NCBI GenBank assembly: GCA_022614805.1
Contig: JAKEHY010000038.1
Coordinates: forward strand, 248,001-312,000
Reading direction: 5' to 3'
Source: Candidatus Zixiibacteriota bacterium
Lineage (GTDB): Bacteria; Zixibacteria; MSB-5A5; DSPP01
Length of the DNA: 64,000 nucleotides
Positions within the stretch are counted from its first letter, which is position 1; every line of letters begins with the position of its first letter. Position numbers and translations under genes: made by a program. Below the pieces are notes generated by a model that saw only the letters and a list, made by a program, of their open reading frames with translations, did not search any database and was not told the origin of the DNA. Shown in pieces: positions 1 through 64,000 of the stretch.

Positions 1-2298
1 AATGGAACCTTGGGTGCCGATATCGGTGACGTTGGTGGCGGAATGGATGCGTATCTGCTGGTTCAGGCAGTAGCTGGGCACAATGTTCACGCTGGCCGCC
101 ACAAGCACAACTGCTTGGTTGTTGGGGGGAGGCACCGAAGGGTCGTCTGTGTGGACGTAAAGCTTTATAAGCCCGCTGCGGGTGCCGGCGTCAAGGACCC
201 CCACTTCGGAAGCGTCGAACGTTAGGGTGAAATCATAGAAGCCGCCCAGCGGAACAAATTGGCCCGGATTGAGAGTGTGTGTCACCTGTAAAAGCCCCGG
301 GCCAGCCCCTTCATTCAGCGAGGGGTCAACCACCAAACTGTCGAGAAAGACTCCCGCGGGGTTGCAGCTGATGTTGCCGAAACGCAAGTTTACGGTATGC
401 GAGCCGCGCGGTGGAATTACAATCGAGCTCATGTTGGTAGTGTCCGGCGCTCTCACAAACAGGTCTGCACGGGCATCGCATTGAAGCGGCCGGGCTGGGG
501 CTTTGTAGAGCCGAATCTTGTTCAGCATAATCTGCCACGAGCCGGGGTCAGGCGTCTGGCCTGTGGGCCAGACCACCTCGCGGAAGCCCGGCTTGGGCCG
601 GGTTATGGAAAGTATCCAGATGGTGTCGTTGACCACCTCCGGGTAGGCCGCAAAGTAATCCTCGTGGATGCAGGGACTGGCGGCGGTTCCGGCACAACCG
701 GGGTTTTTGGTATCGGTCAGGTTGAACGGGATATCCCAAGCAATCCCGCCATTGTTTGAAACCGCATAGTAAATGTCAAAGTTGGCCAAAAGACCGGCCC
801 AGGGGTCATCCCACTGGTAGGTGGGAGCACCGTTTATGTCGTATTGTTCTCTCGGCTGGGACCAGATGGCATACAGAGCGTTGTTTGCCGAGTTATACGA
901 TAGGCCGAGGCCTGCGCCCCAAGGGCCTTGGGCAAAGCCGAACAGGGTGCCGGAACGGTCGGGCAGACGACCGTCGATGTTGATATTGGCTATCTTGTGC
1001 GGGCCGGATACCGAGCCATCCACCGCCACGGAAGCATGCCAGACGCGGCCGCCCACGCCGGGAAAACCATTGCCATTGTAATTGTTCCAGTCCGTCCATA
1101 TCACGTGCAGAATGGTTCCCACCAATACTCCTTGGAGTTGGTGGGGAATAGGGAGATAGGCTGGCAGGGAAAAATCGCCGGTGATGTCCGTCATCGGCCC
1201 CAAAGTAATGGAACCGGAGACCGGGTTGTACGTCCCCTTCACGTAGCACGGGCGCTCGGTAAGCCAGAAGGTGCTCGGGTTAGCCGGATTGGACATCCCC
1301 GTCAGGTAAAAAACGTCCCCGCCGTCGGAGGCAATCTCGACGGCGTTCCACCAGGAGGTGGACATTGGGCTCACTATTGGCGTTGTCCAAGTCAAACCCC
1401 GGTCGGTGGTGTAGTTGAAATAAACCTTGTTCGGGTCTTCGCCGTCATAGGTCGCCACCCAGACTGACTCGTTTATCGCCCTTGCCACCGGGTCGGTATT
1501 GGGAATTGTATAGTTGCCGTTCATCAACGTGTCGGGGGGAATCATAGAAAACCGCCCGGCGCATTCGGCGCTGTCCCGGATTGTGCCGGTACCCCGGAAG
1601 GACCAAATGTAAGCACCCAAATCAGTGCGCTGGATTAAGCGGTTGCCGTAAACAATTGTAGTTTGCGTGGGTGACGCGAAGTTCAGAACCCCGCCGCCCC
1701 ACATCAAATCAGAGATGTAGCCGTCACCGGTCGTGTCGGAGAGCCGGATGCCCGGAGGGGGATGGTCGAGCATACCGCTGCCGCCGCAGTTGTAGGAATT
1801 GTAGAAGAGGGGTATTCTGCTCTGAAGCGAGTCGGCTGCCGTACCGGTCCATGGAGACGTATTGTTACCGGTGAATATCGGGTAGACCATATGCACTTGG
1901 GCATTGCCGCCCACCAGATGCACCGAATGCTCACGCATATAGTTGTTGGTATAGGGAAACTCCACCGTTCCGGTCTGGACATCGATAAAAGGAACGGTCG
2001 TCGCCCCGATTCGGTTGGGGGCCAGGCTGCGGTATTCGGGCTCATCAGCGTCCCCCGGGAGCAGCAGGGGCAGGGAGGGATTGGGAACAGGATTGCGGTC
2101 GGGACCGTACCGAACCGGATTGGCTGGCAGCGGCCGAGTGGTTGCCGGTTGCTGGACTTCCCCCGGCGAACCCGTGCTCCCCGGCACTGGGGGCTTTTGG
2201 TCTTTCGGCAGAGGGAAGGCCGAGAAGTGGGGAAGCCAGCAAACGGCAAATAAAAAGACGGATAGGGGGAGCCAAAACTTTTTAAGATGGGCTGTCAT
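1..2298 (-). CDS. Secreted Asp-box (BNR-like) beta-propeller protein, C-terminus beyond window
   Basis: An open frame of 766 codons runs without a stop from ATG at 2298 to the window edge, so the C-terminus is missing. AGGAGCG lies 5-11 nt before the ATG. The N-terminus (MTAHLKKFWLPLSVFLF, then a Pro-rich linker) is a signal peptide. Two Asp-box-like motifs, TTDRGLTWT and SNNGGIAWD, point to a sialidase/BNR-type beta-propeller in the middle of the protein, and a beta-sandwich-like Thr/Val-rich region follows. No catalytic residues can be assigned. Other secreted proteins in the window end in dockerin-like repeats, so the missing end may as well (inference). It is probably a cell-surface or extracellular protein of unknown substrate. 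Confidence 0.8.
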   Translation of the reverse strand, partial: MTAHLKKFWLPLSVFLFAVCWLPHFSAFPLPKDQKPPVPGSTGSPGEVQQPATTRPLPANPVRYGPDRNPVPNPSLPLLLPGDADEPEYRSLAPNRIGATTVPFIDVQTGTVEFPYTNNYMREHSVHLVGGNAQVHMVYPIFTGNNTSPWTGTAADSLQSRIPLFYNSYNCGGSGMLDHPPPGIRLSDTTGDGYISDLMWGGGVLNFASPTQTTIVYGNRLIQRTDLGAYIWSFRGTGTIRDSAECAGRFSMIPPDTLMNGNYTIPNTDPVARAINESVWVATYDGEDPNKVYFNYTTDRGLTWTTPIVSPMSTSWWNAVEIASDGGDVFYLTGMSNPANPSTFWLTERPCYVKGTYNPVSGSITLGPMTDITGDFSLPAYLPIPHQLQGVLVGTILHVIWTDWNNYNGNGFPGVGGRVWHASVAVDGSVSGPHKIANINIDGRLPDRSGTLFGFAQGPWGAGLGLSYNSANNALYAIWSQPREQYDINGAPTYQWDDPWAGLLANFDIYYAVSNNGGIAWDIPFNLTDTKNPGCAGTAASPCIHEDYFAAYPEVVNDTIWILSITRPKPGFREVVWPTGQTPDPGSWQIMLNKIRLYKAPARPLQCDARADLFVRAPDTTNMSSIVIPPRGSHTVNLRFGNISCNPAGVFLDSLVVDPSLNEGAGPGLLQVTHTLNPGQFVPLGGFYDFTLTFDASEVGVLDAGTRSGLIKLYVHTDDPSVPPPNNQAVVLVAASVNIVPSYCLNQQIRIHSATNVTDIGTQGSI

Positions 2299-2302
2299 AC
2301 CA

Positions 2303-2335
2303 ACGCTCCTTTCTTTTGATGGGCGTGGGGAACCC
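2303..2335 (-). promoter_or_regulatory. 5' leader motif copy A with ribosome-binding site
   Basis: On the minus strand this reads GGGTTCCCCACGCCC, a 3-nt variable part, then AAAAGAAAGGAGCGT. Nearly the same 33-34 nt recur at 4286-4319 before a different gene. It contains the Shine-Dalgarno AGGAG for the gene starting at 2298. The strong conservation upstream of the SD suggests a shared leader function rather than chance. Confidence 0.55.
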
Positions 2336-2460
2336 ACTCGCTTCTAAATATACTACGCAGGCCGTTCATAGTTTGCGAGTGCCGTTTTTTATTTTAATCT
2401 CTCCCAAAACGACGCACAAAGGCGATGGTTTTTCCTTTCTTTTAGGGCGCGGGGCGCCCG

Positions 2461-2536
2461 CTTCCATGCTTTAATAAAGCAGGGAAGGCGGACTTTTCAA
2501 CGCAAAAATTTTTGCGGAAAGCGCAAAAAATTTTGC
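2461..2536. repeat. Cluster of three hairpins/palindromes
   Basis: Three inverted repeats follow the stop of the TPR regulator. The first is CTTCC..TGCTTT/AAAGCA..GGAAG (2461-2487). The second is the perfect palindrome CGCAAAAATTTTTGCG (2501-2516). The third is GCAAAAAATTTTGC (2523-2536). Their T-tracts could end minus-strand transcription from 4217, but none is a textbook GC-stem plus U-run terminator. Confidence 0.45.
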
Positions 2537-2543
2537 AGGGGGG

Positions 2544-4217
2544 TCAGACCTCTATTTGGTAGCGCTTAATTTTGTATTGCAGGGTTTGCCGGAGCAGTCC
2601 CAGTTTTTTTGCCGCCAGGGAAATACTTCCGCCGGCTTCGGCCAACGCCTGGGAAATTTTTTCTTTCTCAATCAATTCGTGCGTCTGCCGGAGGGGGGTG
2701 TTCGTCCGCACCGAGTCGAAATGTTCAAGGAGCGCTTGGGCTCTTTTTCTCCAAGACGGCTGTTCGAGCTTTTTAAAAATCTCCCTGGCCCTTATGATTT
2801 TAGGCTGGATTTCAGCCAAGGCGAAGGCCCCTTGCTCGGCGGCGATTACAACCGTTTTGGCCAGTTCCCATTCGTTCCCGCAGGACTCAAAAATGTCGAC
2901 CGCTTTTTTGAAATCGTTCTGGGCGGGCCGGAGTTGTTCCATTCCAACATGGCAAACCCCCATCCCGCGATAAAGGGCCCCTTCCACCAGTTTTTCGGGC
3001 CATTTTGACAGATGCTCCCGGCAGAGGGCGAAGGTTTTCACGGCGCGGTCGTATTCTTTGCGTGCCACATACACTTCACCCAGCTTCTGCCAGGCTTCGG
3101 CCACCGGTTCCCCTTGAGGAGATACCTGTTGCGAAATTTCGAGCACTTTTTTTAGATGCCCCTCCGCTTCCCCCAACCGCCCCTCCGCCATTTCGAGGTC
3201 GGCCAGGTATCCGTGGCAATACTTCGAAAGCCCAATGAGCTTCTTTTCCGTGCAAATACTTTGGGCTTCGGTGAAGGCCTTGCGGCTTTCTTTCAGCCGG
3301 CCCTGCAGGAGGTAGGTATGGCCCGATAGAAGCAAAGCCGTCGCATACCTGGGAAAATCGTTGGACTTTTTGGCGGCTGCCAGAATGTCGGGCAGGGAAG
3401 TGAGGAGCGGTCTCCAGCTGCCAGCCAGAAGCTGGCAGACGGCCACATTGGACCGTAAAACCAGTTCAAAGTAGTGATTTTTGGCTTTTAGACTGTAATT
3501 TCTGGCTTGTTCCAGGATTTGAATGGCCAGCGGTAATTCACCCCGGCTAAGGTGCACCATCGAAATTCCGTTTAGCGTTTCGGCCAGCGAGCCCCAGTCC
3601 CGGGAGAGCCGGAAGGCGGTTGCGGCCCACTCCAGGTGTTCCAGCGCTTCGGCCGGTTTTCCCAGATGCCGAAGGATGCTGCCGGCCAGTTGATGGAGTT
3701 TGGCCAGGGGGTTCAAGTTCTTGAGGGATGCGGAGATTTCAAAGATGCGGCGCTCCAGCACGGCCCGTTTTCGTCCGTCTTCGTCCAAGTTATGGCCCTC
3801 CAGTCCCTCCAACAGCGCCACCTCGATCGCGCGCAACTGTTTCAGATTTTTCGCCACGAAGTTCGGCAGGTTTTCCGGTTGCGGCAAGAGAGGCAGCCGG
3901 TGGACCCGACCGAAAATTCGCAAAGCCTGGTCCGTTTCTTCCCAAGCGGAAAGCTGGTTTCCCTGCCAAAAGAAAACCCATCCGCGCAGGTAGTGGTACC
4001 GGTAGGCCTCCGGCGAAGAGGGAGCAATGGGGTACGTTTTGCCGGCTTCTTCGAGTCGTTTTTTCGCTTCGGTGTAGCGCTTGGCCGGGATGGCTTCTTC
4101 GACAAGGCCAAGGAGCCGGGAAAGTTCCGGCCGGCCGGCCGGCGATTTGGAGGCCTCTGTTTTTTTTGTTGCCGTTTGTTTTCGTTTTTTAAGCGAGCGT
4201 TGCACGTCCAATCTCAT
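2544..4217 (-). CDS. TPR-repeat regulator with C-terminal Fis-type HTH
   Basis: This 557-residue protein is mostly tetratricopeptide helices (about residues 35-500; for example ALEHLEWAATAFRLSRDWGS and AWQKLGEVYVARKEYDRAVK). It ends in a Fis-type helix-turn-helix (ISLAAKKLGLLRQTLQYKI). It lacks the sigma-54 AAA+ domain present in the neighbouring 941-residue protein with the same TPR and HTH ends. It may therefore bind DNA without activating RpoN, or act as partner or antagonist (inference). The ATG at 4217 has GGAG only 3 nt upstream and overlaps the stop of a possible 22-codon leader ORF. A TTG at 4241 is the alternative start. A strong promoter lies at 4331-4358. No ligand is evident. Confidence 0.8.
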   Translation of the reverse strand: MRLDVQRSLKKRKQTATKKTEASKSPAGRPELSRLLGLVEEAIPAKRYTEAKKRLEEAGKTYPIAPSSPEAYRYHYLRGWVFFWQGNQLSAWEETDQALRIFGRVHRLPLLPQPENLPNFVAKNLKQLRAIEVALLEGLEGHNLDEDGRKRAVLERRIFEISASLKNLNPLAKLHQLAGSILRHLGKPAEALEHLEWAATAFRLSRDWGSLAETLNGISMVHLSRGELPLAIQILEQARNYSLKAKNHYFELVLRSNVAVCQLLAGSWRPLLTSLPDILAAAKKSNDFPRYATALLLSGHTYLLQGRLKESRKAFTEAQSICTEKKLIGLSKYCHGYLADLEMAEGRLGEAEGHLKKVLEISQQVSPQGEPVAEAWQKLGEVYVARKEYDRAVKTFALCREHLSKWPEKLVEGALYRGMGVCHVGMEQLRPAQNDFKKAVDIFESCGNEWELAKTVVIAAEQGAFALAEIQPKIIRAREIFKKLEQPSWRKRAQALLEHFDSVRTNTPLRQTHELIEKEKISQALAEAGGSISLAAKKLGLLRQTLQYKIKRYQIEV

Positions 4218-4282
4218 TTTCTCCGAAAAGATTTTGTGCAAAGAAAGGGTTCCAAACGGGAGCGTTTTCTACGAACCGGCAA
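4214..4282 (-). CDS. Possible 22-residue leader ORF coupled to the TPR regulator
   Basis: TTG at 4282 has AGGAG 6 nt upstream. It opens 22 codons (LPVRRKRSRLEPFLCTKSFRRK, very basic) whose TGA overlaps the regulator's ATG as ATGA. The SD matches the one before the Asp-box gene at 2298, so it looks used. It may serve translational coupling. There is no homology to support a peptide function. Confidence 0.35.
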   Translation of the reverse strand: MPVRRKRSRLEPFLCTKSFRRK

Positions 4283-4285
4283 TAC

Positions 4286-4319
4286 ACGCTCCTTTCTTTT
4301 TCCCGGGCGAGGGGAACCC
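4286..4319 (-). promoter_or_regulatory. 5' leader motif copy B with ribosome-binding site
   Basis: Minus strand: GGGTTCCCCTCGCCC, GGG, then AAAAAGAAAGGAGCGT. It differs from copy A (2303-2335) at only a few positions plus one inserted base. It lies between the promoter at 4331-4358 and the leader ORF, so it would be transcribed as 5' UTR. Confidence 0.55.
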
Positions 4320-4330
4320 TTTCGATCAGT

Positions 4331-4358
4331 ATAATACCCGACCAAGACCGGCTGTCAA
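4331..4358 (-). promoter_or_regulatory. Sigma-70-like promoter of the TPR regulator
   Basis: On the minus strand TTGACA (4358-4353), a 16-bp spacer and TATTAT (4336-4331). The predicted start near 4324 would yield an mRNA beginning close to leader motif B. This is one of the best promoter matches in the window. Confidence 0.7.
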
Positions 4359-4616
4359 TAATTTTTTGGAGGGTCTTTGGCTTTGGAGGGTCAAACTCGG
4401 CGTTAGGGGAAAGATGGGGGAGAAGATTTTGCTTGCTTTTTGAAACCGAATGATTAAAATTATAGTTATAAGATTTTGAAATGCTTGCGTATATGGAAAT
4501 GAAGGTGGGTAGGACGGAAAGAAGAGAGGAAACCCCGAACGCCACGGTAGGTGGTGGCTTTTGTGTCAAAGGCCAGGAAAGTGTCACACATTAAAAAGTT
4601 CTTAAAGAGAGGGTTT
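4359..4616 (+). other. Intergenic region before the small secreted protein
   Basis: AT-rich stretch without a convincing gene. A candidate promoter for the plus-strand gene is TTGAAA (4440-4445), 15 bp, TATAGT (4461-4466). GAGAGGG just before the ATG at 4617 is the likely SD. No good -24/-12 sigma-54 site was found. Confidence 0.35.
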
Positions 4617-4910
4617 ATGTTTAAAAAATGGCTGGCGGTTCTGGGAGCGGTGGTTTTGTTGGTCTGCACTTCCCAATTGCTCTGGGGTGGGGGAGGCGGC
4701 GGGGACGACCATCCTTGGAACGAAGCAACCGGTAGCAGCGGAACAAGCAGTTCGGTAACTTCGACCGTCAATACCCAGGCCGGCTATCCGTTAACCCGGA
4801 TTTACATCGTGCGGCCGGCTCCGATGGGAGGGTTTTATCTCATCCGGATAAGCCTGCCTTCCGATGCGTCCGCAAAAACGGCCGCTGGCGTTAAAAAAGC
4901 CGGGAACTGA
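4617..4910 (+). CDS. Small secreted Gly-rich protein of unknown function
   Basis: A 97-residue protein with a clear signal peptide (MFKKWLAVLGAVVLLVCTSQ), then a run of six Gly and two Asp, a Ser/Thr-rich linker and a short beta-like part (YPLTRIYIVRPAPMGGFYLI). The ATG at 4617 was preferred over an upstream in-frame start at 4551 because it begins the signal peptide. It lies 17 nt before the TPR/sigma-54 activator and is probably co-transcribed. I do not recognise the family. A small exported product beside a TPR regulator recalls peptide-sensing RRNPP systems, but that is only an analogy. Confidence 0.65.
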   Translation: MFKKWLAVLGAVVLLVCTSQLLWGGGGGGDDHPWNEATGSSGTSSSVTSTVNTQAGYPLTRIYIVRPAPMGGFYLIRISLPSDASAKTAAGVKKAGN

Positions 4911-4927
4911 AAAACCAGACCGACTGA

Positions 4928-7753
4928 ATGGACAACGAGAGGCAGCCTGTCACCGCCTTGGTTCGCCAACTGGAGGCGGTGGAGGTCTTAGTCGAGAAAA
5001 GGGAGTATCTAAAGGCCAAGGCGGAATTGGCGGAACTGGTCAATACGTTCCGCCCGGTTCCTCACACGGCCGAATGGGCTCATCTTTCTTATTTGGAAGC
5101 TTTGGTCGGCCAAGCGGTCGGAGATTTCGCTTGGGCACGTCAGAAGGCGGCTGAAGCCTACGAGTTTTTCAAAAATACGGGCGAACACCGCCACACCGCT
5201 CAAATCCAATACGTTTTCGGACTGATTGAAACCGCCCAGGGTAATCTTAAAGAGGCGGAGCAGCAATTAAAAGAAGCGGTCTTCGGTTTCCGCCGGGCCG
5301 CAGATTTGGCCGGGGCCGTCGACGCCCTGAGCCGGTTGGCAAGAGTTTACTGCATCATTTTCGATTTCCAGCGGGCGTGCGAAGTTTTGGCCGAGGGGAT
5401 GGAATTGGCGCACCGGCTCGGGGATGCCAGACGCACCGCCTGGCTGGGCGCAAACGAGGGGCGCATTTTACTGCTTTTGGGGGATTGGAACACGGCCATC
5501 GAGCGTTTCAATACTGCGCGCTCATCGGACCTGGAACAGGGGGATGACTTAAACCTCTCCAAAGACTTGCTTTCTCTCGGATATGCCTACTTGTGCAAGG
5601 GTGATTATGCGGTTGCGGAAAGATATCTGAACGAGGCCTACGCAAAAATCATTGCCTCCAGCGCTATGTGGGAACTGGGTATCTGGTATGAGTATGCCGG
5701 TGAGCTTAAAGCGGTTCGGGGAGATTATGAAGGGGCGGAGGAATTATATCTAAAGGGGGTCGAGTTGAGCGAGCGCATTGCGCCCGAATCGGCCTTGGTT
5801 TCGCAGACCTATCGGCTCTATGCCGAATTGATGGTTCTGCGGAACGATTTTGAACGCGCCCGCCGTTTTGCCCAAACGGCTTACGCCGTGGCCACTCGAT
5901 TGGGGGAACGGATTGAAATCGGCGCATTGCTGCGGGTGTTCGGCCGCACGACAGCGGCCGCCGGGGATTTCGTTGAGAGCCGCCGGTATTTTACCGAAAG
6001 CATCGCCCTTTTAAAGGACCTAAAAGTTCGGCGGGAGCTTTTCTTAACCTATCTGGAAGCCATCCAAAGTGGCAGTTTCTCTTTGGAGGAAGTAGCCGGA
6101 TTTTTGGCCCGTGCGGTGCGGCTGGCGGAAGGCCTGAAATCGGGCCGTATGGTCAAGGAGGCCCAAAAAGCAGCGGCTCGAGTCTTTGAGGCCCGCGGTG
6201 CTTTGGATTTGGCTCTGGGGGTCTGGGTCGGCATGAAAACCGACACGGAAGCGGAAAGCAAGATTTTGGAGCTGGAAGAGAAACTGGCCGCCCGGGCCAC
6301 CTCCAGCGAGAACGAGTACCGGCTGTTTCGTCTGGTCACTTCCGACCCGACCGGAGAGGAGGCCTTCAAGAAAGGGGACATAGAAGGGCTTTTGCGTTTT
6401 TTGGAAAAGAAGACGGGTACAAGCCGGGTGGCCCTGTTGGCCCAAAAAAGCCGGGATGAAAAGACCAGTTTCTGGGGCCTGGGAATCGACGAAAAAGAGG
6501 TGGGGGAAAAAGTTCTGAACCCGGAAACCAGCGAGTTGAAATCGGAAAAGCCGGCTTTGTTCATCGGGGGTGAGGAAAAGGTGGCCTCGTTCATCACGGT
6601 TCCCTTCCAGCCCTCCGGTTACCGGTATGCTGTTTTATTTCTGGAGCGGGGGCCCGCGTCGGAGCGGCCGGTGTTTCTGGAAAAGGAGTTCTGTTTTGCT
6701 GTGGCTTTCGCCGATTTGGCGGCCTTCAAGCTTTTGGAAAAAGACCACGCCGAACTGGCCGCCACCACGCAGAAGCTTTTATCCCAATTGGAGGAGTCGG
6801 CGGTTTTCCCGAACATCATCACCCGCTCCGAGGGGATGCAGCGGACGCTTTCCCGCCTGGAACAGGTCAAAGATTCCGACCTCCCCATCCTTTTGGAAGG
6901 AGAGACTGGCACGGGGAAGGATTTGTTGGCCAAGGCGATTCATTACTCTTCCACCCGCAAAAAAGGACACTTCGTGGCGGTCAACTGCGCCGCTTTGCCG
7001 GAGTCGATTCTGGAATCGGAGCTTTTCGGCCATAAGAAGGGGGCCTTTACCGGGGCTCTGGCGGACAAAATCGGCCTTTTGGAGGAAGCCGACGGCGGCA
7101 CCCTCTACTTGGACGAGGTTGCGGAGATTCCGCTTTCCATGCAGGTCAAACTGCTGCGGATTCTGGAAGAAAAAGAGTTTTTCCGGCTGGGGGAGACCCG
7201 GCCGCGGAAAATCGACATTCGCATCATTTCGGCCACCAACCGGGACGTAAAAGCCCAGGTGAGCGCAGGATTATTCCGCAAGGATTTGTATTACCGGCTC
7301 AACACCATCAACGTCACCCTGCCCCCCCTGCGGGAGCGCCGGGAAGACATCTCACTTTTGGTGGATTATCTGTTGAAACGGGCTGCCGAGCAGGCCCACC
7401 GGCCGGTGCCGACCCTTTCGCCGGAGGTTTTGCGCTTCCTTTTCGCCTACGATTACCCTGGCAATGTCCGGGAGCTGGCCAATGAGCTTTCCCGTCTGGT
7501 GGCTTTGGCCCCTCCTTCCGGCGTCGCCACCAAAGAGATTCTTTCGGAAAAGTTTTTCCCCCGTCCAACTGGCTCTTCCTTGGACTGGGACGGCTCATTG
7601 GAGGAGCGGGTCTGCCTGTTTGAGAAGGAGGAAATCGTCCGGGCTCTGGAATCGGCCCGCTTCGTTAAAGCCCAGGCGGCCCGAATTTTGGGCGTTCCGG
7701 TCTCCACACTGCGTTACAAAATGGAGAAGTACGGCATCGCCGACACGGAATAG
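4928..7753 (+). CDS. Sigma-54-dependent activator with TPR sensor, GAF-like and Fis HTH domains
   Basis: The 941 residues comprise TPR helices (about 10-470), a GAF-like segment (about 485-600), an AAA+ domain and a C-terminal Fis-type HTH (about 898-941, KAQAARILGVPVSTLRYKM). The AAA+ part has Walker A GETGTGKD (near residue 658), the sigma-54-contacting loop GAFTGA (near 705) and Walker B GGTLYLDE (near 723), so it should be a working enhancer-binding ATPase. The N-terminal TPRs replace the usual receiver domain and presumably sense a protein or peptide. RpoN is encoded at 15360-16904. The ATG follows the small secreted gene by 17 nt. The targets are unknown. Confidence 0.92.
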   Translation: MDNERQPVTALVRQLEAVEVLVEKREYLKAKAELAELVNTFRPVPHTAEWAHLSYLEALVGQAVGDFAWARQKAAEAYEFFKNTGEHRHTAQIQYVFGLIETAQGNLKEAEQQLKEAVFGFRRAADLAGAVDALSRLARVYCIIFDFQRACEVLAEGMELAHRLGDARRTAWLGANEGRILLLLGDWNTAIERFNTARSSDLEQGDDLNLSKDLLSLGYAYLCKGDYAVAERYLNEAYAKIIASSAMWELGIWYEYAGELKAVRGDYEGAEELYLKGVELSERIAPESALVSQTYRLYAELMVLRNDFERARRFAQTAYAVATRLGERIEIGALLRVFGRTTAAAGDFVESRRYFTESIALLKDLKVRRELFLTYLEAIQSGSFSLEEVAGFLARAVRLAEGLKSGRMVKEAQKAAARVFEARGALDLALGVWVGMKTDTEAESKILELEEKLAARATSSENEYRLFRLVTSDPTGEEAFKKGDIEGLLRFLEKKTGTSRVALLAQKSRDEKTSFWGLGIDEKEVGEKVLNPETSELKSEKPALFIGGEEKVASFITVPFQPSGYRYAVLFLERGPASERPVFLEKEFCFAVAFADLAAFKLLEKDHAELAATTQKLLSQLEESAVFPNIITRSEGMQRTLSRLEQVKDSDLPILLEGETGTGKDLLAKAIHYSSTRKKGHFVAVNCAALPESILESELFGHKKGAFTGALADKIGLLEEADGGTLYLDEVAEIPLSMQVKLLRILEEKEFFRLGETRPRKIDIRIISATNRDVKAQVSAGLFRKDLYYRLNTINVTLPPLRERREDISLLVDYLLKRAAEQAHRPVPTLSPEVLRFLFAYDYPGNVRELANELSRLVALAPPSGVATKEILSEKFFPRPTGSSLDWDGSLEERVCLFEKEEIVRALESARFVKAQAARILGVPVSTLRYKMEKYGIADTE

Positions 7754-7820
7754 CTGGCTTTTCCGGTCGAAAATATCTTCGGTTTTACCAAACACTTCGC
7801 AAAACCCCCAGAAAAAGCTT

Positions 7821-7848
7821 TTGACTTCCCCGCACTTTTTTTTACTTT
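7821..7848 (+). promoter_or_regulatory. Candidate promoter for lpdA
   Basis: TTGACT (7821-7826), a 16-bp spacer and TACTTT (7843-7848). The -10 match is weak, but the location, 24 nt before the lpdA ATG and its SD GGAAGGGA, is right. Confidence 0.35.
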
Positions 7849-7872
7849 TCAGAGTTTACAGGAAGGGAAGCT

Positions 7873-9291
7873 ATGGCTGAATATTCTTGCGACACTCTGG
7901 TAATCGGCTCCGGGCCGGGCGGCTACGTGGCGGCCATCCGCGCCGCCCAACTGGGCCAGCAGGTCATCTGCACGGAGAAGGAATCCTGGGGCGGGGTATG
8001 CCTGAACTGGGGCTGCATTCCAACCAAGGCGTTGTTGTACGCCAGCACGCTCTTGCACGAAATCAAAACCGCCGCCGATTACGGCATCAAAGTTTCCGGC
8101 GTTTCATTTGACCTTGCAACCCTGCGGAGTAAAAAAGAATCCATTGTCACGCAAATGACCCGCGGGGTGGAGGCGCTTTTGAAAGGGAACAGAGCCATCA
8201 CGCTCAAAGGCACGGTTTCGTTTCTGAATGCCGGACAGGCGGAGGTTAAGAGTTCGACCGGAACGGACCTGATTCGTTTCAAAAACGCCATTGTTGCCAC
8301 CGGCACGGAACCCTCCCGGCTTCCTTTTTTGCCCGTGGACGGGAATTTGGTTTTCACTTCAAAGGAAGCCCTTGAACTCCGCCGAACTCCCAAAAAAATA
8401 GCCATTCTGGGAGCCGGAGCCATCGGCGCCGAGTTCGCCGACATCTACCGGGCTTTTGGTTCGGAGGTGCATCTTTATGAAATGATGGACGAAATCCTGC
8501 CCTCCCTGGATAAAGAAGCGGCCAAACTCCTGCATCAGCTTTTTGAAAAAAAGGGGATTAAAGTTTACACCGCCACCAAAGTTACCGATGCCGCCGTGAA
8601 AGGAAAAGAATCGGTCACTTTGAACTTCGCACCGTTGAATAATCCGACGCAGGTTTCCAGTTTGACGGTTGATGCCGTTTTGGTGGCTGTCGGTTTGAAA
8701 GGATACACGGAGGGGTTGCAGCTTCAAAAAGCCGGGCTTTCCGTTGACCAGCGGGGCTTCATCAAAGCCGACCAGCAGATGCGCACCTCCGTTGCAAATA
8801 TCTTTGCCATCGGCGACGTGGCGGGGGGAAAGCTTTTGGCCCACAAGGCCTCGCACGAAGGCATAGTCGCCGCCGAGGCCGTGGCCGGCAAAAAATCGGT
8901 AATGCACTACCGCGCGGTTCCCTACGCCGTCTTCACCGACCCGGAGGTAGCGGGGGTCGGCTTGACGGAAGAAGAGGCCGCGGCGGAAGGAATCACTCTC
9001 CGCATTGGAAAATTTCCTTTCCGCGCTCTCGGCAAGGCGATAGGTGTTTCCAAAACGGACGGCTTCGTCAAAATTTTGACCGATTCCGATTCGGGCGAAG
9101 TCGTGGGCGCTCATATCGTCGGCTCCCACGCCGGGGATTACATCGCCGAGTTGACCCTGGCCTTGGAGATGAACGCCACGGCGGAAGACATCGCCGCTAC
9201 CATTCACGTTCACCCGACAATGCCGGAAGCGGTGATGGAGGCGGCCCTGGATGCCGAACGGCGGGTGATTCACCTGGTAAAAAAGTATTGA
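7873..9291 (+). CDS. lpdA: Dihydrolipoyl dehydrogenase (E3)
   Basis: This 472-residue flavoprotein reoxidises dihydrolipoyl groups of 2-oxoacid dehydrogenase complexes with NAD+. The FAD Rossmann motif GSGPGGYVAAIRAA (residues 12-25), redox disulfide GGVCLNWGCIPTKAL, NAD-binding GAGAIGAEFADIYRAFG and C-terminal active-site HPTMPE are all intact, and the length is normal. The SD GGAAGGGA is well placed. A thiolase gene follows after 40 nt. The E1 genes of the likely partner complex lie 36 kb away at 45368-48482. No E2 or lipoate ligase gene is present in the window. Confidence 0.95.
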   Translation: MAEYSCDTLVIGSGPGGYVAAIRAAQLGQQVICTEKESWGGVCLNWGCIPTKALLYASTLLHEIKTAADYGIKVSGVSFDLATLRSKKESIVTQMTRGVEALLKGNRAITLKGTVSFLNAGQAEVKSSTGTDLIRFKNAIVATGTEPSRLPFLPVDGNLVFTSKEALELRRTPKKIAILGAGAIGAEFADIYRAFGSEVHLYEMMDEILPSLDKEAAKLLHQLFEKKGIKVYTATKVTDAAVKGKESVTLNFAPLNNPTQVSSLTVDAVLVAVGLKGYTEGLQLQKAGLSVDQRGFIKADQQMRTSVANIFAIGDVAGGKLLAHKASHEGIVAAEAVAGKKSVMHYRAVPYAVFTDPEVAGVGLTEEEAAAEGITLRIGKFPFRALGKAIGVSKTDGFVKILTDSDSGEVVGAHIVGSHAGDYIAELTLALEMNATAEDIAATIHVHPTMPEAVMEAALDAERRVIHLVKKY

Positions 9292-9331
9292 TTGCGAGGA
9301 TAATTTTGGTTAGCATAAAGGGGAGGAGTAT

Positions 9332-10525
9332 ATGGCCGACGAGATAGTGGTTCTAAACGGGGCGCGTACGCCGTTCGGGGAGTTTGGCGGCAGCTTGCGG
9401 GGTCTTTCCGCCACCGAGTTGGGCGTGGTGGCAGCATCCGAAGCCATCCAACGCTCCGGCATCAAACGGGAATGGATTGACCAGGTGGTTTTCGGCAACG
9501 TAATGCAGACCTCCGGCGACGCCATTTATTTCGCCCGCCATATTGGGCTGAAATGCGGCCTGCCGCAGTCGGTGCCGGCCTTGACCGTCAACCGGCTGTG
9601 CGGTTCCGGGCTGGAGGCGTTGGTATGTGGCACGCGGCTCATTAAAACCGGCGAGGCGGAGTTCGTTCTGGTGGGGGGCGCCGAAAGTATGAGCCAGGCA
9701 CCCCACGTCATCCGGGGCGCCCGCTGGGGTCTGGATTTAGGCAAGGGTCAAATGGAAGATTCCCTTTGGGTTGCCTTGGTCGATTCCTACAACAATCTGG
9801 GAATGGCGAATACGGCCGAAAATTTGGCCGAGCGGTACAAAATTTCGCGCGAGGCCTGCGACGAGTTTGCCTACACCTCCCAAATGCGCGCCGTTGCCGC
9901 CCGGAAGAAATGCTACCTTTCGGAAGAAATCGTTCCGGTCGAAGTAAAGGGGCGCAAGGGGGATGTTTCGCTGGTGGACAAAGATGAGCATATTCGTCCC
10001 GATACCACGCTTGAGGGATTAGCCAAACTTCGGGCGGTTTTCAAAAAAGACGGTGTGGTGACCGCCGGCAACGCTTCCGGCATTAACGACGGGGCCGGGG
10101 CTTTGATTTTAACCTCCAAGGCAAAAGCTAAGGAGCTGAACCTGCCCTATCTGGGCAAAGTCATTGCTTGGAGTGCGGTGGGGGTGGACCCGGATGTTAT
10201 GGGAATAGGTCCGGCGGATGCCATCCGCACCCTGCTCAAAAAGGCCCGTGTCAATCTCGATGAAGTCGACCTGTTTGAAATCAACGAGGCGTTTGCAGCC
10301 CAGTACCTGGCAGTCGAAAAGGAATTGGAGCTTCCGCGCGACCGCACCAACGTCAACGGCGGCGCAGTCGCTCTGGGGCATCCGTTGGCTGCCTCCGGGG
10401 CGCGGCTCTCGCTGACTCTCCTTATGGAAATGAAGCGCCGCAAATCCCATTACGGCATCGCCTCGCTCTGCATCGGGGGCGGGCAGGGAATTGCCTGCTT
10501 GTTCGAGCGGGAAAAAGAAAATTAA
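9332..10525 (+). CDS. Acetyl-CoA acetyltransferase (thiolase)
   Basis: A 397-residue thiolase. It shows the acylated Cys in NRLCGSGLEA, the NEAFA motif, the active-site His in GHPLAASGAR and the second Cys in CIGGGQG, so catalysis is expected. The family condenses two acetyl-CoA or cleaves 3-ketoacyl-CoA. The C-terminal GHPLA differs slightly from the common GHPIG. The SD GGGGAGG sits before the ATG. With lpdA upstream and an ADP-forming acyl-CoA synthetase at 13178 it fits acetyl-CoA metabolism. The sequence cannot decide between biosynthetic and degradative roles. Confidence 0.93.
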   Translation: MADEIVVLNGARTPFGEFGGSLRGLSATELGVVAASEAIQRSGIKREWIDQVVFGNVMQTSGDAIYFARHIGLKCGLPQSVPALTVNRLCGSGLEALVCGTRLIKTGEAEFVLVGGAESMSQAPHVIRGARWGLDLGKGQMEDSLWVALVDSYNNLGMANTAENLAERYKISREACDEFAYTSQMRAVAARKKCYLSEEIVPVEVKGRKGDVSLVDKDEHIRPDTTLEGLAKLRAVFKKDGVVTAGNASGINDGAGALILTSKAKAKELNLPYLGKVIAWSAVGVDPDVMGIGPADAIRTLLKKARVNLDEVDLFEINEAFAAQYLAVEKELELPRDRTNVNGGAVALGHPLAASGARLSLTLLMEMKRRKSHYGIASLCIGGGQGIACLFEREKEN

Positions 10526-10566
10526 CCGGAGCGTCTGGCTGCGGTTTTTATAGAAGGGAGGGCATT

Positions 10567-11097
10567 CTGCGCAAAGCTTTCGTCGTCCTTTTGTTTCTTC
10601 CGGTACTCCTTTTTGCCCAAGCCGGGAAGAAAGAAGTTATCTGGGCCCCCTTTAAATTTTTCGTCGGCCGCTGGGAAGGTACCGGCAGCGGCCAGCCGGG
10701 AGCCTCCAAAGTGGAGCGGGAATACCGTTTTGTTTTGGGCGGTAAATTCCTGAAAGCCGAAAACAAATCCACTTATGAGCCGCAAGAGGATAACCCCAAA
10801 GGAGAAGTGCACCAGGACTTGGGTCTTTTCAGCTTCGATTCGGCTCGGAAGAAGTTCGTTCTGCGGCAATTTCACGCGGAGGGTTTTATCAATCAGTACG
10901 TGCTGGACAGTCTTTCGACGAACGGCAGAACAATTTCGTTCACCACGGAAAGCATCGAAAACATCCCGGCTGGCTGGCGGGCCAAGGAGACCTATCGAAT
11001 TTTGAGCGACAGTGAGTTTGTGGAAACGTTTTCGTTGGCGGCGCCGGGCAAGGAATTTGAGATGTATTCCGAAAATCGATTGAAGCGGAAAAAGTAA
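10567..11097 (+). CDS. Secreted DUF1579-like protein, likely non-AUG start
   Basis: This approximately 176-residue protein starts with a signal peptide (LRKAFVVLLFLPVLLFAQA). A domain follows with FKFFVGRWEGTGSG and FVLGGKFLKAENKS, which resembles DUF1579/heme-binding-like lipocalin-type barrels. No ATG, GTG or TTG start includes the whole signal peptide. TTG at 10591 would cut off its basic part. GGAGG stands 5 nt before CTG at 10567 (and 2 nt before ATT at 10564), so a rare start is the best reading. Function unknown; a ligand-binding periplasmic barrel is an inference. Confidence 0.65.
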   Translation: MRKAFVVLLFLPVLLFAQAGKKEVIWAPFKFFVGRWEGTGSGQPGASKVEREYRFVLGGKFLKAENKSTYEPQEDNPKGEVHQDLGLFSFDSARKKFVLRQFHAEGFINQYVLDSLSTNGRTISFTTESIENIPAGWRAKETYRILSDSEFVETFSLAAPGKEFEMYSENRLKRKK

Positions 11098-11117
11098 CCG
11101 CAAAGAGAGGAGCCGGT

Positions 11118-11534
11118 ATGAACTGGAAACTCGTTTTCGGACTGACAGTATTCGGCATTTTGATGGGGGTTCTTTCGCTTTTTGGATATACGCAGGGAAT
11201 GGAGTGGCTGCTCTGGTTGGTTATAGCGGTTATTTGTTCCGTGATAATAGCCAAAGCTCTCTCCGGAAAGTTCTTCTTAACCGGCCTGGTGATTGGACTT
11301 CTGGATGGTGTTTTTAACTCCATTGTCCAGTCTGCTTTCTTTTCCACCTATTTGACCAATAATCCAAAATTTGCCGAAGGTTTCGGCCCGATTCCGGGTG
11401 GATTGGACCCCCGAATGTTTGTTTTAATCGCCGGGCCGTTCATTGGTTTGCTCTACGGGCTGGCGCTGGGTTTGTTGGCTTGGTTGGCGGGGAGAGTGTT
11501 CAAGAAATCGACAGTACAAGCGCCTGCTGCATAA
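11118..11534 (+). CDS. Small four-helix membrane protein, function unknown
   Basis: 138 residues with about four hydrophobic segments (near 5-22, 28-46, 50-72 and 100-125) and an Ala-rich basic tail. The SD GAGAGGAG lies before ATG at 11118, 20 nt after the DUF1579-like gene, so the two are probably one operon. I do not recognise a family motif. It ends just before the AT-rich nuclease-like gene and shows normal base composition. Confidence 0.65.
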   Translation: MNWKLVFGLTVFGILMGVLSLFGYTQGMEWLLWLVIAVICSVIIAKALSGKFFLTGLVIGLLDGVFNSIVQSAFFSTYLTNNPKFAEGFGPIPGGLDPRMFVLIAGPFIGLLYGLALGLLAWLAGRVFKKSTVQAPAA

Positions 11535-11550
11535 GCTGCAGATTAACTCA

Positions 11551-12297
11551 ATGCGAACCAGATTGGATAATGCCCTGTTGTATTATGCTCCTAAAGATGA
11601 GCAGGGAGTGGTTTATCTTTTTTCACACTTTGCTAGGAATCGTTTTGGCCTCCGAGTAGAAACTGTTCAATCTAATTACCCTGACTGCATTGCCTTTCTT
11701 AATGGAAAGCGCATTCGTATTGAGTTTGAATATTATTCCGGTAACTTTGAGCGACACAAGCACAATCCCAAAGGTTGTGATTGGATAGTTTGCTGGACTC
11801 ACGATTGGCCGGAGGCCCCTTCTCACCTTAGAATTATTGAGCTTAGGAAAGAATTTGGTTTAGGTTTCAATGTCTGGGTACAACCGGTGAGCGATGAAAA
11901 TCGCAGGAAGCAAATATCAAAAACACATAAAGGGTGGTGGAGTGTTCCGCGCTCCGCTTCGGTGGGAGACCTTGTTCTCTACTATCGAAGTCATCCGAAT
12001 AAATTCATTCAGGATATTTTCTGTGTGTCCGTACCGGTAGAACGAACACAGGCCGGTTGGAAACGCGGCAGGGATTGGATGGCCGAAATTAGGAGAGTAG
12101 CGATATTGAAAAGACCCCTGTACCTTAATGAACTAAAAGAAAATATGGTGTTGAAAAATTCCGGTTTTATTCGTAGCAGAATGAGAACTCGTTGCAAGAT
12201 TTCCGACGACTGGCCGGAACTGTATCGGATGATTTTAAGCCGAAATCCCGGTTTGAAGGTAGTCTTAAGAGATTACGGCCCGGAACGGTTGGCTTAA
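11551..12297 (+). CDS. Putative PD-(D/E)XK nuclease fused to an EVE-like domain
   Basis: A 248-residue protein. Residues 44-60 (PD, then a 12-residue gap, then IEFEY) look like a PD-(D/E)XK core with an E-x-E variant; E-x-E is known from BamHI. F66..H70..CDWIVCW (76-82) continues the conserved-looking patch. From residue 129, WWSVPRSASVGDLVLYY matches the start of an EVE/PUA-like domain, which in other proteins reads modified bases. The pairing suggests a modification-dependent (type IV-like) restriction enzyme; this is inference. The gene is clearly AT-richer than its neighbours and sits between unrelated genes, a sign of transfer. The start ATG 11551 lacks a strong SD. No methyltransferase is nearby. 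Confidence 0.6.
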   Translation: MRTRLDNALLYYAPKDEQGVVYLFSHFARNRFGLRVETVQSNYPDCIAFLNGKRIRIEFEYYSGNFERHKHNPKGCDWIVCWTHDWPEAPSHLRIIELRKEFGLGFNVWVQPVSDENRRKQISKTHKGWWSVPRSASVGDLVLYYRSHPNKFIQDIFCVSVPVERTQAGWKRGRDWMAEIRRVAILKRPLYLNELKENMVLKNSGFIRSRMRTRCKISDDWPELYRMILSRNPGLKVVLRDYGPERLA

Positions 12298-12323
12298 TCG
12301 AAGTTCACCTTAAATTACCCTCT

Positions 12324-13181
12324 GTGAACTCGGATGCCTTCACCACCCAGCCCCTTGAACTGAAAAAAGCGTCTTTCGTTTTATCCATAGACGTTGAAAG
12401 CTGGGAGGAGGCGAATATCGACTGTCAAATTCCGACCAAGCCCTCGCTTGTCCGGCAGGTCGATAAAGTTTTGGAGCTTTTGAGCAGGCGTAATGCCAAG
12501 GCCACTTTTTTTATCTTGGGCAAAGTGGCAGAAACTTTTCCCGATGTTGTGAAGAGCATCGCTTCCGCCGGGCACGAAGTCGGATGTCATTCCTATTTTC
12601 ACAAACCAATTTACCGGCAAACCCCGCAGGAATTCAAAGCTGACCTTCTTCGAGCCAAACAAGCGCTGGAGTCCATTTCCGGGCAAAAAATTGTTGGATT
12701 TCGCGCGCCATATTTTTCCATAACCCGGCTGTCTCACTGGGCCTTGCCCATCCTAATTGAGACCGGTTTTACTTACGATTCCTCTCTCGTTCCCGTGCGC
12801 GCGCCAAATTACGGTTATGCGGATGGAAAGGAAGGATTTTATCGTCTAAACTTTTCCGATGGCTCTTCGCTTATCGAAGCGCCGCCGGCAACCGTTCGGG
12901 TTTTCGGCTTTAAAGTGCCACTCGGTGGGGGATATTTCAAAACGTTTTCCAAAACGCCTTTTATAGACAGGTTGACGGAACGTCAAAGGCGAAACAATCC
13001 GGCAGTTTTCTACTTTCATCCCCACGAGTTGGAGGAACTGCCCCCTCGAAGCGAATTGAAAAGCGTCCCTTTTTGGATATATTGGAAGGAGAATATGGGA
13101 CGGAGGAGGATGCCGGAAAAATTGGAGTTTTTGCTTTCCTCTTTCCGTTTTACCTCCTTCAAGCAGGCGTTGGGGTTGTGA
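12324..13181 (+). CDS. Polysaccharide deacetylase (NodB family, DUF3473-like tail)
   Basis: About 285 residues. NodB motifs are intact: SIDVESW (catalytic/metal Asp), CHSYFH (metal His pair), RAPYFS and FYFHPHEL. The tail from PFIDRLTERQRR on resembles the DUF3473 extension of exopolysaccharide-locus deacetylases. The GTG at 12324 is a guess: there is no clear SD, and the frame stays open into the preceding gene. Its TGA overlaps the GTG of the following CoA ligase (GTGA), so the two are translationally coupled. No sortase or glycosyltransferase cluster accompanies it. The substrate is probably an N-acetylated surface glycan. Confidence 0.8.
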   Translation: MNSDAFTTQPLELKKASFVLSIDVESWEEANIDCQIPTKPSLVRQVDKVLELLSRRNAKATFFILGKVAETFPDVVKSIASAGHEVGCHSYFHKPIYRQTPQEFKADLLRAKQALESISGQKIVGFRAPYFSITRLSHWALPILIETGFTYDSSLVPVRAPNYGYADGKEGFYRLNFSDGSSLIEAPPATVRVFGFKVPLGGGYFKTFSKTPFIDRLTERQRRNNPAVFYFHPHELEELPPRSELKSVPFWIYWKENMGRRRMPEKLEFLLSSFRFTSFKQALGL

Positions 13182-15292
13182 GCGAAGCTCGAAATCCGCT
13201 GGATTACATCTTCCGCCCCCGTTCGGTGGCGGTGGTGGGGGCTTCGCCCAAAAAGGGAACCATCGGCCGGGAGCTTTTGCACAATATTATTGAAGGGGGA
13301 TTCAACGGCAGCGTTTTTCCGGTCAACCCGAACTATCCGGTCATCCATTCGATCAAATGCTATTCCAAAGTCGGCGAAATCCCGGACGCCGTTGATTTGG
13401 CCATCATCATTGTGCCGCGCGACTTTGTTATGGGAGTGGTGGATGACTGCGGCAAAAAAGGGGTGCGCGGGCTGGTGGTCATCACCGCCGGATTCAAGGA
13501 AGCCGGCCCGAAGGGGGTTGAACTGGAAAAGCAGTTGAAGGAAAAAGTGGTCGGTTATGGAATGCGGATGATTGGCCCCAACTGCTTCGGGGTGGTCAAC
13601 ACTAATCCCGATATCCGACTTTACGCCACTTTTGGCAAGACCCAGCCCCTAGCCGGTAAAATCGGCTTCATTTCCCAATCCGGGGCAATGGGGGAATCGA
13701 TGCTTTACCATGCGCAACAAATCGGACTGGGAATTTCGCAGTTCGCCTCCATTGGCAACAAGGCGGACGTTTCCGGCAACGACCTCTTAGAATACTGGCG
13801 GGAGGATTCTCAAACAGAGGTCATTTTGATGTATCTGGAAAACTTCGGCAACCCGCTCAAGTTCACCAAAATCGCCCGCGAGCTTTCGCGAAAAAAACCG
13901 ATGATTGTGGTCAAGTCCGGCCGCACCCTAGCCGGCTCTCGGGCCGCCGTTTCCCATACCGGCTCTCTGGCCGGGCTGGATATCGGCGTGGATGCCCTGC
14001 TCGAACAAGCTGGGGTTTTGCGGGTTTCATCGGTGGAGGAAATGTTCGATTTGGCCACTGCATTTTCTCTCCAAACGGTTCCCGCCGGCTCAAAGGTAGC
14101 CATCGTCACCAACGCAGGGGGGCCGGGGATAATCACCACCGATGCGGTCGTGCAAATGGGGCTTTCACTGGCAAAGTTTTCTGATGCAACCAAGGAGGCC
14201 ATACGTACCGCCGTGCCGGAAGCGGCCAACCTGGAAAATCCGGTGGATTTAATCGCCACCGCCGATGCCAAAGCTTACGGCGCGGCGCTGGCCGCCGTGA
14301 TGGCCGATCCGGCCGTCGATTCGGTCATCGTTTTGTTTGTGCCGCCCATCAACATCGACCAGATGGCGGTGGCCCAATCGATTCTGGAGGTTCATTCTCG
14401 CTTCAAGAAACCGATTTATACTTCGCTTATGGGGGTTTCTGAAAACTCCCCGCCGGTGTCCTTGCTGCGGGATAATTCCATTCCGGCCTATGCCTTTCCG
14501 GAATCGATAGTCAAGTCATTAGCCGGTTTGGAACGATACCGGGTTTGGTCGGCACGCCCGGAATCGGTATTCCCCAAGTTTAAGGTCAATCGGAAGGCCG
14601 CTGGAGAGCTTCTCGAAAAAGCCAAAACTTGCGGCGGGAAGATTCTGGGCCTTGAGGCGCTCGAGCTTTTGGGCGCCTATGGCATCCCCGTGGTGCCGTC
14701 CAAAATGGCCGGGAACCCGGACGAGCTTTTGGAGGCGGCGGTGAAAATCGGGTTTCCTCTTGTTTTAAAAATCAACGACCCGAAGTTAGTGCACAAAACC
14801 GAAATCGGGGGGGTGATTGCCGATTTGCGCACAAAAGAAGAGGTTCTGGATGCCTACTCGAAATTGCAAAAAAGCTACGAAAAGGCCTTGCCCGGCGGCA
14901 AATTCACCGGTGTTTTGGTCCAGAGAATGATTAAAGGGGGGGTGGAAACGGTTTTTGGGATTACGCTGGACCGTTCCTACGGGCCTTTGATGATGTTTGG
15001 GTTGGGCGGGGTGTTCGTCGAAGTCATTAAAGACGTAAGTTTCCGGTTGCATCCGCTTTCCAAAACAGATGCCGGGGAGATGGTGCGCTCGGTCAAGGCT
15101 TTTCCGCTTCTTTCCGGCTTTCGCGGCTCCAAGCCGGTGCAGATTGACAAGCTGGAAGAGGTGCTTTTGCGACTTTCGCAACTGGTCGGAGATTTTCCGG
15201 AGATTTTAGAACTGGATATCAACCCTTTCTTTGCCACCCCCGAGGCCGAGAACTGCGCGGCTGTGGACTGCCGTATAGTCGTTAGCGTATAA
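13178..15292 (+). CDS. ADP-forming acyl-CoA synthetase (fused alpha-beta)
   Basis: 704 residues from GTG at 13178. Order: CoA-binding domain (LDYIFRPRSVAVVGAS, about 8-130), succinyl-CoA-ligase-like domain with the phosphorylated His in SHTGSLAG (about 260), a second ligase domain, and an ATP-grasp domain (about 480-704; FPLVLKINDPKLVHKTEIGG). The family converts acetyl- or acyl-CoA plus ADP and Pi into acid plus ATP, conserving energy during fermentation or amino-acid breakdown. It is coupled to the upstream deacetylase gene by a GTGA overlap despite no obvious functional link. The substrate range is not readable. Confidence 0.9.
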   Translation: MSEARNPLDYIFRPRSVAVVGASPKKGTIGRELLHNIIEGGFNGSVFPVNPNYPVIHSIKCYSKVGEIPDAVDLAIIIVPRDFVMGVVDDCGKKGVRGLVVITAGFKEAGPKGVELEKQLKEKVVGYGMRMIGPNCFGVVNTNPDIRLYATFGKTQPLAGKIGFISQSGAMGESMLYHAQQIGLGISQFASIGNKADVSGNDLLEYWREDSQTEVILMYLENFGNPLKFTKIARELSRKKPMIVVKSGRTLAGSRAAVSHTGSLAGLDIGVDALLEQAGVLRVSSVEEMFDLATAFSLQTVPAGSKVAIVTNAGGPGIITTDAVVQMGLSLAKFSDATKEAIRTAVPEAANLENPVDLIATADAKAYGAALAAVMADPAVDSVIVLFVPPINIDQMAVAQSILEVHSRFKKPIYTSLMGVSENSPPVSLLRDNSIPAYAFPESIVKSLAGLERYRVWSARPESVFPKFKVNRKAAGELLEKAKTCGGKILGLEALELLGAYGIPVVPSKMAGNPDELLEAAVKIGFPLVLKINDPKLVHKTEIGGVIADLRTKEEVLDAYSKLQKSYEKALPGGKFTGVLVQRMIKGGVETVFGITLDRSYGPLMMFGLGGVFVEVIKDVSFRLHPLSKTDAGEMVRSVKAFPLLSGFRGSKPVQIDKLEEVLLRLSQLVGDFPEILELDINPFFATPEAENCAAVDCRIVVSV

Positions 15293-15301
15293 TGCGGGGG
15301 T

Positions 15302-15349
15302 GTGTCGGGAGTTATTTCCGACACTTGCGTCAGGTGTAACTTCTGACGC
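15302..15349. repeat. Twin hairpin repeat between convergent genes
   Basis: Two hairpins 2 nt apart share one design, a 7-bp stem and a 9-nt loop: GTGTCGG/CCGACAC with loop GAGTTATTT (15302-15324) and GCGTCAG/CTGACGC with loop GTGTAACTT (15327-15349). The central 17 nt of the two match at 12 positions, so they look like copies of one element. They have no U-tract, so they are not classical terminators. Confidence 0.6.
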
Positions 15350-15359
15350 CTTATAGGAA

Positions 15360-16904
15360 TTATTCCCAGTCAGGCTTGGGGGGTGAGGGGGAAGGGGTTG
15401 GAGTCTCTCCGGGATTGGCCGCTGTGTGCGACCTGGCATCCAGAAGAATGTCCGACTCTTCTTCGGCAGTCGGCTCGGAGCCGTTGCCCCCGGTCCGTTT
15501 GCGGAAGCGGGCGGCGCGGATACCCATCTCCTCGCGGTATTTGGTCACCGTCCGCCGGGCCAAAGGAATCCCTTCCGCCTTCAGCTTGGCGAAAATTTCC
15601 TGGTCGGAAAGGGGATGGGTCGGATTCTCCGTCTTGATAATTTCGGCCAGCCGTTGCTTCACTTTCTTTTTGGACAAATCCTCGCCGGAGTCGGTCGGCA
15701 GCCCGGCGTTGAAGAAGTAGCGAATCTCGTAAACCCCCTGCGGGGTCTGCACGTACTTGTCGTTGGCGACGCGGGAGATGGTGGCCACGTGCAGCCCCAG
15801 CTTTTGGGCCACTTGCTCCATCGTCAAGGGCTTCAAAAATTCCGCCCCGTTTTCGAAAAACTCCTTCTGCTCCTCCACGATGGCCTGCATCACCCGCACC
15901 ATGGTCGAACGGCGCTGGTTGATGGCGTTCAAGAGCCAGCGGGCCTGCATGAATTTTTCCTTGATGAAATTTTTCTCCTCCGTGGAGCTGGAGGAGCCTT
16001 TTTTAAGCAGGTCCTTATAGGCCGAAGAGACTCTAAGCCGGGGGATGTACTTGTCGTTGTGGAAAATTACCAACTCCTCCCCCACCCGCTCGACAATCAA
16101 ATCCGGCACCACGGGCTGGGCCGCCCGGGAAAAGCGCCCCATCGCCGGGCGGGGGGATAGCGAGCGGATGATGGCCATCTCCTCCTCGATTTTCTCCGGG
16201 GTGGCGCCCAACAGTTTGGCCAGCTGGAAGGAGCTTTTTTTGTCAAGGTCCTGCAGGTACTTCTCCACAATCTCGTAGGCTAGGGAGTCTTCTTCTCCTC
16301 TTTGGCGCAACTGAATCAGGAGGCACTCTTTCAAATCGCGTGCTGCCGCGCCGGGGGGGTCGAAATTCTGGATGTGGGCCAGCACCTTGCCGACCAGCTC
16401 CTTATCGACCTGCAGGGCATCGGCGATTTCCTCCAGCGACATCGTCAAAAAGCCGTTTTCGTCGATGTTGCCGATGATAAACTGCCCCACCTGATGCTCG
16501 GCGGGGGAGAGCTTGGAAAGATTAAGCTGTTCCAGAAGGTGTTCGAAAAGGGTTTTTTCGGTGGTTTGGGAGCGTTCCAAGGTTTCTTCCGAGTTTTCCT
16601 TTTCGTGGCGGGCCAAAAAGAGTTCGTCGTTGTCCTGTAGATAGGCATCCCAGTCAATCTTGTCATTTTCGGCCGGAAGCTCTGGTTCCTTTTCTTCGGC
16701 CGGTGCCTCCAGGTCCATTTCGGGCTCGGGAGTGGCTTCTAAGTCCTCTTCCAGCATAGGGTTAGTTTGGAGCTCATGGCGCAGCATTTGCTCTAATTTC
16801 AAAATCGGGACCGTGAGCATGTTCAAGGACTGAATCAATTGGGGGGCAATGGTTTGCCTTAGCCCTACTTTCAGTCCGAGTGTTGGTCTTCCGAAGTCTG
16901 CCAT
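15360..16904 (-). CDS. rpoN: RNA polymerase sigma-54 factor
   Basis: 514 residues. Region I is Gln/Leu-rich (LRQTIAPQLIQSLNML), followed by an acidic linker, the core-binding domain, an HTH and the C-terminal RpoN box ARRTVTKYRE. The full set shows a functional factor for -24/-12 promoters. The likely partner is the AAA+ activator at 4928-7753. The ATG has SD GGGGGAAAG. It is the last gene of the minus-strand kdsD-lptC-lptB-rpoN cluster, the usual neighbourhood of rpoN after lptB, although hpf, which often follows, is replaced by the convergent CoA ligase. Confidence 0.97.
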   Translation of the reverse strand: MADFGRPTLGLKVGLRQTIAPQLIQSLNMLTVPILKLEQMLRHELQTNPMLEEDLEATPEPEMDLEAPAEEKEPELPAENDKIDWDAYLQDNDELFLARHEKENSEETLERSQTTEKTLFEHLLEQLNLSKLSPAEHQVGQFIIGNIDENGFLTMSLEEIADALQVDKELVGKVLAHIQNFDPPGAAARDLKECLLIQLRQRGEEDSLAYEIVEKYLQDLDKKSSFQLAKLLGATPEKIEEEMAIIRSLSPRPAMGRFSRAAQPVVPDLIVERVGEELVIFHNDKYIPRLRVSSAYKDLLKKGSSSSTEEKNFIKEKFMQARWLLNAINQRRSTMVRVMQAIVEEQKEFFENGAEFLKPLTMEQVAQKLGLHVATISRVANDKYVQTPQGVYEIRYFFNAGLPTDSGEDLSKKKVKQRLAEIIKTENPTHPLSDQEIFAKLKAEGIPLARRTVTKYREEMGIRAARFRKRTGGNGSEPTAEEESDILLDARSHTAANPGETPTPSPSPPKPDWE

Positions 16905-16944
16905 TCTCTTTCCCCCTGCCTTTAGTTTCGGCAGGTGGCCTCTT

Positions 16945-17712
16945 TTAATTTAACCTAAACTTCTCTCCAAGATAGATTTTTCGGGCTTCGGGGTCGGAGG
17001 CCAGATGTTCCGAAGTGCCGGAAGTCAGAATCTTCCCATCGCATATAATATACGCACGATTGGTGATGGATAGAGTGGCTCCCACATTATGGTCGGTAAT
17101 CAAAAGTCCAAGCCCCTTGACTTTCAACTGGGAGATAATCTTCTGAATTTCCTCCACGGTTATCGGGTCGATGCCGGCAAACGGCTCGTCCAGAAGCAAA
17201 AAACGGGGGTCGGCCGCCAGCGCCCGGCCGATTTCCACCCTTCGCCGCTCACCGCCGGAAAGGGCGTATCCTTTGTTTTTAGCCAGCCGGGTTATGGCCA
17301 ATTCTTCCAGAATCTGTTCCATTCTTTTCCTGCGGGCGGCCCTATCCTTGACCCGCACTTCCAAAACGGCAAGGATGTTTTCCGCCACGGTGAGCTTACG
17401 GAATACGGAGGGTTCTTGGGCCAGGTAGCCGATGCCGGAGAGAGCCCGTTTGGCCATCGAAAAGGGAGTTATGTCCATTTCTCCCAAAAGCACTTTTCCC
17501 TCCTCCGGCCGGATGAAACCGATAATCATATGAAAGGTGGTGGTTTTGCCGGCGCCGTTGGGCCCCAGAAGCCCCACCACCTCGCCCGGATGGACTTCGA
17601 TGGAAACCCCATCCACCACCCGCCGGCTGAGGTAAGTTTTCGCCAAATTGGCGCTTTTCAAAACTGGCTTGCCGCTCGCTTTAAAATAGCCGGTCGAAAC
17701 GTCGCTGCTCAC
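16945..17712 (-). CDS. lptB: LPS export ABC transporter ATPase
   Basis: 255 residues with Walker A GPNGAGKTTT, Q-loop AQEPSVFRKLTV, signature LSGGERRRVEIGRAL, Walker B FLLLDEPFAGIDP and switch His in TDHNV. The LptB-type sequence and position before rpoN identify it. It powers lipopolysaccharide extraction from the inner membrane with LptFG, which is not in the window. Its ATG overlaps the stop of lptC by 4 nt. lptA, normally between lptC and lptB, is missing. Confidence 0.95.
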   Translation of the reverse strand: MSSDVSTGYFKASGKPVLKSANLAKTYLSRRVVDGVSIEVHPGEVVGLLGPNGAGKTTTFHMIIGFIRPEEGKVLLGEMDITPFSMAKRALSGIGYLAQEPSVFRKLTVAENILAVLEVRVKDRAARRKRMEQILEELAITRLAKNKGYALSGGERRRVEIGRALAADPRFLLLDEPFAGIDPITVEEIQKIISQLKVKGLGLLITDHNVGATLSITNRAYIICDGKILTSGTSEHLASDPEARKIYLGEKFRLN

Positions 17713-18251
17713 TCCGTTTCCTCCTTGGGCACCTTTACCTCTCCCGCCGGATTTTTCAGGTGGTAGCTGGTAAAATGGGGGTCGGTGACGAGCCCGCTGC
17801 CGGTCAAAATCGAACCATCCTTTTTGACGATTTTTACAAAACCCTCGGTCATAACCCGGCCGTTAGCCTGGTCCCATTTCAAGGAATCAGCATCGATTTC
17901 CGTGCCGTTGGCATACAACACCTTTACCTGTCCCCGCAGTTCCACGTAACGGGTTCTTTCAACGGCCGTTCCGGAGTCGGCGGTCACCCGGGCCTGTTCG
18001 TTTCCCGATGAATCGTAAAAAATTCCGTTTATATCGTATAAAAACATAGGTTCCCGATTGGCGTAGCGCACAATTCTATCCGCCTTAATCTGCGAAGTAA
18101 GGGTCCCCCGACTGGTCAAGGTTATGGTGGAGTTGAACAGCACCTCATCCGGCTCGGAGGGAGCCGGGTGGGGAAGCAAAGCGGGGGTTTGTTTCTGGCA
18201 GGCGGAAAGCAAAAACACCAAAGCGAGCATCGCGACTTTTACACTTCTCAT
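17709..18251 (-). CDS. lptC: LPS export protein LptC (lipoprotein form)
   Basis: 180 residues. The N-terminus ALVFLLSACQKQ carries a lipobox, so the protein would be lipid-anchored, whereas E. coli LptC has a membrane helix. The body has the YrbK/OstA-like beta pattern (FNSTITLTSRGTLTSQIKA, VELRGQVKVLYANGTEIDAD). It should pass LPS from LptBFG toward the periplasmic bridge. It lies between kdsD (6-nt gap) and lptB (4-nt overlap). Because lptA is absent here, this protein may cover part of the bridge, or lptA may lie elsewhere. Confidence 0.85.
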   Translation of the reverse strand: MRSVKVAMLALVFLLSACQKQTPALLPHPAPSEPDEVLFNSTITLTSRGTLTSQIKADRIVRYANREPMFLYDINGIFYDSSGNEQARVTADSGTAVERTRYVELRGQVKVLYANGTEIDADSLKWDQANGRVMTEGFVKIVKKDGSILTGSGLVTDPHFTSYHLKNPAGEVKVPKEETE

Positions 18252-18257
18252 ACCGCC

Positions 18258-19310
18258 TCAAATGACCCCCGCTTGCAACAGGTCGTGCAGGTGCAGAATT
18301 CCCATCAGCTTACGGCCGGAGGTTACCGCCAGAACGGTGATTTTATGCTCTTCCATCTGATTTAAGGCGGCCGCCGCCAGGGCCTCCGGGCGGGCGGTCT
18401 TTGGGCTGGCCGACATCACGTCGGAGGCGGGCAGTTCCATAAACTCCTTTTTCTTTTCCACCAGACGGCGCAAATCCCCATCGGTAAAAATCCCCAAAAG
18501 CTCACCTTTTTCGTTCACGACTGTAGTGGCGCCCAGCCGTTTGGAGGTCATCTCCAGAATCGCTTCCTTCACGGGCGTCTCCGGACTCACTTTCGGAACG
18601 CCTTCGCCCGTGTGCATCAGGTCCTCCACCTTAAGCCAAAGCTTTTTCCCCAAGCTGCCGCCCGGATGGAGCAGGGCGAAATCCTCCGGCGAAAAGTTCC
18701 GTTCCTCCAGAACGGCCAGAGCCAGGGCATCCCCCATCACCAAGGCGGCCGTGGAAGAGGAAGTGGGCGCCAAGTTGTTGGGGCAGGCCTCTTCCTCCAC
18801 CGAAACGTCCAGCGTCAGGTCGCTTTTTTCGGCCATCGGCGAGCGGGGGTTGCCGGTTATGGATATTATCGGCACGGCGATGCGCCTAAGCATTGGGAAA
18901 AGCTGGAACACTTCTTCCGTGGAACCGGATTTGGAAACGGCGATGACAACATCCCCCTTTTTGACCAGACCCAAATCGCCGTGAATCCCCTCCGCCGCGT
19001 GCAAAAAGAAAGCCGGAGTTCCGGTTGAAGAAAGGGTGGCGGCAATCTTGCGCCCCACGATGCCGGATTTCCCCAGGCCGGTGACGATTACGCGACCTTT
19101 GCATTTGAGCAGAAGCTCGACGGCTTGCTCAAACTGGCCGTTCAGCCGGTCGGTCAACTGCGCTACGGCTCCCGCTTCCACTTCAATCACGCGGCGGGCA
19201 AATTTCAAAATGGAAGAAGCCGGGCCGTTGGCGGCGTTCTTACCACCGCCTGGAACAGCGGTTTTGTTTCCCGAGGACTTCGGGGCTACTGGTATTGTGG
19301 TTTTTCCCAT
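18258..19310 (-). CDS. kdsD: Arabinose-5-phosphate isomerase (Kdo pathway)
   Basis: 350 residues: an N-terminal SIS domain (VIVTGLGKSGIVGRKIA; SKSGSTEEV) and two CBS domains in the last 120 residues. It makes D-arabinose 5-phosphate from ribulose 5-phosphate for Kdo synthesis. ATG at 19310 was chosen because the promoter -10 box (19335-19330) lies downstream of the alternative TTG at 19340. It is first in the kdsD-lptC-lptB-rpoN transcript. The phosphatase gene kdsC, often next door, is missing. Confidence 0.94.
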   Translation of the reverse strand: MGKTTIPVAPKSSGNKTAVPGGGKNAANGPASSILKFARRVIEVEAGAVAQLTDRLNGQFEQAVELLLKCKGRVIVTGLGKSGIVGRKIAATLSSTGTPAFFLHAAEGIHGDLGLVKKGDVVIAVSKSGSTEEVFQLFPMLRRIAVPIISITGNPRSPMAEKSDLTLDVSVEEEACPNNLAPTSSSTAALVMGDALALAVLEERNFSPEDFALLHPGGSLGKKLWLKVEDLMHTGEGVPKVSPETPVKEAILEMTSKRLGATTVVNEKGELLGIFTDGDLRRLVEKKKEFMELPASDVMSASPKTARPEALAAAALNQMEEHKITVLAVTSGRKLMGILHLHDLLQAGVI

Positions 19311-19329
19311 CCTACGCGCTGGTGGAAGG

Positions 19330-19358
19330 AATATAAGCAATGCCGGAGGGAATTACAA
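19330..19358 (-). promoter_or_regulatory. Promoter of kdsD
   Basis: Minus strand TTGTAA (19358-19353), a 17-bp spacer and TATATT (19335-19330). The start near 19323 leaves a leader of only about a dozen bases before the ATG at 19310. It fixes the kdsD start. Confidence 0.55.
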
Positions 19359-19408
19359 TGAGTTATGGCGATTTTCCCGGGAGTCTGGGTATATTCTCCA
19401 GGATATGA
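19358..19408 (+). CDS. Possible 16-residue leader ORF before the membrane protein
   Basis: ATG at 19358 has a strong SD (GGAGGG, 7 nt away) and reads MSYGDFPGSLGIFSRI. Its TGA overlaps the ATG of the downstream membrane protein as ATGA. The downstream gene has a poorer SD of its own, so the small ORF may deliver ribosomes by coupling. No peptide function can be claimed. Confidence 0.4.
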   Translation: MSYGDFPGSLGIFSRI

Positions 19409-20256
19409 AACCGAATCGGTTTCCGGGTTACGGATGGGCAGGTTTGGCCGTTATTTTTCTGGCCGAAGTTTTACTCTTCATTGAGTTCAGACCGGTTGGC
19501 ACTTTTTTCACACCGCTGGTTTGGACCGGCTGCATTCTTTTTATTGATGCCCTCGCTTTCAAGAAACGCGGAGCCTCCTACCTCGTCACCCGCCGCCGCG
19601 AATTTCTGACCCTGCTTCCCGTTTCGGTACTTTTCTGGCTGGTTTTTGAGGGCTACAATCTTTTCCTCGACAATTGGCGCTACGTCGGTTTGCCGGAAAA
19701 TCTCTGGATTCGGATTTTCGGCTACACCTGGTCTTTTGCCGCCATCTGGCCGGCCGTTCTCGAAACTAACGAATTGCTTTTGGCTTTTGGAGTTTGCCGC
19801 ACCGCGCGAATACGACCGCTTGACTTTTCGAACAGGGTGCTGAACGTTTTTATTCTTTTTGGGGCTGTTGAGCTGCTCCTCCCCATTCTTTTTCCTTCCC
19901 GCTGGTGGGGCATTCTGGTCTGGACCGGTTTTGTCTTTCTTTTGGACCCCCTCAATTTCCGCTGGGGCCGGCCTTCTATAATTGCCGAATTCCGGCGGGG
20001 TCGCCTGCAGCTTTTTCTGACCCTGATGCTGTCCGGCCTCATTTGCGGTTTTTTATGGGAATTCTGGAACTTTTGGGCCGGGGCGAAGTGGGTTTACTAC
20101 GTTCCGGTTTTGGCAGATGTTAAGATTTTTGAAATGCCGGTGGTAGGGTACTTCGGTTTCTTAGCCTTTGCCTTGGAGGTGTTCGTTATGTACCACTTCG
20201 TTCGGCCCTGGCTTTTGAAAGAGGCCGTCAGCGCCTCGCAACAATTGCAGGGGTAA
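19405..20256 (+). CDS. Polytopic membrane protein of unknown function
   Basis: 283 residues with about eight hydrophobic segments and Trp/Phe-rich loops (LFWLVFEGYNLFLDNWRYVG, LWEFWNFWAGAKWVYYVPV). The paired W-E-x-W-N type motifs in two halves hint at an internal repeat. No catalytic motif was recognised. It is the only plus-strand gene within the minus-strand Kdo/Lpt cluster, separating kdsD from kdsA, and its stop abuts the kdsA stop. The ATG at 19405 overlaps a short upstream ORF. Confidence 0.75.
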   Translation: MKPNRFPGYGWAGLAVIFLAEVLLFIEFRPVGTFFTPLVWTGCILFIDALAFKKRGASYLVTRRREFLTLLPVSVLFWLVFEGYNLFLDNWRYVGLPENLWIRIFGYTWSFAAIWPAVLETNELLLAFGVCRTARIRPLDFSNRVLNVFILFGAVELLLPILFPSRWWGILVWTGFVFLLDPLNFRWGRPSIIAEFRRGRLQLFLTLMLSGLICGFLWEFWNFWAGAKWVYYVPVLADVKIFEMPVVGYFGFLAFALEVFVMYHFVRPWLLKEAVSASQQLQG

Positions 20257-23893
<3,637 letters not shown>

Positions 23894-23897
<4 letters not shown>

Positions 23898-24178
23898 AAT
23901 ACCCGGGGAACTTTAAAGAAGTTATCCTTGCGGTCGGGGGCGTTGGCCAGTGCCTCCTCCACCGACAGGGAGGGTTCGACCACATCTTCCCGCCAGGCGG
24001 GTGGCAAGGGAACCACCGTCTCGTATTCGGTTATGCCGGAGGTGTCCACTTTTTGAATCTGGCCGACGTATTCGAGTACGGAGGAAAGCTCCCTGGCAAA
24101 ACGGGCCTTCTCCTCTTCCGACAAGGCCAGCCGTGCCAGTTTGGCATAGCGTTCCACATCGGAAGGTTGAAAAGTCAT
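23894..24178 (-). CDS. gatC: Asp/Glu-tRNA amidotransferase subunit C
   Basis: 94 residues with the GatC pattern DVERYAKLARLALSEEEK and the C-terminal FFKVPRVL. GatC stabilises the GatAB complex that amidates Glu-tRNA(Gln) or Asp-tRNA(Asn); gatA and gatB are not in the window. A consensus promoter ends 6 nt before the ATG and no SD exists, so the mRNA is probably leaderless. A diverged copy of the gatC 5' part lies at 25346-25455. Confidence 0.92.
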
Positions 24179-24184
24179 AGGGAT

Positions 24185-24212
24185 ATGATAGAGGAAAATG
24201 AATCGATGTCAA
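24185..24212 (-). promoter_or_regulatory. Promoter of gatC, probably leaderless
   Basis: Minus strand TTGACA (24212-24207), 16 bp, TATCAT (24190-24185). Only 6 nt separate the -10 box from the ATG at 24178, so transcription should begin at or next to the A of the start codon. Confidence 0.7.
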
Positions 24213-24264
24213 GGATGACCTTTCCAACAACCAAAAGTCGCCTGGCTGCCACAAGTTACGCATG

Positions 24265-24514
24265 TATTGTTGCCAGACATGGGTAACAAATGAAAAAACG
24301 CCCCTGGCATCTACAGAGCGTGACCGGTGGTAACCCAACCGGGTCCCAGCTTGATCCAAACCGACTAGACAAGTTTTTACATGCGAGACAGATATCCAAA
24401 ACCGCTTAGCCCCCCGGCCTCCGCCGGGGGGATTCGTTTCCCAGGGGCAGAGGCCCCTGGGCTAACCTTTGGGTGGGCGCAAAAAAAGTGTTACCCATGT
24501 CTGGGTACTGTACA
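24265..24514. mobile_element. MITE of about 250 bp with 26-bp terminal inverted repeats and 15-bp target duplication
   Basis: The left end (24265-24290) starts TGTATTGTTG and continues CCAGACATGGGTAACA. The right end (24489-24514, reverse complement) starts TGTACAGTAC and continues with the same 16 bases. GCCACAAGTTACGCA directly abuts both ends (24250-24264 and 24515-24529), a perfect 15-bp duplication. The inside has no gene, but holds two perfect 9-bp GC hairpins with 4-nt loops (24410-24431, 24440-24461). The ends and the long duplication recall IS481-family elements; that assignment is from memory and uncertain. It fills most of the gene-free stretch 24213-24654. Confidence 0.8.
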
Positions 24515-24654
24515 GCCACAAGTTACGCATCCCTTGCTTTTCCATCGGCGGCAGATTAAATTAGGTGCACGTTCGGCATAGCCCGAAGTTTTGGGCGGAG
24601 GGATGACCGCCGCCCGGCTTTGCAAACGTTGACGCCCGGCAAGGGCAATACAAG

Positions 24655-25344
24655 ATGAAAAGCGCGACAAACAACCCCGCTATCGGCATAGAAAGGGAAG
24701 AGGCCAAACCCGTGACCGTGACCAAAAAACGCAGGAACCTGCAAGGGTATTTGGACGAAGTTCCAGACCGCATTTATCTCGGTCTCGTCCGCATCCACGA
24801 GCTTTCCCGGGACGGCCTCATCGAAAACCGAAAGGCGACCGCCGCCATTCAGGAAGCGCTGGGCCTGGAGGCCTATCCGCCGCAGGCGGTCAGACGGCTT
24901 ACCGGCATTTTCTCCCATCGGGGCTATCTGGAAAAAGTGATAAAGGGAGGAATGTTGAAGGGGTACCGCATAACCGATTTGGGAAAGCAGGTTATCGCGC
25001 GGGAAATTCAGCCGGGCAGCGAAAAGGCCCGGCCGGGCAGAAGGCTGGTTTTTCGGCTTCCCAAGCTCTCGGAGGAGGATTTCCGGACCCTGATGGAAAG
25101 AGCCAAAGCGTTCGAAGAGGCCAGCCGGAAGCTGAAACAGAACGAGAAGGACCTGGCGGCCCTCAAGAAAAAAAAGGAAAAGCTAACCGCCCGCCGGGAC
25201 CGCTTCACCGAGCAAATTAACGAGCTGGTTTCCCAGCAGGCCGGCATTTTGGAAGAGAATCAGGGGCTACGAAAGCTTGTTTCCCAGTCGACTTTGGCCG
25301 CCGAGAAATTACGAGAGATACGGGACATTATCCAGCGGGGCTGA
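24655..25344 (+). CDS. Unrecognised protein: winged-helix-like N-half, coiled-coil C-half
   Basis: 229 residues. Residues 28-120 look like a winged helix (IYLGLVRIHELSRDGLI, then MLKGYRITDLGKQVIARE). Residues about 135-225 form a long heptad-patterned coiled coil (LKQNEKDLAALKKKKEKL). A DNA-binding protein that dimerises through the coil is plausible. No known family was identified. The SD is poor; ATG 24655 was taken because it begins the open frame. It lies in an accessory patch between the MITE and a gatC fragment, which suggests acquisition by transfer. Confidence 0.55.
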   Translation: MKSATNNPAIGIEREEAKPVTVTKKRRNLQGYLDEVPDRIYLGLVRIHELSRDGLIENRKATAAIQEALGLEAYPPQAVRRLTGIFSHRGYLEKVIKGGMLKGYRITDLGKQVIAREIQPGSEKARPGRRLVFRLPKLSEEDFRTLMERAKAFEEASRKLKQNEKDLAALKKKKEKLTARRDRFTEQINELVSQQAGILEENQGLRKLVSQSTLAAEKLREIRDIIQRG

Positions 25345-25345
25345 C

Positions 25346-25455
25346 CCGCTCCCACCACTTACCCAATCGGGTTTTTTCCTCTTTTGTCAAAGCCAAGCGG
25401 GCCAGTTTGGCGTAACGGCCCACGTCGGAAGGTTTAGAAATTATGACCGGGTGAT
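25346..25455 (-). pseudogene. Diverged fragment of gatC (5' part)
   Basis: The minus strand encodes KPSDVGRYAKLARLALTKEE, matching the N-terminus of the intact GatC (QPSDVERYAKLARLALSEEE), and DNA similarity continues slightly upstream of the start. After about 35 codons the similarity ends and the frame stops at 25328. The several synonymous and conservative differences show an old duplication, not a recent one. The fragment lies 1.2 kb upstream of intact gatC in the same orientation, with the MITE and the gene at 24655 between them. Confidence 0.7.
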
Positions 25456-25516
25456 ACATTCTCTTTTTTCGTTGCCCAATGACCGCTGGCAGAAAACCCG
25501 GAACTCGGAAGAGAAG

Positions 25517-26965
25517 TTGAACAAACAAACGACGCTAGTTTTTTTGTTTTTGGCAGTCACTGGATTTATTGTTTTCTACCCGGGGCTGAAGGTCGGTTTT
25601 GTGGCCGATGATTTTATCTGGCTCGAAAAGAGCCGGCACGTAAGCGAATTCAATCTATTTGACACGAGTAGTTTCGCTTTCGTCAAGGGCCGTCCGGGAA
25701 CGATGCTAATCTTTTCCGTGCTCGACCGTTTTTTCCATCTCTATTCTACGGGCTTTCATTGCGTAACATTAACCTTTCATATATTGAATGCGTTTCTGTT
25801 GTTTCTAATTTTTCATACCATCAAACTGAATTATGGATTTAGTCTTTTAGTTTCTCTGCTTTTTCTGATTCACTTTTCAAATGAGGAAAATATCTTCTGG
25901 GCCGCATCCTTGTGCACGGTATTTTGCCTGTTTTTCTATCTTTGCTCGGTTTTGATTTATCTAAAATGGCTGGAAAATAGTCGTATGATTTTTAAGATAA
26001 GCGGATTGATTTTCTCTGTTTTGGCTGTGTCCGTTCGAGAAGACGCCGTTACCATACCCCTTGTCTTTTTGATGCTCCATTTTTGGAATGATAAAGCCAA
26101 GGAAGATAGACCCATAACTTGGGTCACTTCATTCCACAAGAATTGGTTGTTTTTCCTTCCACCCTTGTTCTTTTTGATTTATCGATGGGTTTCACTGGCC
26201 CAGGACCCTCGAGGGTATTCTTTTGCCTTTAGCCCTGTCATTTGGGTTCAGAACATCGCGTATTTTCTTGTGAACCTGTTACTACCCGTACGCTACGCTT
26301 TCGATAAAGTTGGCTATGATGTACAAACAGAGTTTCGGAATCACTTAATGTCCTATCAGAGTTCTGTAGTTGGAGTAATAGGCATCTCATTATTAATTTT
26401 GTTTTTCTTGGCCGTAAGGGCTAGAAAGAAAATTCCTAATCTCGTAAAGGCTGGGCTGCTATTATTCTTTATTGGACTGCTTCCATATTTGTTTTTGGTT
26501 GGAAACGCCCCAAGGTTTCTCCATTTTTCTTTGATTGGGGGGATGATTGTGATTTCCAGCGCCCTTTACGCGGCGGCGAGACTATTTTCAATGCCCAGTC
26601 CGGAAAAATTTGTTTTACTTCTTGGAGCTGCCTTCACAGTTGGAAACTTGATCGTTTTGCACGAACGCGCCGGATGGTGGGTTAGAGCGGGCCAATTGGC
26701 GGAAAATATCGTAGCAGAATCTTCGGTTTTGGCTGGAAACCTTGAGAAAAATGAGGCCGTCTATATTACCAATCTTCCCCGTCGGATAAACGGAGTCTAT
26801 ATTTTTCACATTGGTTACAATGAGGCAGTATCCCTGTTTCATCCGGAAACAGATAGAAGATTGCAGGATATAGGTACTAAAGATTTTGATGAGCTTAGAA
26901 GTTATAAGGATCGAAGAATTTTTACTTATAAGGCCGGCAAAATGCAGGAAGTAAGAATTCCTTAA
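25517..26965 (+). CDS. Putative GT-C type membrane glycosyltransferase
   Basis: 482 residues with about ten to eleven hydrophobic segments. The first periplasmic loop has FVADDFIWLEK (Asp31-Asp32), the place and form of the catalytic Asp motif in GT-C (PMT/ArnT-like) enzymes. The C-terminal 80 residues are soluble. The TTG start at 25517 has GGAAGAG upstream and opens directly into the first helix. Base composition is markedly AT-rich against the surrounding genes, suggesting horizontal transfer. It is convergent with purA (1-nt gap). Acceptor and donor cannot be told; glycosylation of an envelope component is inferred. Confidence 0.65.
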   Translation: MNKQTTLVFLFLAVTGFIVFYPGLKVGFVADDFIWLEKSRHVSEFNLFDTSSFAFVKGRPGTMLIFSVLDRFFHLYSTGFHCVTLTFHILNAFLLFLIFHTIKLNYGFSLLVSLLFLIHFSNEENIFWAASLCTVFCLFFYLCSVLIYLKWLENSRMIFKISGLIFSVLAVSVREDAVTIPLVFLMLHFWNDKAKEDRPITWVTSFHKNWLFFLPPLFFLIYRWVSLAQDPRGYSFAFSPVIWVQNIAYFLVNLLLPVRYAFDKVGYDVQTEFRNHLMSYQSSVVGVIGISLLILFFLAVRARKKIPNLVKAGLLLFFIGLLPYLFLVGNAPRFLHFSLIGGMIVISSALYAAARLFSMPSPEKFVLLLGAAFTVGNLIVLHERAGWWVRAGQLAENIVAESSVLAGNLEKNEAVYITNLPRRINGVYIFHIGYNEAVSLFHPETDRRLQDIGTKDFDELRSYKDRRIFTYKAGKMQEVRIP

Positions 26966-26966
26966 A

Positions 26967-28229
26967 TTATCGCTTCACTATCGTCGCTTCCCGTTCCGGG
27001 CCGGTGGAGATGAGGGAGATGGGAACGCCCAAAGTTTTTTCGATGGTGGCGAGGTACTTCCGGGCGTTTGGCGGGAGCTTGGCAAAGCGGGTGATGCCGC
27101 GGGTGGAGCTTTTCCAGCCGGTGTAAGTCTTGTAAACCGGCTTGCATTCCGAAAGCTCGCACAAATCGAGCGGAAGTTCATCGGTCTTTTTGCCCTTATA
27201 CTCATAGGCCACGCAGATTTCGATTTCCGGGAAGTTGTCCAGAACGTCCAGTTTCATAATCGCCAGCTTGTCGGTCCCGTTAATCCGGCAGGCGTGCTTT
27301 AGTATAACCAAGTCGAGCCAGCCCGTGCGCCGCGGGCGGCCGGTGGTGGCGCCGAACTCTTCTCCGGTTTTGCGCAAAAGCTCCCCCTCCAGTCCGGTCA
27401 ACTCGGTGGGAAAAGGGCCGTTGCCAACCCGGGTCGTGTAGGCCTTCATCACCCCTATCACTTCGTCAATCGCCTTCGGCCCCACGCCGGTGCCAGTCAA
27501 GGCACCGCCGGCAATGGTGTGGGAGGGGGTGGCGTAGGGATAGGTGCCGAAGTCCACGTCCAGAAGCGAACCCTGCGCCCCTTCAAAAAGCACCGATTTC
27601 CTTTTCTTGATGGCCTCGTTCAAAAAGCGGGAGCCGTCCACCAGATAGGGGGAGATGAATTTTTCGTAGCTGCGCAATTGCTGAACCAGACCGATGGGGT
27701 CGATTTTGGAAAGCTGGCCGGCGTGATTTCGGCAGGAAAGGATGTCGTTCACCTTACGGGATAGTTTTTCGGGCGAGAGCAAATCGACGGCGCGGATGCC
27801 GCGGCGGGCGTACTTTTCGGAATAGGCCGGGCCGATGCCGCGTCCGGTGGTGCCGATTTTCTCCCCCCGGCGGGCCTCCTCCCACAAGTCCAGCTCCCGG
27901 TGGAAGGGGAGAACGATATGCGCTCCGGCGGAAATTTTCAGCCGCCCCTCCACTTTCACTCCCCGGGCGGCCAGCATTTCAATTTCCCTTTTCAGTTCCT
28001 CCGGTTCGAGAACGACCCCGGAACCGATGAGGCAGATTTTTTTGGGGTGCAAAATGCCGGAGGGAATCAGATGCAGCACAAATTTTTCCCCGTTGACGTA
28101 AACGGTATGCCCGGCGTTGGCTCCTCCCTGGTAGCGGGCGACGATGTCCGCTTTTTGGGAGAGAAAATCGACGATTTTCCCCTTCCCTTCGTCCCCCCAC
28201 TGCAGGCCGACCACGATGCGGTTCGGCAT
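26967..28229 (-). CDS. purA: Adenylosuccinate synthetase
   Basis: 420 residues. It couples IMP, aspartate and GTP to adenylosuccinate in AMP synthesis. The GTP loop GLQWGDEGKGKIVD, catalytic His in GGANAGHTVYV, the IMP-binding GTTGRGIGPAYSEKYAR and TRVGNGPFPTE are intact. ATG overlaps the engB stop as TGATG, making it the last gene of the tig-clpP-clpX-lon-engB-purA run. Confidence 0.97.
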   Translation of the reverse strand: MPNRIVVGLQWGDEGKGKIVDFLSQKADIVARYQGGANAGHTVYVNGEKFVLHLIPSGILHPKKICLIGSGVVLEPEELKREIEMLAARGVKVEGRLKISAGAHIVLPFHRELDLWEEARRGEKIGTTGRGIGPAYSEKYARRGIRAVDLLSPEKLSRKVNDILSCRNHAGQLSKIDPIGLVQQLRSYEKFISPYLVDGSRFLNEAIKKRKSVLFEGAQGSLLDVDFGTYPYATPSHTIAGGALTGTGVGPKAIDEVIGVMKAYTTRVGNGPFPTELTGLEGELLRKTGEEFGATTGRPRRTGWLDLVILKHACRINGTDKLAIMKLDVLDNFPEIEICVAYEYKGKKTDELPLDLCELSECKPVYKTYTGWKSSTRGITRFAKLPPNARKYLATIEKTLGVPISLISTGPEREATIVKR

Positions 28230-28846
28230 CAGTTCCGACCCATCCGGGCTTTAAGCGGGGGGGAAAATGCCACCTTTGAAATCCATTTCAAAATTTCCGG
28301 TCTCCCAACCTTGGTCACGGCCGAGAAGTTTACAAATTCAAATTCTTCCGAAGCGGGTAAAGAAGCGGCTATTTTTTCCCCCTGCTGATTCATGTGCGAG
28401 CGAGACAACTTGTCGGCTTTCGTTAGAACAAAGAGAATGGGTTTGGCGGTGGTTTTTATCCAGCCGGCCATTTGTGTGTCCAGTTCGGATGGTTCGTGGC
28501 GGATGTCCAATAGCGAAATGATACCGGCCAGCTTCGTCGAGGTATTCAAATAGCCATCCACCAGTTTGCCAATCCGTGCCTTTTCGGCGCCGGAAAGTTT
28601 GGCATAGCCGTAGCCGGGCAAATCGACGAAAAAAAGATTGTCGTTTATGAGATAATAGTTCAGGTTTTTGGTTTTACCCGGGGTTTTGGAAATCTCGGCC
28701 AATTTTTTCCGGTTGGTCAAGACGTTAATCAAGGAAGATTTGCCGACGTTGGAGCGGCCGGCAAAGGCGATTTCCGGAAAGGTATCGGGACAGGCCCCGA
28801 GAGTTGCCACCGTTTTGAAGAAGCGGGCCTTTCGGATTTCCCACAT
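28229..28846 (-). CDS. engB: Ribosome-biogenesis GTP-binding protein
   Basis: 205 residues of the YihA/YsxC family. G1 is GRSNVGKSSL, then TPGKTKNLNYY, G3 DLPGYGYA, G4 TKAD and a G5-like NFSAVTK. The family assists late large-subunit assembly. It follows lon closely and overlaps purA by the TGATG arrangement. The lon-engB order is common in bacteria. The ATG has no strong SD. Confidence 0.95.
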   Translation of the reverse strand: MWEIRKARFFKTVATLGACPDTFPEIAFAGRSNVGKSSLINVLTNRKKLAEISKTPGKTKNLNYYLINDNLFFVDLPGYGYAKLSGAEKARIGKLVDGYLNTSTKLAGIISLLDIRHEPSELDTQMAGWIKTTAKPILFVLTKADKLSRSHMNQQGEKIAASLPASEEFEFVNFSAVTKVGRPEILKWISKVAFSPPLKARMGRN

Positions 28847-28873
28847 GGTTCGACTTCGCTCACCATAAACAGG

Positions 28874-31237
28874 TCATAAAACCAAATCGAACGCCTGCGC
28901 CAGCGTTTCTATTTTGTGGAAGGTCAATCCCTCTTTCAGCTCGGCGGGCAATTCGGCCAGGTCTTTCTCGTTTTTTTGGGGGAGGAGGATATGTTTGATG
29001 CCGGCCTGTTTGGCCGCCAGAATTTTTTCGTCCAGCCCGCCGACGGGCAAAAGCTTTCCGGAAAGGGTAATCTCGCCGGTCATCGCAAAGCCCGGCCGGA
29101 CCGGCTTTTTGGCCAGCGCCGAAAGCAAGGCGACTGCCATCGTAACTCCGGCCGAAGGGCCGTCTTTCGGCACCGCCCCTTCGGGAATGTGGATGTGGAT
29201 TTCCAAATCCTTGAAGAAATCTTTTTTCAGCCGATAGGTTTTGTGGTTGGCGCGCAAAAAAGAAAGCCCGGCCTTGGCCGATTCCTGCATCACCTCCCCC
29301 AGCTTGCCGGTCAGGGTAAAGATCCCGCCGCCGGGCATCAAGGCGACTTCGACCGGCAAAAGTTCACCCCCCCGTTCGGTCCAGGCCAGACCCATCGCCC
29401 GTCCGACGGCCGGTTTTTTCTCCGCTTCGGTATCCAAATATTGCGGTGCGCCCAAAAGCTCGGCCACCAGTTCCGGCGTTACCGTTCTGGGAGTTTTCCC
29501 GTTTTCTGACAGCTTTCTGGTTGCCAGTTTGCGCATTATCGCCGCCATCTGACGTTCCAGCTCGCGCACGCCCGCTTCTTTGGTATAACGGCGGATGATT
29601 TCCAAAACGGCCGCCTCGCTGAAGGAGAGCTTCAGCTTTTCGGTTCCGAGCTCTTTGGTGAGCTTCGGAAAAAGATAGTTTTTGGCAATCGCCGACTTTT
29701 CGTGCTCCAGATACCCCGGCAGGCGGATGATTTCCATCCGGTCAAGCAAGGGGAGGGGAATGCCGTCCTGATGGTTGGCGGTGGTGATGAAAAAGACTTT
29801 GGAAAGGTCGCATTCCACTTCGAGGTAATGGTCGACAAAGCTTTTGTTCTGCTCCGGGTCCAGAATTTCCAAAAGAGCCGCCGCCGGGTCGCCGCGGTAG
29901 TCAGCCCCCAGCTTGTCCACTTCGTCCAGCAAAAAGACCGGGTTTATGGAGTCGGCTTTTTTCAGTCCCTGCACGATTCGGCCGGGCAACGAGCCGATGT
30001 AGGTGCGGCGGTGGCCGCGCAGCTCGGCTTCGTCCCGCACCCCTCCCAAAGACATCCGGGTGAAGTTGCGCCCGAGGGCCCCGGCAATGGAGCGGCCCAA
30101 GGAAGTTTTTCCCACCCCCGGCGGGCCGACGAAACAGAGAATGGACCCTTTCTTCTCCTTGGAGAGACGCATTACGGCCAAGTGTTCGAGAATCCGCTCC
30201 TTCGGTTTTTTCAAGCCGTAATGGTCGGTGTCGAGTACGGTCTTGACCGTTTTGAAGTCGGTCACATCCCGGGTTTCCTTGCCCCAGGGAACGCCCAACA
30301 ACCATTCCAGATAGCCCCGCACCACGGCCGCTTCGGAGGAATAGGGGTACATTTTCTTTAATTTCCCCAGTTCGGCACTACCCTTGTCTTTGACTTCCTT
30401 GGGTAAAGTTGGGGACGTCAATTTTTTGGCAAAATCGGCGGTCTCTTCGGGACCTTCCTCCATCTGCCCCAGTTCCTCTTTTATGGCGGCCAGCTGCTGG
30501 CGCAGGTAAAATTCCCGCTGGTTGCGGGTGACGTTTTCCCGCACCGAGGTGTCGATTTCCTCCTCTATTTTCAGAATTTCGATTTCGGCATTCAAAATTT
30601 CCAGCAAGCTCCGCAATTGGGTGACCGCCGAAGGCGCTTCCAGAAGCTTTTGCCGAATTTCGACTTTTTGCAAAATGTGGGCCGAAAAGGTGTCGGCCAG
30701 CCGCCGGGGGTCGGTGATGTTGTTCAGGTAAAGCAGGATTTCTTCCGGCATCCGGCGGTTGAGCCGCACGTATTCTTGAAAAGCGGCGGAAGTTGAACGG
30801 GTGAGCGCTTCCAGTTCGTTTGGACTGGCGGCCTTTTCGGAGTTGAGCAAAGTCAGCCGGGCGGAGAGATGTTTTTTCATTTTCGATTGCCCGTCCGCCG
30901 CAGGCAAATTAAAGACAGCCTCCGCCCGGGCCAGCCCCTCCACCAGCACTTTATGCGTACCGTTCGGCAGGGGGGTTACGTCCCGAATGCGTGCGACCGT
31001 GCCGACGGTGTACAAATCCTGCGGCCGGGGGAAGTCGGTTTCCGATTTTTTCTGGGTACACAGAAATATCTGCTGGTTGGACTTCTGGGCCTCGTGCACG
31101 GCCTCCAGGGAGCTCGTGCGGCCGATTAAAAGGGGGTAGGACATTCCCGGAAAAACCACCACGTCCCGAAGGGGCAAAACCGGCAGGAGGTCCGCAAGGG
31201 TTATTGTTTCCTGATTGTGTTCAATGGTTCCCAGCAT
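28874..31237 (-). CDS. lon: ATP-dependent protease Lon
   Basis: 787 residues: N-terminal LON substrate domain (LLPVLPLRDVVVFPGMSYPL), central AAA+ with Walker A GPPGVGKTSLGRS and Walker B PVFLLDEVDK, and C-terminal protease with the Ser-Lys dyad in GPSAGVTMA and GGLDEKILAAK. It degrades misfolded and regulatory proteins. Its ATG overlaps the clpX stop as TGATG, so lon is coupled to clpX. Confidence 0.97.
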   Translation of the reverse strand: MLGTIEHNQETITLADLLPVLPLRDVVVFPGMSYPLLIGRTSSLEAVHEAQKSNQQIFLCTQKKSETDFPRPQDLYTVGTVARIRDVTPLPNGTHKVLVEGLARAEAVFNLPAADGQSKMKKHLSARLTLLNSEKAASPNELEALTRSTSAAFQEYVRLNRRMPEEILLYLNNITDPRRLADTFSAHILQKVEIRQKLLEAPSAVTQLRSLLEILNAEIEILKIEEEIDTSVRENVTRNQREFYLRQQLAAIKEELGQMEEGPEETADFAKKLTSPTLPKEVKDKGSAELGKLKKMYPYSSEAAVVRGYLEWLLGVPWGKETRDVTDFKTVKTVLDTDHYGLKKPKERILEHLAVMRLSKEKKGSILCFVGPPGVGKTSLGRSIAGALGRNFTRMSLGGVRDEAELRGHRRTYIGSLPGRIVQGLKKADSINPVFLLDEVDKLGADYRGDPAAALLEILDPEQNKSFVDHYLEVECDLSKVFFITTANHQDGIPLPLLDRMEIIRLPGYLEHEKSAIAKNYLFPKLTKELGTEKLKLSFSEAAVLEIIRRYTKEAGVRELERQMAAIMRKLATRKLSENGKTPRTVTPELVAELLGAPQYLDTEAEKKPAVGRAMGLAWTERGGELLPVEVALMPGGGIFTLTGKLGEVMQESAKAGLSFLRANHKTYRLKKDFFKDLEIHIHIPEGAVPKDGPSAGVTMAVALLSALAKKPVRPGFAMTGEITLSGKLLPVGGLDEKILAAKQAGIKHILLPQKNEKDLAELPAELKEGLTFHKIETLAQAFDLVL

Positions 31238-32490
31238 CAGGCCGTTTTCCTTTTCGCCCCGTAGAACAAATGCGGTTTTTGTTTTTTGACTATCGATTCT
31301 TTCGTCACCAGGCAGCGGGTTACCCCTTCCAGGGAGGGGAGTTCGAACATCACCTCCAGCATCGCCTCCTCCAAAATCGAACGGAGGGCGCGGGCACCGG
31401 TTTTGCGCTTCCGGGCCAATTCCACGACCGCTTTCAGCGCCTCGGGCTCGAAGACCAGCTCGATGCCCTCCATTTCAAAAAGCTTTTTGTACTGTTTGGT
31501 GATGGCGTTTTTCGGTTCGGTCAGGATTTTCAGAAGCGCCTCGGCATCCAGCTCTTCCAGCGCGCAAACCACCGGCAGGCGGCCGACCAGTTCCGGAATC
31601 AAGCCGTAGGCCAGGAGGTCTTCCGGTTCGACCAGGGAAAAGATGGCCCCCTGTTTTTCCTTGGAGAGGGGGGTATGCATGGCGCCGAAGCCGACCGTTT
31701 TTTCCCCCACCCGGCGGGCGATGAGCCTGTCCAGTCCGTCAAAAGCGCCGCCGCAGATAAAGAGAATGTTTTTGGTGTTCAGTTGAACGAAGTTCTGCTC
31801 CGGGTGCTTGCGGCCCCCTTTGGGGGGGATGTTGGAAATCGTGCCTTCCAGAATTTTCAAAAGCCCCTGCTGAACTCCTTCGCCGGAAACGTCGCGGGTT
31901 ATGGAAGGGTTGTCCCCCTTGCGCGCAATTTTGTCGATTTCGTCGATGTAGATGATGCCCCGCTCGGCCCGGGCCAGGTCGTAGTCGGCCGCCTGCAACA
32001 ACCGGACCAGAATGTTTTCGACGTCTTCCCCGACGTAGCCCGCTTCGGTCAAGACCGTTGCGTCGGCGATGGCGAACGGCACGGAGAGCATTTTGGCCAG
32101 GGTTTCCGCCATCAGGGTCTTGCCGGTGCCGGTGGGGCCGATTAAAAGAATGTTTGACTTTTCCAATTCCACGTCGGCGGCGGCTTTGGGGTGAAAAACC
32201 CGCTTGTAGTGGTTGTAGACCGCCACGGAGACCGACTTTTTGGCTTTTTCCTGGCCGATGATGTAACCGTCCAGGTATTTTTTAATTTCCGCCGGCTTGG
32301 GGAGCGTTTCCAAAGTCGGAAGGGAACTCGGCGTGACGGGCGGCTTTTTGCCGGCCAGAAATTGCGAGCAGGTGACCACGCAGGCGTCGCAGATGGAGGC
32401 GTCGTAGCCGGTGATTAACGTCACCACCTCGGCGGCGGGCCGCCGGCAGAAAAAGCAGCGTTCCTTCGGGTCGGTCGGTTTTTTTGGCAT
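31237..32490 (-). CDS. clpX: ClpX, ATP-dependent Clp unfoldase
   Basis: 417 residues. The N-terminal zinc domain has CFFC and CDAC pairs, Walker A is [12 protein letters not shown], and Walker [12 protein letters not shown]. It unfolds substrates for ClpP, encoded just upstream. A short intrinsic terminator (32494-32515) ends 3 nt before the ATG at 32490, and no SD is seen beyond GGA. Expression relative to clpP may be reduced, or clpX may have an unseen promoter. Confidence 0.96.
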
Positions 32491-32493
32491 TCC

Positions 32494-32515
32494 AAAAAAA
32501 AGGCGCTTGTGCGCC
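32494..32515 (-). terminator. Intrinsic terminator between clpP and clpX
   Basis: On the minus strand a 6-bp stem (AGGCGC/GCGCCT) with loop ACAA is followed by eight T (32501-32494). The T-run ends 3 nt before the clpX ATG. It should cut transcription after clpP partially. Confidence 0.65.
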
Positions 32516-32557
32516 TCGGGTTAAAGTACGGAAACGGGCGGAAAAATCAAGCCCCGC

Positions 32558-33166
32558 TCACTTGGAATTGGTGCCGGTGCCTTTCCTTTTGGACTCGTAA
32601 ATCTCATCCACAAGCCCATAGGTTTTGGCCTCCTCGGCGGACATAAAGAAGTTCCGGTCGGTATCCTTTTCAATTTTTTCCAGCGGCTGGCCGGTGTGCT
32701 TGGCCAGAATATCGTTTAACCGGGCCTTGATGGTCAAAAGCTCCTTGGCGTGAATCTCGATGTCGGTAACCTGCCCCTGCACGCCGCCCCAGGGCTGGTG
32801 AATCATTATCCGGGCATGGGGCAAAGCGAAGCGCTTCTTGGGGGCGCCGGCGGCCAAAAGCAAAGCCCCCATCGAAGCGGCCATCCCCACGCAGGTGGTG
32901 GCCACGGCCGGCTTGATGAACTGCATCGTGTCGTAAATCGCCAGGCCGGAGGTCACAATGCCGCCCGGGGAGTTAATGTACAGGTTTATGTCCTTTTCCG
33001 GGTCTTCGGCTTCCAGAAAGATAAGCTGGGCGATGACCAGGTTAGCGATGTTGTCGTCGATGGGGCTGCCGATAAAAATAATCCGGTCCTTCAAGAGCCG
33101 GGAGTAAATGTCGTAGGCCCGCTCCCCCCGGCCGGTCTGTTCCACCACCATGGGTATTAGCTGCAT
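32558..33166 (-). CDS. clpP: ClpP protease subunit
   Basis: 202 residues. Catalytic Ser is in [14 protein letters not shown], His in [13 protein letters not shown], Asp in [13 protein letters not shown]. The ATG at 33166 ([20 protein letters not shown]) matches the family start and has AGGA 8 nt upstream; an in-frame start at 33229 would lie inside tig. Length is typical. It forms the barrel partnered by ClpX and sits directly after tig, the standard order. Confidence 0.96.
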
Positions 33167-33179
33167 ATTAAAGTCCTTT

Positions 33180-34457
33180 CTATCTTCCATCCTCATTCTG
33201 TATAACGGCATTGGCAAGCAAAAAGTCAATCAGCTTTTCCTCCAAAATTGACTCGCGCACGTTTTTGATGCGCCCGGACTTTTTTATAAACTCGCGGGCC
33301 TCCTCTGGTTTCATCCCGTAGTTGGCGGCAAAGCGGGCCATCCAGGCGGAGGCATCGGCCTCGGTTACCTCGATTTTTTCCTTTCCCGCCAGCGCGTGCG
33401 ACAGGAAATCCCATTTCATCATCCGCTCAAAAGGGGGCCAGACCTTTTGTTCAAAATCGGACTCGGGAACGGACCCCTTTTCCTTTTTTAAATCCTCCTT
33501 CAAACGCTCTTTGGTCCCGGCCGAAAACGAGGGGGGAAAATCAAAGGGATTTTCCTCCACCAGCCGGTTGCGAACCTCCTGGCGAATGGCCTCGTCCGCT
33601 TCCCCTTCGGCGGAAGCTTCCAGCTTTTTGCGCACGGCCATCACCAGTTCCAAATAAGTCTGCGCGTTCCACTCCTTGAGCCGTTGGGCCAAAGAATCAT
33701 CCTTGGGCGGCAGGATTTTCTCCTTAATCTCTTTCACCACCGCTTTGAAGGTAACCGTGGAACCGGCCAGGTTTTTTTCGCTGTAATTTTCCGGATAGGT
33801 GACGGTCACTTCCGTCTGTCCAAAAGGATGTATTCCGGTCAAAGCGGTTTTGAACTCCGGCAGCAGCGTGGGGGTCAAAACCACCTCGTAGTTGGGGATA
33901 TTTTTTTCTTTTATCCGGTTTTGCGAATCGGAAACCACTTCCAAATCAAGAATCAAAAGGTTCCCCTCTTTCGCTTCCCGGGTAACGGCCGACCACTCTC
34001 CGGCCTCTTCCCGCAGCCGTTCCATCACCTGCTCCACGTCCTCATCTTTTACCCTCCGCACCCGACGGGTGAGTGCCAGCCCCTTGTACTTTTTCAGCTC
34101 GATTTCCGGGCGGACCTCAAAGCTGACGGTAAAGGAAAGCCCGGCGGCGGGGTCGTAATTCATCTCGCTTATGGCCGGGGGGGTAATCGGGGATACGCTT
34201 TTTTCCTTCTCCAAAAACTCCCGATAGGAGGCGTCCACCAGTTCAGCGATGGCATCCTGGGTGGCGGCACCCAAAAACTTTTGACGGATAATCTTTTTAG
34301 GAGCTTTCCCTTTCCGGAAACCCGGAATTTGGGCCTCGGCTTGATAGCCAGCCAAATACTGTTCAATTCGGGGTTCCACCCGGGCGGCCGGCACTTCCAC
34401 TTTCAGCCGGCGCTTCCAGTTTTGGTCTTTGGTAAGCGTATATTTTGTTTCGGTCAT
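33180..34457 (-). CDS. tig: Trigger factor
   Basis: 425 residues: ribosome-binding N-domain with the signature [12 protein letters not shown], a PPIase-like middle domain (about 150-240; somewhat degenerate) and a helical C-domain. It is a ribosome-bound folding chaperone. It starts the tig-clpP-clpX-lon cluster and lies 121 nt downstream of the tRNA-Leu gene on the same strand. No SD is evident before the ATG. Confidence 0.94.
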
Positions 34458-34578
34458 TTTTTTGCTTCAAGACGTGACGAATTTTGTTTTCATCGTTGTT
34501 TCAGTGGCCTCGATTTTGGTCGAGGGAGTTCTGGCGGCACATTGGCGCCGGCTACTGACAAAAGGCGGACTCAAAAAC

Positions 34579-34660
34579 TGCGAAAGGGGGGAGTCGAACC
34601 CCCACCCCCGAAGGGACAGGATCCTAAGTCCTGCGCGTCTGCCAGTTCCGCCACTTTCGC
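34579..34660 (-). tRNA. tRNA-Leu (UAG anticodon)
   Basis: A minus-strand cloverleaf. Acceptor arm GCGAAAG (34660-34654) pairs with CTTTCGC (34586-34580), discriminator A at 34579. The D-arm is GCGG..., the anticodon stem-loop is CAGGACTTAGGATCCTG with anticodon TAG (34626-34624), followed by a long variable arm (TCCCTTCGGGG) typical of leucine tRNA, and a TTC loop GGTTCGA. CCA is not encoded. Confidence 0.95.
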
Positions 34661-34803
34661 GCGCTACGACAAGCTTCCAGGGGCTACGCTCAAGGTTCGG
34701 AGCACACCATCGGGCACGGCCCTTGGGACGGCCATTCAAAATACGAAAGTTTGGACACAAGCGCAAACTCACTGCAGGCAGGGGAAAGCCGGGCCGTTTC
34801 TTC

Positions 34804-34839
34804 CAAAAAAAGAGGGCGGGTTTCCAACCCGCCCTCTTT
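34804..34839 (-). terminator. Intrinsic terminator after the dockerin-type protein
   Basis: A perfect 14-bp stem (AAAGAGGGCGGGTT and its complement, 34809-34839) with a 3-nt loop, followed on the minus strand by a run of T (complement of 34811-34805). It closes the gene ending at 34853. Confidence 0.85.
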
Positions 34840-34852
34840 CAGGTTTTTTTAT

Positions 34853-35458
34853 TCAGCAGGGAAAAGGAGCTCCGTTGAATGTCGCTGCAATTAGCAACAC
34901 AATATCTGCGCCGGAGAGGTTCCCGGTGCAGTTTACGTCCGAGTAACATAGGTTGCAGTCGCCGCCGACCGTTCCGGTTCCGTTCTGGTTGAATGTGCAC
35001 TGTATCAGCAACACGATATCGGCGCCGCTAAAACCGCCCGAACCGTTCAAGTCCCCTTTGGCCGCTGCACACGCCGGTGCTCCGGTCGCTCCATACCAAA
35101 AGCCCATCCCCATCTGGTAGGAGGAAGAAGTTGCATAACCGGAAACGGACTGGCCTACTGAAAGCCCCAAGCGGTAATTGTCTGAGGTGGCGTTGATGGC
35201 ACCGCCGCCGTTGATGGAAAGCCAGTTGAGCTGGAAAGCTTGAGGTGAAACCGATCGGACCGACGCCGGGTTGGGAGTCGATTCGACCGGAACGGGAACA
35301 GGGGCGGGTTTATCTGTAGCCGACTCCGCCGGAGTGTTCGGTTGTGCTTGAGTAGCTTCTTCCGCTTCCTGGACCGGTTTGGTATCCGCTGCTGCGACGG
35401 TTGACAAAACCAACCCCAGAAGGACTCCCGTCGTCACCAAAACCATTAAACGTTTCAT
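34853..35458 (-). CDS. Secreted protein with C-terminal dockerin-like pair
   Basis: 201 residues from ATG 35458 (SD AGGGAGGAG). A signal peptide (MKRLMVLVTTGVLLGLVLS) is followed by a Pro/Thr linker, a short domain (NWLSINGGGAINATSDNYRL) and two dockerin-type calcium motifs, GDLNGSGGFSGADIVLLI and SDVNCTGNLSGADIVLLI. Cys residues near the repeats may form a disulfide. The small middle domain with SVGQSVSGYATSSSYQMGMGF recalls modules seen in secreted proteins of uncultured FCB bacteria. Function is unknown; surface anchoring or assembly through the dockerin pair is inferred. Confidence 0.85.
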   Translation of the reverse strand: MKRLMVLVTTGVLLGLVLSTVAAADTKPVQEAEEATQAQPNTPAESATDKPAPVPVPVESTPNPASVRSVSPQAFQLNWLSINGGGAINATSDNYRLGLSVGQSVSGYATSSSYQMGMGFWYGATGAPACAAAKGDLNGSGGFSGADIVLLIQCTFNQNGTGTVGGDCNLCYSDVNCTGNLSGADIVLLIAATFNGAPFPC

Positions 35459-35860
35459 CCTGCTCCTCCCTTTGTGACGGCCAAAAGGCCTCTTTCTGCC
35501 CTTTCCGGATTTTATCCCGACCCTCATTCGCAAGGTAGCCATTTTGGGCCGTTTGTCAACCCCTTTCTTGAGGGAGAGCTTCCCAGCCCCTGCTCTGTAT
35601 CCATAATTTTCACCCCTAATTCTTCAATCCGTTGCTGCTGTTATGGGATCGAACGAAGTCCGCGGTTCCCATGTCGTCAAACAAAATCACTTGGTTATTC
35701 CCGCTTCCCTCATTTTCTTTTGGCTGTCGAGGAAATTTTTCCAAATTAGGCTAAATATTCGGTTCTTTTCCGGCTAAAAGGATTTGCCGATTTTGAGGGA
35801 GGAGTTTATCTTTATATTTCGTCATGGTAGTAAAATAACCTCTATCCACAGGAGGGTAAG
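35459..35860. other. Intergenic region between divergent dockerin and doxX genes
   Basis: About 400 nt without a gene. Minus strand: TTGACA (35559-35554), 16 bp, TACCTT (35537-35532) is a possible promoter for the dockerin gene. Plus strand: TTGAGG (35795-35800), 16 bp, then TATTTC may serve doxX. The rest is AT-rich and unremarkable. Confidence 0.35.
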
Positions 35861-36313
35861 ATGAGCATTAACAGAGAAGCGCTTGCCGCGTGGGGGCCCA
35901 CGGTTTTACGGATTGGGGTGGGGATTGTCTTCTTTGCTTACGGAGCCCAGAAAATGTGGGGCTGGTTCGGGGGGCCGGGACTTTCCGGCTGGCTCGACTT
36001 CGCCGATGCAATGGGTGTTCCCAAACCGCTGGCCGTTCTGGCTGCTTTGGCCGAGTTCTTTGGCGGCCTGGGGCTGATTTTTGGTTTTCTGACCCGCTTT
36101 TCCGCTTTGGGAATTTGCTGCGTAATGGCCGTCGCCATCCTCAAAATTCATTTGAAGGACGGTTTTTTTATGAATTCGATTTTAAACCAGAACAGGGGGC
36201 ACGGGATAGAGTATTCTCTTACCCTTCTTTTGGCGGCCACGTCCCTCGTACTTTCGGGGAGCGGCCGGCTGGGGCTGGATAAGCTAATCTGGAGGAGAAA
36301 GCTAACCGTTTAG
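35861..36313 (+). CDS. DoxX family membrane protein
   Basis: 150 residues with four transmembrane helices. The DoxX pattern is WGPTVLRIGVGIVFFAYGAQKMWGWFGG at the first helix and LAALAEFFGGLGLIFGFLTR in the third. DoxX proteins are linked to thiosulfate/quinone chemistry or redox stress in different bacteria; the exact role here is open. A strong SD (CAGGAGGG) precedes the ATG. It stands alone, closed by the terminator at 36326-36370. Confidence 0.88.
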   Translation: MSINREALAAWGPTVLRIGVGIVFFAYGAQKMWGWFGGPGLSGWLDFADAMGVPKPLAVLAALAEFFGGLGLIFGFLTRFSALGICCVMAVAILKIHLKDGFFMNSILNQNRGHGIEYSLTLLLAATSLVLSGSGRLGLDKLIWRRKLTV

Positions 36314-36325
36314 TTTTCCTGGAGG

Positions 36326-36370
36326 GAAAGAAAAAGAGGGCGAACCTTGCGGTCGCCCTCTTTTTCTTTC
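36326..36370. terminator. Terminator between doxX and the dockerin-type protein
   Basis: A perfect 18-bp inverted repeat (GAAAGAAAAAGAGGGCGA, 36326-36343, with its complement at 36353-36370) around a 9-nt loop. The T-rich arm acts for doxX; as a convergent site it can also serve the minus-strand gene ending at 36382. Confidence 0.8.
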
Positions 36371-36381
36371 TTTGATCGCCT

Positions 36382-38475
36382 CTACGGATCGCAAGGGGGG
36401 GATTGATCCAAAAATGTTGCGTTTACGGTTAAAACGATGTCGGCCCCCGTATAGGCCCCGTTACAATCCAGGTCCGCCACTTCGGGGGGAGTCAGAGGGT
36501 CCCCAAGGAAGATAAAGCCGAGCAGTATCACGATGTCGGCGGCGGTCAATTGGTTGTCCATGTTGGTGTCCCCCAGTTTAAGCAAGGTAAAGCGGAAAAC
36601 CTCGTTGCTCGGAGTGGGAGCCCCTTGCATATCGAAAGCCGTGACCTTCCAGTAGTACTGTCGGCCACGGACCGTAAGCGCCCCGGTTGGAACCGTGAAG
36701 GAACTGGTGATAAGTCCGCCGACCGTTACGGCGGAATCGAAGTTGGCAAGGGGAGCGACGGAAACTTCGTAGGTTACGGCGTCAAACGGATCGGGGTCGG
36801 TGGCATCGGCCCAGTCTAGGGTAGGCATTCTGGTTACCGTAAAGCCGTTGTCGGGTGGGGATAAAAGCGAGAACGGAGGGAGCGGCTCGTTGACGGCATT
36901 TATGTAGAAATCCTGCAGGGGTGAAAAAGCGGAACGGGCTCCCTTGGCGTCCACCGTTCGCACGGCCCAGAACCAGTGGCCGTTTTCGGCCAGGCTGTCC
37001 GGCGCGACCAGCGTGGTTTCCCCAGGCGGGGTGAGGTAGCGGAATTCGAAATCGTCGGTGATTTCTCCGTCCCTGTCCAGCCGCAGTTCATAGCGCAGGC
37101 TTGACGGAGGGTCGTCGGGGTCGGAGGATTGGAACCAGGAAAAAAGGGGCCGATGTTCTGTCAATACAATCCCGCCCGATGGTGAAAAGCCGCCGGGTAC
37201 CGGCCGCGGCGAACTGTCCGCCAGGTTCAAATAAAACTGGCGGAGTCCGCTCGTATAAGCGGATGTCCCGCCGTGGTTATCTACGGCCCGCACCCGCCAA
37301 AAATAGGAAGAATCGTCCTTCAGGTTGTCGTGATCGGCCAGAGCGCTTAGCTGGACGGCCAAGGCATTCGGAAACGCTCGAAGGGCAGGGGCGGTTACCC
37401 CTTCTTGGGACACCGTGTTTTCGTCAATTCCGCTCTGGTTCACTTCCGGGCTGGAGAAATCAAAGTTGTCGTCTATTTGCAACTGGTAGGTGAGCTGGTC
37501 GCCCGGATCCGGGTCGGTGCTCTCCAGCCAGATCAGATAGTCAAACATACTCAAATCCGAGCCGCTGGGAGGGGATATGTCCACCGGCGGGGTGGGTGTG
37601 GCATCCAGACGAAAGGTTCTCGTCTCCAAGGAAAAAGAAGTGTCGTCATCCGCGGTAACGGCGCGAACCTTCCAGTAATACGTAGCCCCTACCTGTAAAT
37701 CTGCCGGCACCTGCCAGGTGGTGTCAGGCAGGGGGGGGGAGGTATCGGTTGGGCTGAAGGAAGGGTTGTCGGCCAGAAAGACCATGTACGTAGCGGGGAT
37801 GGTAGCGGTGTCCCGCAGAGAATACCAGAGAAAGGTGGGTCTCTGCTCCGGAATCACCGCCCCGTCCGGGGGAGCAATCAGGTCCAGTTGAAAGGGAACG
37901 CCGACCTGGATGACGCTTGCGACAAAGTTGACCGGCACGTCGATGGCGCCCGTCTTGGTGAAGTACGGAATTTGCCCCGACACCCGACCGGAATCGAATC
38001 CAACCGTCCCCACCGGGTCCACTTTGGTCACGGTGTCAAACTTTATGTCCCAGACCCCCTTACGGGTCGGGTTGGGAGGTTCGTTGGTGCTCGGGTCCAC
38101 CCCGTCGCCCCCGGCCGCCAAAAGAAATGTGTCCGGGCTGACGCTGTTGTATCTGAAGCTGACGCCGGTAAAATAGCGGAGCGTGTTGTCGGTCAAAAGC
38201 GCCACCACGCCGGTGAAGGAGCGGGGGCGGGACAGGGTCATATAAGCACCGCCCGAAAGGGACCTTTCTATGAGCGGCAGAACCATATAGGCAAGGGAGT
38301 CTTTGTTGGTAATGGAAACCCGCATCCGCACCACCCCGCTGCCACTGGCACCGGCAATGGGTGCCACGATTTTGGACTCCAAAATCATGGAGTCGCGCTC
38401 ATCCGGTGTTTGGGCTGAAAGCGAACCGATTGGCAGAAAGAGAACCCCCAGCAGCAAAAGTCCCGTTTTACGCAT
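36382..38475 (-). CDS. Large secreted multi-domain protein with dockerin-like C-terminus
   Basis: 697 residues. A signal peptide (MRKTGLLLLGVLFLPIGSLS) precedes a beta-rich domain, then four or so repeats of fibronectin-III type with the wording RPTFLWYSLRD, YYWKVRAV, SSYFWRVRAVDNHG and RQYYWKVTAFD. The end holds two dockerin-like motifs (GDTNMDNQLTAADIVILL and LDCNGAYTGADIVLTV). Such proteins are extracellular scaffolds or adhesins; no enzymatic motif is seen. SD AAAAGGAGG lies before the ATG. A promoter candidate is at 38521-38546. Confidence 0.88.
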   Translation of the reverse strand: MRKTGLLLLGVLFLPIGSLSAQTPDERDSMILESKIVAPIAGASGSGVVRMRVSITNKDSLAYMVLPLIERSLSGGAYMTLSRPRSFTGVVALLTDNTLRYFTGVSFRYNSVSPDTFLLAAGGDGVDPSTNEPPNPTRKGVWDIKFDTVTKVDPVGTVGFDSGRVSGQIPYFTKTGAIDVPVNFVASVIQVGVPFQLDLIAPPDGAVIPEQRPTFLWYSLRDTATIPATYMVFLADNPSFSPTDTSPPLPDTTWQVPADLQVGATYYWKVRAVTADDDTSFSLETRTFRLDATPTPPVDISPPSGSDLSMFDYLIWLESTDPDPGDQLTYQLQIDDNFDFSSPEVNQSGIDENTVSQEGVTAPALRAFPNALAVQLSALADHDNLKDDSSYFWRVRAVDNHGGTSAYTSGLRQFYLNLADSSPRPVPGGFSPSGGIVLTEHRPLFSWFQSSDPDDPPSSLRYELRLDRDGEITDDFEFRYLTPPGETTLVAPDSLAENGHWFWAVRTVDAKGARSAFSPLQDFYINAVNEPLPPFSLLSPPDNGFTVTRMPTLDWADATDPDPFDAVTYEVSVAPLANFDSAVTVGGLITSSFTVPTGALTVRGRQYYWKVTAFDMQGAPTPSNEVFRFTLLKLGDTNMDNQLTAADIVILLGFIFLGDPLTPPEVADLDCNGAYTGADIVLTVNATFLDQSPPCDP

Positions 38476-38520
38476 AGCCGGCCTCCTTTTCTTAAGTTTA
38501 ACGTTCTTTGTCGCCGTAAG

Positions 38521-38546
38521 ATTATATTACTTTTCGTCTGTGTCAA
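38521..38546 (-). promoter_or_regulatory. Candidate promoter of the large secreted protein
   Basis: Minus strand TTGACA (38546-38541) and TATAAT (38526-38521) are both perfect but only 14 bp apart. TTTCTT three bases upstream of TTGACA gives an 18-bp spacing. One of the two pairings is probably used. Confidence 0.5.
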
Positions 38547-38624
38547 GAAAATAATTGCAATGTGACATTTATTGGGCGAACCAAACCCTCTTCAAGTCGG
38601 CTGGAAGGGTATGGAAGCTGGTTT

Positions 38625-39428
38625 TCAGCGCCAATTGAGCCACAAAAAGAAAAGGCCGGCCGCCCAGCAATAATAGGAGAATCCTTCCAACGAATGTTTG
38701 CGCAAGATTTTGAGCAGCAAATAGATAGCCAAAACGCCGCTTAAAAAAGACGCGGCTGCCGCGACGTAGAAAAGCCCCCAATCGTTATAAGGGTTTTCGC
38801 TTTTGACGAGTTTTGGCACTTCCAGGAGGGCCGCCCCGGCGATGGCGGGAATCGAAAGCAAAAAGGAGTAGTCGGCGGCTTTTTTGCGCTCCAGCCCCAT
38901 AAAAAGCCCGACTGTGATGGTTGAACCAGAACGGGAGATGCCGGGCAAAATCGCCACGGCCTGGGCCAGACCCACCGCCAGCGTGTTTTTGTAATTGAGC
39001 GGGGCTCCCGTGGGCCTGGAATATCGGGAAAGAAAAAGAAAAAACCCGGTTATAAGAAGGAAACTTGAAATCCAGATGGGTTTATCAAAAGCTTCCTCGA
39101 AAAATTTCTGAAATCCTCCTCCAATCGCCGCCGCCGGAATGGAACCCCAGAGGACGAAAAGTACCATTCGCCAATCTTCCTTCCGTTCCTCCGGCAGTTT
39201 GCCTGCCAGTTTCAGGAAAAACGCTTGGACAAAACGGAAAACTTCTTTTCGATAAAAAACAAGAACGGAAGCCAGCGTGCCGAGATGCAGAACCACGTCA
39301 AAAGCGACATTATCCAGCTTGGATTCAAAAACATGCTGGAAGAGGGCCAGATGGGCCGAGCTGGAAACCGGCAAAAACTCGGTCGCCCCCTGCAATACAG
39401 CCAGAAAGAAAATCTGCCAGGTTTCCAC
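38625..39428 (-). CDS. uppP: Undecaprenyl-diphosphatase
   Basis: 267 residues, eight helices. Family motifs are GATEFLPVSSSAHL near the N-terminus and PGISRSGSTITVGLFMGL in the middle, both catalytic. It recycles the undecaprenyl carrier for peptidoglycan and O-antigen synthesis. The GTG start at 39428 has no SD. A TTGACG-16-TAAACT promoter ends 7 nt before it, so the mRNA is likely leaderless. Confidence 0.95.
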   Translation of the reverse strand: METWQIFFLAVLQGATEFLPVSSSAHLALFQHVFESKLDNVAFDVVLHLGTLASVLVFYRKEVFRFVQAFFLKLAGKLPEERKEDWRMVLFVLWGSIPAAAIGGGFQKFFEEAFDKPIWISSFLLITGFFLFLSRYSRPTGAPLNYKNTLAVGLAQAVAILPGISRSGSTITVGLFMGLERKKAADYSFLLSIPAIAGAALLEVPKLVKSENPYNDWGLFYVAAAASFLSGVLAIYLLLKILRKHSLEGFSYYCWAAGLFFLWLNWR

Positions 39429-39435
39429 AGGCCGG

Positions 39436-39463
39436 AGTTTAATGCTTAACGCTTTTTCGTCAA
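39436..39463 (-). promoter_or_regulatory. Promoter of uppP, probably leaderless
   Basis: Minus strand TTGACG (39463-39458), 16 bp, TAAACT (39441-39436). The distance to the GTG at 39428 is 7 nt, placing the transcript start at the start codon. Confidence 0.55.
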
Positions 39464-39562
39464 GCCATAAACGGCGGCCGCGGCATCGGTTGCGGCAGTT
39501 CTCGAACCAAGAGACTTTACCGTTTGCGCCCTTTTGCTTAGATTACCGCAAGAGATTGTACG

Positions 39563-40429
39563 ATGACCATAACCGAAGAAAAAATCTACACCCGGCTGCT
39601 TACGGAAACGGCGGGCGTTTCCCCCCGCCTGTTTCAGGAGCTTTTGCTTTCCTATGGGCAGCCCTCGGACATTTTTGAGGTCCCCGTTCCCGAGCTTTCC
39701 GCCCACCCCCGGGTCGGGGGCAAGCTGGCCAAGGCCATCGGCAAAGCCAAGGAGAACTATCTCAAAATCGAGTCGGAAACCAACGACTTTGCCGCCCAAA
39801 AAATATACACGCTTTCTTTTCTGGAGGAAAACTACCCGCTCCTTTTGCGAGCGTTGGGAGACCCGCCGCCGCTTTTGTTTTACCGGGGCGCTCTGCCGGC
39901 CGACGATGAAAAATCAGTGGCGGTCATCGGCCCCAACCTTCCGTCCCAGGATTCGGTCGGCCAGGCGGTTCGGCTGGGACGTGCCCTGGCGCAAAGCGGT
40001 GTTTCCGTCGTCACCGGCTCGGGGAAAGGATTGGAGGCTTCGGCCCAAGTCAGCGCAGTAGTAGCTGGTAAGCCCTCCCGGCTGGTGCTTTCCTGCGGGC
40101 ACGAGGCGGATTTGACGGACGAGGAAATAACGCTGGGGGTGCAGGTGGAGAAAAAAGGGGTTTTGCTTTCGGAATATTCGCCGCTGACCAAAAAATCGCC
40201 AGAACACGAAGCCGCCAGCCGCCGGTTGGTGGTGGCTCTGGCGCAGGCGGTTTTGGTCATTGCCTCTTCGGGGGTGGATGAACTTACCGAAGCAACCTTC
40301 GAACTGGCCATCCAGCAGGGGAAGCCGATTTTCGTTTTCAACCCGGATAGAGACGCCGTCTTTCCGGCGGAAGTGATTCCGCTCGTGCAGGAAGAGGAAG
40401 TCGATTTGGTCGTCCGCGGCCTGGTATGA
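39563..40429 (+). CDS. Divergent DprA/Smf-like protein
   Basis: 288 residues. An N-terminal HhH-like part (about 10-75) is followed by a Rossmann domain aligned with DprA: EENYPLLLRALGDPPPLLFYRG and VAVIGPNLPSQDSVGQAVRLGRAL. Several core DprA motifs are altered: SGLAxGID is TGSGKGLEA, the RNRIIxGLS stretch is SRRLVVALA, and the Arg of the GxR motif is absent. Normal DprA loads RecA on incoming DNA. This copy may have lost that or acts otherwise. The stop overlaps the mnmE start as ATGA, so it is co-translated with mnmE. Confidence 0.75.
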   Translation: MTITEEKIYTRLLTETAGVSPRLFQELLLSYGQPSDIFEVPVPELSAHPRVGGKLAKAIGKAKENYLKIESETNDFAAQKIYTLSFLEENYPLLLRALGDPPPLLFYRGALPADDEKSVAVIGPNLPSQDSVGQAVRLGRALAQSGVSVVTGSGKGLEASAQVSAVVAGKPSRLVLSCGHEADLTDEEITLGVQVEKKGVLLSEYSPLTKKSPEHEAASRRLVVALAQAVLVIASSGVDELTEATFELAIQQGKPIFVFNPDRDAVFPAEVIPLVQEEEVDLVVRGLV

Positions 40430-41793
40430 CCGATTTTTTGTCCGAAGACACCATCGTCGCCCCGGCCACCGCCCCCGGCGAGGCGGCTTTGGCCATCATC
40501 CGGCTTTCCGGCAAAAAGGCATTTACCGTTGCCGATTCAGTTTTTCAAGGCGGTGTCCGGCCTTCCGAAGCTCCCTGTCACACCATTCATCACGGCTTTA
40601 TTGTTGACCCGGCAACAAAGGATAAAATCGACGAGGTTCTGGTTTCCGTTTTCCGCGCACCGAAGTCCTACACGGCGGAAGATGCGGTCGAAATTTCCTG
40701 CCACGGCGGCCGGGCGGTCACATCCGCCATCGTAGAGGCGCTTGTCCGCGCCGGGGCGAGGCTGGCCCAGCCGGGGGAGTTCACCCGGCGGGCTTTTTTA
40801 AACGGCCGCATTGACTTGGCGCAAGCGGAAGCGGTGGCTGATTTGATTTCCGCCCAATCGGAGGCCTCGCGTCGCTCCAGCTTGGAGCAGTTGGAAGGGC
40901 ATTTGTCCAAAAAGGTGTGCCTTCTGCGCGAATCGCTTTTGGATGTTTTGGCCGAAGTGGAAGCGAATCTTGATTTCCCCGAAGAAGGCATTGAACCCCA
41001 GCGGGCGGAGCAGATTTCCAAGACTCTTACCGATGTCATATCACAGGTTCGCACACTGGCCAAAAGTTTCAAAGAAGGCCGGATTTTGCGGGAGGGATAC
41101 TCGGTGGTCATTGCCGGGCGGCCCAACGTGGGCAAGTCCAGCTTGCTTAATGCGCTTTTGCAAAAAGAACGCGCCATCGTCACCCCCACGCCCGGCACCA
41201 CGCGGGATACGATTGAAGAATGGGCCCTCTTTTCCGGCGTGCCGGTCCGGCTGGTCGATACGGCCGGATTGCGGGAGCGGGGTGGGAAAATCGAAAAGGA
41301 AGGAATGCGCCGGACGGAAGAGGCCATCGAAAAAAGCGATTTGGTTTTGCTGATGCTGGATGCCTCTCAAAAATTGAATGACGAAGACCGGCAGCTTTTG
41401 GAAAAATATCAGAGGCGAAAGAGGCTAATGCTTTACAATAAGGTGGACTTGTTGACGCAACAGCCGTCTTCGGCTGAAACGAACGGTGCCCTTTACATCT
41501 CCGCCACCCTGGGCACTGGTTTGGACCGGTTGAAGGAAAAAATCGCCCGGATGGCCCTTCCTTCCTTCGGCACGGAATCGGTTCTGGTCACCTCCGCCCG
41601 GCATAAGGAAGCACTGGCCAAGGGGTTCGTCTATTTATTGCGCGCCCGGCGGGGGCTGGAAAGGGGAAAGGGGCTGGAGTTGGTCGCCTTCGAGCTCCGC
41701 CGCGCCGTGGATGCCTTGGGCGAAATCACAGGGCAAATCGTCACCGAAGATATTTTAGGCCGGATTTTTTCGAAGTTCTGCATAGGCAAATAG
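40426..41793 (+). CDS. mnmE: tRNA modification GTPase MnmE
   Basis: 455 residues. An N-terminal folate-binding domain (APGEAALAIIRLSG), a helical part, an inserted G domain (G1 GRPNVGKSSLLNAL, switch TTRD, G3 DTAG, G4 NKVD) and the C-terminal FCIGK Cys motif. With MnmG (not in the window) it modifies the wobble uridine of several tRNAs. Translation is coupled to the DprA-like gene by a 4-nt overlap. Confidence 0.97.
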   Translation: MTDFLSEDTIVAPATAPGEAALAIIRLSGKKAFTVADSVFQGGVRPSEAPCHTIHHGFIVDPATKDKIDEVLVSVFRAPKSYTAEDAVEISCHGGRAVTSAIVEALVRAGARLAQPGEFTRRAFLNGRIDLAQAEAVADLISAQSEASRRSSLEQLEGHLSKKVCLLRESLLDVLAEVEANLDFPEEGIEPQRAEQISKTLTDVISQVRTLAKSFKEGRILREGYSVVIAGRPNVGKSSLLNALLQKERAIVTPTPGTTRDTIEEWALFSGVPVRLVDTAGLRERGGKIEKEGMRRTEEAIEKSDLVLLMLDASQKLNDEDRQLLEKYQRRKRLMLYNKVDLLTQQPSSAETNGALYISATLGTGLDRLKEKIARMALPSFGTESVLVTSARHKEALAKGFVYLLRARRGLERGKGLELVAFELRRAVDALGEITGQIVTEDILGRIFSKFCIGK

Positions 41794-41978
41794 AAACAGA
41801 TAACTAACCGACTTTTCTTTTTCAGTAAAAAGTGGGGGTGTGAGGTGTAGGGGCTTGATTAATCAAACTCCACTGCTTAACGAAGATTACTTCTGCGGTT
41901 TTGGCGTGTAGTCCACCCCTAACCGGGCAGGCATCCTCGGCACTTTGAGAAAGTCCGTGGTGAAGGCAGGGTTTTCAC

Positions 41979-42007
41979 TTGCCTGTCAGTTCTTTTCCTC
42001 CTATAAT
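41979..42007 (+). promoter_or_regulatory. Promoter of the beta-barrel protein gene
   Basis: TTGCCT (41979-41984), 17 bp, TATAAT (42002-42007), 40 nt before the ATG at 42047, which has SD AAAAGGAGG. The same TTGCCT box with 17-bp spacing is used before pdhA (45268-45296). Confidence 0.7.
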
Positions 42008-42046
42008 CCGTTCACATAAAAACAACTCTGAAAAGGAGGCGGCACG

Positions 42047-42736
42047 ATGGCAACAAAGCATTCGCTTTTCTGGAGGGGAATTTTGGTTTTGACGGTTTTC
42101 GTCCTGCTTGCGTCCAGATTTTCGACCGCGTACGGGGAAGGGAAAGTGGGCCTATACGGCATCCGGATGGTTCCCTACGGCACGGAGGGAGAAAAGCACA
42201 GCCGCCCTGGTTGGGGCGGCGGGCTGAACGTGGTGGCTCCCGTCCCTCAACTTGGAAATATGCTGGCGGGAACGCTGGGCTTCGAGATAACGAACCTGCT
42301 TTCCCGGACGGTGGCGTTTCAGGATGGGCTAACCGGTCTGCGAGTGTATCAGCAAAGTGACCAGAACTATTACCGGCTGTACCTCGGGCCGCAGGTGGGG
42401 GGGCATGGCAATGGATTCGTGCGTCCGCACGCCGGGTTAAACTTGGCCTTGGTTTTTTACAATTTCAAAACGGACGTAGTGGTTCCCGACGATGATAATC
42501 GGGAACTCGAAATCCGACAGAACCTGAAAAGCGAAACCAAAGCGGTCTTCGGCTACGATTTGAGCCTGGGAATGGACTTGAACTTTGCCAACAAGGTGGC
42601 GGTGGAAGGGGGGATGCGTTATTTAAAAAGCTTTTCGGTTCCTCAGCAACTGGGGGAGGGCTCGGTTAAGATTCATCCCCAGTACTTTCAGATCTACCTC
42701 GGCGTCGGGGCTTCGTTCCGGGTTTTTAGGAGATAG
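42047..42736 (+). CDS. Outer-membrane beta-barrel-like protein
   Basis: 229 residues with a signal peptide (WRGILVLTVFVLLASRFSTA) and alternating hydrophobic strands (YYRLYLGPQVGGHGNG, LNLALVFYNFKTDVVV, YFQIYLGVGASFRVF). The C-terminal strand ends in aromatic-Arg residues, compatible with an eight-stranded barrel. No substrate or binding motif is visible. It is monocistronic: promoter at 41979-42007, long hairpin terminator at 42788-42868. Confidence 0.75.
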   Translation: MATKHSLFWRGILVLTVFVLLASRFSTAYGEGKVGLYGIRMVPYGTEGEKHSRPGWGGGLNVVAPVPQLGNMLAGTLGFEITNLLSRTVAFQDGLTGLRVYQQSDQNYYRLYLGPQVGGHGNGFVRPHAGLNLALVFYNFKTDVVVPDDDNRELEIRQNLKSETKAVFGYDLSLGMDLNFANKVAVEGGMRYLKSFSVPQQLGEGSVKIHPQYFQIYLGVGASFRVFRR

Positions 42737-42787
42737 CAGTCGGGTCAAATTACTACCCGTTCTACCCGATTTCGGGGTATAAACCTA

Positions 42788-42868
42788 TGGCGAGCTTTCC
42801 TCTGGCCCTTTGAGTATTGCCTGCCTTAAAAAGGGGCGCTTGACCAAGGAAAGCTCGCCACTTTTTTT
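42788..42868 (+). terminator. Long two-level hairpin ending in a T-run
   Basis: Outer arms TGGCGAGCTTTCCT (42788-42801) and AGGAAAGCTCGCCA (42847-42860) pair perfectly over 14 bp. Inside, CCCTTT and AAAGGGG can form a second hairpin. A run of seven T follows (42862-42868). It ends the barrel gene transcript. The 45-nt structured interior is large for a terminator and could be a small RNA. Confidence 0.65.
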
Positions 42869-42869
42869 G

Positions 42870-42897
42870 TTGACAATTCCAATTTTCAGCTTATTGT
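42870..42897 (+). promoter_or_regulatory. Promoter of the secreted protease gene
   Basis: TTGACA (42870-42875), 16 bp, TATTGT (42892-42897), directly after the terminator. The ATG at 42941 has SD AAAGGAGG. Confidence 0.6.
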
Positions 42898-42940
42898 TAA
42901 GTCAGGCAAAAAGGGATAATTACAGTAAAAAGGAGGTTTT

Positions 42941-43981
42941 ATGGGCAGGTTCAAAAATCTAAGTAAGGCGGGACTGTTTTTCGGAGCGGTGCTGCTTGTC
43001 GCCTTTTCACTTCTCTGGGTCGCTTGCAGTGAAAAACAACCGAGCGTAACCGCGCCGGAGCAAACCACCGTGCAATCCGTTCCGAATTTGGCTAGGGCGG
43101 CGGCTGTTCAAAGAAGCCATACCGAGCGCTTGATGGACATCGATGGGGTGGAAGGGGTAGGGTTGGGGCTTTCGTCCAGCGGCAAAACAGCCATCAAAGT
43201 TTTCACCTCGAAACCGAATGTGGCCGGACTTCCCAAGGAAATGGACGGTCTGCCGGTGGAAGCGGAACTCACGGGCAAATTTTTCGCCTTTGCCGCCCCT
43301 CTTACCGGCCGCTACCGGCCGGTGCCGATTGGAGTTTCGGTCGCCAGCAACTCCTTCTGCGCGGCCGGCACCATTGGCTGCATCGTGGAACGGGCGAACA
43401 AAAAGTACATCTTGAGCAACAATCACGTTTTGGCGCGCGAAAATCTGGCTTCCATCGGCGAGGATATCGTCCAGCCCGGCCGCTACGACAACAAGCCGAT
43501 ATGCGCCAACCACCTCGAGACAGACAAGGTGGCCGACCTGTCCGATTTCGTTCCGCTCAAATTCGATGGTTCAGACAATCTGGTGGACGCCGCCATCGGG
43601 GAGCTTTCTACTTCCGATTTCACCTGCGCCACACTGCCCCAATTTTACGGCCTGCCGGGTTCCACTCCGGTGGAGGCCACGCTCGGTTTGCCGGTCAAAA
43701 AAGTCGGCCGCACCAGCGTCTTGACCACCGGCACTGTGATTGCCGTCAACGCCACCGTCAACGTCAACTACGGCGCACCCGGGGTGGCCCGCTTCGTCGG
43801 CCAAATTGTAACCTCCCGGCATTTCATCAAATCGGGCGACTCCGGTTCCTTGATGGTAACGGACGACGCCAACAATGACCCGGTCGGCCTGCTTTTCGCC
43901 GGGACGAGTGACGGAATTGCCATCGCCAACCCGATTGACGAGGTGCTGAAAGCTTTCCACGTCTCCATCTGCGGCGACTGA
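42941..43981 (+). CDS. Secreted trypsin-fold (S1-like) serine protease
   Basis: 346 residues with a signal peptide ending near the Cys in LLWVACSEK, which may be lipidated (weak lipobox). The catalytic triad is readable: His162 in SNNHVLA, Asp216 in VDAAIGEL and Ser301 in SGDSGSLMV. The spacing fits a chymotrypsin fold. Between signal peptide and protease is a domain (SHTERLMDIDGVEGVGLGLS) like those preceding proteases of this type. The substrate is unknown. The promoter is at 42870-42897, and a bidirectional terminator follows. Confidence 0.85.
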   Translation: MGRFKNLSKAGLFFGAVLLVAFSLLWVACSEKQPSVTAPEQTTVQSVPNLARAAAVQRSHTERLMDIDGVEGVGLGLSSSGKTAIKVFTSKPNVAGLPKEMDGLPVEAELTGKFFAFAAPLTGRYRPVPIGVSVASNSFCAAGTIGCIVERANKKYILSNNHVLARENLASIGEDIVQPGRYDNKPICANHLETDKVADLSDFVPLKFDGSDNLVDAAIGELSTSDFTCATLPQFYGLPGSTPVEATLGLPVKKVGRTSVLTTGTVIAVNATVNVNYGAPGVARFVGQIVTSRHFIKSGDSGSLMVTDDANNDPVGLLFAGTSDGIAIANPIDEVLKAFHVSICGD

Positions 43982-43994
43982 ACGGTTTTAGCTA

Positions 43995-44022
43995 AAAAGC
44001 GGGCCGTACGGCCCGCTTTTTT
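43995..44022. terminator. Bidirectional terminator between convergent genes
   Basis: AAAAGCGGGCCGTACGGCCCGCTTTT is a perfect palindrome (centre 44007/44008) with TTTTTT on the plus strand and T-run on the minus strand. It ends both the protease gene and the SIS gene. Confidence 0.85.
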
Positions 44023-44027
44023 ATTGC

Positions 44028-45116
44028 CTACAGCTCAAACGCCTGCGAGGCCTTTTGGTAAAGGGGCTGGTCCTTGCGGTTTTTGTCCGGATTGTTCCCC
44101 AGCTTGAGGGCCAGATAATAGGCGAAAAACTGTAAGGGTTCGACGTAAACCGGCGGTGTGAGTTGTTCCGGCATCCGCGGGAGAAAGAAAACTTCTTCCG
44201 CACTGGTCGATATGCTTCCCTCTTCGGTCAAAAGCACCGTTGTCGCACCGATTTCCTTCATCGCACTCATTGCCTGCAGGCAGCGTTCTTTTCCGGCGCC
44301 CCAGGGAGCGATGAAAAAGGCCACCGCTCCCGGTCCGAGCGAAACCCAGGGGCCGTGCAAGAACTGCTCGACTTCATATCCGGCCGCCAAAAGGAAGGTC
44401 GTCTCCTGCATTTTCAAGGCGGCCTCGTAGGCGGTGTTCATATTCGGCCCGTAGGAGACAAAGACAAACTGTTTCCGGTCAGCCAAGCGCTCGGCCAGCT
44501 CTTTGGCTTGTTGCTCCAAGCCAAGCGTTGACTTCAAAAGTTCCGGCAGCTTTTCGGAAGTCTCGGCCGTTTTGGCCGCAAGGCCAAGCTTTTGCGCCGT
44601 CGCCTCCGCCAATTGCAAAAGAACGGCCAAAGCGGTCACGTAGCTCACCGTATGGGCGGAGGAAAGCTCCTGATAGCTGGTCAAAAGAACGTGTTCCCCC
44701 AAAGTCACTTCCTTTTGCGGATTTTTGCCGGTGACCGAAAGGGAGGCGGCCCCCTTCTCCTTTGCCATTTTGGTGGCCCGCTCGGAAAAGGTTTTCCAGC
44801 CCCGGTGGGTCACGATGATTACCGCCGTTTCCTTGTCCAACTTGGGAGGTGCGTTCACGAATTCGAAGGAGTGAATGAACTGCGCATCCAGCTTGCTTCC
44901 GCAGAGCTGGCGGAAAAAGTATTCCCCACCCATCGCCGCATGGGAGGAGGTGCCGATGCCGACCAGATAAACTTTCTTCTTTTTGCTCAAGGCCTCCGCG
45001 GCGCTGGCGCTCTTCGGCTTGTTTTCCGCCAATGCTCCCGCCACCTCATCGGGCTGGGAAAGAACCGAATCGTACATATAGAACGGATGGGTTTTGCGAA
45101 GCTCGGTTGCGCTCAT
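44028..45116 (-). CDS. Double-SIS sugar isomerase/deaminase-like protein
   Basis: 362 residues with two SIS domains (VGIGTSSHAAMGGEYFF, about 50-190; FVSYGPNMNTAYEAALKMQE, about 215-340) as in the isomerase half of GlmS and in AgaS/FrlB, but no glutaminase domain. The family acts on aldose/ketose or amino-sugar 6-phosphates; the substrate here is open. ATG 45116 with SD AGGAG was chosen; the frame extends to 45179 without SD. It is divergent from the pdhA promoter. Confidence 0.8.
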   Translation of the reverse strand: MSATELRKTHPFYMYDSVLSQPDEVAGALAENKPKSASAAEALSKKKKVYLVGIGTSSHAAMGGEYFFRQLCGSKLDAQFIHSFEFVNAPPKLDKETAVIIVTHRGWKTFSERATKMAKEKGAASLSVTGKNPQKEVTLGEHVLLTSYQELSSAHTVSYVTALAVLLQLAEATAQKLGLAAKTAETSEKLPELLKSTLGLEQQAKELAERLADRKQFVFVSYGPNMNTAYEAALKMQETTFLLAAGYEVEQFLHGPWVSLGPGAVAFFIAPWGAGKERCLQAMSAMKEIGATTVLLTEEGSISTSAEEVFFLPRMPEQLTPPVYVEPLQFFAYYLALKLGNNPDKNRKDQPLYQKASQAFEL

Positions 45117-45267
45117 CAGTTTCTCCTTTCGTGCCTCCGCACAGCAAGGGAAGCTAATCGGTCGCCCCGGAGGATACAACAGAAATTTTTGCCGCCGGTT
45201 CAGAAGACCCGTCCGGTTGCAACCGCTTATGGAACGTCCGGTTAGCGTTCGCGCCGTATAAAAACTC

Positions 45268-45296
45268 TTGCCTGTCCGGCGTATGGATTTTATATT
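45268..45296 (+). promoter_or_regulatory. Promoter of the 2-oxoacid dehydrogenase operon
   Basis: TTGCCT (45268-45273), 17 bp, TATATT (45291-45296). A start near 45303 gives a leader of about 65 nt that contains the hairpin at 45312-45342. Confidence 0.65.
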
Positions 45297-45311
45297 GGAA
45301 GCTTGTTTACC

Positions 45312-45342
45312 AAAGGCCGCAGCTTTGGCGGCGGCCTTTTTT
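45312..45342 (+). promoter_or_regulatory. Leader terminator-like hairpin (possible attenuator)
   Basis: A 9-bp stem (AAAGGCCGC with GCGGCCTTT) around a 10-nt loop is followed by six T (45337-45342). It has the form of an intrinsic terminator but lies between the promoter and the pdhA ATG (45368). No alternative antiterminator pairing was worked out by hand. Confidence 0.6.
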
Positions 45343-45367
45343 ACGGAATAGTCTAGTAAGGAGCCGA

Positions 45368-46402
45368 ATGAAAGTCGCTTACGAAAAACCTAAAGTAGAA
45401 AAAACGATAAAATCCGATTTGGAACTGACCAACGAGGAAAAAAAGGAGCTGTACGCCCTGGTTTTAAAGTCGCGGATGTTCGACGAGCGCTTCCGCAAGC
45501 TGTTCCGGGCCGGGCGGTTCGCCGGCACCTATTTTTCCGGCGTGGGGCAGGAAGCGACCGCGGTGGTCCCCTGCTACAAGCTTTTGCCCCAGGATTTCGT
45601 CGGCCCCTCCCACCGGGAGCTGGGCTGCTCGATTGCCCGCATGCCGCTTAGGCAAATCGCCGCCCAGATTTACGCCCGTTCCCACTCGCCGGACAAGGGG
45701 AAATCGCATCCCTGCAGCTACGGCTACAAACCGTCCAACATCATCACCCCCGCTTTCACCATCGGGGCGCAGGCGGTTTTGGCCACGGGCGTGGCTTTGG
45801 CCTTCAAGATTCGCAAAGAACCGTACGTGGCCTTGAGCTTCGTGGGGGAAGGGGCAACCGCCCACGGGCCTTGGTATGAAGCCGTCAATTTTTCGGCCGT
45901 GCACAAGCTCCCCAACGTTTTCGTCGTGCAGAACAACCTCTGGGGGGAATCGGTGCATGCCCGGCTGGTGGCCGCTTTCGAGGACTTCTCCCACCGGGCC
46001 GAAGGGGTGGGAATGTTCGGCGTTTCCATCGACGGCAATGACGTGTTGAAGGTCTGGGAAACGGTCGCTTCCGCCATCGCCCGCGCCCGCCACGGGGAAG
46101 GCCCCACCCTCATCGAAATGAAGACCTACCGCTGGTACGGGCATTCCGAAATCGACCCGGCCGACTACCGGCAGCCGGAAGAGGTGGAATTCTGGAAGAA
46201 GAAAGACCCGATCGCCCGCTATGAAAAGTATCTTTTGGACAACAGGTTGCTCTCCCCCGAGGAAAAGAAGCGAATCGAAGCGAAGCTCGAAGCGGAAATC
46301 GAAGAGGCGGTGGAATACGCCGAGGGGGGGGAGTACGCACCGGCGGAGTGGGCCCTGGAGGACGTTTACGCCGACTTTAAAGTCGAAGCACCCGACCGCT
46401 AA
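45368..46402 (+). CDS. 2-oxoacid dehydrogenase E1 alpha subunit, copy 1
   Basis: 344 residues. The thiamine diphosphate region GEGATAHGPWYEAVNF..VVQNN is intact, as is the active-site His loop YRWYGHSEIDP. E1 alpha with E1 beta decarboxylates pyruvate or a branched-chain 2-oxoacid and acylates lipoyl-E2. SD AAGGAG precedes the ATG. A second, very similar copy starts 40 nt downstream, then E1 beta. The substrate cannot be read. Confidence 0.92.
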   Translation: MKVAYEKPKVEKTIKSDLELTNEEKKELYALVLKSRMFDERFRKLFRAGRFAGTYFSGVGQEATAVVPCYKLLPQDFVGPSHRELGCSIARMPLRQIAAQIYARSHSPDKGKSHPCSYGYKPSNIITPAFTIGAQAVLATGVALAFKIRKEPYVALSFVGEGATAHGPWYEAVNFSAVHKLPNVFVVQNNLWGESVHARLVAAFEDFSHRAEGVGMFGVSIDGNDVLKVWETVASAIARARHGEGPTLIEMKTYRWYGHSEIDPADYRQPEEVEFWKKKDPIARYEKYLLDNRLLSPEEKKRIEAKLEAEIEEAVEYAEGGEYAPAEWALEDVYADFKVEAPDR

Positions 46403-46442
46403 AAAACCGGTTGGAAAACCGAAAACCCACCATTCCGGTTCT

Positions 46443-47474
46443 ATGAAAGTGGCTTATGAGAAACCCCCATCGGAAACCCCCTCGGAGTTCGGGCTTTCCC
46501 CCAAGGAGAAAAAGGAGTTGTATTACCTGCTTTTGAAGTGCCGGATGTTTGACGAACGGTTCCGCAAACTTTTCCGGGCCGGGCGCTTTGCCGGCACCTA
46601 CTTTTCCGCCGTCGGCCAGGAGGCCACCACGGTGGTACCGAGCTACAAGCTTTTGCCCCAGGATTTCATCGGGCCGGCCCATCGGGAGCTGGGCTGCAAC
46701 ATCGTCCGCTCCCCGTTGAAAGTCATCGCCGCCCAGATTTACGCCCGCGCCAACTCGCCGGACAAAGGTCTATCCCACCCCTGCCATTACGGCTACAAAC
46801 CTGCCAACATCATCACCCCCGCCTCCACCGTCGCCGGCCAGAGCGTTCTGGCGGTCGGCGTGGCTTTGGCCTATAAAATTCGCAAGGAGCCGTACGTGGC
46901 TTTGGCTTTCGTTGGCGAGGGGGGAACGGCGATGGGACCCTGGTATGAGGCGGTCAACTTTGCGGCCGTGCACAAGCTGCCCGTTGTTTTCATCGTGCAG
47001 AACAATTTATGGGGGGAATCGGTGCCGGCCCGGCTGGTCGGCGCTTTTGAAGATTTCTCTCACCGGGCGGACGGCGTCGGAATGCCGGGAGTTTCCATCG
47101 ACGGCAACGACGTTTTGAAAGTCTGGGAGACGACGGCGCCGGCCGTCGCCCGCGCCCGGAGGGGGGAGGGGCCGACCTTGATCGAAATGAAAACCTACCG
47201 CTGGTACGGGCATTCCGAAATCGACCCGGCTGACTATCGCCCGAAAGAGGAAGTGGAATACTGGAAGAAGCGGGACCCGATTCCGGCCTATGAAAAGTAT
47301 CTGATGGGCAACAAAAAACTGACGCTGGAAGAGAAGAAACAAATCGAAGAAAAAATCGACAAGGAAATCGACGAGGCGGTCGAGTTTGCCGAGGCGGCCG
47401 ACTACGGCCCGGTGGAATGGGTTCTGGGAGACGTTTACGCCGATTTCAAGGCGGATGCGCCGGACCGTCCTTAA
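46443..47474 (+). CDS. 2-oxoacid dehydrogenase E1 alpha subunit, copy 2
   Basis: 343 residues, about 75-80% identical to the preceding copy by eye, with the same intact motifs (GEGGTAMGPWYEAVNF, WYGHSEIDPADY). The N-terminal 20 residues and surface positions differ more than the core. No SD is seen before ATG 46443, so translation probably relies on reinitiation or coupling after copy 1. The tandem arrangement is a lineage duplication. It may serve another substrate or another regulation. Confidence 0.92.
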   Translation: MKVAYEKPPSETPSEFGLSPKEKKELYYLLLKCRMFDERFRKLFRAGRFAGTYFSAVGQEATTVVPSYKLLPQDFIGPAHRELGCNIVRSPLKVIAAQIYARANSPDKGLSHPCHYGYKPANIITPASTVAGQSVLAVGVALAYKIRKEPYVALAFVGEGGTAMGPWYEAVNFAAVHKLPVVFIVQNNLWGESVPARLVGAFEDFSHRADGVGMPGVSIDGNDVLKVWETTAPAVARARRGEGPTLIEMKTYRWYGHSEIDPADYRPKEEVEYWKKRDPIPAYEKYLMGNKKLTLEEKKQIEEKIDKEIDEAVEFAEAADYGPVEWVLGDVYADFKADAPDRP

Positions 47475-47495
47475 AATAGTTCAAAAGGAGAGAGA

Positions 47496-48482
47496 ATGGG
47501 CAGAGTAATCACGTACATTGATGCCATAACCGAAGCCTTGGACCAGGAAATGGCCCGCGACGAGCGGGTGTTTTTAATCGGCGAGGATATCGGGTTGTAC
47601 GGCGGCGTTTTCAAGGCTACCAAAGGGCTGCAAAAAAAATACGGCGAATACCGGGTCATCGATTCGCCCATTTCGGAGAACCTGATCGTCGGCGCGGGGA
47701 TCGGCTCGGCCTTGGTCGGGATGCGTCCGGTGCCGGAAATCCAGTTTGCCGACTTCGTTTCCCCGGCGATGGACCAGATTGTCCAGCAGGCGGCCAAAAT
47801 CCGCTACCGCACCGGGGGGGCTTGGAGCGTGCCTTTGGTCGTGCGCATCTGCTGCGGCGGCGACGTCGGCGGCGGATTGTATCACTCGCAAATGAACGAG
47901 GCCTGGTTTGTCCACTGCCCCGGTTTGAAGGTCGTAATGCCCTCCAATCCCCACGACGCCAAAGGGCTGCTTTTGGCCGCTATTCGCGACCCCGACCCGG
48001 TGCTTTATTTCGAGCACAAGCGGCTGTACCGCTCGGTAAAAGGGGAAGTGCCGGAAGGGGACTATACGGTTCCCATCGGCCCGGCGGAAGTGAAAAAAAC
48101 CGGCAAGGACATAACCATCGTTGCCTACGCTTTGATGCTGGTCTGGGGGATGGAGGCGGCGGAGAAGCTGGAAAAAGAGGGGATTTCCTGCGAAGTCATC
48201 GACTTGAAAACACTTCTGCCGATTGACAAAAAAACCATTTTGGAATCGGTTAAAAAAACCGGCAAGGCGCTTTTGCTTCAGGAGGCGCCGAAAACGGCCG
48301 GGGTGATGGCGGAAATTTCCGCCATCATCACGGAGGAGGTCTTCGACTATTTGGACGCCCCGGTAATGCGGCTGGCCGGGCTGGACGTTCCCCCCATTCC
48401 GTTTGCCCCGCCATACGAGAAATTTTACCTGCCGACGGTGGACCGGATAATGAAAAAAGCCCGGCAGTTGAAGGCGTATTAA
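47496..48482 (+). CDS. 2-oxoacid dehydrogenase E1 beta subunit
   Basis: 328 residues with the family start YIDAITEALDQEMARDERVF, LIGEDIGLYGG, PEIQFADF and RLAGLDVPPIPFAPPYE. It forms the alpha2-beta2 E1 with one of the two upstream alpha subunits. The ATG has SD AAAGGAG. E2 is not adjacent, which is unusual for an operon of this type, and E3 (7873) is far away. Confidence 0.94.
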   Translation: MGRVITYIDAITEALDQEMARDERVFLIGEDIGLYGGVFKATKGLQKKYGEYRVIDSPISENLIVGAGIGSALVGMRPVPEIQFADFVSPAMDQIVQQAAKIRYRTGGAWSVPLVVRICCGGDVGGGLYHSQMNEAWFVHCPGLKVVMPSNPHDAKGLLLAAIRDPDPVLYFEHKRLYRSVKGEVPEGDYTVPIGPAEVKKTGKDITIVAYALMLVWGMEAAEKLEKEGISCEVIDLKTLLPIDKKTILESVKKTGKALLLQEAPKTAGVMAEISAIITEEVFDYLDAPVMRLAGLDVPPIPFAPPYEKFYLPTVDRIMKKARQLKAY

Positions 48483-48501
48483 ACGTTTAAGCGGATTTAT
48501 C

Positions 48502-48547
48502 ATAGGCCGGACTTCAGTCCGGCAACGGCGCTGAAAATGCCGCCTGC
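48502..48547 (+). repeat. REP-like element, copy 1
   Basis: 46 nt forming paired hairpins (perfect GCCGGACT/AGTCCGGC, then a GGC/GCC stem). Its ends ATAGGCCGGACTT and AAAATGCCGCCTGC match the reverse complement of the repeat at 52842-52887. It sits in the gap before bamA. Confidence 0.75.
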
Positions 48548-48576
48548 GGTTAAATGCCCGGGTGTTTAATTTCTCC

Positions 48577-48604
48577 GTGCCAAATGCATTTTTTGGGCGT
48601 ATAA
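48577..48604 (+). promoter_or_regulatory. Promoter of bamA, probably near-leaderless
   Basis: GTGCCA (48577-48582), 16 bp, TATAAT (48599-48604). The GTG start of bamA (48615) is 10 nt after the -10 box and no SD is present. Confidence 0.55.
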
Positions 48605-48614
48605 TTACTTGGCT

Positions 48615-51011
48615 GTGAGGACAAAAGCACTTTTCTCAATAGGGCTGGCAACCGCTTGCAGTTGGTTTTTTTCTTTCGTTCCTCTTCCCGCACAATCATC
48701 CGGCTCTTCCGGTTCCACGGCAGCCGAAAAGCCGGTTTTGTCCATTCGTATCGTGGGGGCCACCAGCGCCGACCCGACTTTGGTGCGCAATGTCTCCGGC
48801 CTTCAAGTCGGTCGAAATTTGACCCCCGATGGCGTGCAGGCCGCCATTCGCCAGATTTATGCTTTGGGGCTTTTCAAAGATGTAGAGGTCAAAGCCGTCC
48901 CGCAGGCGAGGGGATTGGAGGTTCTCATTCAGGTTCAGGAATTCCCCCGCGTGGAACGGGTGGAAGTGAACGGAACCCGACAGGTCAAGCGGGAGGACGT
49001 TTTTGCCAAATTGACCCTCGCTTCCGGCGGGGTTTCCAATCCGGCCGTCCTGCAGGAAAACGTTGGACTTTTACAGGAGTTGTATCAGTCCAAAGGGTTC
49101 TTTTTAGCCCAAATCGAAGCCAAATCCAAACCCGGTTCCAAGCCGGATGTCGAAATCGTCGAGTTTAACATCCGCGAAGGGGAGAAAGTGAAAATCAAAG
49201 AGGTCTTTTGCGAAGGGGTTACCCTTTTCTCCCCCGGCAAAATCGCCAAGTGGATGAAATCCAAACCGAAAAAGGAGGAACTGGTGGCCCGCTCTTCCGA
49301 CCCCCTGCGGGACCGGCTGGAGACCAACAAAGAGAAGGTGGTCGAGGAGTACAAAAAGAAAGGGTATATCAATGCCGTGGTCACCCGCGACTCGTTCTGG
49401 GTCGATTCCGGCCTGAAAAATATGTACGTCAAAATCTGGGTGGATGAAGGGAAGCAGTTCCATTTCGGCGACGTCAGTTTCTCCGGAAATACGCTCTACT
49501 CCGCGGGGCGCTTGAAGCAGGCCCTGGCGTTTGCAAAAGGGGACCTGTACAGTCAGGAGAAATACGACCGCACGATGAGCGAGCTTTACGGCGTTTACCA
49601 GGAGGTTGGCTACCTGTACGCCCGCATAGCCGACCAAATGGCCACCGTTGACACGCTCGTAAGCGTTTCCTACGAGATTTCCGAAGGGGTGCCGGCCAAA
49701 ATCAACAAAATTCACATCGAGGGAAACACCAAAACCAAAGACAAAGTCATCCGCCGGGAGCTTCTGGTCAAGCCCGGCCAGACCTTCCGCCGCTCCCTTT
49801 TGCTCCGTTCCGTGCGGGAGTTGATGGTCTTGAACTACTTCGCCAAGGCGGAGCCGGATTACTCCGTCTTGGAAAACGGGGACGTCGATCTGATTTTCAA
49901 GGTGGAGGAAAAGCCGACCGGGCAGCTGCAGTTGGGGGGCGGCTACTCCGGACAGGATAAATTCGTTTTGACCCTCGGAGTCGGCATCCCCAACTTTATG
50001 GGGAACGGCCAGAGCGTGAGCGTAAACGCCGACGTCGGCGGCCGGCGGAAGTCGCTCTCGCTCTCCTTCACCGAACCCTGGTTCCGGGACACGCCGACTC
50101 TGGTCGGCTTCGATATCTTCAACGTTGAACGCCAGTATTACGATGACTACACCGAACAGCGCACCGGCCTTTCCCTGCGGCTGGGCCGCCGGTTGCGCTG
50201 GCCGGACAATTTTTTCCGCGTCCTCTGGAACTACCGGTTGGAAGGGCTGCGCTATTACGAATTCGCTCCCGGCTTTTCGCTCTCCGGGCTCACCGACGTC
50301 GATTGGCCGCGCATCACCTCCTCCACCGGTGCGGCCATCACCCGCGATTCGCGCGATTTGGCCCAGTTTGCCACCCGCGGCTCCCTCGTCTCCTATGCGG
50401 TGGAATATGCCGGCGGGCCGCTCCAAGGGGATTACCAGTACCACAAGCATGTTTTTGAGGCCAGCAAGTTTCTGAAAACGCTCGGCAAGTTGGTGCTGGT
50501 GGCCAAGCTTAAAACCGGTGTTATCGACGGCCCCAAAGGAGACATTGGTATTCCGTATTCCGAGCGGTTTTCCCCGGGCGGCGTGGACCCGGATGGTATC
50601 ATTCGCGGCTATATTGATGGTTCAATTGGACCAAGATACTCGATTGATTCCACGGCGGTGTATGACGACTCGACCGGCGCTCTCCTCGGGCATGATTACT
50701 TTGGCGGCGGTCTGCGCCGGGGGCGCAGCGAATTGATTTATAACTTGGAACTGCAGTTTCCGGTTGTCAAAGAACAGGTTTATGCTTTGGCTTTTGCCGA
50801 TGCCGGCAACGCCTGGCTGACCGGAACACAGCTGCATCCTTTTTCCGATTTAAAAAGCTCGGTTGGCTTTGGTTTCCGGGTCTCCGTTCCCGGTTTGGGA
50901 ACGATTGGCTTTGATTTCGGCTACGGCTTTTCGACCATTCGGAACAGCCGCGGGCAGTATTTGGACGGGCGCAAGTGGCGGCCCCACTTCCAACTCGGCT
51001 CAACCTTTTAG
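48615..51011 (+). CDS. bamA: Outer membrane protein assembly factor BamA
   Basis: 798 residues from GTG 48615. A signal peptide (RTKALFSIGLATACSWFF) precedes five POTRA domains (about 40-420; SIRIVGATSADPTL, VERVEVNGTRQVKREDVF, FGDVSFSGNTLYSAGRL, INKIHIEGNTKTKDKVI) and the beta-barrel with the family signatures FSPGGVDPDGIIRGY and the C-terminal WRPHFQLGSTF strand. It inserts barrel proteins in the outer membrane. The operon continues with ompH and lpxD. REP-like repeats flank the three genes. Confidence 0.96.
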   Translation: MRTKALFSIGLATACSWFFSFVPLPAQSSGSSGSTAAEKPVLSIRIVGATSADPTLVRNVSGLQVGRNLTPDGVQAAIRQIYALGLFKDVEVKAVPQARGLEVLIQVQEFPRVERVEVNGTRQVKREDVFAKLTLASGGVSNPAVLQENVGLLQELYQSKGFFLAQIEAKSKPGSKPDVEIVEFNIREGEKVKIKEVFCEGVTLFSPGKIAKWMKSKPKKEELVARSSDPLRDRLETNKEKVVEEYKKKGYINAVVTRDSFWVDSGLKNMYVKIWVDEGKQFHFGDVSFSGNTLYSAGRLKQALAFAKGDLYSQEKYDRTMSELYGVYQEVGYLYARIADQMATVDTLVSVSYEISEGVPAKINKIHIEGNTKTKDKVIRRELLVKPGQTFRRSLLLRSVRELMVLNYFAKAEPDYSVLENGDVDLIFKVEEKPTGQLQLGGGYSGQDKFVLTLGVGIPNFMGNGQSVSVNADVGGRRKSLSLSFTEPWFRDTPTLVGFDIFNVERQYYDDYTEQRTGLSLRLGRRLRWPDNFFRVLWNYRLEGLRYYEFAPGFSLSGLTDVDWPRITSSTGAAITRDSRDLAQFATRGSLVSYAVEYAGGPLQGDYQYHKHVFEASKFLKTLGKLVLVAKLKTGVIDGPKGDIGIPYSERFSPGGVDPDGIIRGYIDGSIGPRYSIDSTAVYDDSTGALLGHDYFGGGLRRGRSELIYNLELQFPVVKEQVYALAFADAGNAWLTGTQLHPFSDLKSSVGFGFRVSVPGLGTIGFDFGYGFSTIRNSRGQYLDGRKWRPHFQLGSTF

Positions 51012-51080
51012 GTTTTTGAAATTCGTTCCGGCCGCGATGGCCTAGACCGGTCGGCCTTTTAATGACAAAACGAGAGTATG

Positions 51081-51107
51081 GTCATTCCAAGCGAGGCGAA
51101 GAATCCG
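51081..51107 (+). repeat. Short repeat-like segment between bamA and ompH
   Basis: GTCATTCCAAGCGAGGCGAA with a GAATCC tail resembles the GTCATTCTGAGCGAAGCGAA type of dispersed sequence known from many bacterial genomes. Only one copy is in this window, so assignment rests on recollection. Confidence 0.35.
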
Positions 51108-51208
51108 GGTGGGGGGGATGGGTTTTGTCTCGGTCGTGACGTAACCCGAATCTTGCCTTTGCCGATGGCCCGGTTTATATATATCTTCCTTATTCAAGGA
51201 GCGCATAG

Positions 51209-51730
51209 ATGAAAACAGGGTTGTTTCTTCTGATGCTGGTTCTCTTTTCCCAGACCGCTTTTGGCCAGAAAATAGGCTACGTCGATTCCGACCGGTTGAA
51301 AAACGAATACCGCCCCTTTGGGGAGGCCAAAGACCTGTTGAACAATGAAGTCAAGGATTGGCAGCGGAAAACCGATTCGCTGGCCCGCAACATCAAAATT
51401 TTGGAAGATTCGCTGGCCAAAGTGGGGCTGATTTTGAGCCCGGAAAAAAAGAAGGAGCGGGAGGATGAAATCACCAAGGTCAAAAAGGAATACCAGCAGT
51501 ACCTGGCGGAAACCTTCGGCGTGGGAGGGAAGGTGGAAAAACGGAACAGCGAGCTTTCCAAGCCGATTCTTGACAAGGTCCACGCCGCCATCTCCGAAGT
51601 GGCCCTGGAAAACAATTTCGATTTGGTTCTGGATGTGGTGACCGGCAGTGTGGCCTACGGCCGCAAAAGTTTGGACGTCACCGACCGGGTCTTGGAAAAG
51701 CTGAATGCGGCTTTGGGAGGGAAAAAATGA
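51209..51730 (+). CDS. OmpH/Skp-like periplasmic chaperone
   Basis: 173 residues with a signal peptide (MKTGLFLLMLVLFSQTAFG), the family start QKIGYVDSDRL, a long helical coiled-coil middle (about 45-115, rich in Lys/Glu) and a C-terminal beta/helical base (LENNFDLVLDVVTGSVAYG). It should hold unfolded outer-membrane proteins for BamA. Its end overlaps the lpxD start by 4 nt, the usual bamA-ompH-lpxD order. Confidence 0.9.
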   Translation: MKTGLFLLMLVLFSQTAFGQKIGYVDSDRLKNEYRPFGEAKDLLNNEVKDWQRKTDSLARNIKILEDSLAKVGLILSPEKKKEREDEITKVKKEYQQYLAETFGVGGKVEKRNSELSKPILDKVHAAISEVALENNFDLVLDVVTGSVAYGRKSLDVTDRVLEKLNAALGGKK

Positions 51731-52806
51731 AGCTTTCCGAAATCGCCCGGCTGGTGGGGGGGGAGCTGGCCGCTGCCGGCGATTTGGAAATCACCGGCGT
51801 GGCCCCCATCGGACAGGCCGGGCCGGGGGATTTGACCTTCGTCGCCAATCCCCGCTACCGCCCGCTTTTAAAATCCACGAAAGCCGCCGCCGCCGTCGTC
51901 GATAACCAGACCGAATTTCCCGGCCTGGCCTTGGTTCGCCACCCCAACCCCTACTATGCCTTTTTGCTCGTGATTCGCCATTTTCATCCGGAGGAGCGCC
52001 CGGTCGCAGCCGGCATCCATCCGCAGGCTTTCGTGGCGCCGGATGCGCTTTTGGGTAAAGAGGTCGGCTTGGGCCCGTTTTCCGTAGTCGAGTCCGGCGC
52101 CAAAATAGGTGACCGCACCTTGATTGCCGCCGGAAGCTATGTCGGACGGGAAGTGGAAATTGGCGCCGACTGCCTGATTTATCCAAACGTTACTCTCCGC
52201 GAGCGGGTTTGGCTGGGCAACCGGGTCGTCGTTCACTCCGGTACAGTGGTCGGCTCCGACGGCTTTGGCTATGCCAAAGAAAAAGGGGTTTATCATAAAA
52301 TTCCGCAGGTCGGGACGGTGGTCATCGAAGATGATGTGGAACTGGGGGCCAACGTGGCCATCGACCGGGCCACGATGGGGGAGACTCGCATCGGCAAGGG
52401 GACCAAAATCGACAACCTCGTTCAAATCGCCCACAACGTCAAAATCGGCGAAAACTCCATCATTGTTTCACAGGTTGGCATCTCCGGCTCAACCGAAGTG
52501 GGAAAAAACGTCACCCTGGCCGGTCAGGTCGGCCTGACCGGCCACCTTCACATCGGTGACGGAGTAATTGTCGCCGCCCAGTCGGGTGTGCACCGGGATT
52601 TGAAGCCGGGACAAATCGTTCTGGGCTCCCCGGCGCGGGATTTGCAAAAAAGCAAAAAAATCGAAGCAATTATTTCTAATTTACCGGAATATATCGAAAA
52701 GCTAAAGAAACTGGAAAGAGCCATCTTCGGCAACAAACACGCCGAAGCTTCCAAAACTCCTGCCGCTATTTCCTCCGAAACACCAGAAGAAGTGGAAGCG
52801 AAATAG
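51727..52806 (+). CDS. lpxD: UDP-3-O-acylglucosamine N-acyltransferase
   Basis: 359 residues. An N-terminal uridine-binding domain (SEIARLVGGELAAAGDLEITG; GPGDLTFVANPRY) is followed by left-handed hexapeptide repeats with catalytic His in NLVQIAHNVKIGE, and a helical tail. It adds the second acyl chain in lipid A synthesis. fabZ and lpxA, which often follow, are not here. A terminator and a REP-like repeat come next. Confidence 0.95.
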   Translation: MKLSEIARLVGGELAAAGDLEITGVAPIGQAGPGDLTFVANPRYRPLLKSTKAAAAVVDNQTEFPGLALVRHPNPYYAFLLVIRHFHPEERPVAAGIHPQAFVAPDALLGKEVGLGPFSVVESGAKIGDRTLIAAGSYVGREVEIGADCLIYPNVTLRERVWLGNRVVVHSGTVVGSDGFGYAKEKGVYHKIPQVGTVVIEDDVELGANVAIDRATMGETRIGKGTKIDNLVQIAHNVKIGENSIIVSQVGISGSTEVGKNVTLAGQVGLTGHLHIGDGVIVAAQSGVHRDLKPGQIVLGSPARDLQKSKKIEAIISNLPEYIEKLKKLERAIFGNKHAEASKTPAAISSETPEEVEAK

Positions 52807-52838
52807 GGGTGAATCTTGTATTCGCCCTTCTGTTTTTT
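52807..52838 (+). terminator. Terminator after lpxD
   Basis: GGGTGAAT pairs with ATTCGCCC (one G-T wobble) around CTTGT, followed by TTCTGTTTTTT. It starts right after the lpxD stop codon. Confidence 0.6.
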
Positions 52839-52841
52839 ATT

Positions 52842-52887
52842 GTAGGCGGCATTTTAATGCCGCTGCCGGGCTAAAAGTCCGGCCTAC
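52842..52887 (-). repeat. REP-like element, copy 2 (inverted)
   Basis: 46 nt, the same length as copy 1. Its reverse complement starts GTAGGCCGGACTT and ends AAAATGCCGCCTAC. It carries two hairpins, one with GCCGG and one with GGCATT/AATGCC. It lies just after the lpxD terminator. Confidence 0.75.
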
Positions 52888-52931
52888 GAAAATCTGATTT
52901 TAAGTGAAAGCGGAAGGCTTTAGCCTTTCAT

Positions 52932-54170
52932 TTAACTTTCCCCCCGTAGAAGGTCTCCGTACGACTCGCGCTTGCGGATGACGCGGAAGCGGGAACCCTC
53001 CACCAGCACCTCCGCCGGACGCGGACGGGAATTGTAGTTGGAGGCCATACTCATCCCGTAGGCTCCGGCGCTCATTATGGCCAAAAGGTCGCCTTGCTCC
53101 GGCAGCATCATCTTTCGGTTGCCAGCCAAAACGTCGCTCGATTCGCAGAGCGGCCCCACCACATCCATCAGCACTGGTTTTCCAGCTCGGCGGTAAACCG
53201 GCTGAATTTCGTGCTCCGCTTCATACAGCGCGGGACGGAGCAGGTCGTTCGTTCCGGCATCTACGATGACCCAGGTTTTGCCTTTGGTTTTCTTCCGGTA
53301 CAACACGCGGGTAAGCAGGATTCCGGCGTTCCCCGCCAGAACCCGACCCGGCTCCAGAAGGATGGTGGCGCCGGTTTGGACCGCCGCTTTGCGCACCGCG
53401 CGTGAATATTCAGCCATCGAAGGGGGCTTTTCTTTGCGGTAGATGATGCCCAACCCACCCCCAACATCGAGGTAGCTTAACGCAAAACCGCGGGCACGGA
53501 GGTGGTTAAAAAGTTCAGCCATCTGCCGAAGGGCATCCTTTATTGGCGCAAGTTCCGTCATCTGCGAGCCGATGTGACAGTCAAGCCCCCGGGCAATGAC
53601 CCCTTTCATCCGGCGGCTTTTTTCGTACAGGCTGACCGCCTCCTCGAAGGGAACGCCGAACTTGTGCTTCTTTAACCCGGTGGCGATATGGCGGTGGGTC
53701 TTGGCATCCACGTCCGGGTTGACCCGCAAGGCAAAAGGGGCGCGCCTGGCCATCTTTCGGCTTACCTGGTCGAGCCGTTCGAGTTCTTCTCCGCTTTCCA
53801 CGTTGAATAATAGAATTCCGGCCCGTAAGGCTTCGGCCATCTCCTTTTCCGTTTTTCCCACGCCGGAAAAGACGGTTTTGCAGGGGTCGCCGCCCGCTTT
53901 TTGCACGCGATGGAGTTCCCCACCGGAGACGATGTCGAAACCGGAGCCGCGGCGGGACAGAAGCTTGAGCAGCGCCAGATTGGAATTTGCCTTCACTGAA
54001 TAGCAAATAAGGTGAGGGGTGCCGGAGAGCGCCCGGGTTAAGGCTTGAAAGTTGCTGATAAGGGCGGTTGAAGAGTACACATAGACCGGCGTTCCCACCT
54101 TTCGGGCAAGTTTCTCCAGCGGGACTTTTTCCGCCTGCAAGTTGCGGCCGTTATAGAGGAAAGGGTTCAT
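52932..54170 (-). CDS. lysA: Diaminopimelate decarboxylase
   Basis: 412 residues. PLP lysine is in CYSVKANSNLALL, with HIGSQM, YLDVGGGLGI and the C-terminal Cys in GPLCESSDVLA. It makes lysine from meso-diaminopimelate. Length is normal. It is downstream of sdhB on the same strand but separated by 77 nt with a short SD (AGG) of its own. No other lysine or diaminopimelate gene is adjacent. Confidence 0.96.
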   Translation of the reverse strand: MNPFLYNGRNLQAEKVPLEKLARKVGTPVYVYSSTALISNFQALTRALSGTPHLICYSVKANSNLALLKLLSRRGSGFDIVSGGELHRVQKAGGDPCKTVFSGVGKTEKEMAEALRAGILLFNVESGEELERLDQVSRKMARRAPFALRVNPDVDAKTHRHIATGLKKHKFGVPFEEAVSLYEKSRRMKGVIARGLDCHIGSQMTELAPIKDALRQMAELFNHLRARGFALSYLDVGGGLGIIYRKEKPPSMAEYSRAVRKAAVQTGATILLEPGRVLAGNAGILLTRVLYRKKTKGKTWVIVDAGTNDLLRPALYEAEHEIQPVYRRAGKPVLMDVVGPLCESSDVLAGNRKMMLPEQGDLLAIMSAGAYGMSMASNYNSRPRPAEVLVEGSRFRVIRKRESYGDLLRGES

Positions 54171-54247
54171 CCTATTGAAAAGTGTTTGAGGTTAGTTCAG
54201 AGCTTCGACAGTTTATTTGTTGGGAAGAAGACAAGATGCGGGTCTTT

Positions 54248-54979
54248 TCACTTCCTTCCAAAAATCTTGGCAAACACCCACCGCAGCGGGTCGAAGAAGC
54301 GGTCGGCCACCCGTTCCTTCAAGGGAATGATGGCATTATCGGTGATGTGAATCTCCTCCGGACAGACTTCCGTGCAGCATTTGGTGATGTTGCACAGTCC
54401 CAGCCCGGAGCTGTTTTTTAAGAACTCACTGCGATCGGTTATGTCATTCGGATGCATCTCCAAGCCGGCCAGCCGGACAAAAAAGCGCGGGCCGGCGAAT
54501 TCGGCCTTCTTTTCGTGCTCCCGCAAGACATGGCAGACGTCCTGGCACAAAAAGCACTCGATGCACTTGCGAAATTCCTGCACCCGGTCCACGTCTTCCT
54601 GGTAAATTTTGCGCCCGTCCTTGGCCGGCCGGTAGGGGGGGATTTTCTTGTTCACGTCGTAATTCCAGGAAACGTCGCAGACCAAGTCTTTGATGACCGG
54701 AAAGGTCTTCATCGGATATACGGTGATGGGCCGGCCGGTCGGAAGGGAATCGAGCCGGGTTTTGCACATCAAAGCTGGCTTTCCATTCACTTCCGCCGAG
54801 CAGGAGCCGCACTTGGCCGCCTTGCAGTTCCAGCGCACGGCCAAATCGGGAGCCAGATACCCTTGGATGTAATGGAGGGCATCCAGCACCACCATCCCCG
54901 GGGCAATCGGCACCGGATAGTCAATCGCCTGTCCCCCTTTGGCATCCCCGCGAAAAACTTTAAAAGTGACATCGGGCAT
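54248..54979 (-). CDS. sdhB: Succinate dehydrogenase/fumarate reductase iron-sulfur subunit
   Basis: 243 residues. The [2Fe-2S] ligands lie in CKAAKCGSC plus a later Cys (ALMC), and the [4Fe-4S] motif is CIECFLCQDVC. The last Cys cluster CNITKCCTEVCPE carries the [3Fe-4S] and second [4Fe-4S] ligands. It passes electrons between SdhA and the membrane quinone. ATG 54979 overlaps the sdhA stop as TGATG. Confidence 0.95.
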   Translation of the reverse strand: MPDVTFKVFRGDAKGGQAIDYPVPIAPGMVVLDALHYIQGYLAPDLAVRWNCKAAKCGSCSAEVNGKPALMCKTRLDSLPTGRPITVYPMKTFPVIKDLVCDVSWNYDVNKKIPPYRPAKDGRKIYQEDVDRVQEFRKCIECFLCQDVCHVLREHEKKAEFAGPRFFVRLAGLEMHPNDITDRSEFLKNSSGLGLCNITKCCTEVCPEEIHITDNAIIPLKERVADRFFDPLRWVFAKIFGRK

Positions 54980-56724
54980 CACTTATTCTCCGCCAATAAT
55001 CTTTTCAGCTCTTCCGGCATTTCCGGCACAGGGGAGGTGGAAATGTTCATTTCCCCGTTTTTCCGCGAAACCACTACATTCAGTTTGCCAAATTTTTCGT
55101 CCATATTTGGATAATCAATCCGGCTGTGGGCCCCGCGGCTTTCCTTGCGGGTCAAGGCGGCATTCGCTACGGCTTCCGAAACGGTTAAAAGCGACTTCAA
55201 ATCCCCCACCAAATGCCAGCCGGGATTGTAAGTCCGCTCCCCCTTGACAGCCAGTTTTGCGGCGCGATGTTTAAGTTCCTCGATTTTGTTGATGCCTTTC
55301 TTTAAATCCTCTTCCATGCGGAAAATTCCGACCAAGCTCTGCATCGATTCCTGCAACTCGCGATGAATTTGGTACGGGTTCTCATCTCCCGAGCGTTGAA
55401 AGGGGGTTTCCATATCCTTGGCCGCTTTTTCCAATTCCCCTTGGTCAAGTAAAGGAAAGGAGTTAAGCTTTCTTGCATATTCGGCGGCTCCCATCCCGGC
55501 CCGGCGCCCGAAAACCACCAAATCGGAAAGGGAGTTGCCCCCCAGCCGGTTGGCGCCGTGCATTCCGCCGGTCACCTCGCCGCAGGCAAAAAGCCCCGGG
55601 ATGGTGGAAGCGCCGGTTTCGGCATCCACCCGCACCCCTCCCATCATATAGTGTGCCGTCGGCCCAACCTCCATCGGCTCTCTGGTAATATCCACGTCCG
55701 CCAGTTCCTTAAACTGGTGGTACATACTCGGCAGTTTCTTTTTCACCCTTTCCGCCGCCAGGTGGGAAATGTCCAGAAAAACTCCTCCGTGGGGGGAACC
55801 GCGCCCCTCCTTTACTTCCGTGTAAATCGAACGCGCGACCATATCGCGGGTGGAAAGCTCCATCATTTTGGGGTCGTAGCGCTGCATAAAGCGCTCTTTT
55901 TTGTTATTGGTCAGAAGTCCCCCTTCTCCGCGCACCCCTTCGGTTACGAGAAGCCCCTTCACTCCCGGCGGCCAGACCATGCCGGTCGGGTGGAACTGGA
56001 AAAACTCCATATCAATCAGCTCGGCCCCGGCCTCATACGCCAGGGCATGCCCATCTCCGGTGCATTCCCACGAATTGGAGGTAATCTGATAGGCCTTTCC
56101 ACCCCCCCCGGTAGCCAGAACAATCGCCTTGGTTTTGAAAACGACAAATTCACCCGTCTTGCGCCAATAGCCGATGGCTCCGGCAATCTTTCCACCATCC
56201 TTCAGCAGCCGAAAGATGGTCAACTCCATATAGACATCGATGCCGGAATGGACTCCCTTGTCCTGCAGGGTGCGAATCATTTCCAGTCCGGTGCGGTCCC
56301 CCACGTGGCAGAGCCGCTTATAGGTATGCCCGCCAAAGGCGCGCTGCAGAATTTCCCCATCCGGCGTCCGGTCAAAAAGAGCGCCCCAATCTTCCAACTC
56401 CCGAATGCGGTCGGGGGATTCCTGCGCGTGGAGCTGGGCCATCCGCCAGTTGTTCAAAAACTTGCCGCCCTTCATCGTGTCGCTAAAATGGGTCTGCCAA
56501 CTGTCTTTGGCATCGACATTGGCCATTGCCGCGGCAATCCCTCCCTCCGCCATAACCGTATGGGCTTTGCCGAGCAAGGATTTTGAAACGACGCCGACCG
56601 AAAGCCCCTTGGCAGAAACTTCCACAGCGGCCCGCAGGCCGGCCCCGCCAGCGCCGATTACTAAAACGTCGTGTTCGTGCGTTTCGTAGTTCAAAAAATC
56701 CTCAAGTCGTGAATGGCTCCGCAC
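54979..56724 (-). CDS. sdhA: Succinate dehydrogenase/fumarate reductase flavoprotein subunit
   Basis: 581 residues. FAD-binding GAGGAGLRAAVEVS, the flavinylated-type His region AHTVMAEGGIAAAM, catalytic loop GHTYKRLCHVGDRTG and TGGMHGANRLGGNSL are intact. It oxidises succinate or reduces fumarate. The reading frame overlaps sdhC by 34 nt and sdhB by 1 nt. Direction of the reaction in vivo is not readable. Confidence 0.96.
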   Translation of the reverse strand: MRSHSRLEDFLNYETHEHDVLVIGAGGAGLRAAVEVSAKGLSVGVVSKSLLGKAHTVMAEGGIAAAMANVDAKDSWQTHFSDTMKGGKFLNNWRMAQLHAQESPDRIRELEDWGALFDRTPDGEILQRAFGGHTYKRLCHVGDRTGLEMIRTLQDKGVHSGIDVYMELTIFRLLKDGGKIAGAIGYWRKTGEFVVFKTKAIVLATGGGGKAYQITSNSWECTGDGHALAYEAGAELIDMEFFQFHPTGMVWPPGVKGLLVTEGVRGEGGLLTNNKKERFMQRYDPKMMELSTRDMVARSIYTEVKEGRGSPHGGVFLDISHLAAERVKKKLPSMYHQFKELADVDITREPMEVGPTAHYMMGGVRVDAETGASTIPGLFACGEVTGGMHGANRLGGNSLSDLVVFGRRAGMGAAEYARKLNSFPLLDQGELEKAAKDMETPFQRSGDENPYQIHRELQESMQSLVGIFRMEEDLKKGINKIEELKHRAAKLAVKGERTYNPGWHLVGDLKSLLTVSEAVANAALTRKESRGAHSRIDYPNMDEKFGKLNVVVSRKNGEMNISTSPVPEMPEELKRLLAENK

Positions 56725-57437
56725 GCCACCAACCGGACGTACAAATCAGCCGCCATCACCGCAAAAAGCGAAGTCCAGGCCCAGAGCATATGGTGCTCGT
56801 TTATGCTGGAAACCCCTTTCCAGAGTTTAAAACGAACCCTGCCCGCTTTTGCACAAGAGAAACAATCAACATTGCCGCCTACAAAGTGTCTGAAGGAGTG
56901 GCAGGAGAAGGTGTAGCCGGAAAGCAGAACGGTGTTGACCAGTAGGACCAGGGTTCCGAAGCCCATACCAAAATGGCCGCCGAAGCTGAAGGCCTTGATT
57001 ACATCGTGCCACAGGAAAAACAGAACGACAACGGCGGCATACAAGAAAAAGCGATGCAGGTTCTGGAATAGAAAAAGCTTCGTTTCCCCCTGGTAGTCCC
57101 GGTGCGGTTCCCCCACGGCGCAGGCGAAAGGATGGGCGGCATAGGCCCGGTAGTAAGCTTTGCGGTAATAGTAGCAGGTGAAGCGGAACCCGGCCGGCGC
57201 CCAAAGAATCAGAAACGCCGGCGAAAGCGGCCACCAGTCAAAAAGCAACAAGGGGGAGTAAAACGGCGAGAGGTACGGCCCGGCGATGTAGTAGTTGTTC
57301 TCAAAGGCCCGGACCATTGAATAAATGACAAATAGCGTCAGAACCGCCACCGTGGCGGTCGGCGCAGCCCACCAGGCATCTTTTCTTTGCGTGGTTCCAA
57401 ACTTGACCATTGCCGCCGGCGCCACAGTCTTTTCCAT
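56691..57437 (-). CDS. sdhC: Succinate dehydrogenase cytochrome b-type membrane subunit
   Basis: 248 residues, about five to six helices, with a long soluble-looking loop (HPFACAVGEPHRDYQGETKL). Possible heme His residues occur in HRFFLYAAV, HDVIKAF, HSFRHF and HHMLWAW, as in di-heme membrane subunits. Only one membrane subunit gene is present, so the enzyme is of the SdhC-A-B type. There is no SD; a promoter lies 10 nt upstream. Confidence 0.88.
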   Translation of the reverse strand: MEKTVAPAAMVKFGTTQRKDAWWAAPTATVAVLTLFVIYSMVRAFENNYYIAGPYLSPFYSPLLLFDWWPLSPAFLILWAPAGFRFTCYYYRKAYYRAYAAHPFACAVGEPHRDYQGETKLFLFQNLHRFFLYAAVVVLFFLWHDVIKAFSFGGHFGMGFGTLVLLVNTVLLSGYTFSCHSFRHFVGGNVDCFSCAKAGRVRFKLWKGVSSINEHHMLWAWTSLFAVMAADLYVRLVACGAIHDLRIF

Positions 57438-57447
57438 TTGATTTTGG

Positions 57448-57475
57448 AATTTATCGGTTAAGGAATTTTTATCAA
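57448..57475 (-). promoter_or_regulatory. Promoter of sdhCAB, probably near-leaderless
   Basis: Minus strand TTGATA (57475-57470), 16 bp, TAAATT (57453-57448), ending 10 nt before the ATG at 57437. The gene lacks an SD. Confidence 0.5.
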
Positions 57476-57532
57476 GGGAATTTTAAGATTTGCCGACCGC
57501 AAAGGTCGGTAAAATTTGGAAGGCTTTGCCGG

Positions 57533-58198
57533 TTATTTCTTCGGTTCGACCCAGATGCGGGTGGAGGCCTTTTTGCCGAGCGTGACCATCCGGCCGCCAA
57601 TTTTAAGCTTGAGCGTGTCGTCCGGCATTTTTCCCAAAATCTCGAGATTTCCCTGCGGGATGATACCCAACCGGTCAAGGTATTCCAGAAAGGTGCGGTC
57701 CTTTTCGTAAATCCGCGCAACCGTCGCTTTCATTCCGGGCGGGGCCTCGAAAAGCAAAACGGCGTTTTCGATTTTGCGCAAGGCGGCCCTCCCCAGCGGG
57801 TTGCCGTGCGGGCAGGTGCCGTTCCGTCCGAACAACTTGAAAAGCCGTTCCTCCATCTCCGGCGAGACCGCGTGTTCCAATTTTTCCGCCTCTTCGTGCA
57901 CCTTGTACCACTCCATCCCCAAAACCTCGGCGAGAAGCTTTTCGATAAGGCGATGGCGAATGATTAAATCTTCCGCCGTTTTCCGCCCGTTGGAAGTCAG
58001 GGAGATTTTTCCGTCCTTCCCCAGCTTCAGATACTCCTCCTTGGCCAGCCGCCGCAGGGCGAGCGAAACGGCCGGCGGCGTGACCCCCAGTTCTGTCGCA
58101 ATTTTCGAACCGGAGGAACTGCCCCCTTCCTGGGAGAGCTCCCAGATGGTTTTCAAATAATTCTCCTGCGTGATGGTCGCCTTGCCGGAGGCTTTCAT
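57533..58198 (-). CDS. DtxR/MntR family metal-dependent repressor
   Basis: 221 residues: winged helix (SKIATELGVTPPAVSLALRRL), dimerisation/metal domain (HRLIEKLLAEVLGMEWYKVHEEAEKLEHAVS, NGTCPHGNP) and a C-terminal SH3-like FeoA domain, the long DtxR/IdeR form. With Mn2+ or Fe2+ bound it should block its targets. It is divergent from mntH with the candidate operator between, so manganese is likely the signal. SD AAGGAA precedes the ATG. Confidence 0.92.
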   Translation of the reverse strand: MKASGKATITQENYLKTIWELSQEGGSSSGSKIATELGVTPPAVSLALRRLAKEEYLKLGKDGKISLTSNGRKTAEDLIIRHRLIEKLLAEVLGMEWYKVHEEAEKLEHAVSPEMEERLFKLFGRNGTCPHGNPLGRAALRKIENAVLLFEAPPGMKATVARIYEKDRTFLEYLDRLGIIPQGNLEILGKMPDDTLKLKIGGRMVTLGKKASTRIWVEPKK

Positions 58199-58215
58199 TA
58201 TTTTCCTTGACAGAA

Positions 58216-58269
58216 ATAGTTAAACATAGTTAATTTTATCGGTTAATTAAGCTTAATTTTCAAGCTTAA
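58216..58269. promoter_or_regulatory. Candidate operator between the DtxR-like repressor and mntH
   Basis: Direct repeats ATAGTTAA (58216-58223, 58226-58233) and AAGCTTAA (58249-58256, 58262-58269), and the perfect palindrome AATTAAGCTTAATT (58245-58258). The cluster lies in the shared promoter region. Likely binding sites of the DtxR-like protein; not proven. Confidence 0.5.
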
Positions 58270-58317
58270 GAAGCCGATACGGTTAAAATAGGGATACGGC
58301 CCCGAATTGCAAGCGCT

Positions 58318-59721
58318 ATGAGTCAATCGAATCCAAATCTTGAACCGAAGCCCGAATTGGGCTGGCGCAAATCGCCCGGTCAAGTTTCCTTGCCGGAGGT
58401 TCACCGATCCATCGCGGTGCCGCGTCACTTCCCCTTTTGGCGAAAGATGTGGGCCTATGCCGGACCCGGTTTTCTGGTGGCGGTCGGCTACATGGACCCG
58501 GGCAATTGGGCCACGGACCTTTCAGGTGGAGCCCAGTTTGGTTACACGCTCCTGTTTATCATTTTGCTGTCCAACTTTATGGCGATTCTGCTCCAACATC
58601 TCTGCATCAAGCTCGGAGTTGCCAGCGGGCGGGATCTGGCGCAAGCCTGTCGGGACCACTATTCAACCCCAATGGTTTGGTTTCTCTGGATTCTTTGCGA
58701 AATCGCCATCGCGGCGTGCGATTTGGCGGAAGTCGTTGGTTCAGCCATCGCCCTGCAACTCTTGTTTGGCATTCCGCTCGTTTGGGGTTGCCTGATTACG
58801 GCCCTGGATGTTCTGGCCATTCTGTATCTCCAAACCAAAGGGTTCCGTTATATCGAAGCTTTGGTTGTTACCTTGATCTTTACCATTGCGTCCTGCTTCG
58901 CTTCCGAATTGTTTTTCGCCAAGCCGAGCCTGCCCGCTGTTTTGCTCGGGTTTGTGCCGAGCGCGGAGATTTTAAAAAATCAACAAATGTTGTATGTTAG
59001 CATTGGCATCCTGGGTGCCACCGTTATGCCGCACAACCTCTATCTACACTCTGCCATTGTGCAGACGCGCAATTACGAAGCCACGCCCCAAGGCCGGCGC
59101 GAAGCCATCAAATTTTCGACCATTGATTCAACCGGAGCGTTGATGTTCGCGTTGTTCATCAATGCGGCCATACTCGTTCTCTCCGCCGCCGCTTTTCATT
59201 GGTCGGGCCATCGGGACGTGGCGGAAATACAGGATGCTTATAAACTGCTCACTCCCACTTTGGGGGTATCCATAGCCAGTATGCTCTTTGCCTTCGCGCT
59301 CCTTGCTTCCGGGCAAAACTCGACCCTCACCGGCACCTTGGCCGGGCAAATCGTCATGGAGGGGTTTCTCAATATCCGCCTGCGTCCCTGGCTGCGGCGG
59401 CTTATCACCCGCGCCATCGCCATTGTGCCGGCAGTCTGTGTCATTGGCTTCTTTGGGGAAGGCAAGACCACCGAGCTGCTTATCGCCAGTCAGGTCGTGT
59501 TAAGCATGCAGTTGGGATTTGCCGTTTGGCCTTTGATGCGATTCACCAACGAAAAGGCCAAAATGGGGGAGTTTGCGAACCCGCTTTGGATTAAAATTCT
59601 CGGTTGGACGACCACCGCAATAATTATCATTCTAAACGCGAAACTCCTCTTTGATGTACTCCTGCCCGCCGGGGTCTTGAAGGCCTTTTACGGCTTTTTG
59701 GGCCTGCCCGCGCCATCCTAA
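58318..59721 (+). CDS. mntH: Nramp-type Mn2+/Fe2+ transporter
   Basis: 467 residues, about eleven helices. The metal-binding motif of helix 1 is GYMDPGNWATD, and helix 6 has GATVMPHNLYLHSA. A proton-coupled divalent-metal importer, most often manganese. It has a hydrophilic N-terminal tail of about 45 residues. No SD is visible before ATG 58318. It is divergent from the DtxR-like repressor and followed 7 nt later by uspA. Confidence 0.95.
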   Translation: MSQSNPNLEPKPELGWRKSPGQVSLPEVHRSIAVPRHFPFWRKMWAYAGPGFLVAVGYMDPGNWATDLSGGAQFGYTLLFIILLSNFMAILLQHLCIKLGVASGRDLAQACRDHYSTPMVWFLWILCEIAIAACDLAEVVGSAIALQLLFGIPLVWGCLITALDVLAILYLQTKGFRYIEALVVTLIFTIASCFASELFFAKPSLPAVLLGFVPSAEILKNQQMLYVSIGILGATVMPHNLYLHSAIVQTRNYEATPQGRREAIKFSTIDSTGALMFALFINAAILVLSAAAFHWSGHRDVAEIQDAYKLLTPTLGVSIASMLFAFALLASGQNSTLTGTLAGQIVMEGFLNIRLRPWLRRLITRAIAIVPAVCVIGFFGEGKTTELLIASQVVLSMQLGFAVWPLMRFTNEKAKMGEFANPLWIKILGWTTTAIIIILNAKLLFDVLLPAGVLKAFYGFLGLPAPS

Positions 59722-59728
59722 GTCAGCC

Positions 59729-60157
59729 ATGTATCACAAAATTCTCGTTGCTCTCGAAAACAGCCAGTTTGACCAAAGTCTTATTCCTCACATCAGCCAA
59801 CTGGCCCGGCAATTCGGGTCCGAACTGCTCCTGGTGCATGTGGCCGACGGCTGGGTGGCGCGCAATTACGATCGCCTAAAACTGGCTGAATCCCAGGAGA
59901 TGAAAGACGACCGGAGCTACCTTGAAGCTACTGCTGCCCAACTGCGCGCCGAGGGTATAACCGTTGCGGTGAGGCTTGCCTTGGGCGACCCGCCGACAGA
60001 AATCCTCAACATTGCCGGTGATGAGGGCTGCGACCTTATCGCCATGACCACCCACGGCCACCGATTGATTGGAGACATTCTCTTTGGCAGTACGATCGAA
60101 AAAGTCCGCCACAAAGCGGCCGTGCCCGTGCTGGTTGTGCGGGCGGCGAAAAATTAG
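59729..60157 (+). CDS. Universal stress protein
   Basis: 142 residues, one UspA domain: start YHKILVALENS, the ATP-loop pattern MTTHGHRLIGDILFGSTIEK (G-2x-G-9x-G-S/T variant), end VPVLVVRA. The small gap to mntH suggests co-transcription under the metal repressor. ATP binding is likely; the exact role in metal or stress physiology is unknown. No SD is evident, so translation may rely on mntH. Confidence 0.88.
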   Translation: MYHKILVALENSQFDQSLIPHISQLARQFGSELLLVHVADGWVARNYDRLKLAESQEMKDDRSYLEATAAQLRAEGITVAVRLALGDPPTEILNIAGDEGCDLIAMTTHGHRLIGDILFGSTIEKVRHKAAVPVLVVRAAKN

Positions 60158-60246
60158 AGGGCTAACTTGTTCGTTAGGTAGTGGCTTTAAGCCAATTATG
60201 AAAAAGGGGGGTCAACTCGCCCCAATCGTTTTATCTTTGAAGGTTA

Positions 60247-60495
60247 TTACGGATGGACCGAGACGAAAATGCGATCCCCCTTTGTTTCGTATTTCACCAC
60301 GCCGGTGATTCTGGAAAAAATGGTCCAATCCTTGCCGACCCCCACGTTTTCGCCGGGGTGAATGCGGGTGCCTTTTTGCCGCACCAAAATGGTGCCGCCC
60401 AGAACCGCCTCGCCAGCAAAGCGTTTAACCCCTAATCGCTGGCCATGGGAATCCCGTCCGTTTTTGGAACTGCCTACACCTTTCTTATGCGCCAT
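60247..60495 (-). CDS. rpmA: 50S ribosomal protein L27
   Basis: 82 residues, start [20 protein letters not shown] and [12 protein letters not shown]27 shapes the peptidyl-transferase centre. rplU (L21), nearly always directly upstream of rpmA, is absent: the next gene is the alpha/beta hydrolase. The gene has its own promoter at 60521-60548. Confidence 0.96.
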
Positions 60496-60520
60496 ACGTT
60501 CTCCTCAAACTTGAACCTTT

Positions 60521-60548
60521 AATATAAGATTTTCGAACATTTTTGCAA
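60521..60548 (-). promoter_or_regulatory. Promoter of rpmA
   Basis: Minus strand TTGCAA (60548-60543), 16 bp, TATATT (60526-60521), with SD GAGGAG before the ATG at 60495. Confidence 0.65.
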
Positions 60549-60566
60549 GACGAAAAAAAGCCCCGT

Positions 60567-61304
60567 TTACAGCCCGCTTTGATCGAGGAATTGCCGGATG
60601 GCTTCGTACGTTTGCTCTGGCTTTTCAATCATCGGCATATGGCCGCAGTCCGGGATGATTTCGAGCGGAGCATTTAGGAATGCGGCCGCCGTTTGGGGTG
60701 CCTCCAAGGTAATCCGGCGGTCTTTTTCGCCGGTAAGGACGAATTTGGGAATTCTTTCGCCCACCCTATATTTCGAATAATCAAAACGGGCGCTGGCCTG
60801 CAGATCTTTCAGCAAAACCTCCGGCCGGTCGAGCATAAAAAGTCTTTGTTTGAAGCATTCCTGAACCAACTTTTCATCGGAGTAAAGCATCCGGCAGATT
60901 TCCTCTTTCGCAGGAACTTTGGACGGCGGTTCGGAAGGAGGAGAAAAGCCGCTTGAGATTAAAACCAGCCCAGCGATGAAATCCGGATTTTGAGAAGCGA
61001 AACAGGTGGCCACCAAGCCTCCCATCGAGTGCCCGACAATGACCGTTCTGACGTTTGGAAGGAGCGAGACGGTGAAGTTTTTGAACGCCTCGGCATACTC
61101 CTCGATGGTATCGCAGCCATCTCCTGCACTCAAACCGTGGCCGGGCAAATCGATGGCAATGCAGCGCCGGGGCTGAAGTTCCCGGCTTAGGGTAAGCCAG
61201 TTGGAATGCGCCCCGCCGGCGCCGTGAATAAAAAAGAGGGGAGTTCCCTCCGTCCCGCGTTCAAAATAAAAAATCCGCTGGCCGGGAAGTTCCAGATGTG
61301 GCAT
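60567..61304 (-). CDS. Alpha/beta hydrolase
   Basis: 245 residues. Oxyanion-hole HGAGG, nucleophile in VGHSMGGL, acid in TGEKDRRI and His in CGHMPMIEKPEQ form a complete triad. The lid region is short. The substrate (ester, thioester or other) cannot be told. It is 18 nt after the LiaF-like gene on the same strand, so it may be in that operon. The start ATG has only a weak SD (GGA). Confidence 0.88.
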   Translation of the reverse strand: MPHLELPGQRIFYFERGTEGTPLFFIHGAGGAHSNWLTLSRELQPRRCIAIDLPGHGLSAGDGCDTIEEYAEAFKNFTVSLLPNVRTVIVGHSMGGLVATCFASQNPDFIAGLVLISSGFSPPSEPPSKVPAKEEICRMLYSDEKLVQECFKQRLFMLDRPEVLLKDLQASARFDYSKYRVGERIPKFVLTGEKDRRITLEAPQTAAAFLNAPLEIIPDCGHMPMIEKPEQTYEAIRQFLDQSGL

Positions 61305-61322
61305 TCCGGGAAGATAAAAGAA

Positions 61323-62219
61323 TTACTCGGCGCGCAGGTCCAAGGACTCCGGCTCTCTGGCGAAACGCAGGTGAACTTTCTGTTGTGCCTTATCGTAATT
61401 CTCGGAGAAAAAGCTTTTATCCTTCTGGGCAAAACGCCGGCCGAAACCGTTCAAATTCCCCCAATCGATTTTACCGCTCGCTTCCACACCGACCGAATCG
61501 GGCAGGGATATTTCCAAGTCGGCCCGAGGGAGGCTCAATTCCACCGTCAAATCCTTCGCTTTTGGCGCCAGCCGAATGGATACGTCGTCACTTGCCCCTG
61601 CGACCGAGAGTTTTTCCAGCTGCAAAAAGCGGGTATCCAGCTGAACGTCCCCGCGACCGGTGCGAATGGAGAGAGCGGTGGGAATGGATTCCGAGACGGA
61701 AACTTCCCAATCCCTATCCCGGAAAACCCGCCAGCGGCCCAATGGCCAGAACCAATCCCGGTCGGATATTGCAAGTTCAAGCCGGCCGGCTTCCTCGTCG
61801 GTCGATACGTCCGGGCGGGCCAGCAGGTAGTCGAAGTCACCGGAGACGAAATAGTTCGGGTCGCTGGATACGTACAGGTCGTTGGAGCGCAGCTTGAGGT
61901 TCAATTCCAGCTTGTTCCACTCCGGTTTTTTTTCCAGTTGATACTGGTACGAACTTTCACGGCTGGAGCCGTAGCGGGCGGCGGTGAAAAGCACGTAGGC
62001 CAAGGGGCCCATCAAAATCAAAGTTGATAGATAGGCCACCTGCCGGAGGTTCTGGGAGGAAAAAATCCTTTCCCATCCCCAGGCAATCAAAAGCAAGGGC
62101 CAAAACGTGAGCGCCACCCACCAGAAGAAACTCCAGGAGAGCCGGTCCAGATTAATCAGCAAAAGAAAACTTCCCAGCCAGATTAAAAAGAGGGCGTTGC
62201 GCAACAGGCGGGGGCTCAT
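61323..62219 (-). CDS. Membrane protein with LiaF/toast-rack-like C-terminal domain
   Basis: 298 residues. Two or three N-terminal helices with the Trp-rich pattern WSFFWWVALTFWPLLLIAWGW (DUF5668/LiaI-like), then a periplasmic beta-helix-like region (WNKLELNLKLRSNDLYVSS, LTVELSLPRADLEIS). LiaF-like proteins sense envelope stress in Firmicutes; here the job is open. The start overlaps the end of the 106-residue gene by 4 nt. Confidence 0.7.
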   Translation of the reverse strand: MSPRLLRNALFLIWLGSFLLLINLDRLSWSFFWWVALTFWPLLLIAWGWERIFSSQNLRQVAYLSTLILMGPLAYVLFTAARYGSSRESSYQYQLEKKPEWNKLELNLKLRSNDLYVSSDPNYFVSGDFDYLLARPDVSTDEEAGRLELAISDRDWFWPLGRWRVFRDRDWEVSVSESIPTALSIRTGRGDVQLDTRFLQLEKLSVAGASDDVSIRLAPKAKDLTVELSLPRADLEISLPDSVGVEASGKIDWGNLNGFGRRFAQKDKSFFSENYDKAQQKVHLRFAREPESLDLRAE

Positions 62220-62536
62220 TGGGCCGGCCTCCTTTGCAAAATCAGCGCCAATCCCAAGAATATTAAAAGCGCCGGCCAGAACCGAAGCAGGTTAAAGTCC
62301 CAGATATTGTGGGAGAGAAAGGCAAGACCGGAAAAAAGCAAGGTCAGGCCGAAAACCAGTTGTCCCGTTCGTCTGTTCTGTGACAGCAAAAAGACCCCGA
62401 GTCCAATCAAAAGCAAAAGCCAACCGGCCGGGGCGTGCCAGCCGAAGGGCCAGAAAAAAAGAAAGGGAAGGGAAAAGAGAAATACGAAAAACAGGATAAA
62501 CATCAAAATTCCAATCCCGAAAAGGCGCAGAATCAT
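62216..62536 (-). CDS. LiaI-like four-helix membrane protein (DUF5668)
   Basis: 106 residues of almost only hydrophobic helices, with the pattern FLFFWPFGWHAPAGWLLLLIGLGVFLL and LLRFWPALLIFLGLALIL. Same family form as the membrane halves of its neighbours at 61323 and 62538. It overlaps the next gene by 4 nt and follows the PspC-type gene by 1 nt, a tight operon. Confidence 0.75.
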   Translation of the reverse strand: MILRLFGIGILMFILFFVFLFSLPFLFFWPFGWHAPAGWLLLLIGLGVFLLSQNRRTGQLVFGLTLLFSGLAFLSHNIWDFNLLRFWPALLIFLGLALILQRRPAQ

Positions 62537-62537
62537 A

Positions 62538-62978
62538 TCAGTTTTTCTTCTCCCCCGTCAGGGCCTTGCCCAAAAGCACGAGTCCGATGACTATCAAAAT
62601 GGCCGGCCAGAAAAGATGCCAATGGATGTCTATGAAATTGTTAAACAGAAACAGAATTCCAAGTCCGACTAAAATAAGCCCGACTACCATCGACGGATTT
62701 CTGGAGCGGGTGGAACTTTGGGATGAAGAAGTTTCTGACATCGGTATTGAACCTCCTTCCGTTGTCGTGGCCGGTGGGGGCTGGTAACCCATCGGCGGTT
62801 TGGGGATGATAAGGACAGCCAAAATGTAGCCGATGATTCCGGGTACGACGCCGGTGGCCAGCGAAAAAACGATGAAAGCCAGGCGTAAAAGGGTAGCATC
62901 CACCCCCAGATACTCTCCCAACCCGCCCAAAACGCCGGCAATCCATTTGTCTTTTTCAGACCGATAGAGTTTGCGCAT
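62538..62978 (-). CDS. PspC-domain protein with LiaI-like second half
   Basis: 146 residues. PspC domain at the N-terminus (KLYRSEKDKWIAGVLGGLGE; GIIGYILAVLIIPK), a Ser/Thr linker, then two helices with HWHLFWPAILIVIGLVLL. PspC proteins work in membrane-stress response. It lies directly after the shorter PspC gene, whose first 60 residues are about 65% identical by eye. ATG 62978 follows the preceding stop immediately. Confidence 0.85.
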   Translation of the reverse strand: MRKLYRSEKDKWIAGVLGGLGEYLGVDATLLRLAFIVFSLATGVVPGIIGYILAVLIIPKPPMGYQPPPATTTEGGSIPMSETSSSQSSTRSRNPSMVVGLILVGLGILFLFNNFIDIHWHLFWPAILIVIGLVLLGKALTGEKKN

Positions 62979-63227
62979 TTAACCTGGCACCGCCGGAGGG
63001 GCTGCCGCTGCTGCTGAAGAGCTCGGAACAACCAGCGGTTCTTTGGGAATGATGAGAATGGCCAAAAAATAGCCAACAATGCCGGGCAAGAAGCCCGTCG
63101 CCAGGGTAAAAATAACATACGCCAGCCGGATTAAAGTCGGGTCAACCTCGAAGTATTCTCCGAGGCCGCCCAGAACACCGGACAAGCGGGCGTCATTACG
63201 CGAACGGTACAATTTTTTCACGTGCAT
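62979..63227 (-). CDS. PspC-domain protein, short form
   Basis: 82 residues: KLYRSRNDARLSGVLGGLGE, then a helix ending GIVGYFLAILIIPK, and an Ala/Pro tail. It is the first of the tandem PspC pair, with SD AGGAGCG before the ATG. No pspA or pspB is present. The upstream gap of 180 nt holds a strong hairpin (63308-63334). Confidence 0.85.
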   Translation of the reverse strand: MHVKKLYRSRNDARLSGVLGGLGEYFEVDPTLIRLAYVIFTLATGFLPGIVGYFLAILIIPKEPLVVPSSSAAAAAPPAVPG

Positions 63228-63307
63228 CGCTCCTGTCCGTTAGTAGTTTACGTTAAAGCTTTCCCGAAGTTTCCAAAATCGGAAGTGCGGCAAAGAAGTG
63301 CTTGTGG

Positions 63308-63334
63308 CGCAGGTTAGGCTTTATCTAACCTGCG
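63308..63334. other. Perfect hairpin upstream of the PspC operon
   Basis: A 10-bp stem (CGCAGGTTAG/CTAACCTGCG) with loop GCTTTAT. No T-run follows on either strand, so it is not a standard terminator. It may be a dispersed repeat or a regulatory structure in the PspC leader. Confidence 0.5.
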
Positions 63335-63406
63335 TTAACGTCAACGGACGCAGGATATGCTCCGATGAACTGGGCTTTATCCTTTGCCATGCTCGCTACT
63401 TGAAAA

Positions 63407-64000
63407 CTATTTCCCGTCCGTTTGCTGTTTCCCCTTGGCAATATTGGGAATCCTATTCAGAATCTCCTCGAACTTCATACCGGTCAAAGATTCTATCACC
63501 GGGGGGAGCTGGGCGATAATCTGGGTGACGTCACGGGTTACTTTTGACGCCCCGGCGCCGCCGTCCCCGGAGTTGATGATGACAATTTTCTCGGTTTTGG
63601 ACAAAGGTTCGGCAATCGCCCTTGCAATATCCGGCAGTTTTTCTATCAGCATCTGGGCAATGGCGGCTTCGTTATACTGCTTCCAGGCCTCGGCCTTTTT
63701 GGCCATCGCATCCGCCGTTGACTGCCCTTGGGCCTTGATGATATCGGCTTCCGCCAATCCCCTGGCCTTGTTGGCATCCGCCTGGGCAAAGCCGGTCACT
63801 TTGGTCGCCTCCGCCTCGCCGGCGGCCTCGGTCTGCAGACGGTACTTTTCGGCGGTGGCCAACGTTTCAATCCGGTACCGTTCCGCATCGGCCGGTTTCT
63901 GAACGCCGGCGTTCAGTTCCTTCTCCCGGCGGGCGATTTCCTTTTCCTGCACCTCGATTTGCTTGGTTTTTTCCACCACCTGCACGGAAATTTCTTCCGC
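63407..64000 (-). CDS. Flotillin/SPFH-family protein, C-terminal part (N-terminus beyond window)
   Basis: The frame is open to the window edge; 197 codons are visible. The helical flotillin region has EIARREKELNAGV, AEKYRLQTEAAGEAEA and ANKARGLAEADIIKAQGQ, followed by the tail VIINSGDGGAGASKV. Flotillins organise membrane microdomains. It is upstream of the PspC/Lia-like cluster on the same strand, so the region is probably one envelope-stress module. Confidence 0.85.
   Translation of the reverse strand, partial: AEEISVQVVEKTKQIEVQEKEIARREKELNAGVQKPADAERYRIETLATAEKYRLQTEAAGEAEATKVTGFAQADANKARGLAEADIIKAQGQSTADAMAKKAEAWKQYNEAAIAQMLIEKLPDIARAIAEPLSKTEKIVIINSGDGGAGASKVTRDVTQIIAQLPPVIESLTGMKFEEILNRIPNIAKGKQQTDGK

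Follow-up and report, generated by a model that had tools for sequence, protein, structure and literature searches.

A 248-residue EVE fusion protein with a predicted lysine-less PD-(D/E)XK-like nuclease domain as a candidate modification-dependent restriction enzyme

Based on fold prediction, residue conservation and genomic context, we propose that a gene in the 64,000-nucleotide stretch of DNA analysed here (the window) encodes a small type IV-like restriction endonuclease that depends on DNA modification and works without NTP, a reading to which we assign a probability of about 0.68. The protein joins an N-terminal PD-(D/E)XK-like nuclease domain, predicted from its modelled topology and conserved acidic residues, to a C-terminal EVE domain, and its target is probably chemically modified DNA, for example that of phage. 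A nuclease-EVE fusion had been suggested in an earlier note on this DNA, and that reading is supported by the EVE fold, the PD-(D/E)XK topology, the conserved acidic residues and the location of relatives near defence genes. If our proposal is correct, the gene specifies a very small (248 aa) single-chain cutter of modified DNA whose nuclease family lies outside the libraries. It would also widen the range of type IV-like restriction to phyla with few cultured members, in which it escapes the searched libraries, PADLOC among them.

The open reading frame is real as first reported, comprising 248 codons on the + strand from an ATG at 11551 to the stop at 12297 (Table 1). The PD-x12-E-F-E motif is present, with D45, E58 and E60 numbered correctly in the earlier note, and its CDWIVCW string corresponds to C76-W82. 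The histidine it placed at position 70 is wrong, the histidines being H69 and H71, and it overlooked E17, a fourth conserved acidic residue.

Table 1. Features of the fusion gene and its locus, in window coordinates.
Feature	Position	Strand	Description or evidence
Complete gene	11551..12297	+	248 aa; predicted lysine-less PD-(D/E)XK-like nuclease domain (N) and EVE domain (C)
Predicted nuclease domain, residues 1-104	11551..11862	+	AlphaFold2 model, DSSP; no family match
EVE domain, residues 105-248, candidate modified-base reader	11863..12294	+	Pfam EVE and fold matches
E17, helix A glutamate, candidate catalytic residue	11599..11601	+	43/43; K or R in 7/7 degenerate paralogues
D45, 'PD' aspartate, start of strand 2	11683..11685	+	43/43; lost in 7/7 degenerate paralogues
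E58-F-E60, (D/E)XK position, Glu for Lys	11722..11730	+	E58 43/43; both lost in 7/7 degenerate paralogues
Stretch without alignable counterpart in same-genus G001	11513..12344		flanks aligned to L111 with blastn and blastp

An EVE domain makes up the C-terminal half of the protein, from about residue 105 to residue 248. Pfam EVE (PF01878) aligns with residues 131-219 at E=2.9e-4 and 21.3 bits, just short of the 23-bit cut-off, and 10 of the 52 members of the protein alignment match the same family (best E=3.1e-8). The expected EVE fold was recovered in a comparison of the structural model with solved structures, where this half superposed on 2eve (Z 12.8, rmsd 2.5, 122 residues), 2ar1 (Z 13.8), THYN1 with 5-methylcytosine DNA (Z 11.8) and the EVE-HNH enzyme VcaM4I (Z 11.3, 122 residues). 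Since the fold superposition spans residues 105-248, the domain starts near residue 105, at FNVWVQPV, and the start previously placed at WWSVP (129) is too late. W130 is invariant across the 13 fusion rows.

For the N-terminal half, the evidence supports a PD-(D/E)XK-like nuclease domain from an unnamed family. AlphaFold2 modelling with 52 aligned relatives gave a pLDDT of 95 and a pTM of 0.81, with about 95-98 pLDDT in the core of the nuclease half; this superseded a model from 6 sequences in which the N-terminal half was unfolded. According to DSSP, the half consists of helices at residues 17-30 and 64-68 and strands at 35-39, 46-50, 53-62, 78-83 and 94-97, and its elements follow the order a-b-b-b-a-b of the PD-(D/E)XK core. 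D45 opens strand 2 and E58-F-E60 lies within strand 3 of the model, matching the placement of the PD-(D/E)XK motif on these two strands described previously (PMC4027163). The fold search with the whole model returned mainly EVE, YTH and ASCH structures, with no PD-(D/E)XK chain among the 50 PDB matches listed, but a single domain can fill such a list and the search is therefore no test of the N-terminal half. Since EVE matches filled it, the fold assigned to the N-terminal domain rests on topology and motif. The structure prediction proposed earlier thus bore out the EVE fold and, for the nuclease half, a PD-(D/E)XK topology.

Sequence searches did not assign this domain to a known family. Neither in the window protein nor in its relatives did residues 1-104 give more than scattered weak scores against Pfam, NCBIfam, PADLOC and PHROGs, and a sequence search of solved structures gave no match for them. 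A fold search of a viral library returned one PD(D/E)XK-named protein at a probability of 0.30, too weak for use. Using hhalign, the domain aligned to the PvuRts1I nuclease with a probability of 0.5%, from a family alignment of only 7 sequences, and no similarity to Mrr_cat was found with similarly shallow alignments. Searches with DUF2726 and PF18491 gave no match anywhere, controls included, and therefore offer no comparison with the domain.

Fusions with the EVE domain last were found in 12 other genomes from four other phyla. The first five came from Omnitrophica, Planctomycetota, Nitrospirae and Acidobacteria, and the rest from searches of those phyla. Two of the 12 (L006:3344-4142 and L065:1429-2253) are interrupted, either through a frameshift or through an in-frame TAA, which fits the decay of restriction genes but also relaxed selection or assembly error. 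More broadly, the members of the nuclease family identified here all belong to bacterial genomes, which span several phyla and, where named, are environmental MAGs.

The window gene is flanked by housekeeping-type genes that are colinear with those of the same-genus genome G001 at about 80% DNA identity. At the locus, 832 bp in the window correspond to about 103 bp in G001, so that a single gene was either inserted in the window genome or lost from G001. The AT-richness claimed in the earlier note holds (gene GC 0.442, GC3 0.427), as does the housekeeping character of the flanks, and we prefer gain over loss because of this composition (GC3 0.43 versus 0.54-0.73 in the neighbours). The ends of the insertion show no target-site duplication beyond a chance 6-mer and no terminator. 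Elsewhere in the window, a second AT-rich stretch (25277-26965, +; GC 0.43-0.47) carries a large membrane protein gene, and two adjacent, near-alike pyruvate dehydrogenase E1 alpha-like genes are followed by a beta-subunit-like gene (45368-47474, +).

No defence genes were detected among the window neighbours of the fusion gene, nor a methylase or helicase partner. This solitary position among housekeeping genes would also suit a modification-guided nuclease or nickase acting on the cell's own DNA, in which the EVE domain would locate a lesion and the nuclease domain would nick the DNA next to it, serving to repair or excise bases that are damaged or modified and not to defend the cell. We consider such a role unlikely, since the genus as a whole should have retained a core repair enzyme, whereas this gene is patchily distributed, missing from the same-genus genome and low in GC3, and several of its relatives reside in defence islands. 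As the earlier note had anticipated, homologues do occur near defence genes. In one locus (L077) the fusion gene lies 16 bp after an HmaC-like/DUF499 gene, with an HmaB-like methylase also upstream and Gabija-like genes downstream; in another (L075) it has the methylase and restriction enzyme genes of a type II pair on one side and a further methylase on the other; and two more loci contain AbiEi/AbiEii-like genes (L078) and a CBASS-type cyclase (L072). The remaining fusion loci have housekeeping or transposon surroundings, like the window. Reader and nuclease in one protein, a patchy distribution and defence neighbours of relatives are all traits of type IV-like systems.

The nuclease domain also occurs with partners other than a C-terminal EVE domain. 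It follows homing-endonuclease-associated repeats in 15 relatives, with a match to Pfam HNH_repeat (PF18780) in L034, is joined to HARE-HTH in L051 and to a DUF5655-like domain just under the cut-off in L007, and is found in reverse order, behind an N-terminal EVE domain, in L068. Three further proteins carry other N-terminal regions. In L053:1474-2364 (-) the nuclease domain stands behind a PUA-type, reader-looking region (MSYWVVRLGRGGEF...) without a Pfam match, and L054:464-1525 (-) and L064:247-1278 (-) have a region of about 240 residues ahead of it; that of L054 lacks a clear Pfam match, and its nuclease domain has a canonical E-x-K. The repeat-bearing relatives raise the alternative of a type II-like or homing-type endonuclease with an ordinary recognition sequence, in which the EVE domain would be no more than a general DNA clamp. 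This is quite improbable given that the EVE family has known modified-base pockets and that the phage, plasmid and viral collections, in which homing genes abound, gave no relatives with the queries and sensitivities used. Moreover, the window protein has no repeats and no intron or intein context was seen, and homing by the window copy was rejected on these grounds.

YTH domains, including YTH-m6A structures with RNA, match the EVE half at Z about 10, and an enzyme that reads a modified RNA base as YTH does, and whose nuclease cuts RNA or acts as a toxin, was therefore weighed. However, EVE proteins are the best matches and the DNA enzyme VcaM4I scores above YTH, although gaps of about 1 Z are small. 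The HNH_repeat and HARE-HTH partners of the nuclease half are of DNA type, and PD-(D/E)XK domains mostly have DNA substrates. Together these points make an RNA-directed enzyme highly improbable.

Residue conservation was counted over 43 non-degenerate relatives, the window protein included. The conservation that the earlier note made a check of its motif was found at D45 and E58, which, like E17, are invariant (Table 1), while position 60 is Glu in 41 of the 43 and Lys in two (L046, L054), where the canonical ExK is restored. As position 60 varies between Glu and Lys, the second acidic residue occupies the place of the canonical (D/E)XK lysine, which the window protein lacks (E60). Because PvuRts1I lacks this lysine too, we call the domain a lysine-less variant, PD-(D/E)XK-like but not canonical. 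The motif alone is weak evidence; what lifts it above chance is the invariance of E17, D45 and E58 in relatives from several phyla, with nothing but Glu or Lys at position 60. With both E-x-E and E-x-K relatives available, the replacement of the catalytic lysine in PD-(D/E)XK enzymes could be examined directly.

In seven paralogues from the class to which the window genome belongs, E17, D45, E58 and E60 have all been lost, although C81, W82, W86 and E97 are retained. Such joint loss of residues far apart in the sequence would be predicted for members of a single catalytic site. These degenerate proteins (L008, L009, L010, L011, L012, L013 and L021) stand alone, several end in a common C-terminal tail like FNQTIxEIDxKIKxLF, and they possibly represent a non-enzymatic protein recruited in this class. 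Such truly degenerate N-terminal domains might suggest that the window protein, too, has only its fold left and acts as a reader or regulator without catalysis. This is barely credible, as the window protein retains all four acidic residues, invariant in the fusion group (13/13). We give even odds to the broader proposal that the N-terminal domain defines an unnamed lysine-less PD-(D/E)XK-like family, a shared cutting module that, with the various partners described above, gives a new group of modification-dependent restriction enzymes and has been reused as a catalytically dead protein in one class.

For the proposed modification-dependent restriction endonuclease, we infer nuclease activity, dimerisation, the base read and a defence role, and we model the mechanism on PvuRts1I and VcaM4I. 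The C-terminal EVE domain would flip out and bind a modified base, with modified cytosine as the most plausible candidate, after which the N-terminal PD-(D/E)XK-type domain, acting as a dimer, would cut nearby DNA. The metal may be held by E17, D45, E58 and E60, with Glu replacing the usual lysine as Asp does in PvuRts1I.

Several known systems resemble the window protein in part. VcaM4I is an EVE-HNH endonuclease (PMC7897488) whose EVE domain flips 5mC/5hmC. It likewise combines an EVE reader and a nuclease in one NTP-independent protein, but its nuclease is HNH and its EVE domain N-terminal, whereas the window protein is PD-(D/E)XK-like with a C-terminal EVE domain and has no HNH match in Pfam. 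The homing endonucleases with HNH_repeat (PF18780) share the nuclease domain in the 15 relatives noted above, while the window protein carries an EVE domain in place of repeats. Similar in layout is the PvuRts1I/AbaSI family, specific for 5hmC/5ghmC, in which a lysine-less N-terminal PD-(D/E)XK nuclease precedes a C-terminal PUA-type reader. In PvuRts1I, Glu20 lies in a helix, Asp57 at strand 2, and Glu68-Ile-Asp provides no lysine (PMC4027163). The window protein is smaller (248 aa versus 293 aa for PvuRts1I) and has an EVE reader where PvuRts1I and AbaSI have SRA, a Pfam scan of it giving no PF18491, the SRA-like reader of that family. The two nuclease halves have no sequence or profile similarity detectable with the shallow alignments available. 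Finally, EVE-PD(D/E)XK fusions with the EVE domain in either position were put forward in 2020 as putative type IV restriction endonucleases (BMC Biol, PMC7641849), and that class, compared here in outline, embodies the same two-domain idea and the same predicted modification-dependent restriction. The novelty suggested in the earlier note accordingly does not extend to the class, already predicted in that outline, and would lie in the nuclease family, which is absent from Pfam, NCBIfam, PADLOC and PHROGs.

Follow-up and report, generated by a model that had tools for sequence, protein, structure and literature searches.

How did a 252-bp element without a gene come to lie directly upstream of a predicted promoter, what moved it there, and by what is such a site chosen? 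We addressed these questions at a locus in a window of 64,000 nucleotides from Candidatus Zixiibacteriota bacterium; the window is the whole stretch of DNA that was analysed, and unprefixed positions refer to it. The genome of the window (G000) is a draft of 2.56 Mb in 38 contigs, and the window copy of the element lies on contig C1. For comparison, we used the draft genome of a sister species (G001), the only other member of the genus compared, and a phylum set of 132 genomes in which G000 and G001 are both included.

A preliminary description, made from the letters of the window, had placed here a 250-bp MITE at 24250–24529, with 26-bp terminal inverted repeats (TIRs) and a perfect 15-bp target duplication. 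The element is real, and only its extent had to be corrected: the duplication opens at 24248, so that the proposed start was 2 bp late, and the non-coding MITE itself occupies 24263–24514, that is, 252 bp. Its ends, TGTATTGTTGCCAGACATGGGTAACA and TGTACAGTACCCAGACATGGGTAACA, are 26 bp long and pair at 22/26 positions (85% complementary), and the duplication matches at 15/15 bases; the match extends to a 16th base, which is the first T of the element itself. The features of the locus are as follows.

24185–24212, minus strand: gatC promoter-like site, TTGACA-16-TATCAT (11/12), on the opposite side of the MITE and not in the target geometry
24248–24262, no strand: left target-site duplication, GCCACAAGTTACGCA, from the sequence
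24263–24288, plus strand: left TIR, TGTATTGTTG followed by the shared core CCAGACATGGGTAACA, from the sequence
24289–24405, plus strand: left interior, non-coding, which differs between the two MITE subfamilies (C1/C25 versus C16+C30/C4+C29), from alignment
24406–24465, no strand: REPIN-like block, two inverted REP hairpins, TTAGCCCCCCGG..CCGGGGGG and CCCAGGGGC..GCCCCTGGGCTAA, from the dispersed palindrome family
24489–24514, minus strand: right TIR, TGTACAGTAC with the shared core, facing the predicted promoter and matching the G001 IS end that lies beside a transposase start
24515–24529, no strand: right target-site duplication, from the sequence
24530–24562, plus strand: predicted host promoter, with a TCCC step, TTGCTT at 24534–24539, a 17-bp spacer and TAAATT at 24557–24562; a consensus match only (8/12), below the scan cut-off
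24655–25344, plus strand: 229-aa ORF downstream of the predicted promoter, with no Pfam family above cut-off

Direct-repeat pairs are not rare in this DNA. With at least 14/15 matches and a distance of 150–400 bp, 11 were counted in the window, and the MITE pair alone also had an inverted repeat of at least 18/26. The same combination occurred 0 times in 20 shuffles. The two hairpins noticed beforehand in the non-coding interior lie at 24406–24432 and 24439–24465, and a single-strand DNA fold gave z = −6.4 relative to 200 shuffles.

Rather than a single-copy segment conserved in distant relatives, a search of the genome revealed a second near-full copy, 96% identical, at C25:36410–36659, with a perfect 15-bp duplication of its own, TCGGCGGGTTGGATA. 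Further halves, which belong to a second subfamily, lie at four contig edges, the left ones at the end of C4 and the start of C16, and the right ones at the end of C29 and the start of C30. The left flank of C16 and the right flank of C30 are identical in 15/15 bases, those of C4 and C29 in 12/15. Judged from these flanks, the halves presumably represent two split copies, C16+C30 and C4+C29; joined by a 33-bp overlap, both come to 253 bp. In the alignment, the two subfamilies have their ends, right part and hairpins in common and differ in the left interior. We noticed that the otherwise near-identical halves on C29 and C30 (L004 and L003) carry the second hairpin loop in opposite orientations, which may reflect a flip at the palindrome or arise from the assembly. 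The strong hairpins could in principle suggest a structured intergenic RNA or attenuator that is not mobile. However, duplications that are perfect and differ from each other at three sites speak against this reading, as does Rfam, which returned no match in 24000–24700 up to E = 1, and we find it scarcely credible. Short, non-coding, bounded by TIRs, duplicating its target at independent insertions and sharing its ends with an IS of G001, the element is a MITE.

The hairpins themselves have a wider distribution. The pair at 24406–24465 is one member of a dispersed palindrome family, with 22 further REP loci in G000 outside the MITEs, some of them less than full pairs; a typical locus reads TTTAGCCCCCCGGC..GCCGGGGGG-spacer-CCCAGGGGC..GCCCCTGGGCTAAA. 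The feet of the hairpins are TTAG in the MITE and in most copies, and GTAG/CTAC in some (L008, L020). Four genes of the Y1_Tnp (RAYT) type were found in G000; one of them, on C27, has these repeats on both sides, and three do not. The C27 gene lies in the segment C27:4669–7944 (L087), at 1252–1818 on the minus strand, with REP/REPIN copies at 1224, 1859–1912 and 1994–2046. The hairpin block had no match in G001. Because the REPIN occupies one and the same position in 4/4 MITE copies, it was probably captured before these spread.

We then turned to the source of mobility. The preliminary description had placed the transposase outside the window and thought of IS481. On the first point, the window contains no match to the IS481 model or to the N-terminus of the G001 transposase described below. 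On the second, the same end was found beside the start of an IS481-type transposase in G001, and a related end beside an rve_3 C-terminus. Contigs C74 and C75 of G001 both begin inside an IS whose end is 97% identical over 32 bp to the right end of the MITE, and from ~70 bp inside this end a transposase N-terminus reads inward. Its 79 aa matched NF033577 transpos_IS481 at 8.8e-14 versus 4.1e-6 for an IS3 model, as a fragment that stays under the 224-bit cut-off, and Pfam LZ_Tnp_IS481 was above its cut-off. G001 C19 begins with a 44-aa rve_3 C-terminus (26.8 bits, cut-off 26.5), followed by the related end TGTACTACTTCCCGACATAGGTAACGG. The middle of the IS, catalytic residues included, is absent from the assembly, and all fragments score below the 224-bit cut-off of the family. 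In Pfam, the two IS end pieces hit HTH_28/HTH_29, LZ_Tnp_IS481 and rve_3, and no Mutator transposase family. The TGT...ACA ends of the MITE and of the related ends are those of the IS481 family, and a 15-bp duplication fits the range of 2–15 bp, with a subgroup at ~15 bp, given for that family (range in PMC10045372). The G001 IS is the probable parent of the MITE.

No transposase related to the G001 N-terminus was found in G000 (0 matches), so we infer that the source was either lost from this genome or left unassembled. A weak match to the IS481 model on G000 C16 was dropped, being better described by IS1 (58.1 bits). The same contig holds, at C16:45916–48861 (L045), 1447–2268 on the minus strand, a 273-aa IS1-like DDE ORF near the contig end (NF033558, 58 bits, below cut-off). 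An rve protein on G001 C33 was likewise rejected, as a member of the IS3 family.

In the phylum, 4/132 genomes have an IS481 match at 1e-8 (G001, G046, G070 and G086); the IS481 relatives of the last three were set aside as kin of the MITE, their ends and sites being different. In G046 (L072) and G086 (L073), the two flanks of the IS481-type element look like mutual inverted repeats, as if insertion had occurred in the centre of a palindrome, and no direct duplication was found for these two; copies in G029 and G062 have similar left flanks. Searched with the G001 N-terminus, a collection of genome contigs yielded six relatives at 39–46%, with similar neighbours in Bacteroidota/Ignavibacteriae, and a collection of viral contigs yielded no match. 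These six (L075–L080; ORFs of 328–360 aa) were rejected as parents, since their neighbours are similar and no terminal repeats were found around them; they are possibly domesticated transposases. The ends themselves were searched in the same manner. The exact pattern TGTANNGTNNCCAGACATRGGTAA had 0 matches in each of the two collections. With two mismatches, the TIR pattern matched in 28/132 genomes of the phylum, and outside G000 and G001 in 26/130, versus 36/130 for the reversed control; these outside matches are mostly due to chance, with the exception of G103 and possibly G040, G029 and G062. Three contig-edge copies in G103, at the starts of C3, C72 and C79 (L128–L130), belong to a related but different IS481-type element, the end of which contains TGTTACCCATGTC twice, a repeat similar to the core of the MITE ends; they show the transposase-C-terminal end alone, and no promoter-side junction is present. 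Among the 132 genomes, no convincing further copy of the ends was found outside G000 and G001.

Within the two genomes, there were 12 TIR matches, which we classed manually as six right-type and six left-type ends. Besides the window copy, left-type ends are present on G000 C25, C4, C16 and C20 and on G001 C19. The C20 end is a lone left end (23/26 bases) for which no right end was found. A decayed copy on C26 is left-like in the outer 10 bp of its end and right-like in the inner part, with no TTGACA at the expected place. The C20 end and the C26 copy were left out of the six-site counts given below.

Does the sister species offer a site before and after insertion? The comparison with an insert-free relative that had been proposed for the window copy was run at uppP, not at that copy. 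G001 C19 runs into uppP (a 74.8% match to the window over 973 bp; the window ORF matches Pfam BacA at 1.2e-76), and G001 C74 runs into the counterpart of the window's next gene after uppP. The window counterpart is the following feature.

38476–38624, minus strand: intergenic region between uppP (38625–39428) and the next gene (36382–38475), with TTGACA at 38546–38541; insert-free counterpart of G001 C19/C74

Because C19 continues into uppP and C74 into the next gene, the two contigs would bracket one IS, present in G001 and missing from the corresponding place in the window. The 15-mers that flank the insertion agree at 12/15 bases. At the window copy itself, G001 has no counterpart of 24190–25360, ~1.2 kb with the MITE and the 229-aa ORF. 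Incidentally, window 25364–25441 repeats the 5' end of gatC (79% to the start of G001 gatC), as if the 1.2-kb stretch had arrived with a partial gatC duplication. The genes downstream of the copies on C25, C30 and C29 had no DNA match in G001.

Where, then, do the right ends lie? Six are assembled, four of the MITE (G000 C1, C25, C29 and C30) and two of the IS (G001 C74 and C75). An open frame of 229–493 aa lies ahead of all six, in the same direction (the start codon at C30 being uncertain), and the orientation of the element is identical at 6/6 sites. Read outward from the right end, the order is 15 bp, 3–4 C-rich bp, a hexamer, 16–18 bp, a −10-like hexamer and the open frame. The hexamer is TTGACA in five cases, at +19 in four and at +18 in G001 C75, and the window copy has TTGCTT in its place. 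TTGACA occurs 24 times in the 128,000 base-strands of the window; the chance of finding it at two offsets in at least 5/6 sites is ~4e-17, or 7e-12 after allowing for 4096 hexamers and 40 offsets, for a motif noticed in the same six sites. Among the 4 bp that precede the hexamer, 19/24 bases are C at the targets, compared with 27% for the 24 TTGACA of the window. The −10 boxes score low, with 3–4 of 6 at best and a mean of 3.5, versus 2.6 at all 24 window TTGACA. This geometry and the REPIN nature of the hairpins are additions to the preliminary description.

We weighed a transposase of low target specificity, whose copies would survive in intergenic DNA ahead of genes by selection. All sites do lie ahead of open frames, as purifying selection predicts, but selection leaves the 18–19 bp spacing in 5/6, the orientation in 6/6 and the C-rich step unexplained. 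Moreover, the flanks of the 22 other REP loci of G000 lack such a pattern: an outward TTGACA within 60 bp was found in 1/44. We hold this account to be improbable. Very probably, the MITE is instead a non-autonomous IS481-type element whose right end is set, in one orientation, 18–19 bp upstream of TTGACA in a −35 region.

The sequences downstream, predicted as sigma70-type promoters from their letters, are presumably active. Support for the prediction is strongest at thiC and at the gene beside uppP, where both species retain TTGACA. At G001 C75, the predicted promoter is followed by a TPP element (52.1 bits, E 1.2e-9; gathering score 54.3) and then by thiC (ThiC, 4.5e-190); G000's own thiC has TTGACA ahead of a like element and no insert. 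It appears that the element inserts closely upstream of predicted sigma70-type promoters, always in one orientation, and leaves them intact.

A mechanism can be proposed. The MITE would have kept two transposase-binding ends and a REPIN in the middle, and no gene, and an IS481-type transposase would act in trans by binding the inner core shared by the ends. Strand transfer would proceed with a 15-bp stagger, as the duplication suggests. The unequal outer 10 bp of the ends may set the orientation, by analogy with TnGBS-type elements. Target choice would depend on the −35 region of promoters of the sigma70 type, which would position the right end 18–19 bp upstream of TTGACA; the promoter and the 19 bp upstream of it would stay intact, and 15 bp would be copied behind the element. 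Because these 15 bp are duplicated, the promoter would keep its own upstream sequence to about −55, and insertion should therefore do little harm.

What recognises the target can be conceived in two ways within this explanation. We infer that it is the transposase which reads the motif. Recognition by the transposase alone, through the C-rich step and TTGACA and with the promoter location as a by-product, falls only slightly short of an even chance in our estimate: the C-rich step is atypical of window TTGACA sites, and the IS481 member ISLxc2 has a sequence-specific target, NCTAGN (PMC2516522), while the window copy, with TTGCTT and a fair −10 at 17 bp, suggests tolerance for promoter-like sequence instead. 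Alternatively, bound RNA polymerase or a sigma factor might guide the transposase. Insertion falls at about −41 to −55, which is DNA contacted by the alpha C-terminal domains of polymerase, and its orientation is fixed, as such guidance would have it; the C-rich step nonetheless argues for DNA reading, and we regard guidance as rather unlikely.

If targeting of this kind is true, the rve (retroviral-integrase-like) transposases include one directed at bacterial promoters that it leaves unbroken, and a safe-site strategy extends beyond the one unrelated superfamily to which it has so far been tied. The element would offer a compact system in which to study −35 recognition by a DDE transposase, would connect the 15-bp stagger with the preservation of DNA upstream of promoters, and would turn new insertions into natural promoter tags in an uncultured lineage. 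We consider it likely that IS481-type IS and MITEs evolved orientation-locked, promoter-upstream targeting (C-rich step plus −35) independently, with the MITE as a vehicle for the REPIN. In the full-text literature searched, in which many subscription papers are not covered, we found no report that IS481 elements or their MITEs target promoters.

Parts of this system have known counterparts. Correia-type MITEs bring outward promoters. So does MITEAba12 (PMC6382973), and both resemble the present MITE as short non-coding TIR elements adjoining genes; the outward promoters are theirs, whereas the present MITE appears to leave a host promoter in place. Dimers of REP with GTAG feet (REPINs) and their RAYT genes share with our repeats the inverted REP hairpins and one bracketed Y1_Tnp gene, and the GTAG feet in some copies only, TTAG being the commoner foot here; moreover, here the REP pair sits inside an IS481-type MITE; REP dimers inside longer palindromes have been described in A. 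variabilis (PMC3733652). Among IS481 members, ISMac4, ISA0963-1 and the IS481EU of parabasalids have ~15-bp duplications (PMC10045372), and the likeness extends to the TGT...ACA ends and to the IS481-type transposase pieces beside the same end; the difference lies in the target, the word "promoter" occurring 0 times in the main text of that paper. The closest parallel in targeting comes from TnGBS/ISLre2 (p-MULT 3) and part of the ISKra4 group (p-MULT 4), which insert 15–17 bp upstream of the sigmaA −35; insertion by p-MULT 3 is oriented, and unequal ends set the orientation (PMC3942029). Promoter-upstream insertion by these elements is also pointed to in PMC10433421. A fixed distance upstream of the −35 and a single orientation are common to them and to our element (TTGACA in 5/6 and one orientation in 6/6 here). 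However, theirs is the Mutator superfamily and a distance of 15–17 bp, while here the pieces are of the IS481/rve type, the distance is 18–19 bp and the duplication 15 bp. The element described here targets like TnGBS/ISLre2/ISKra4 elements, but by its transposase it is not one of them.
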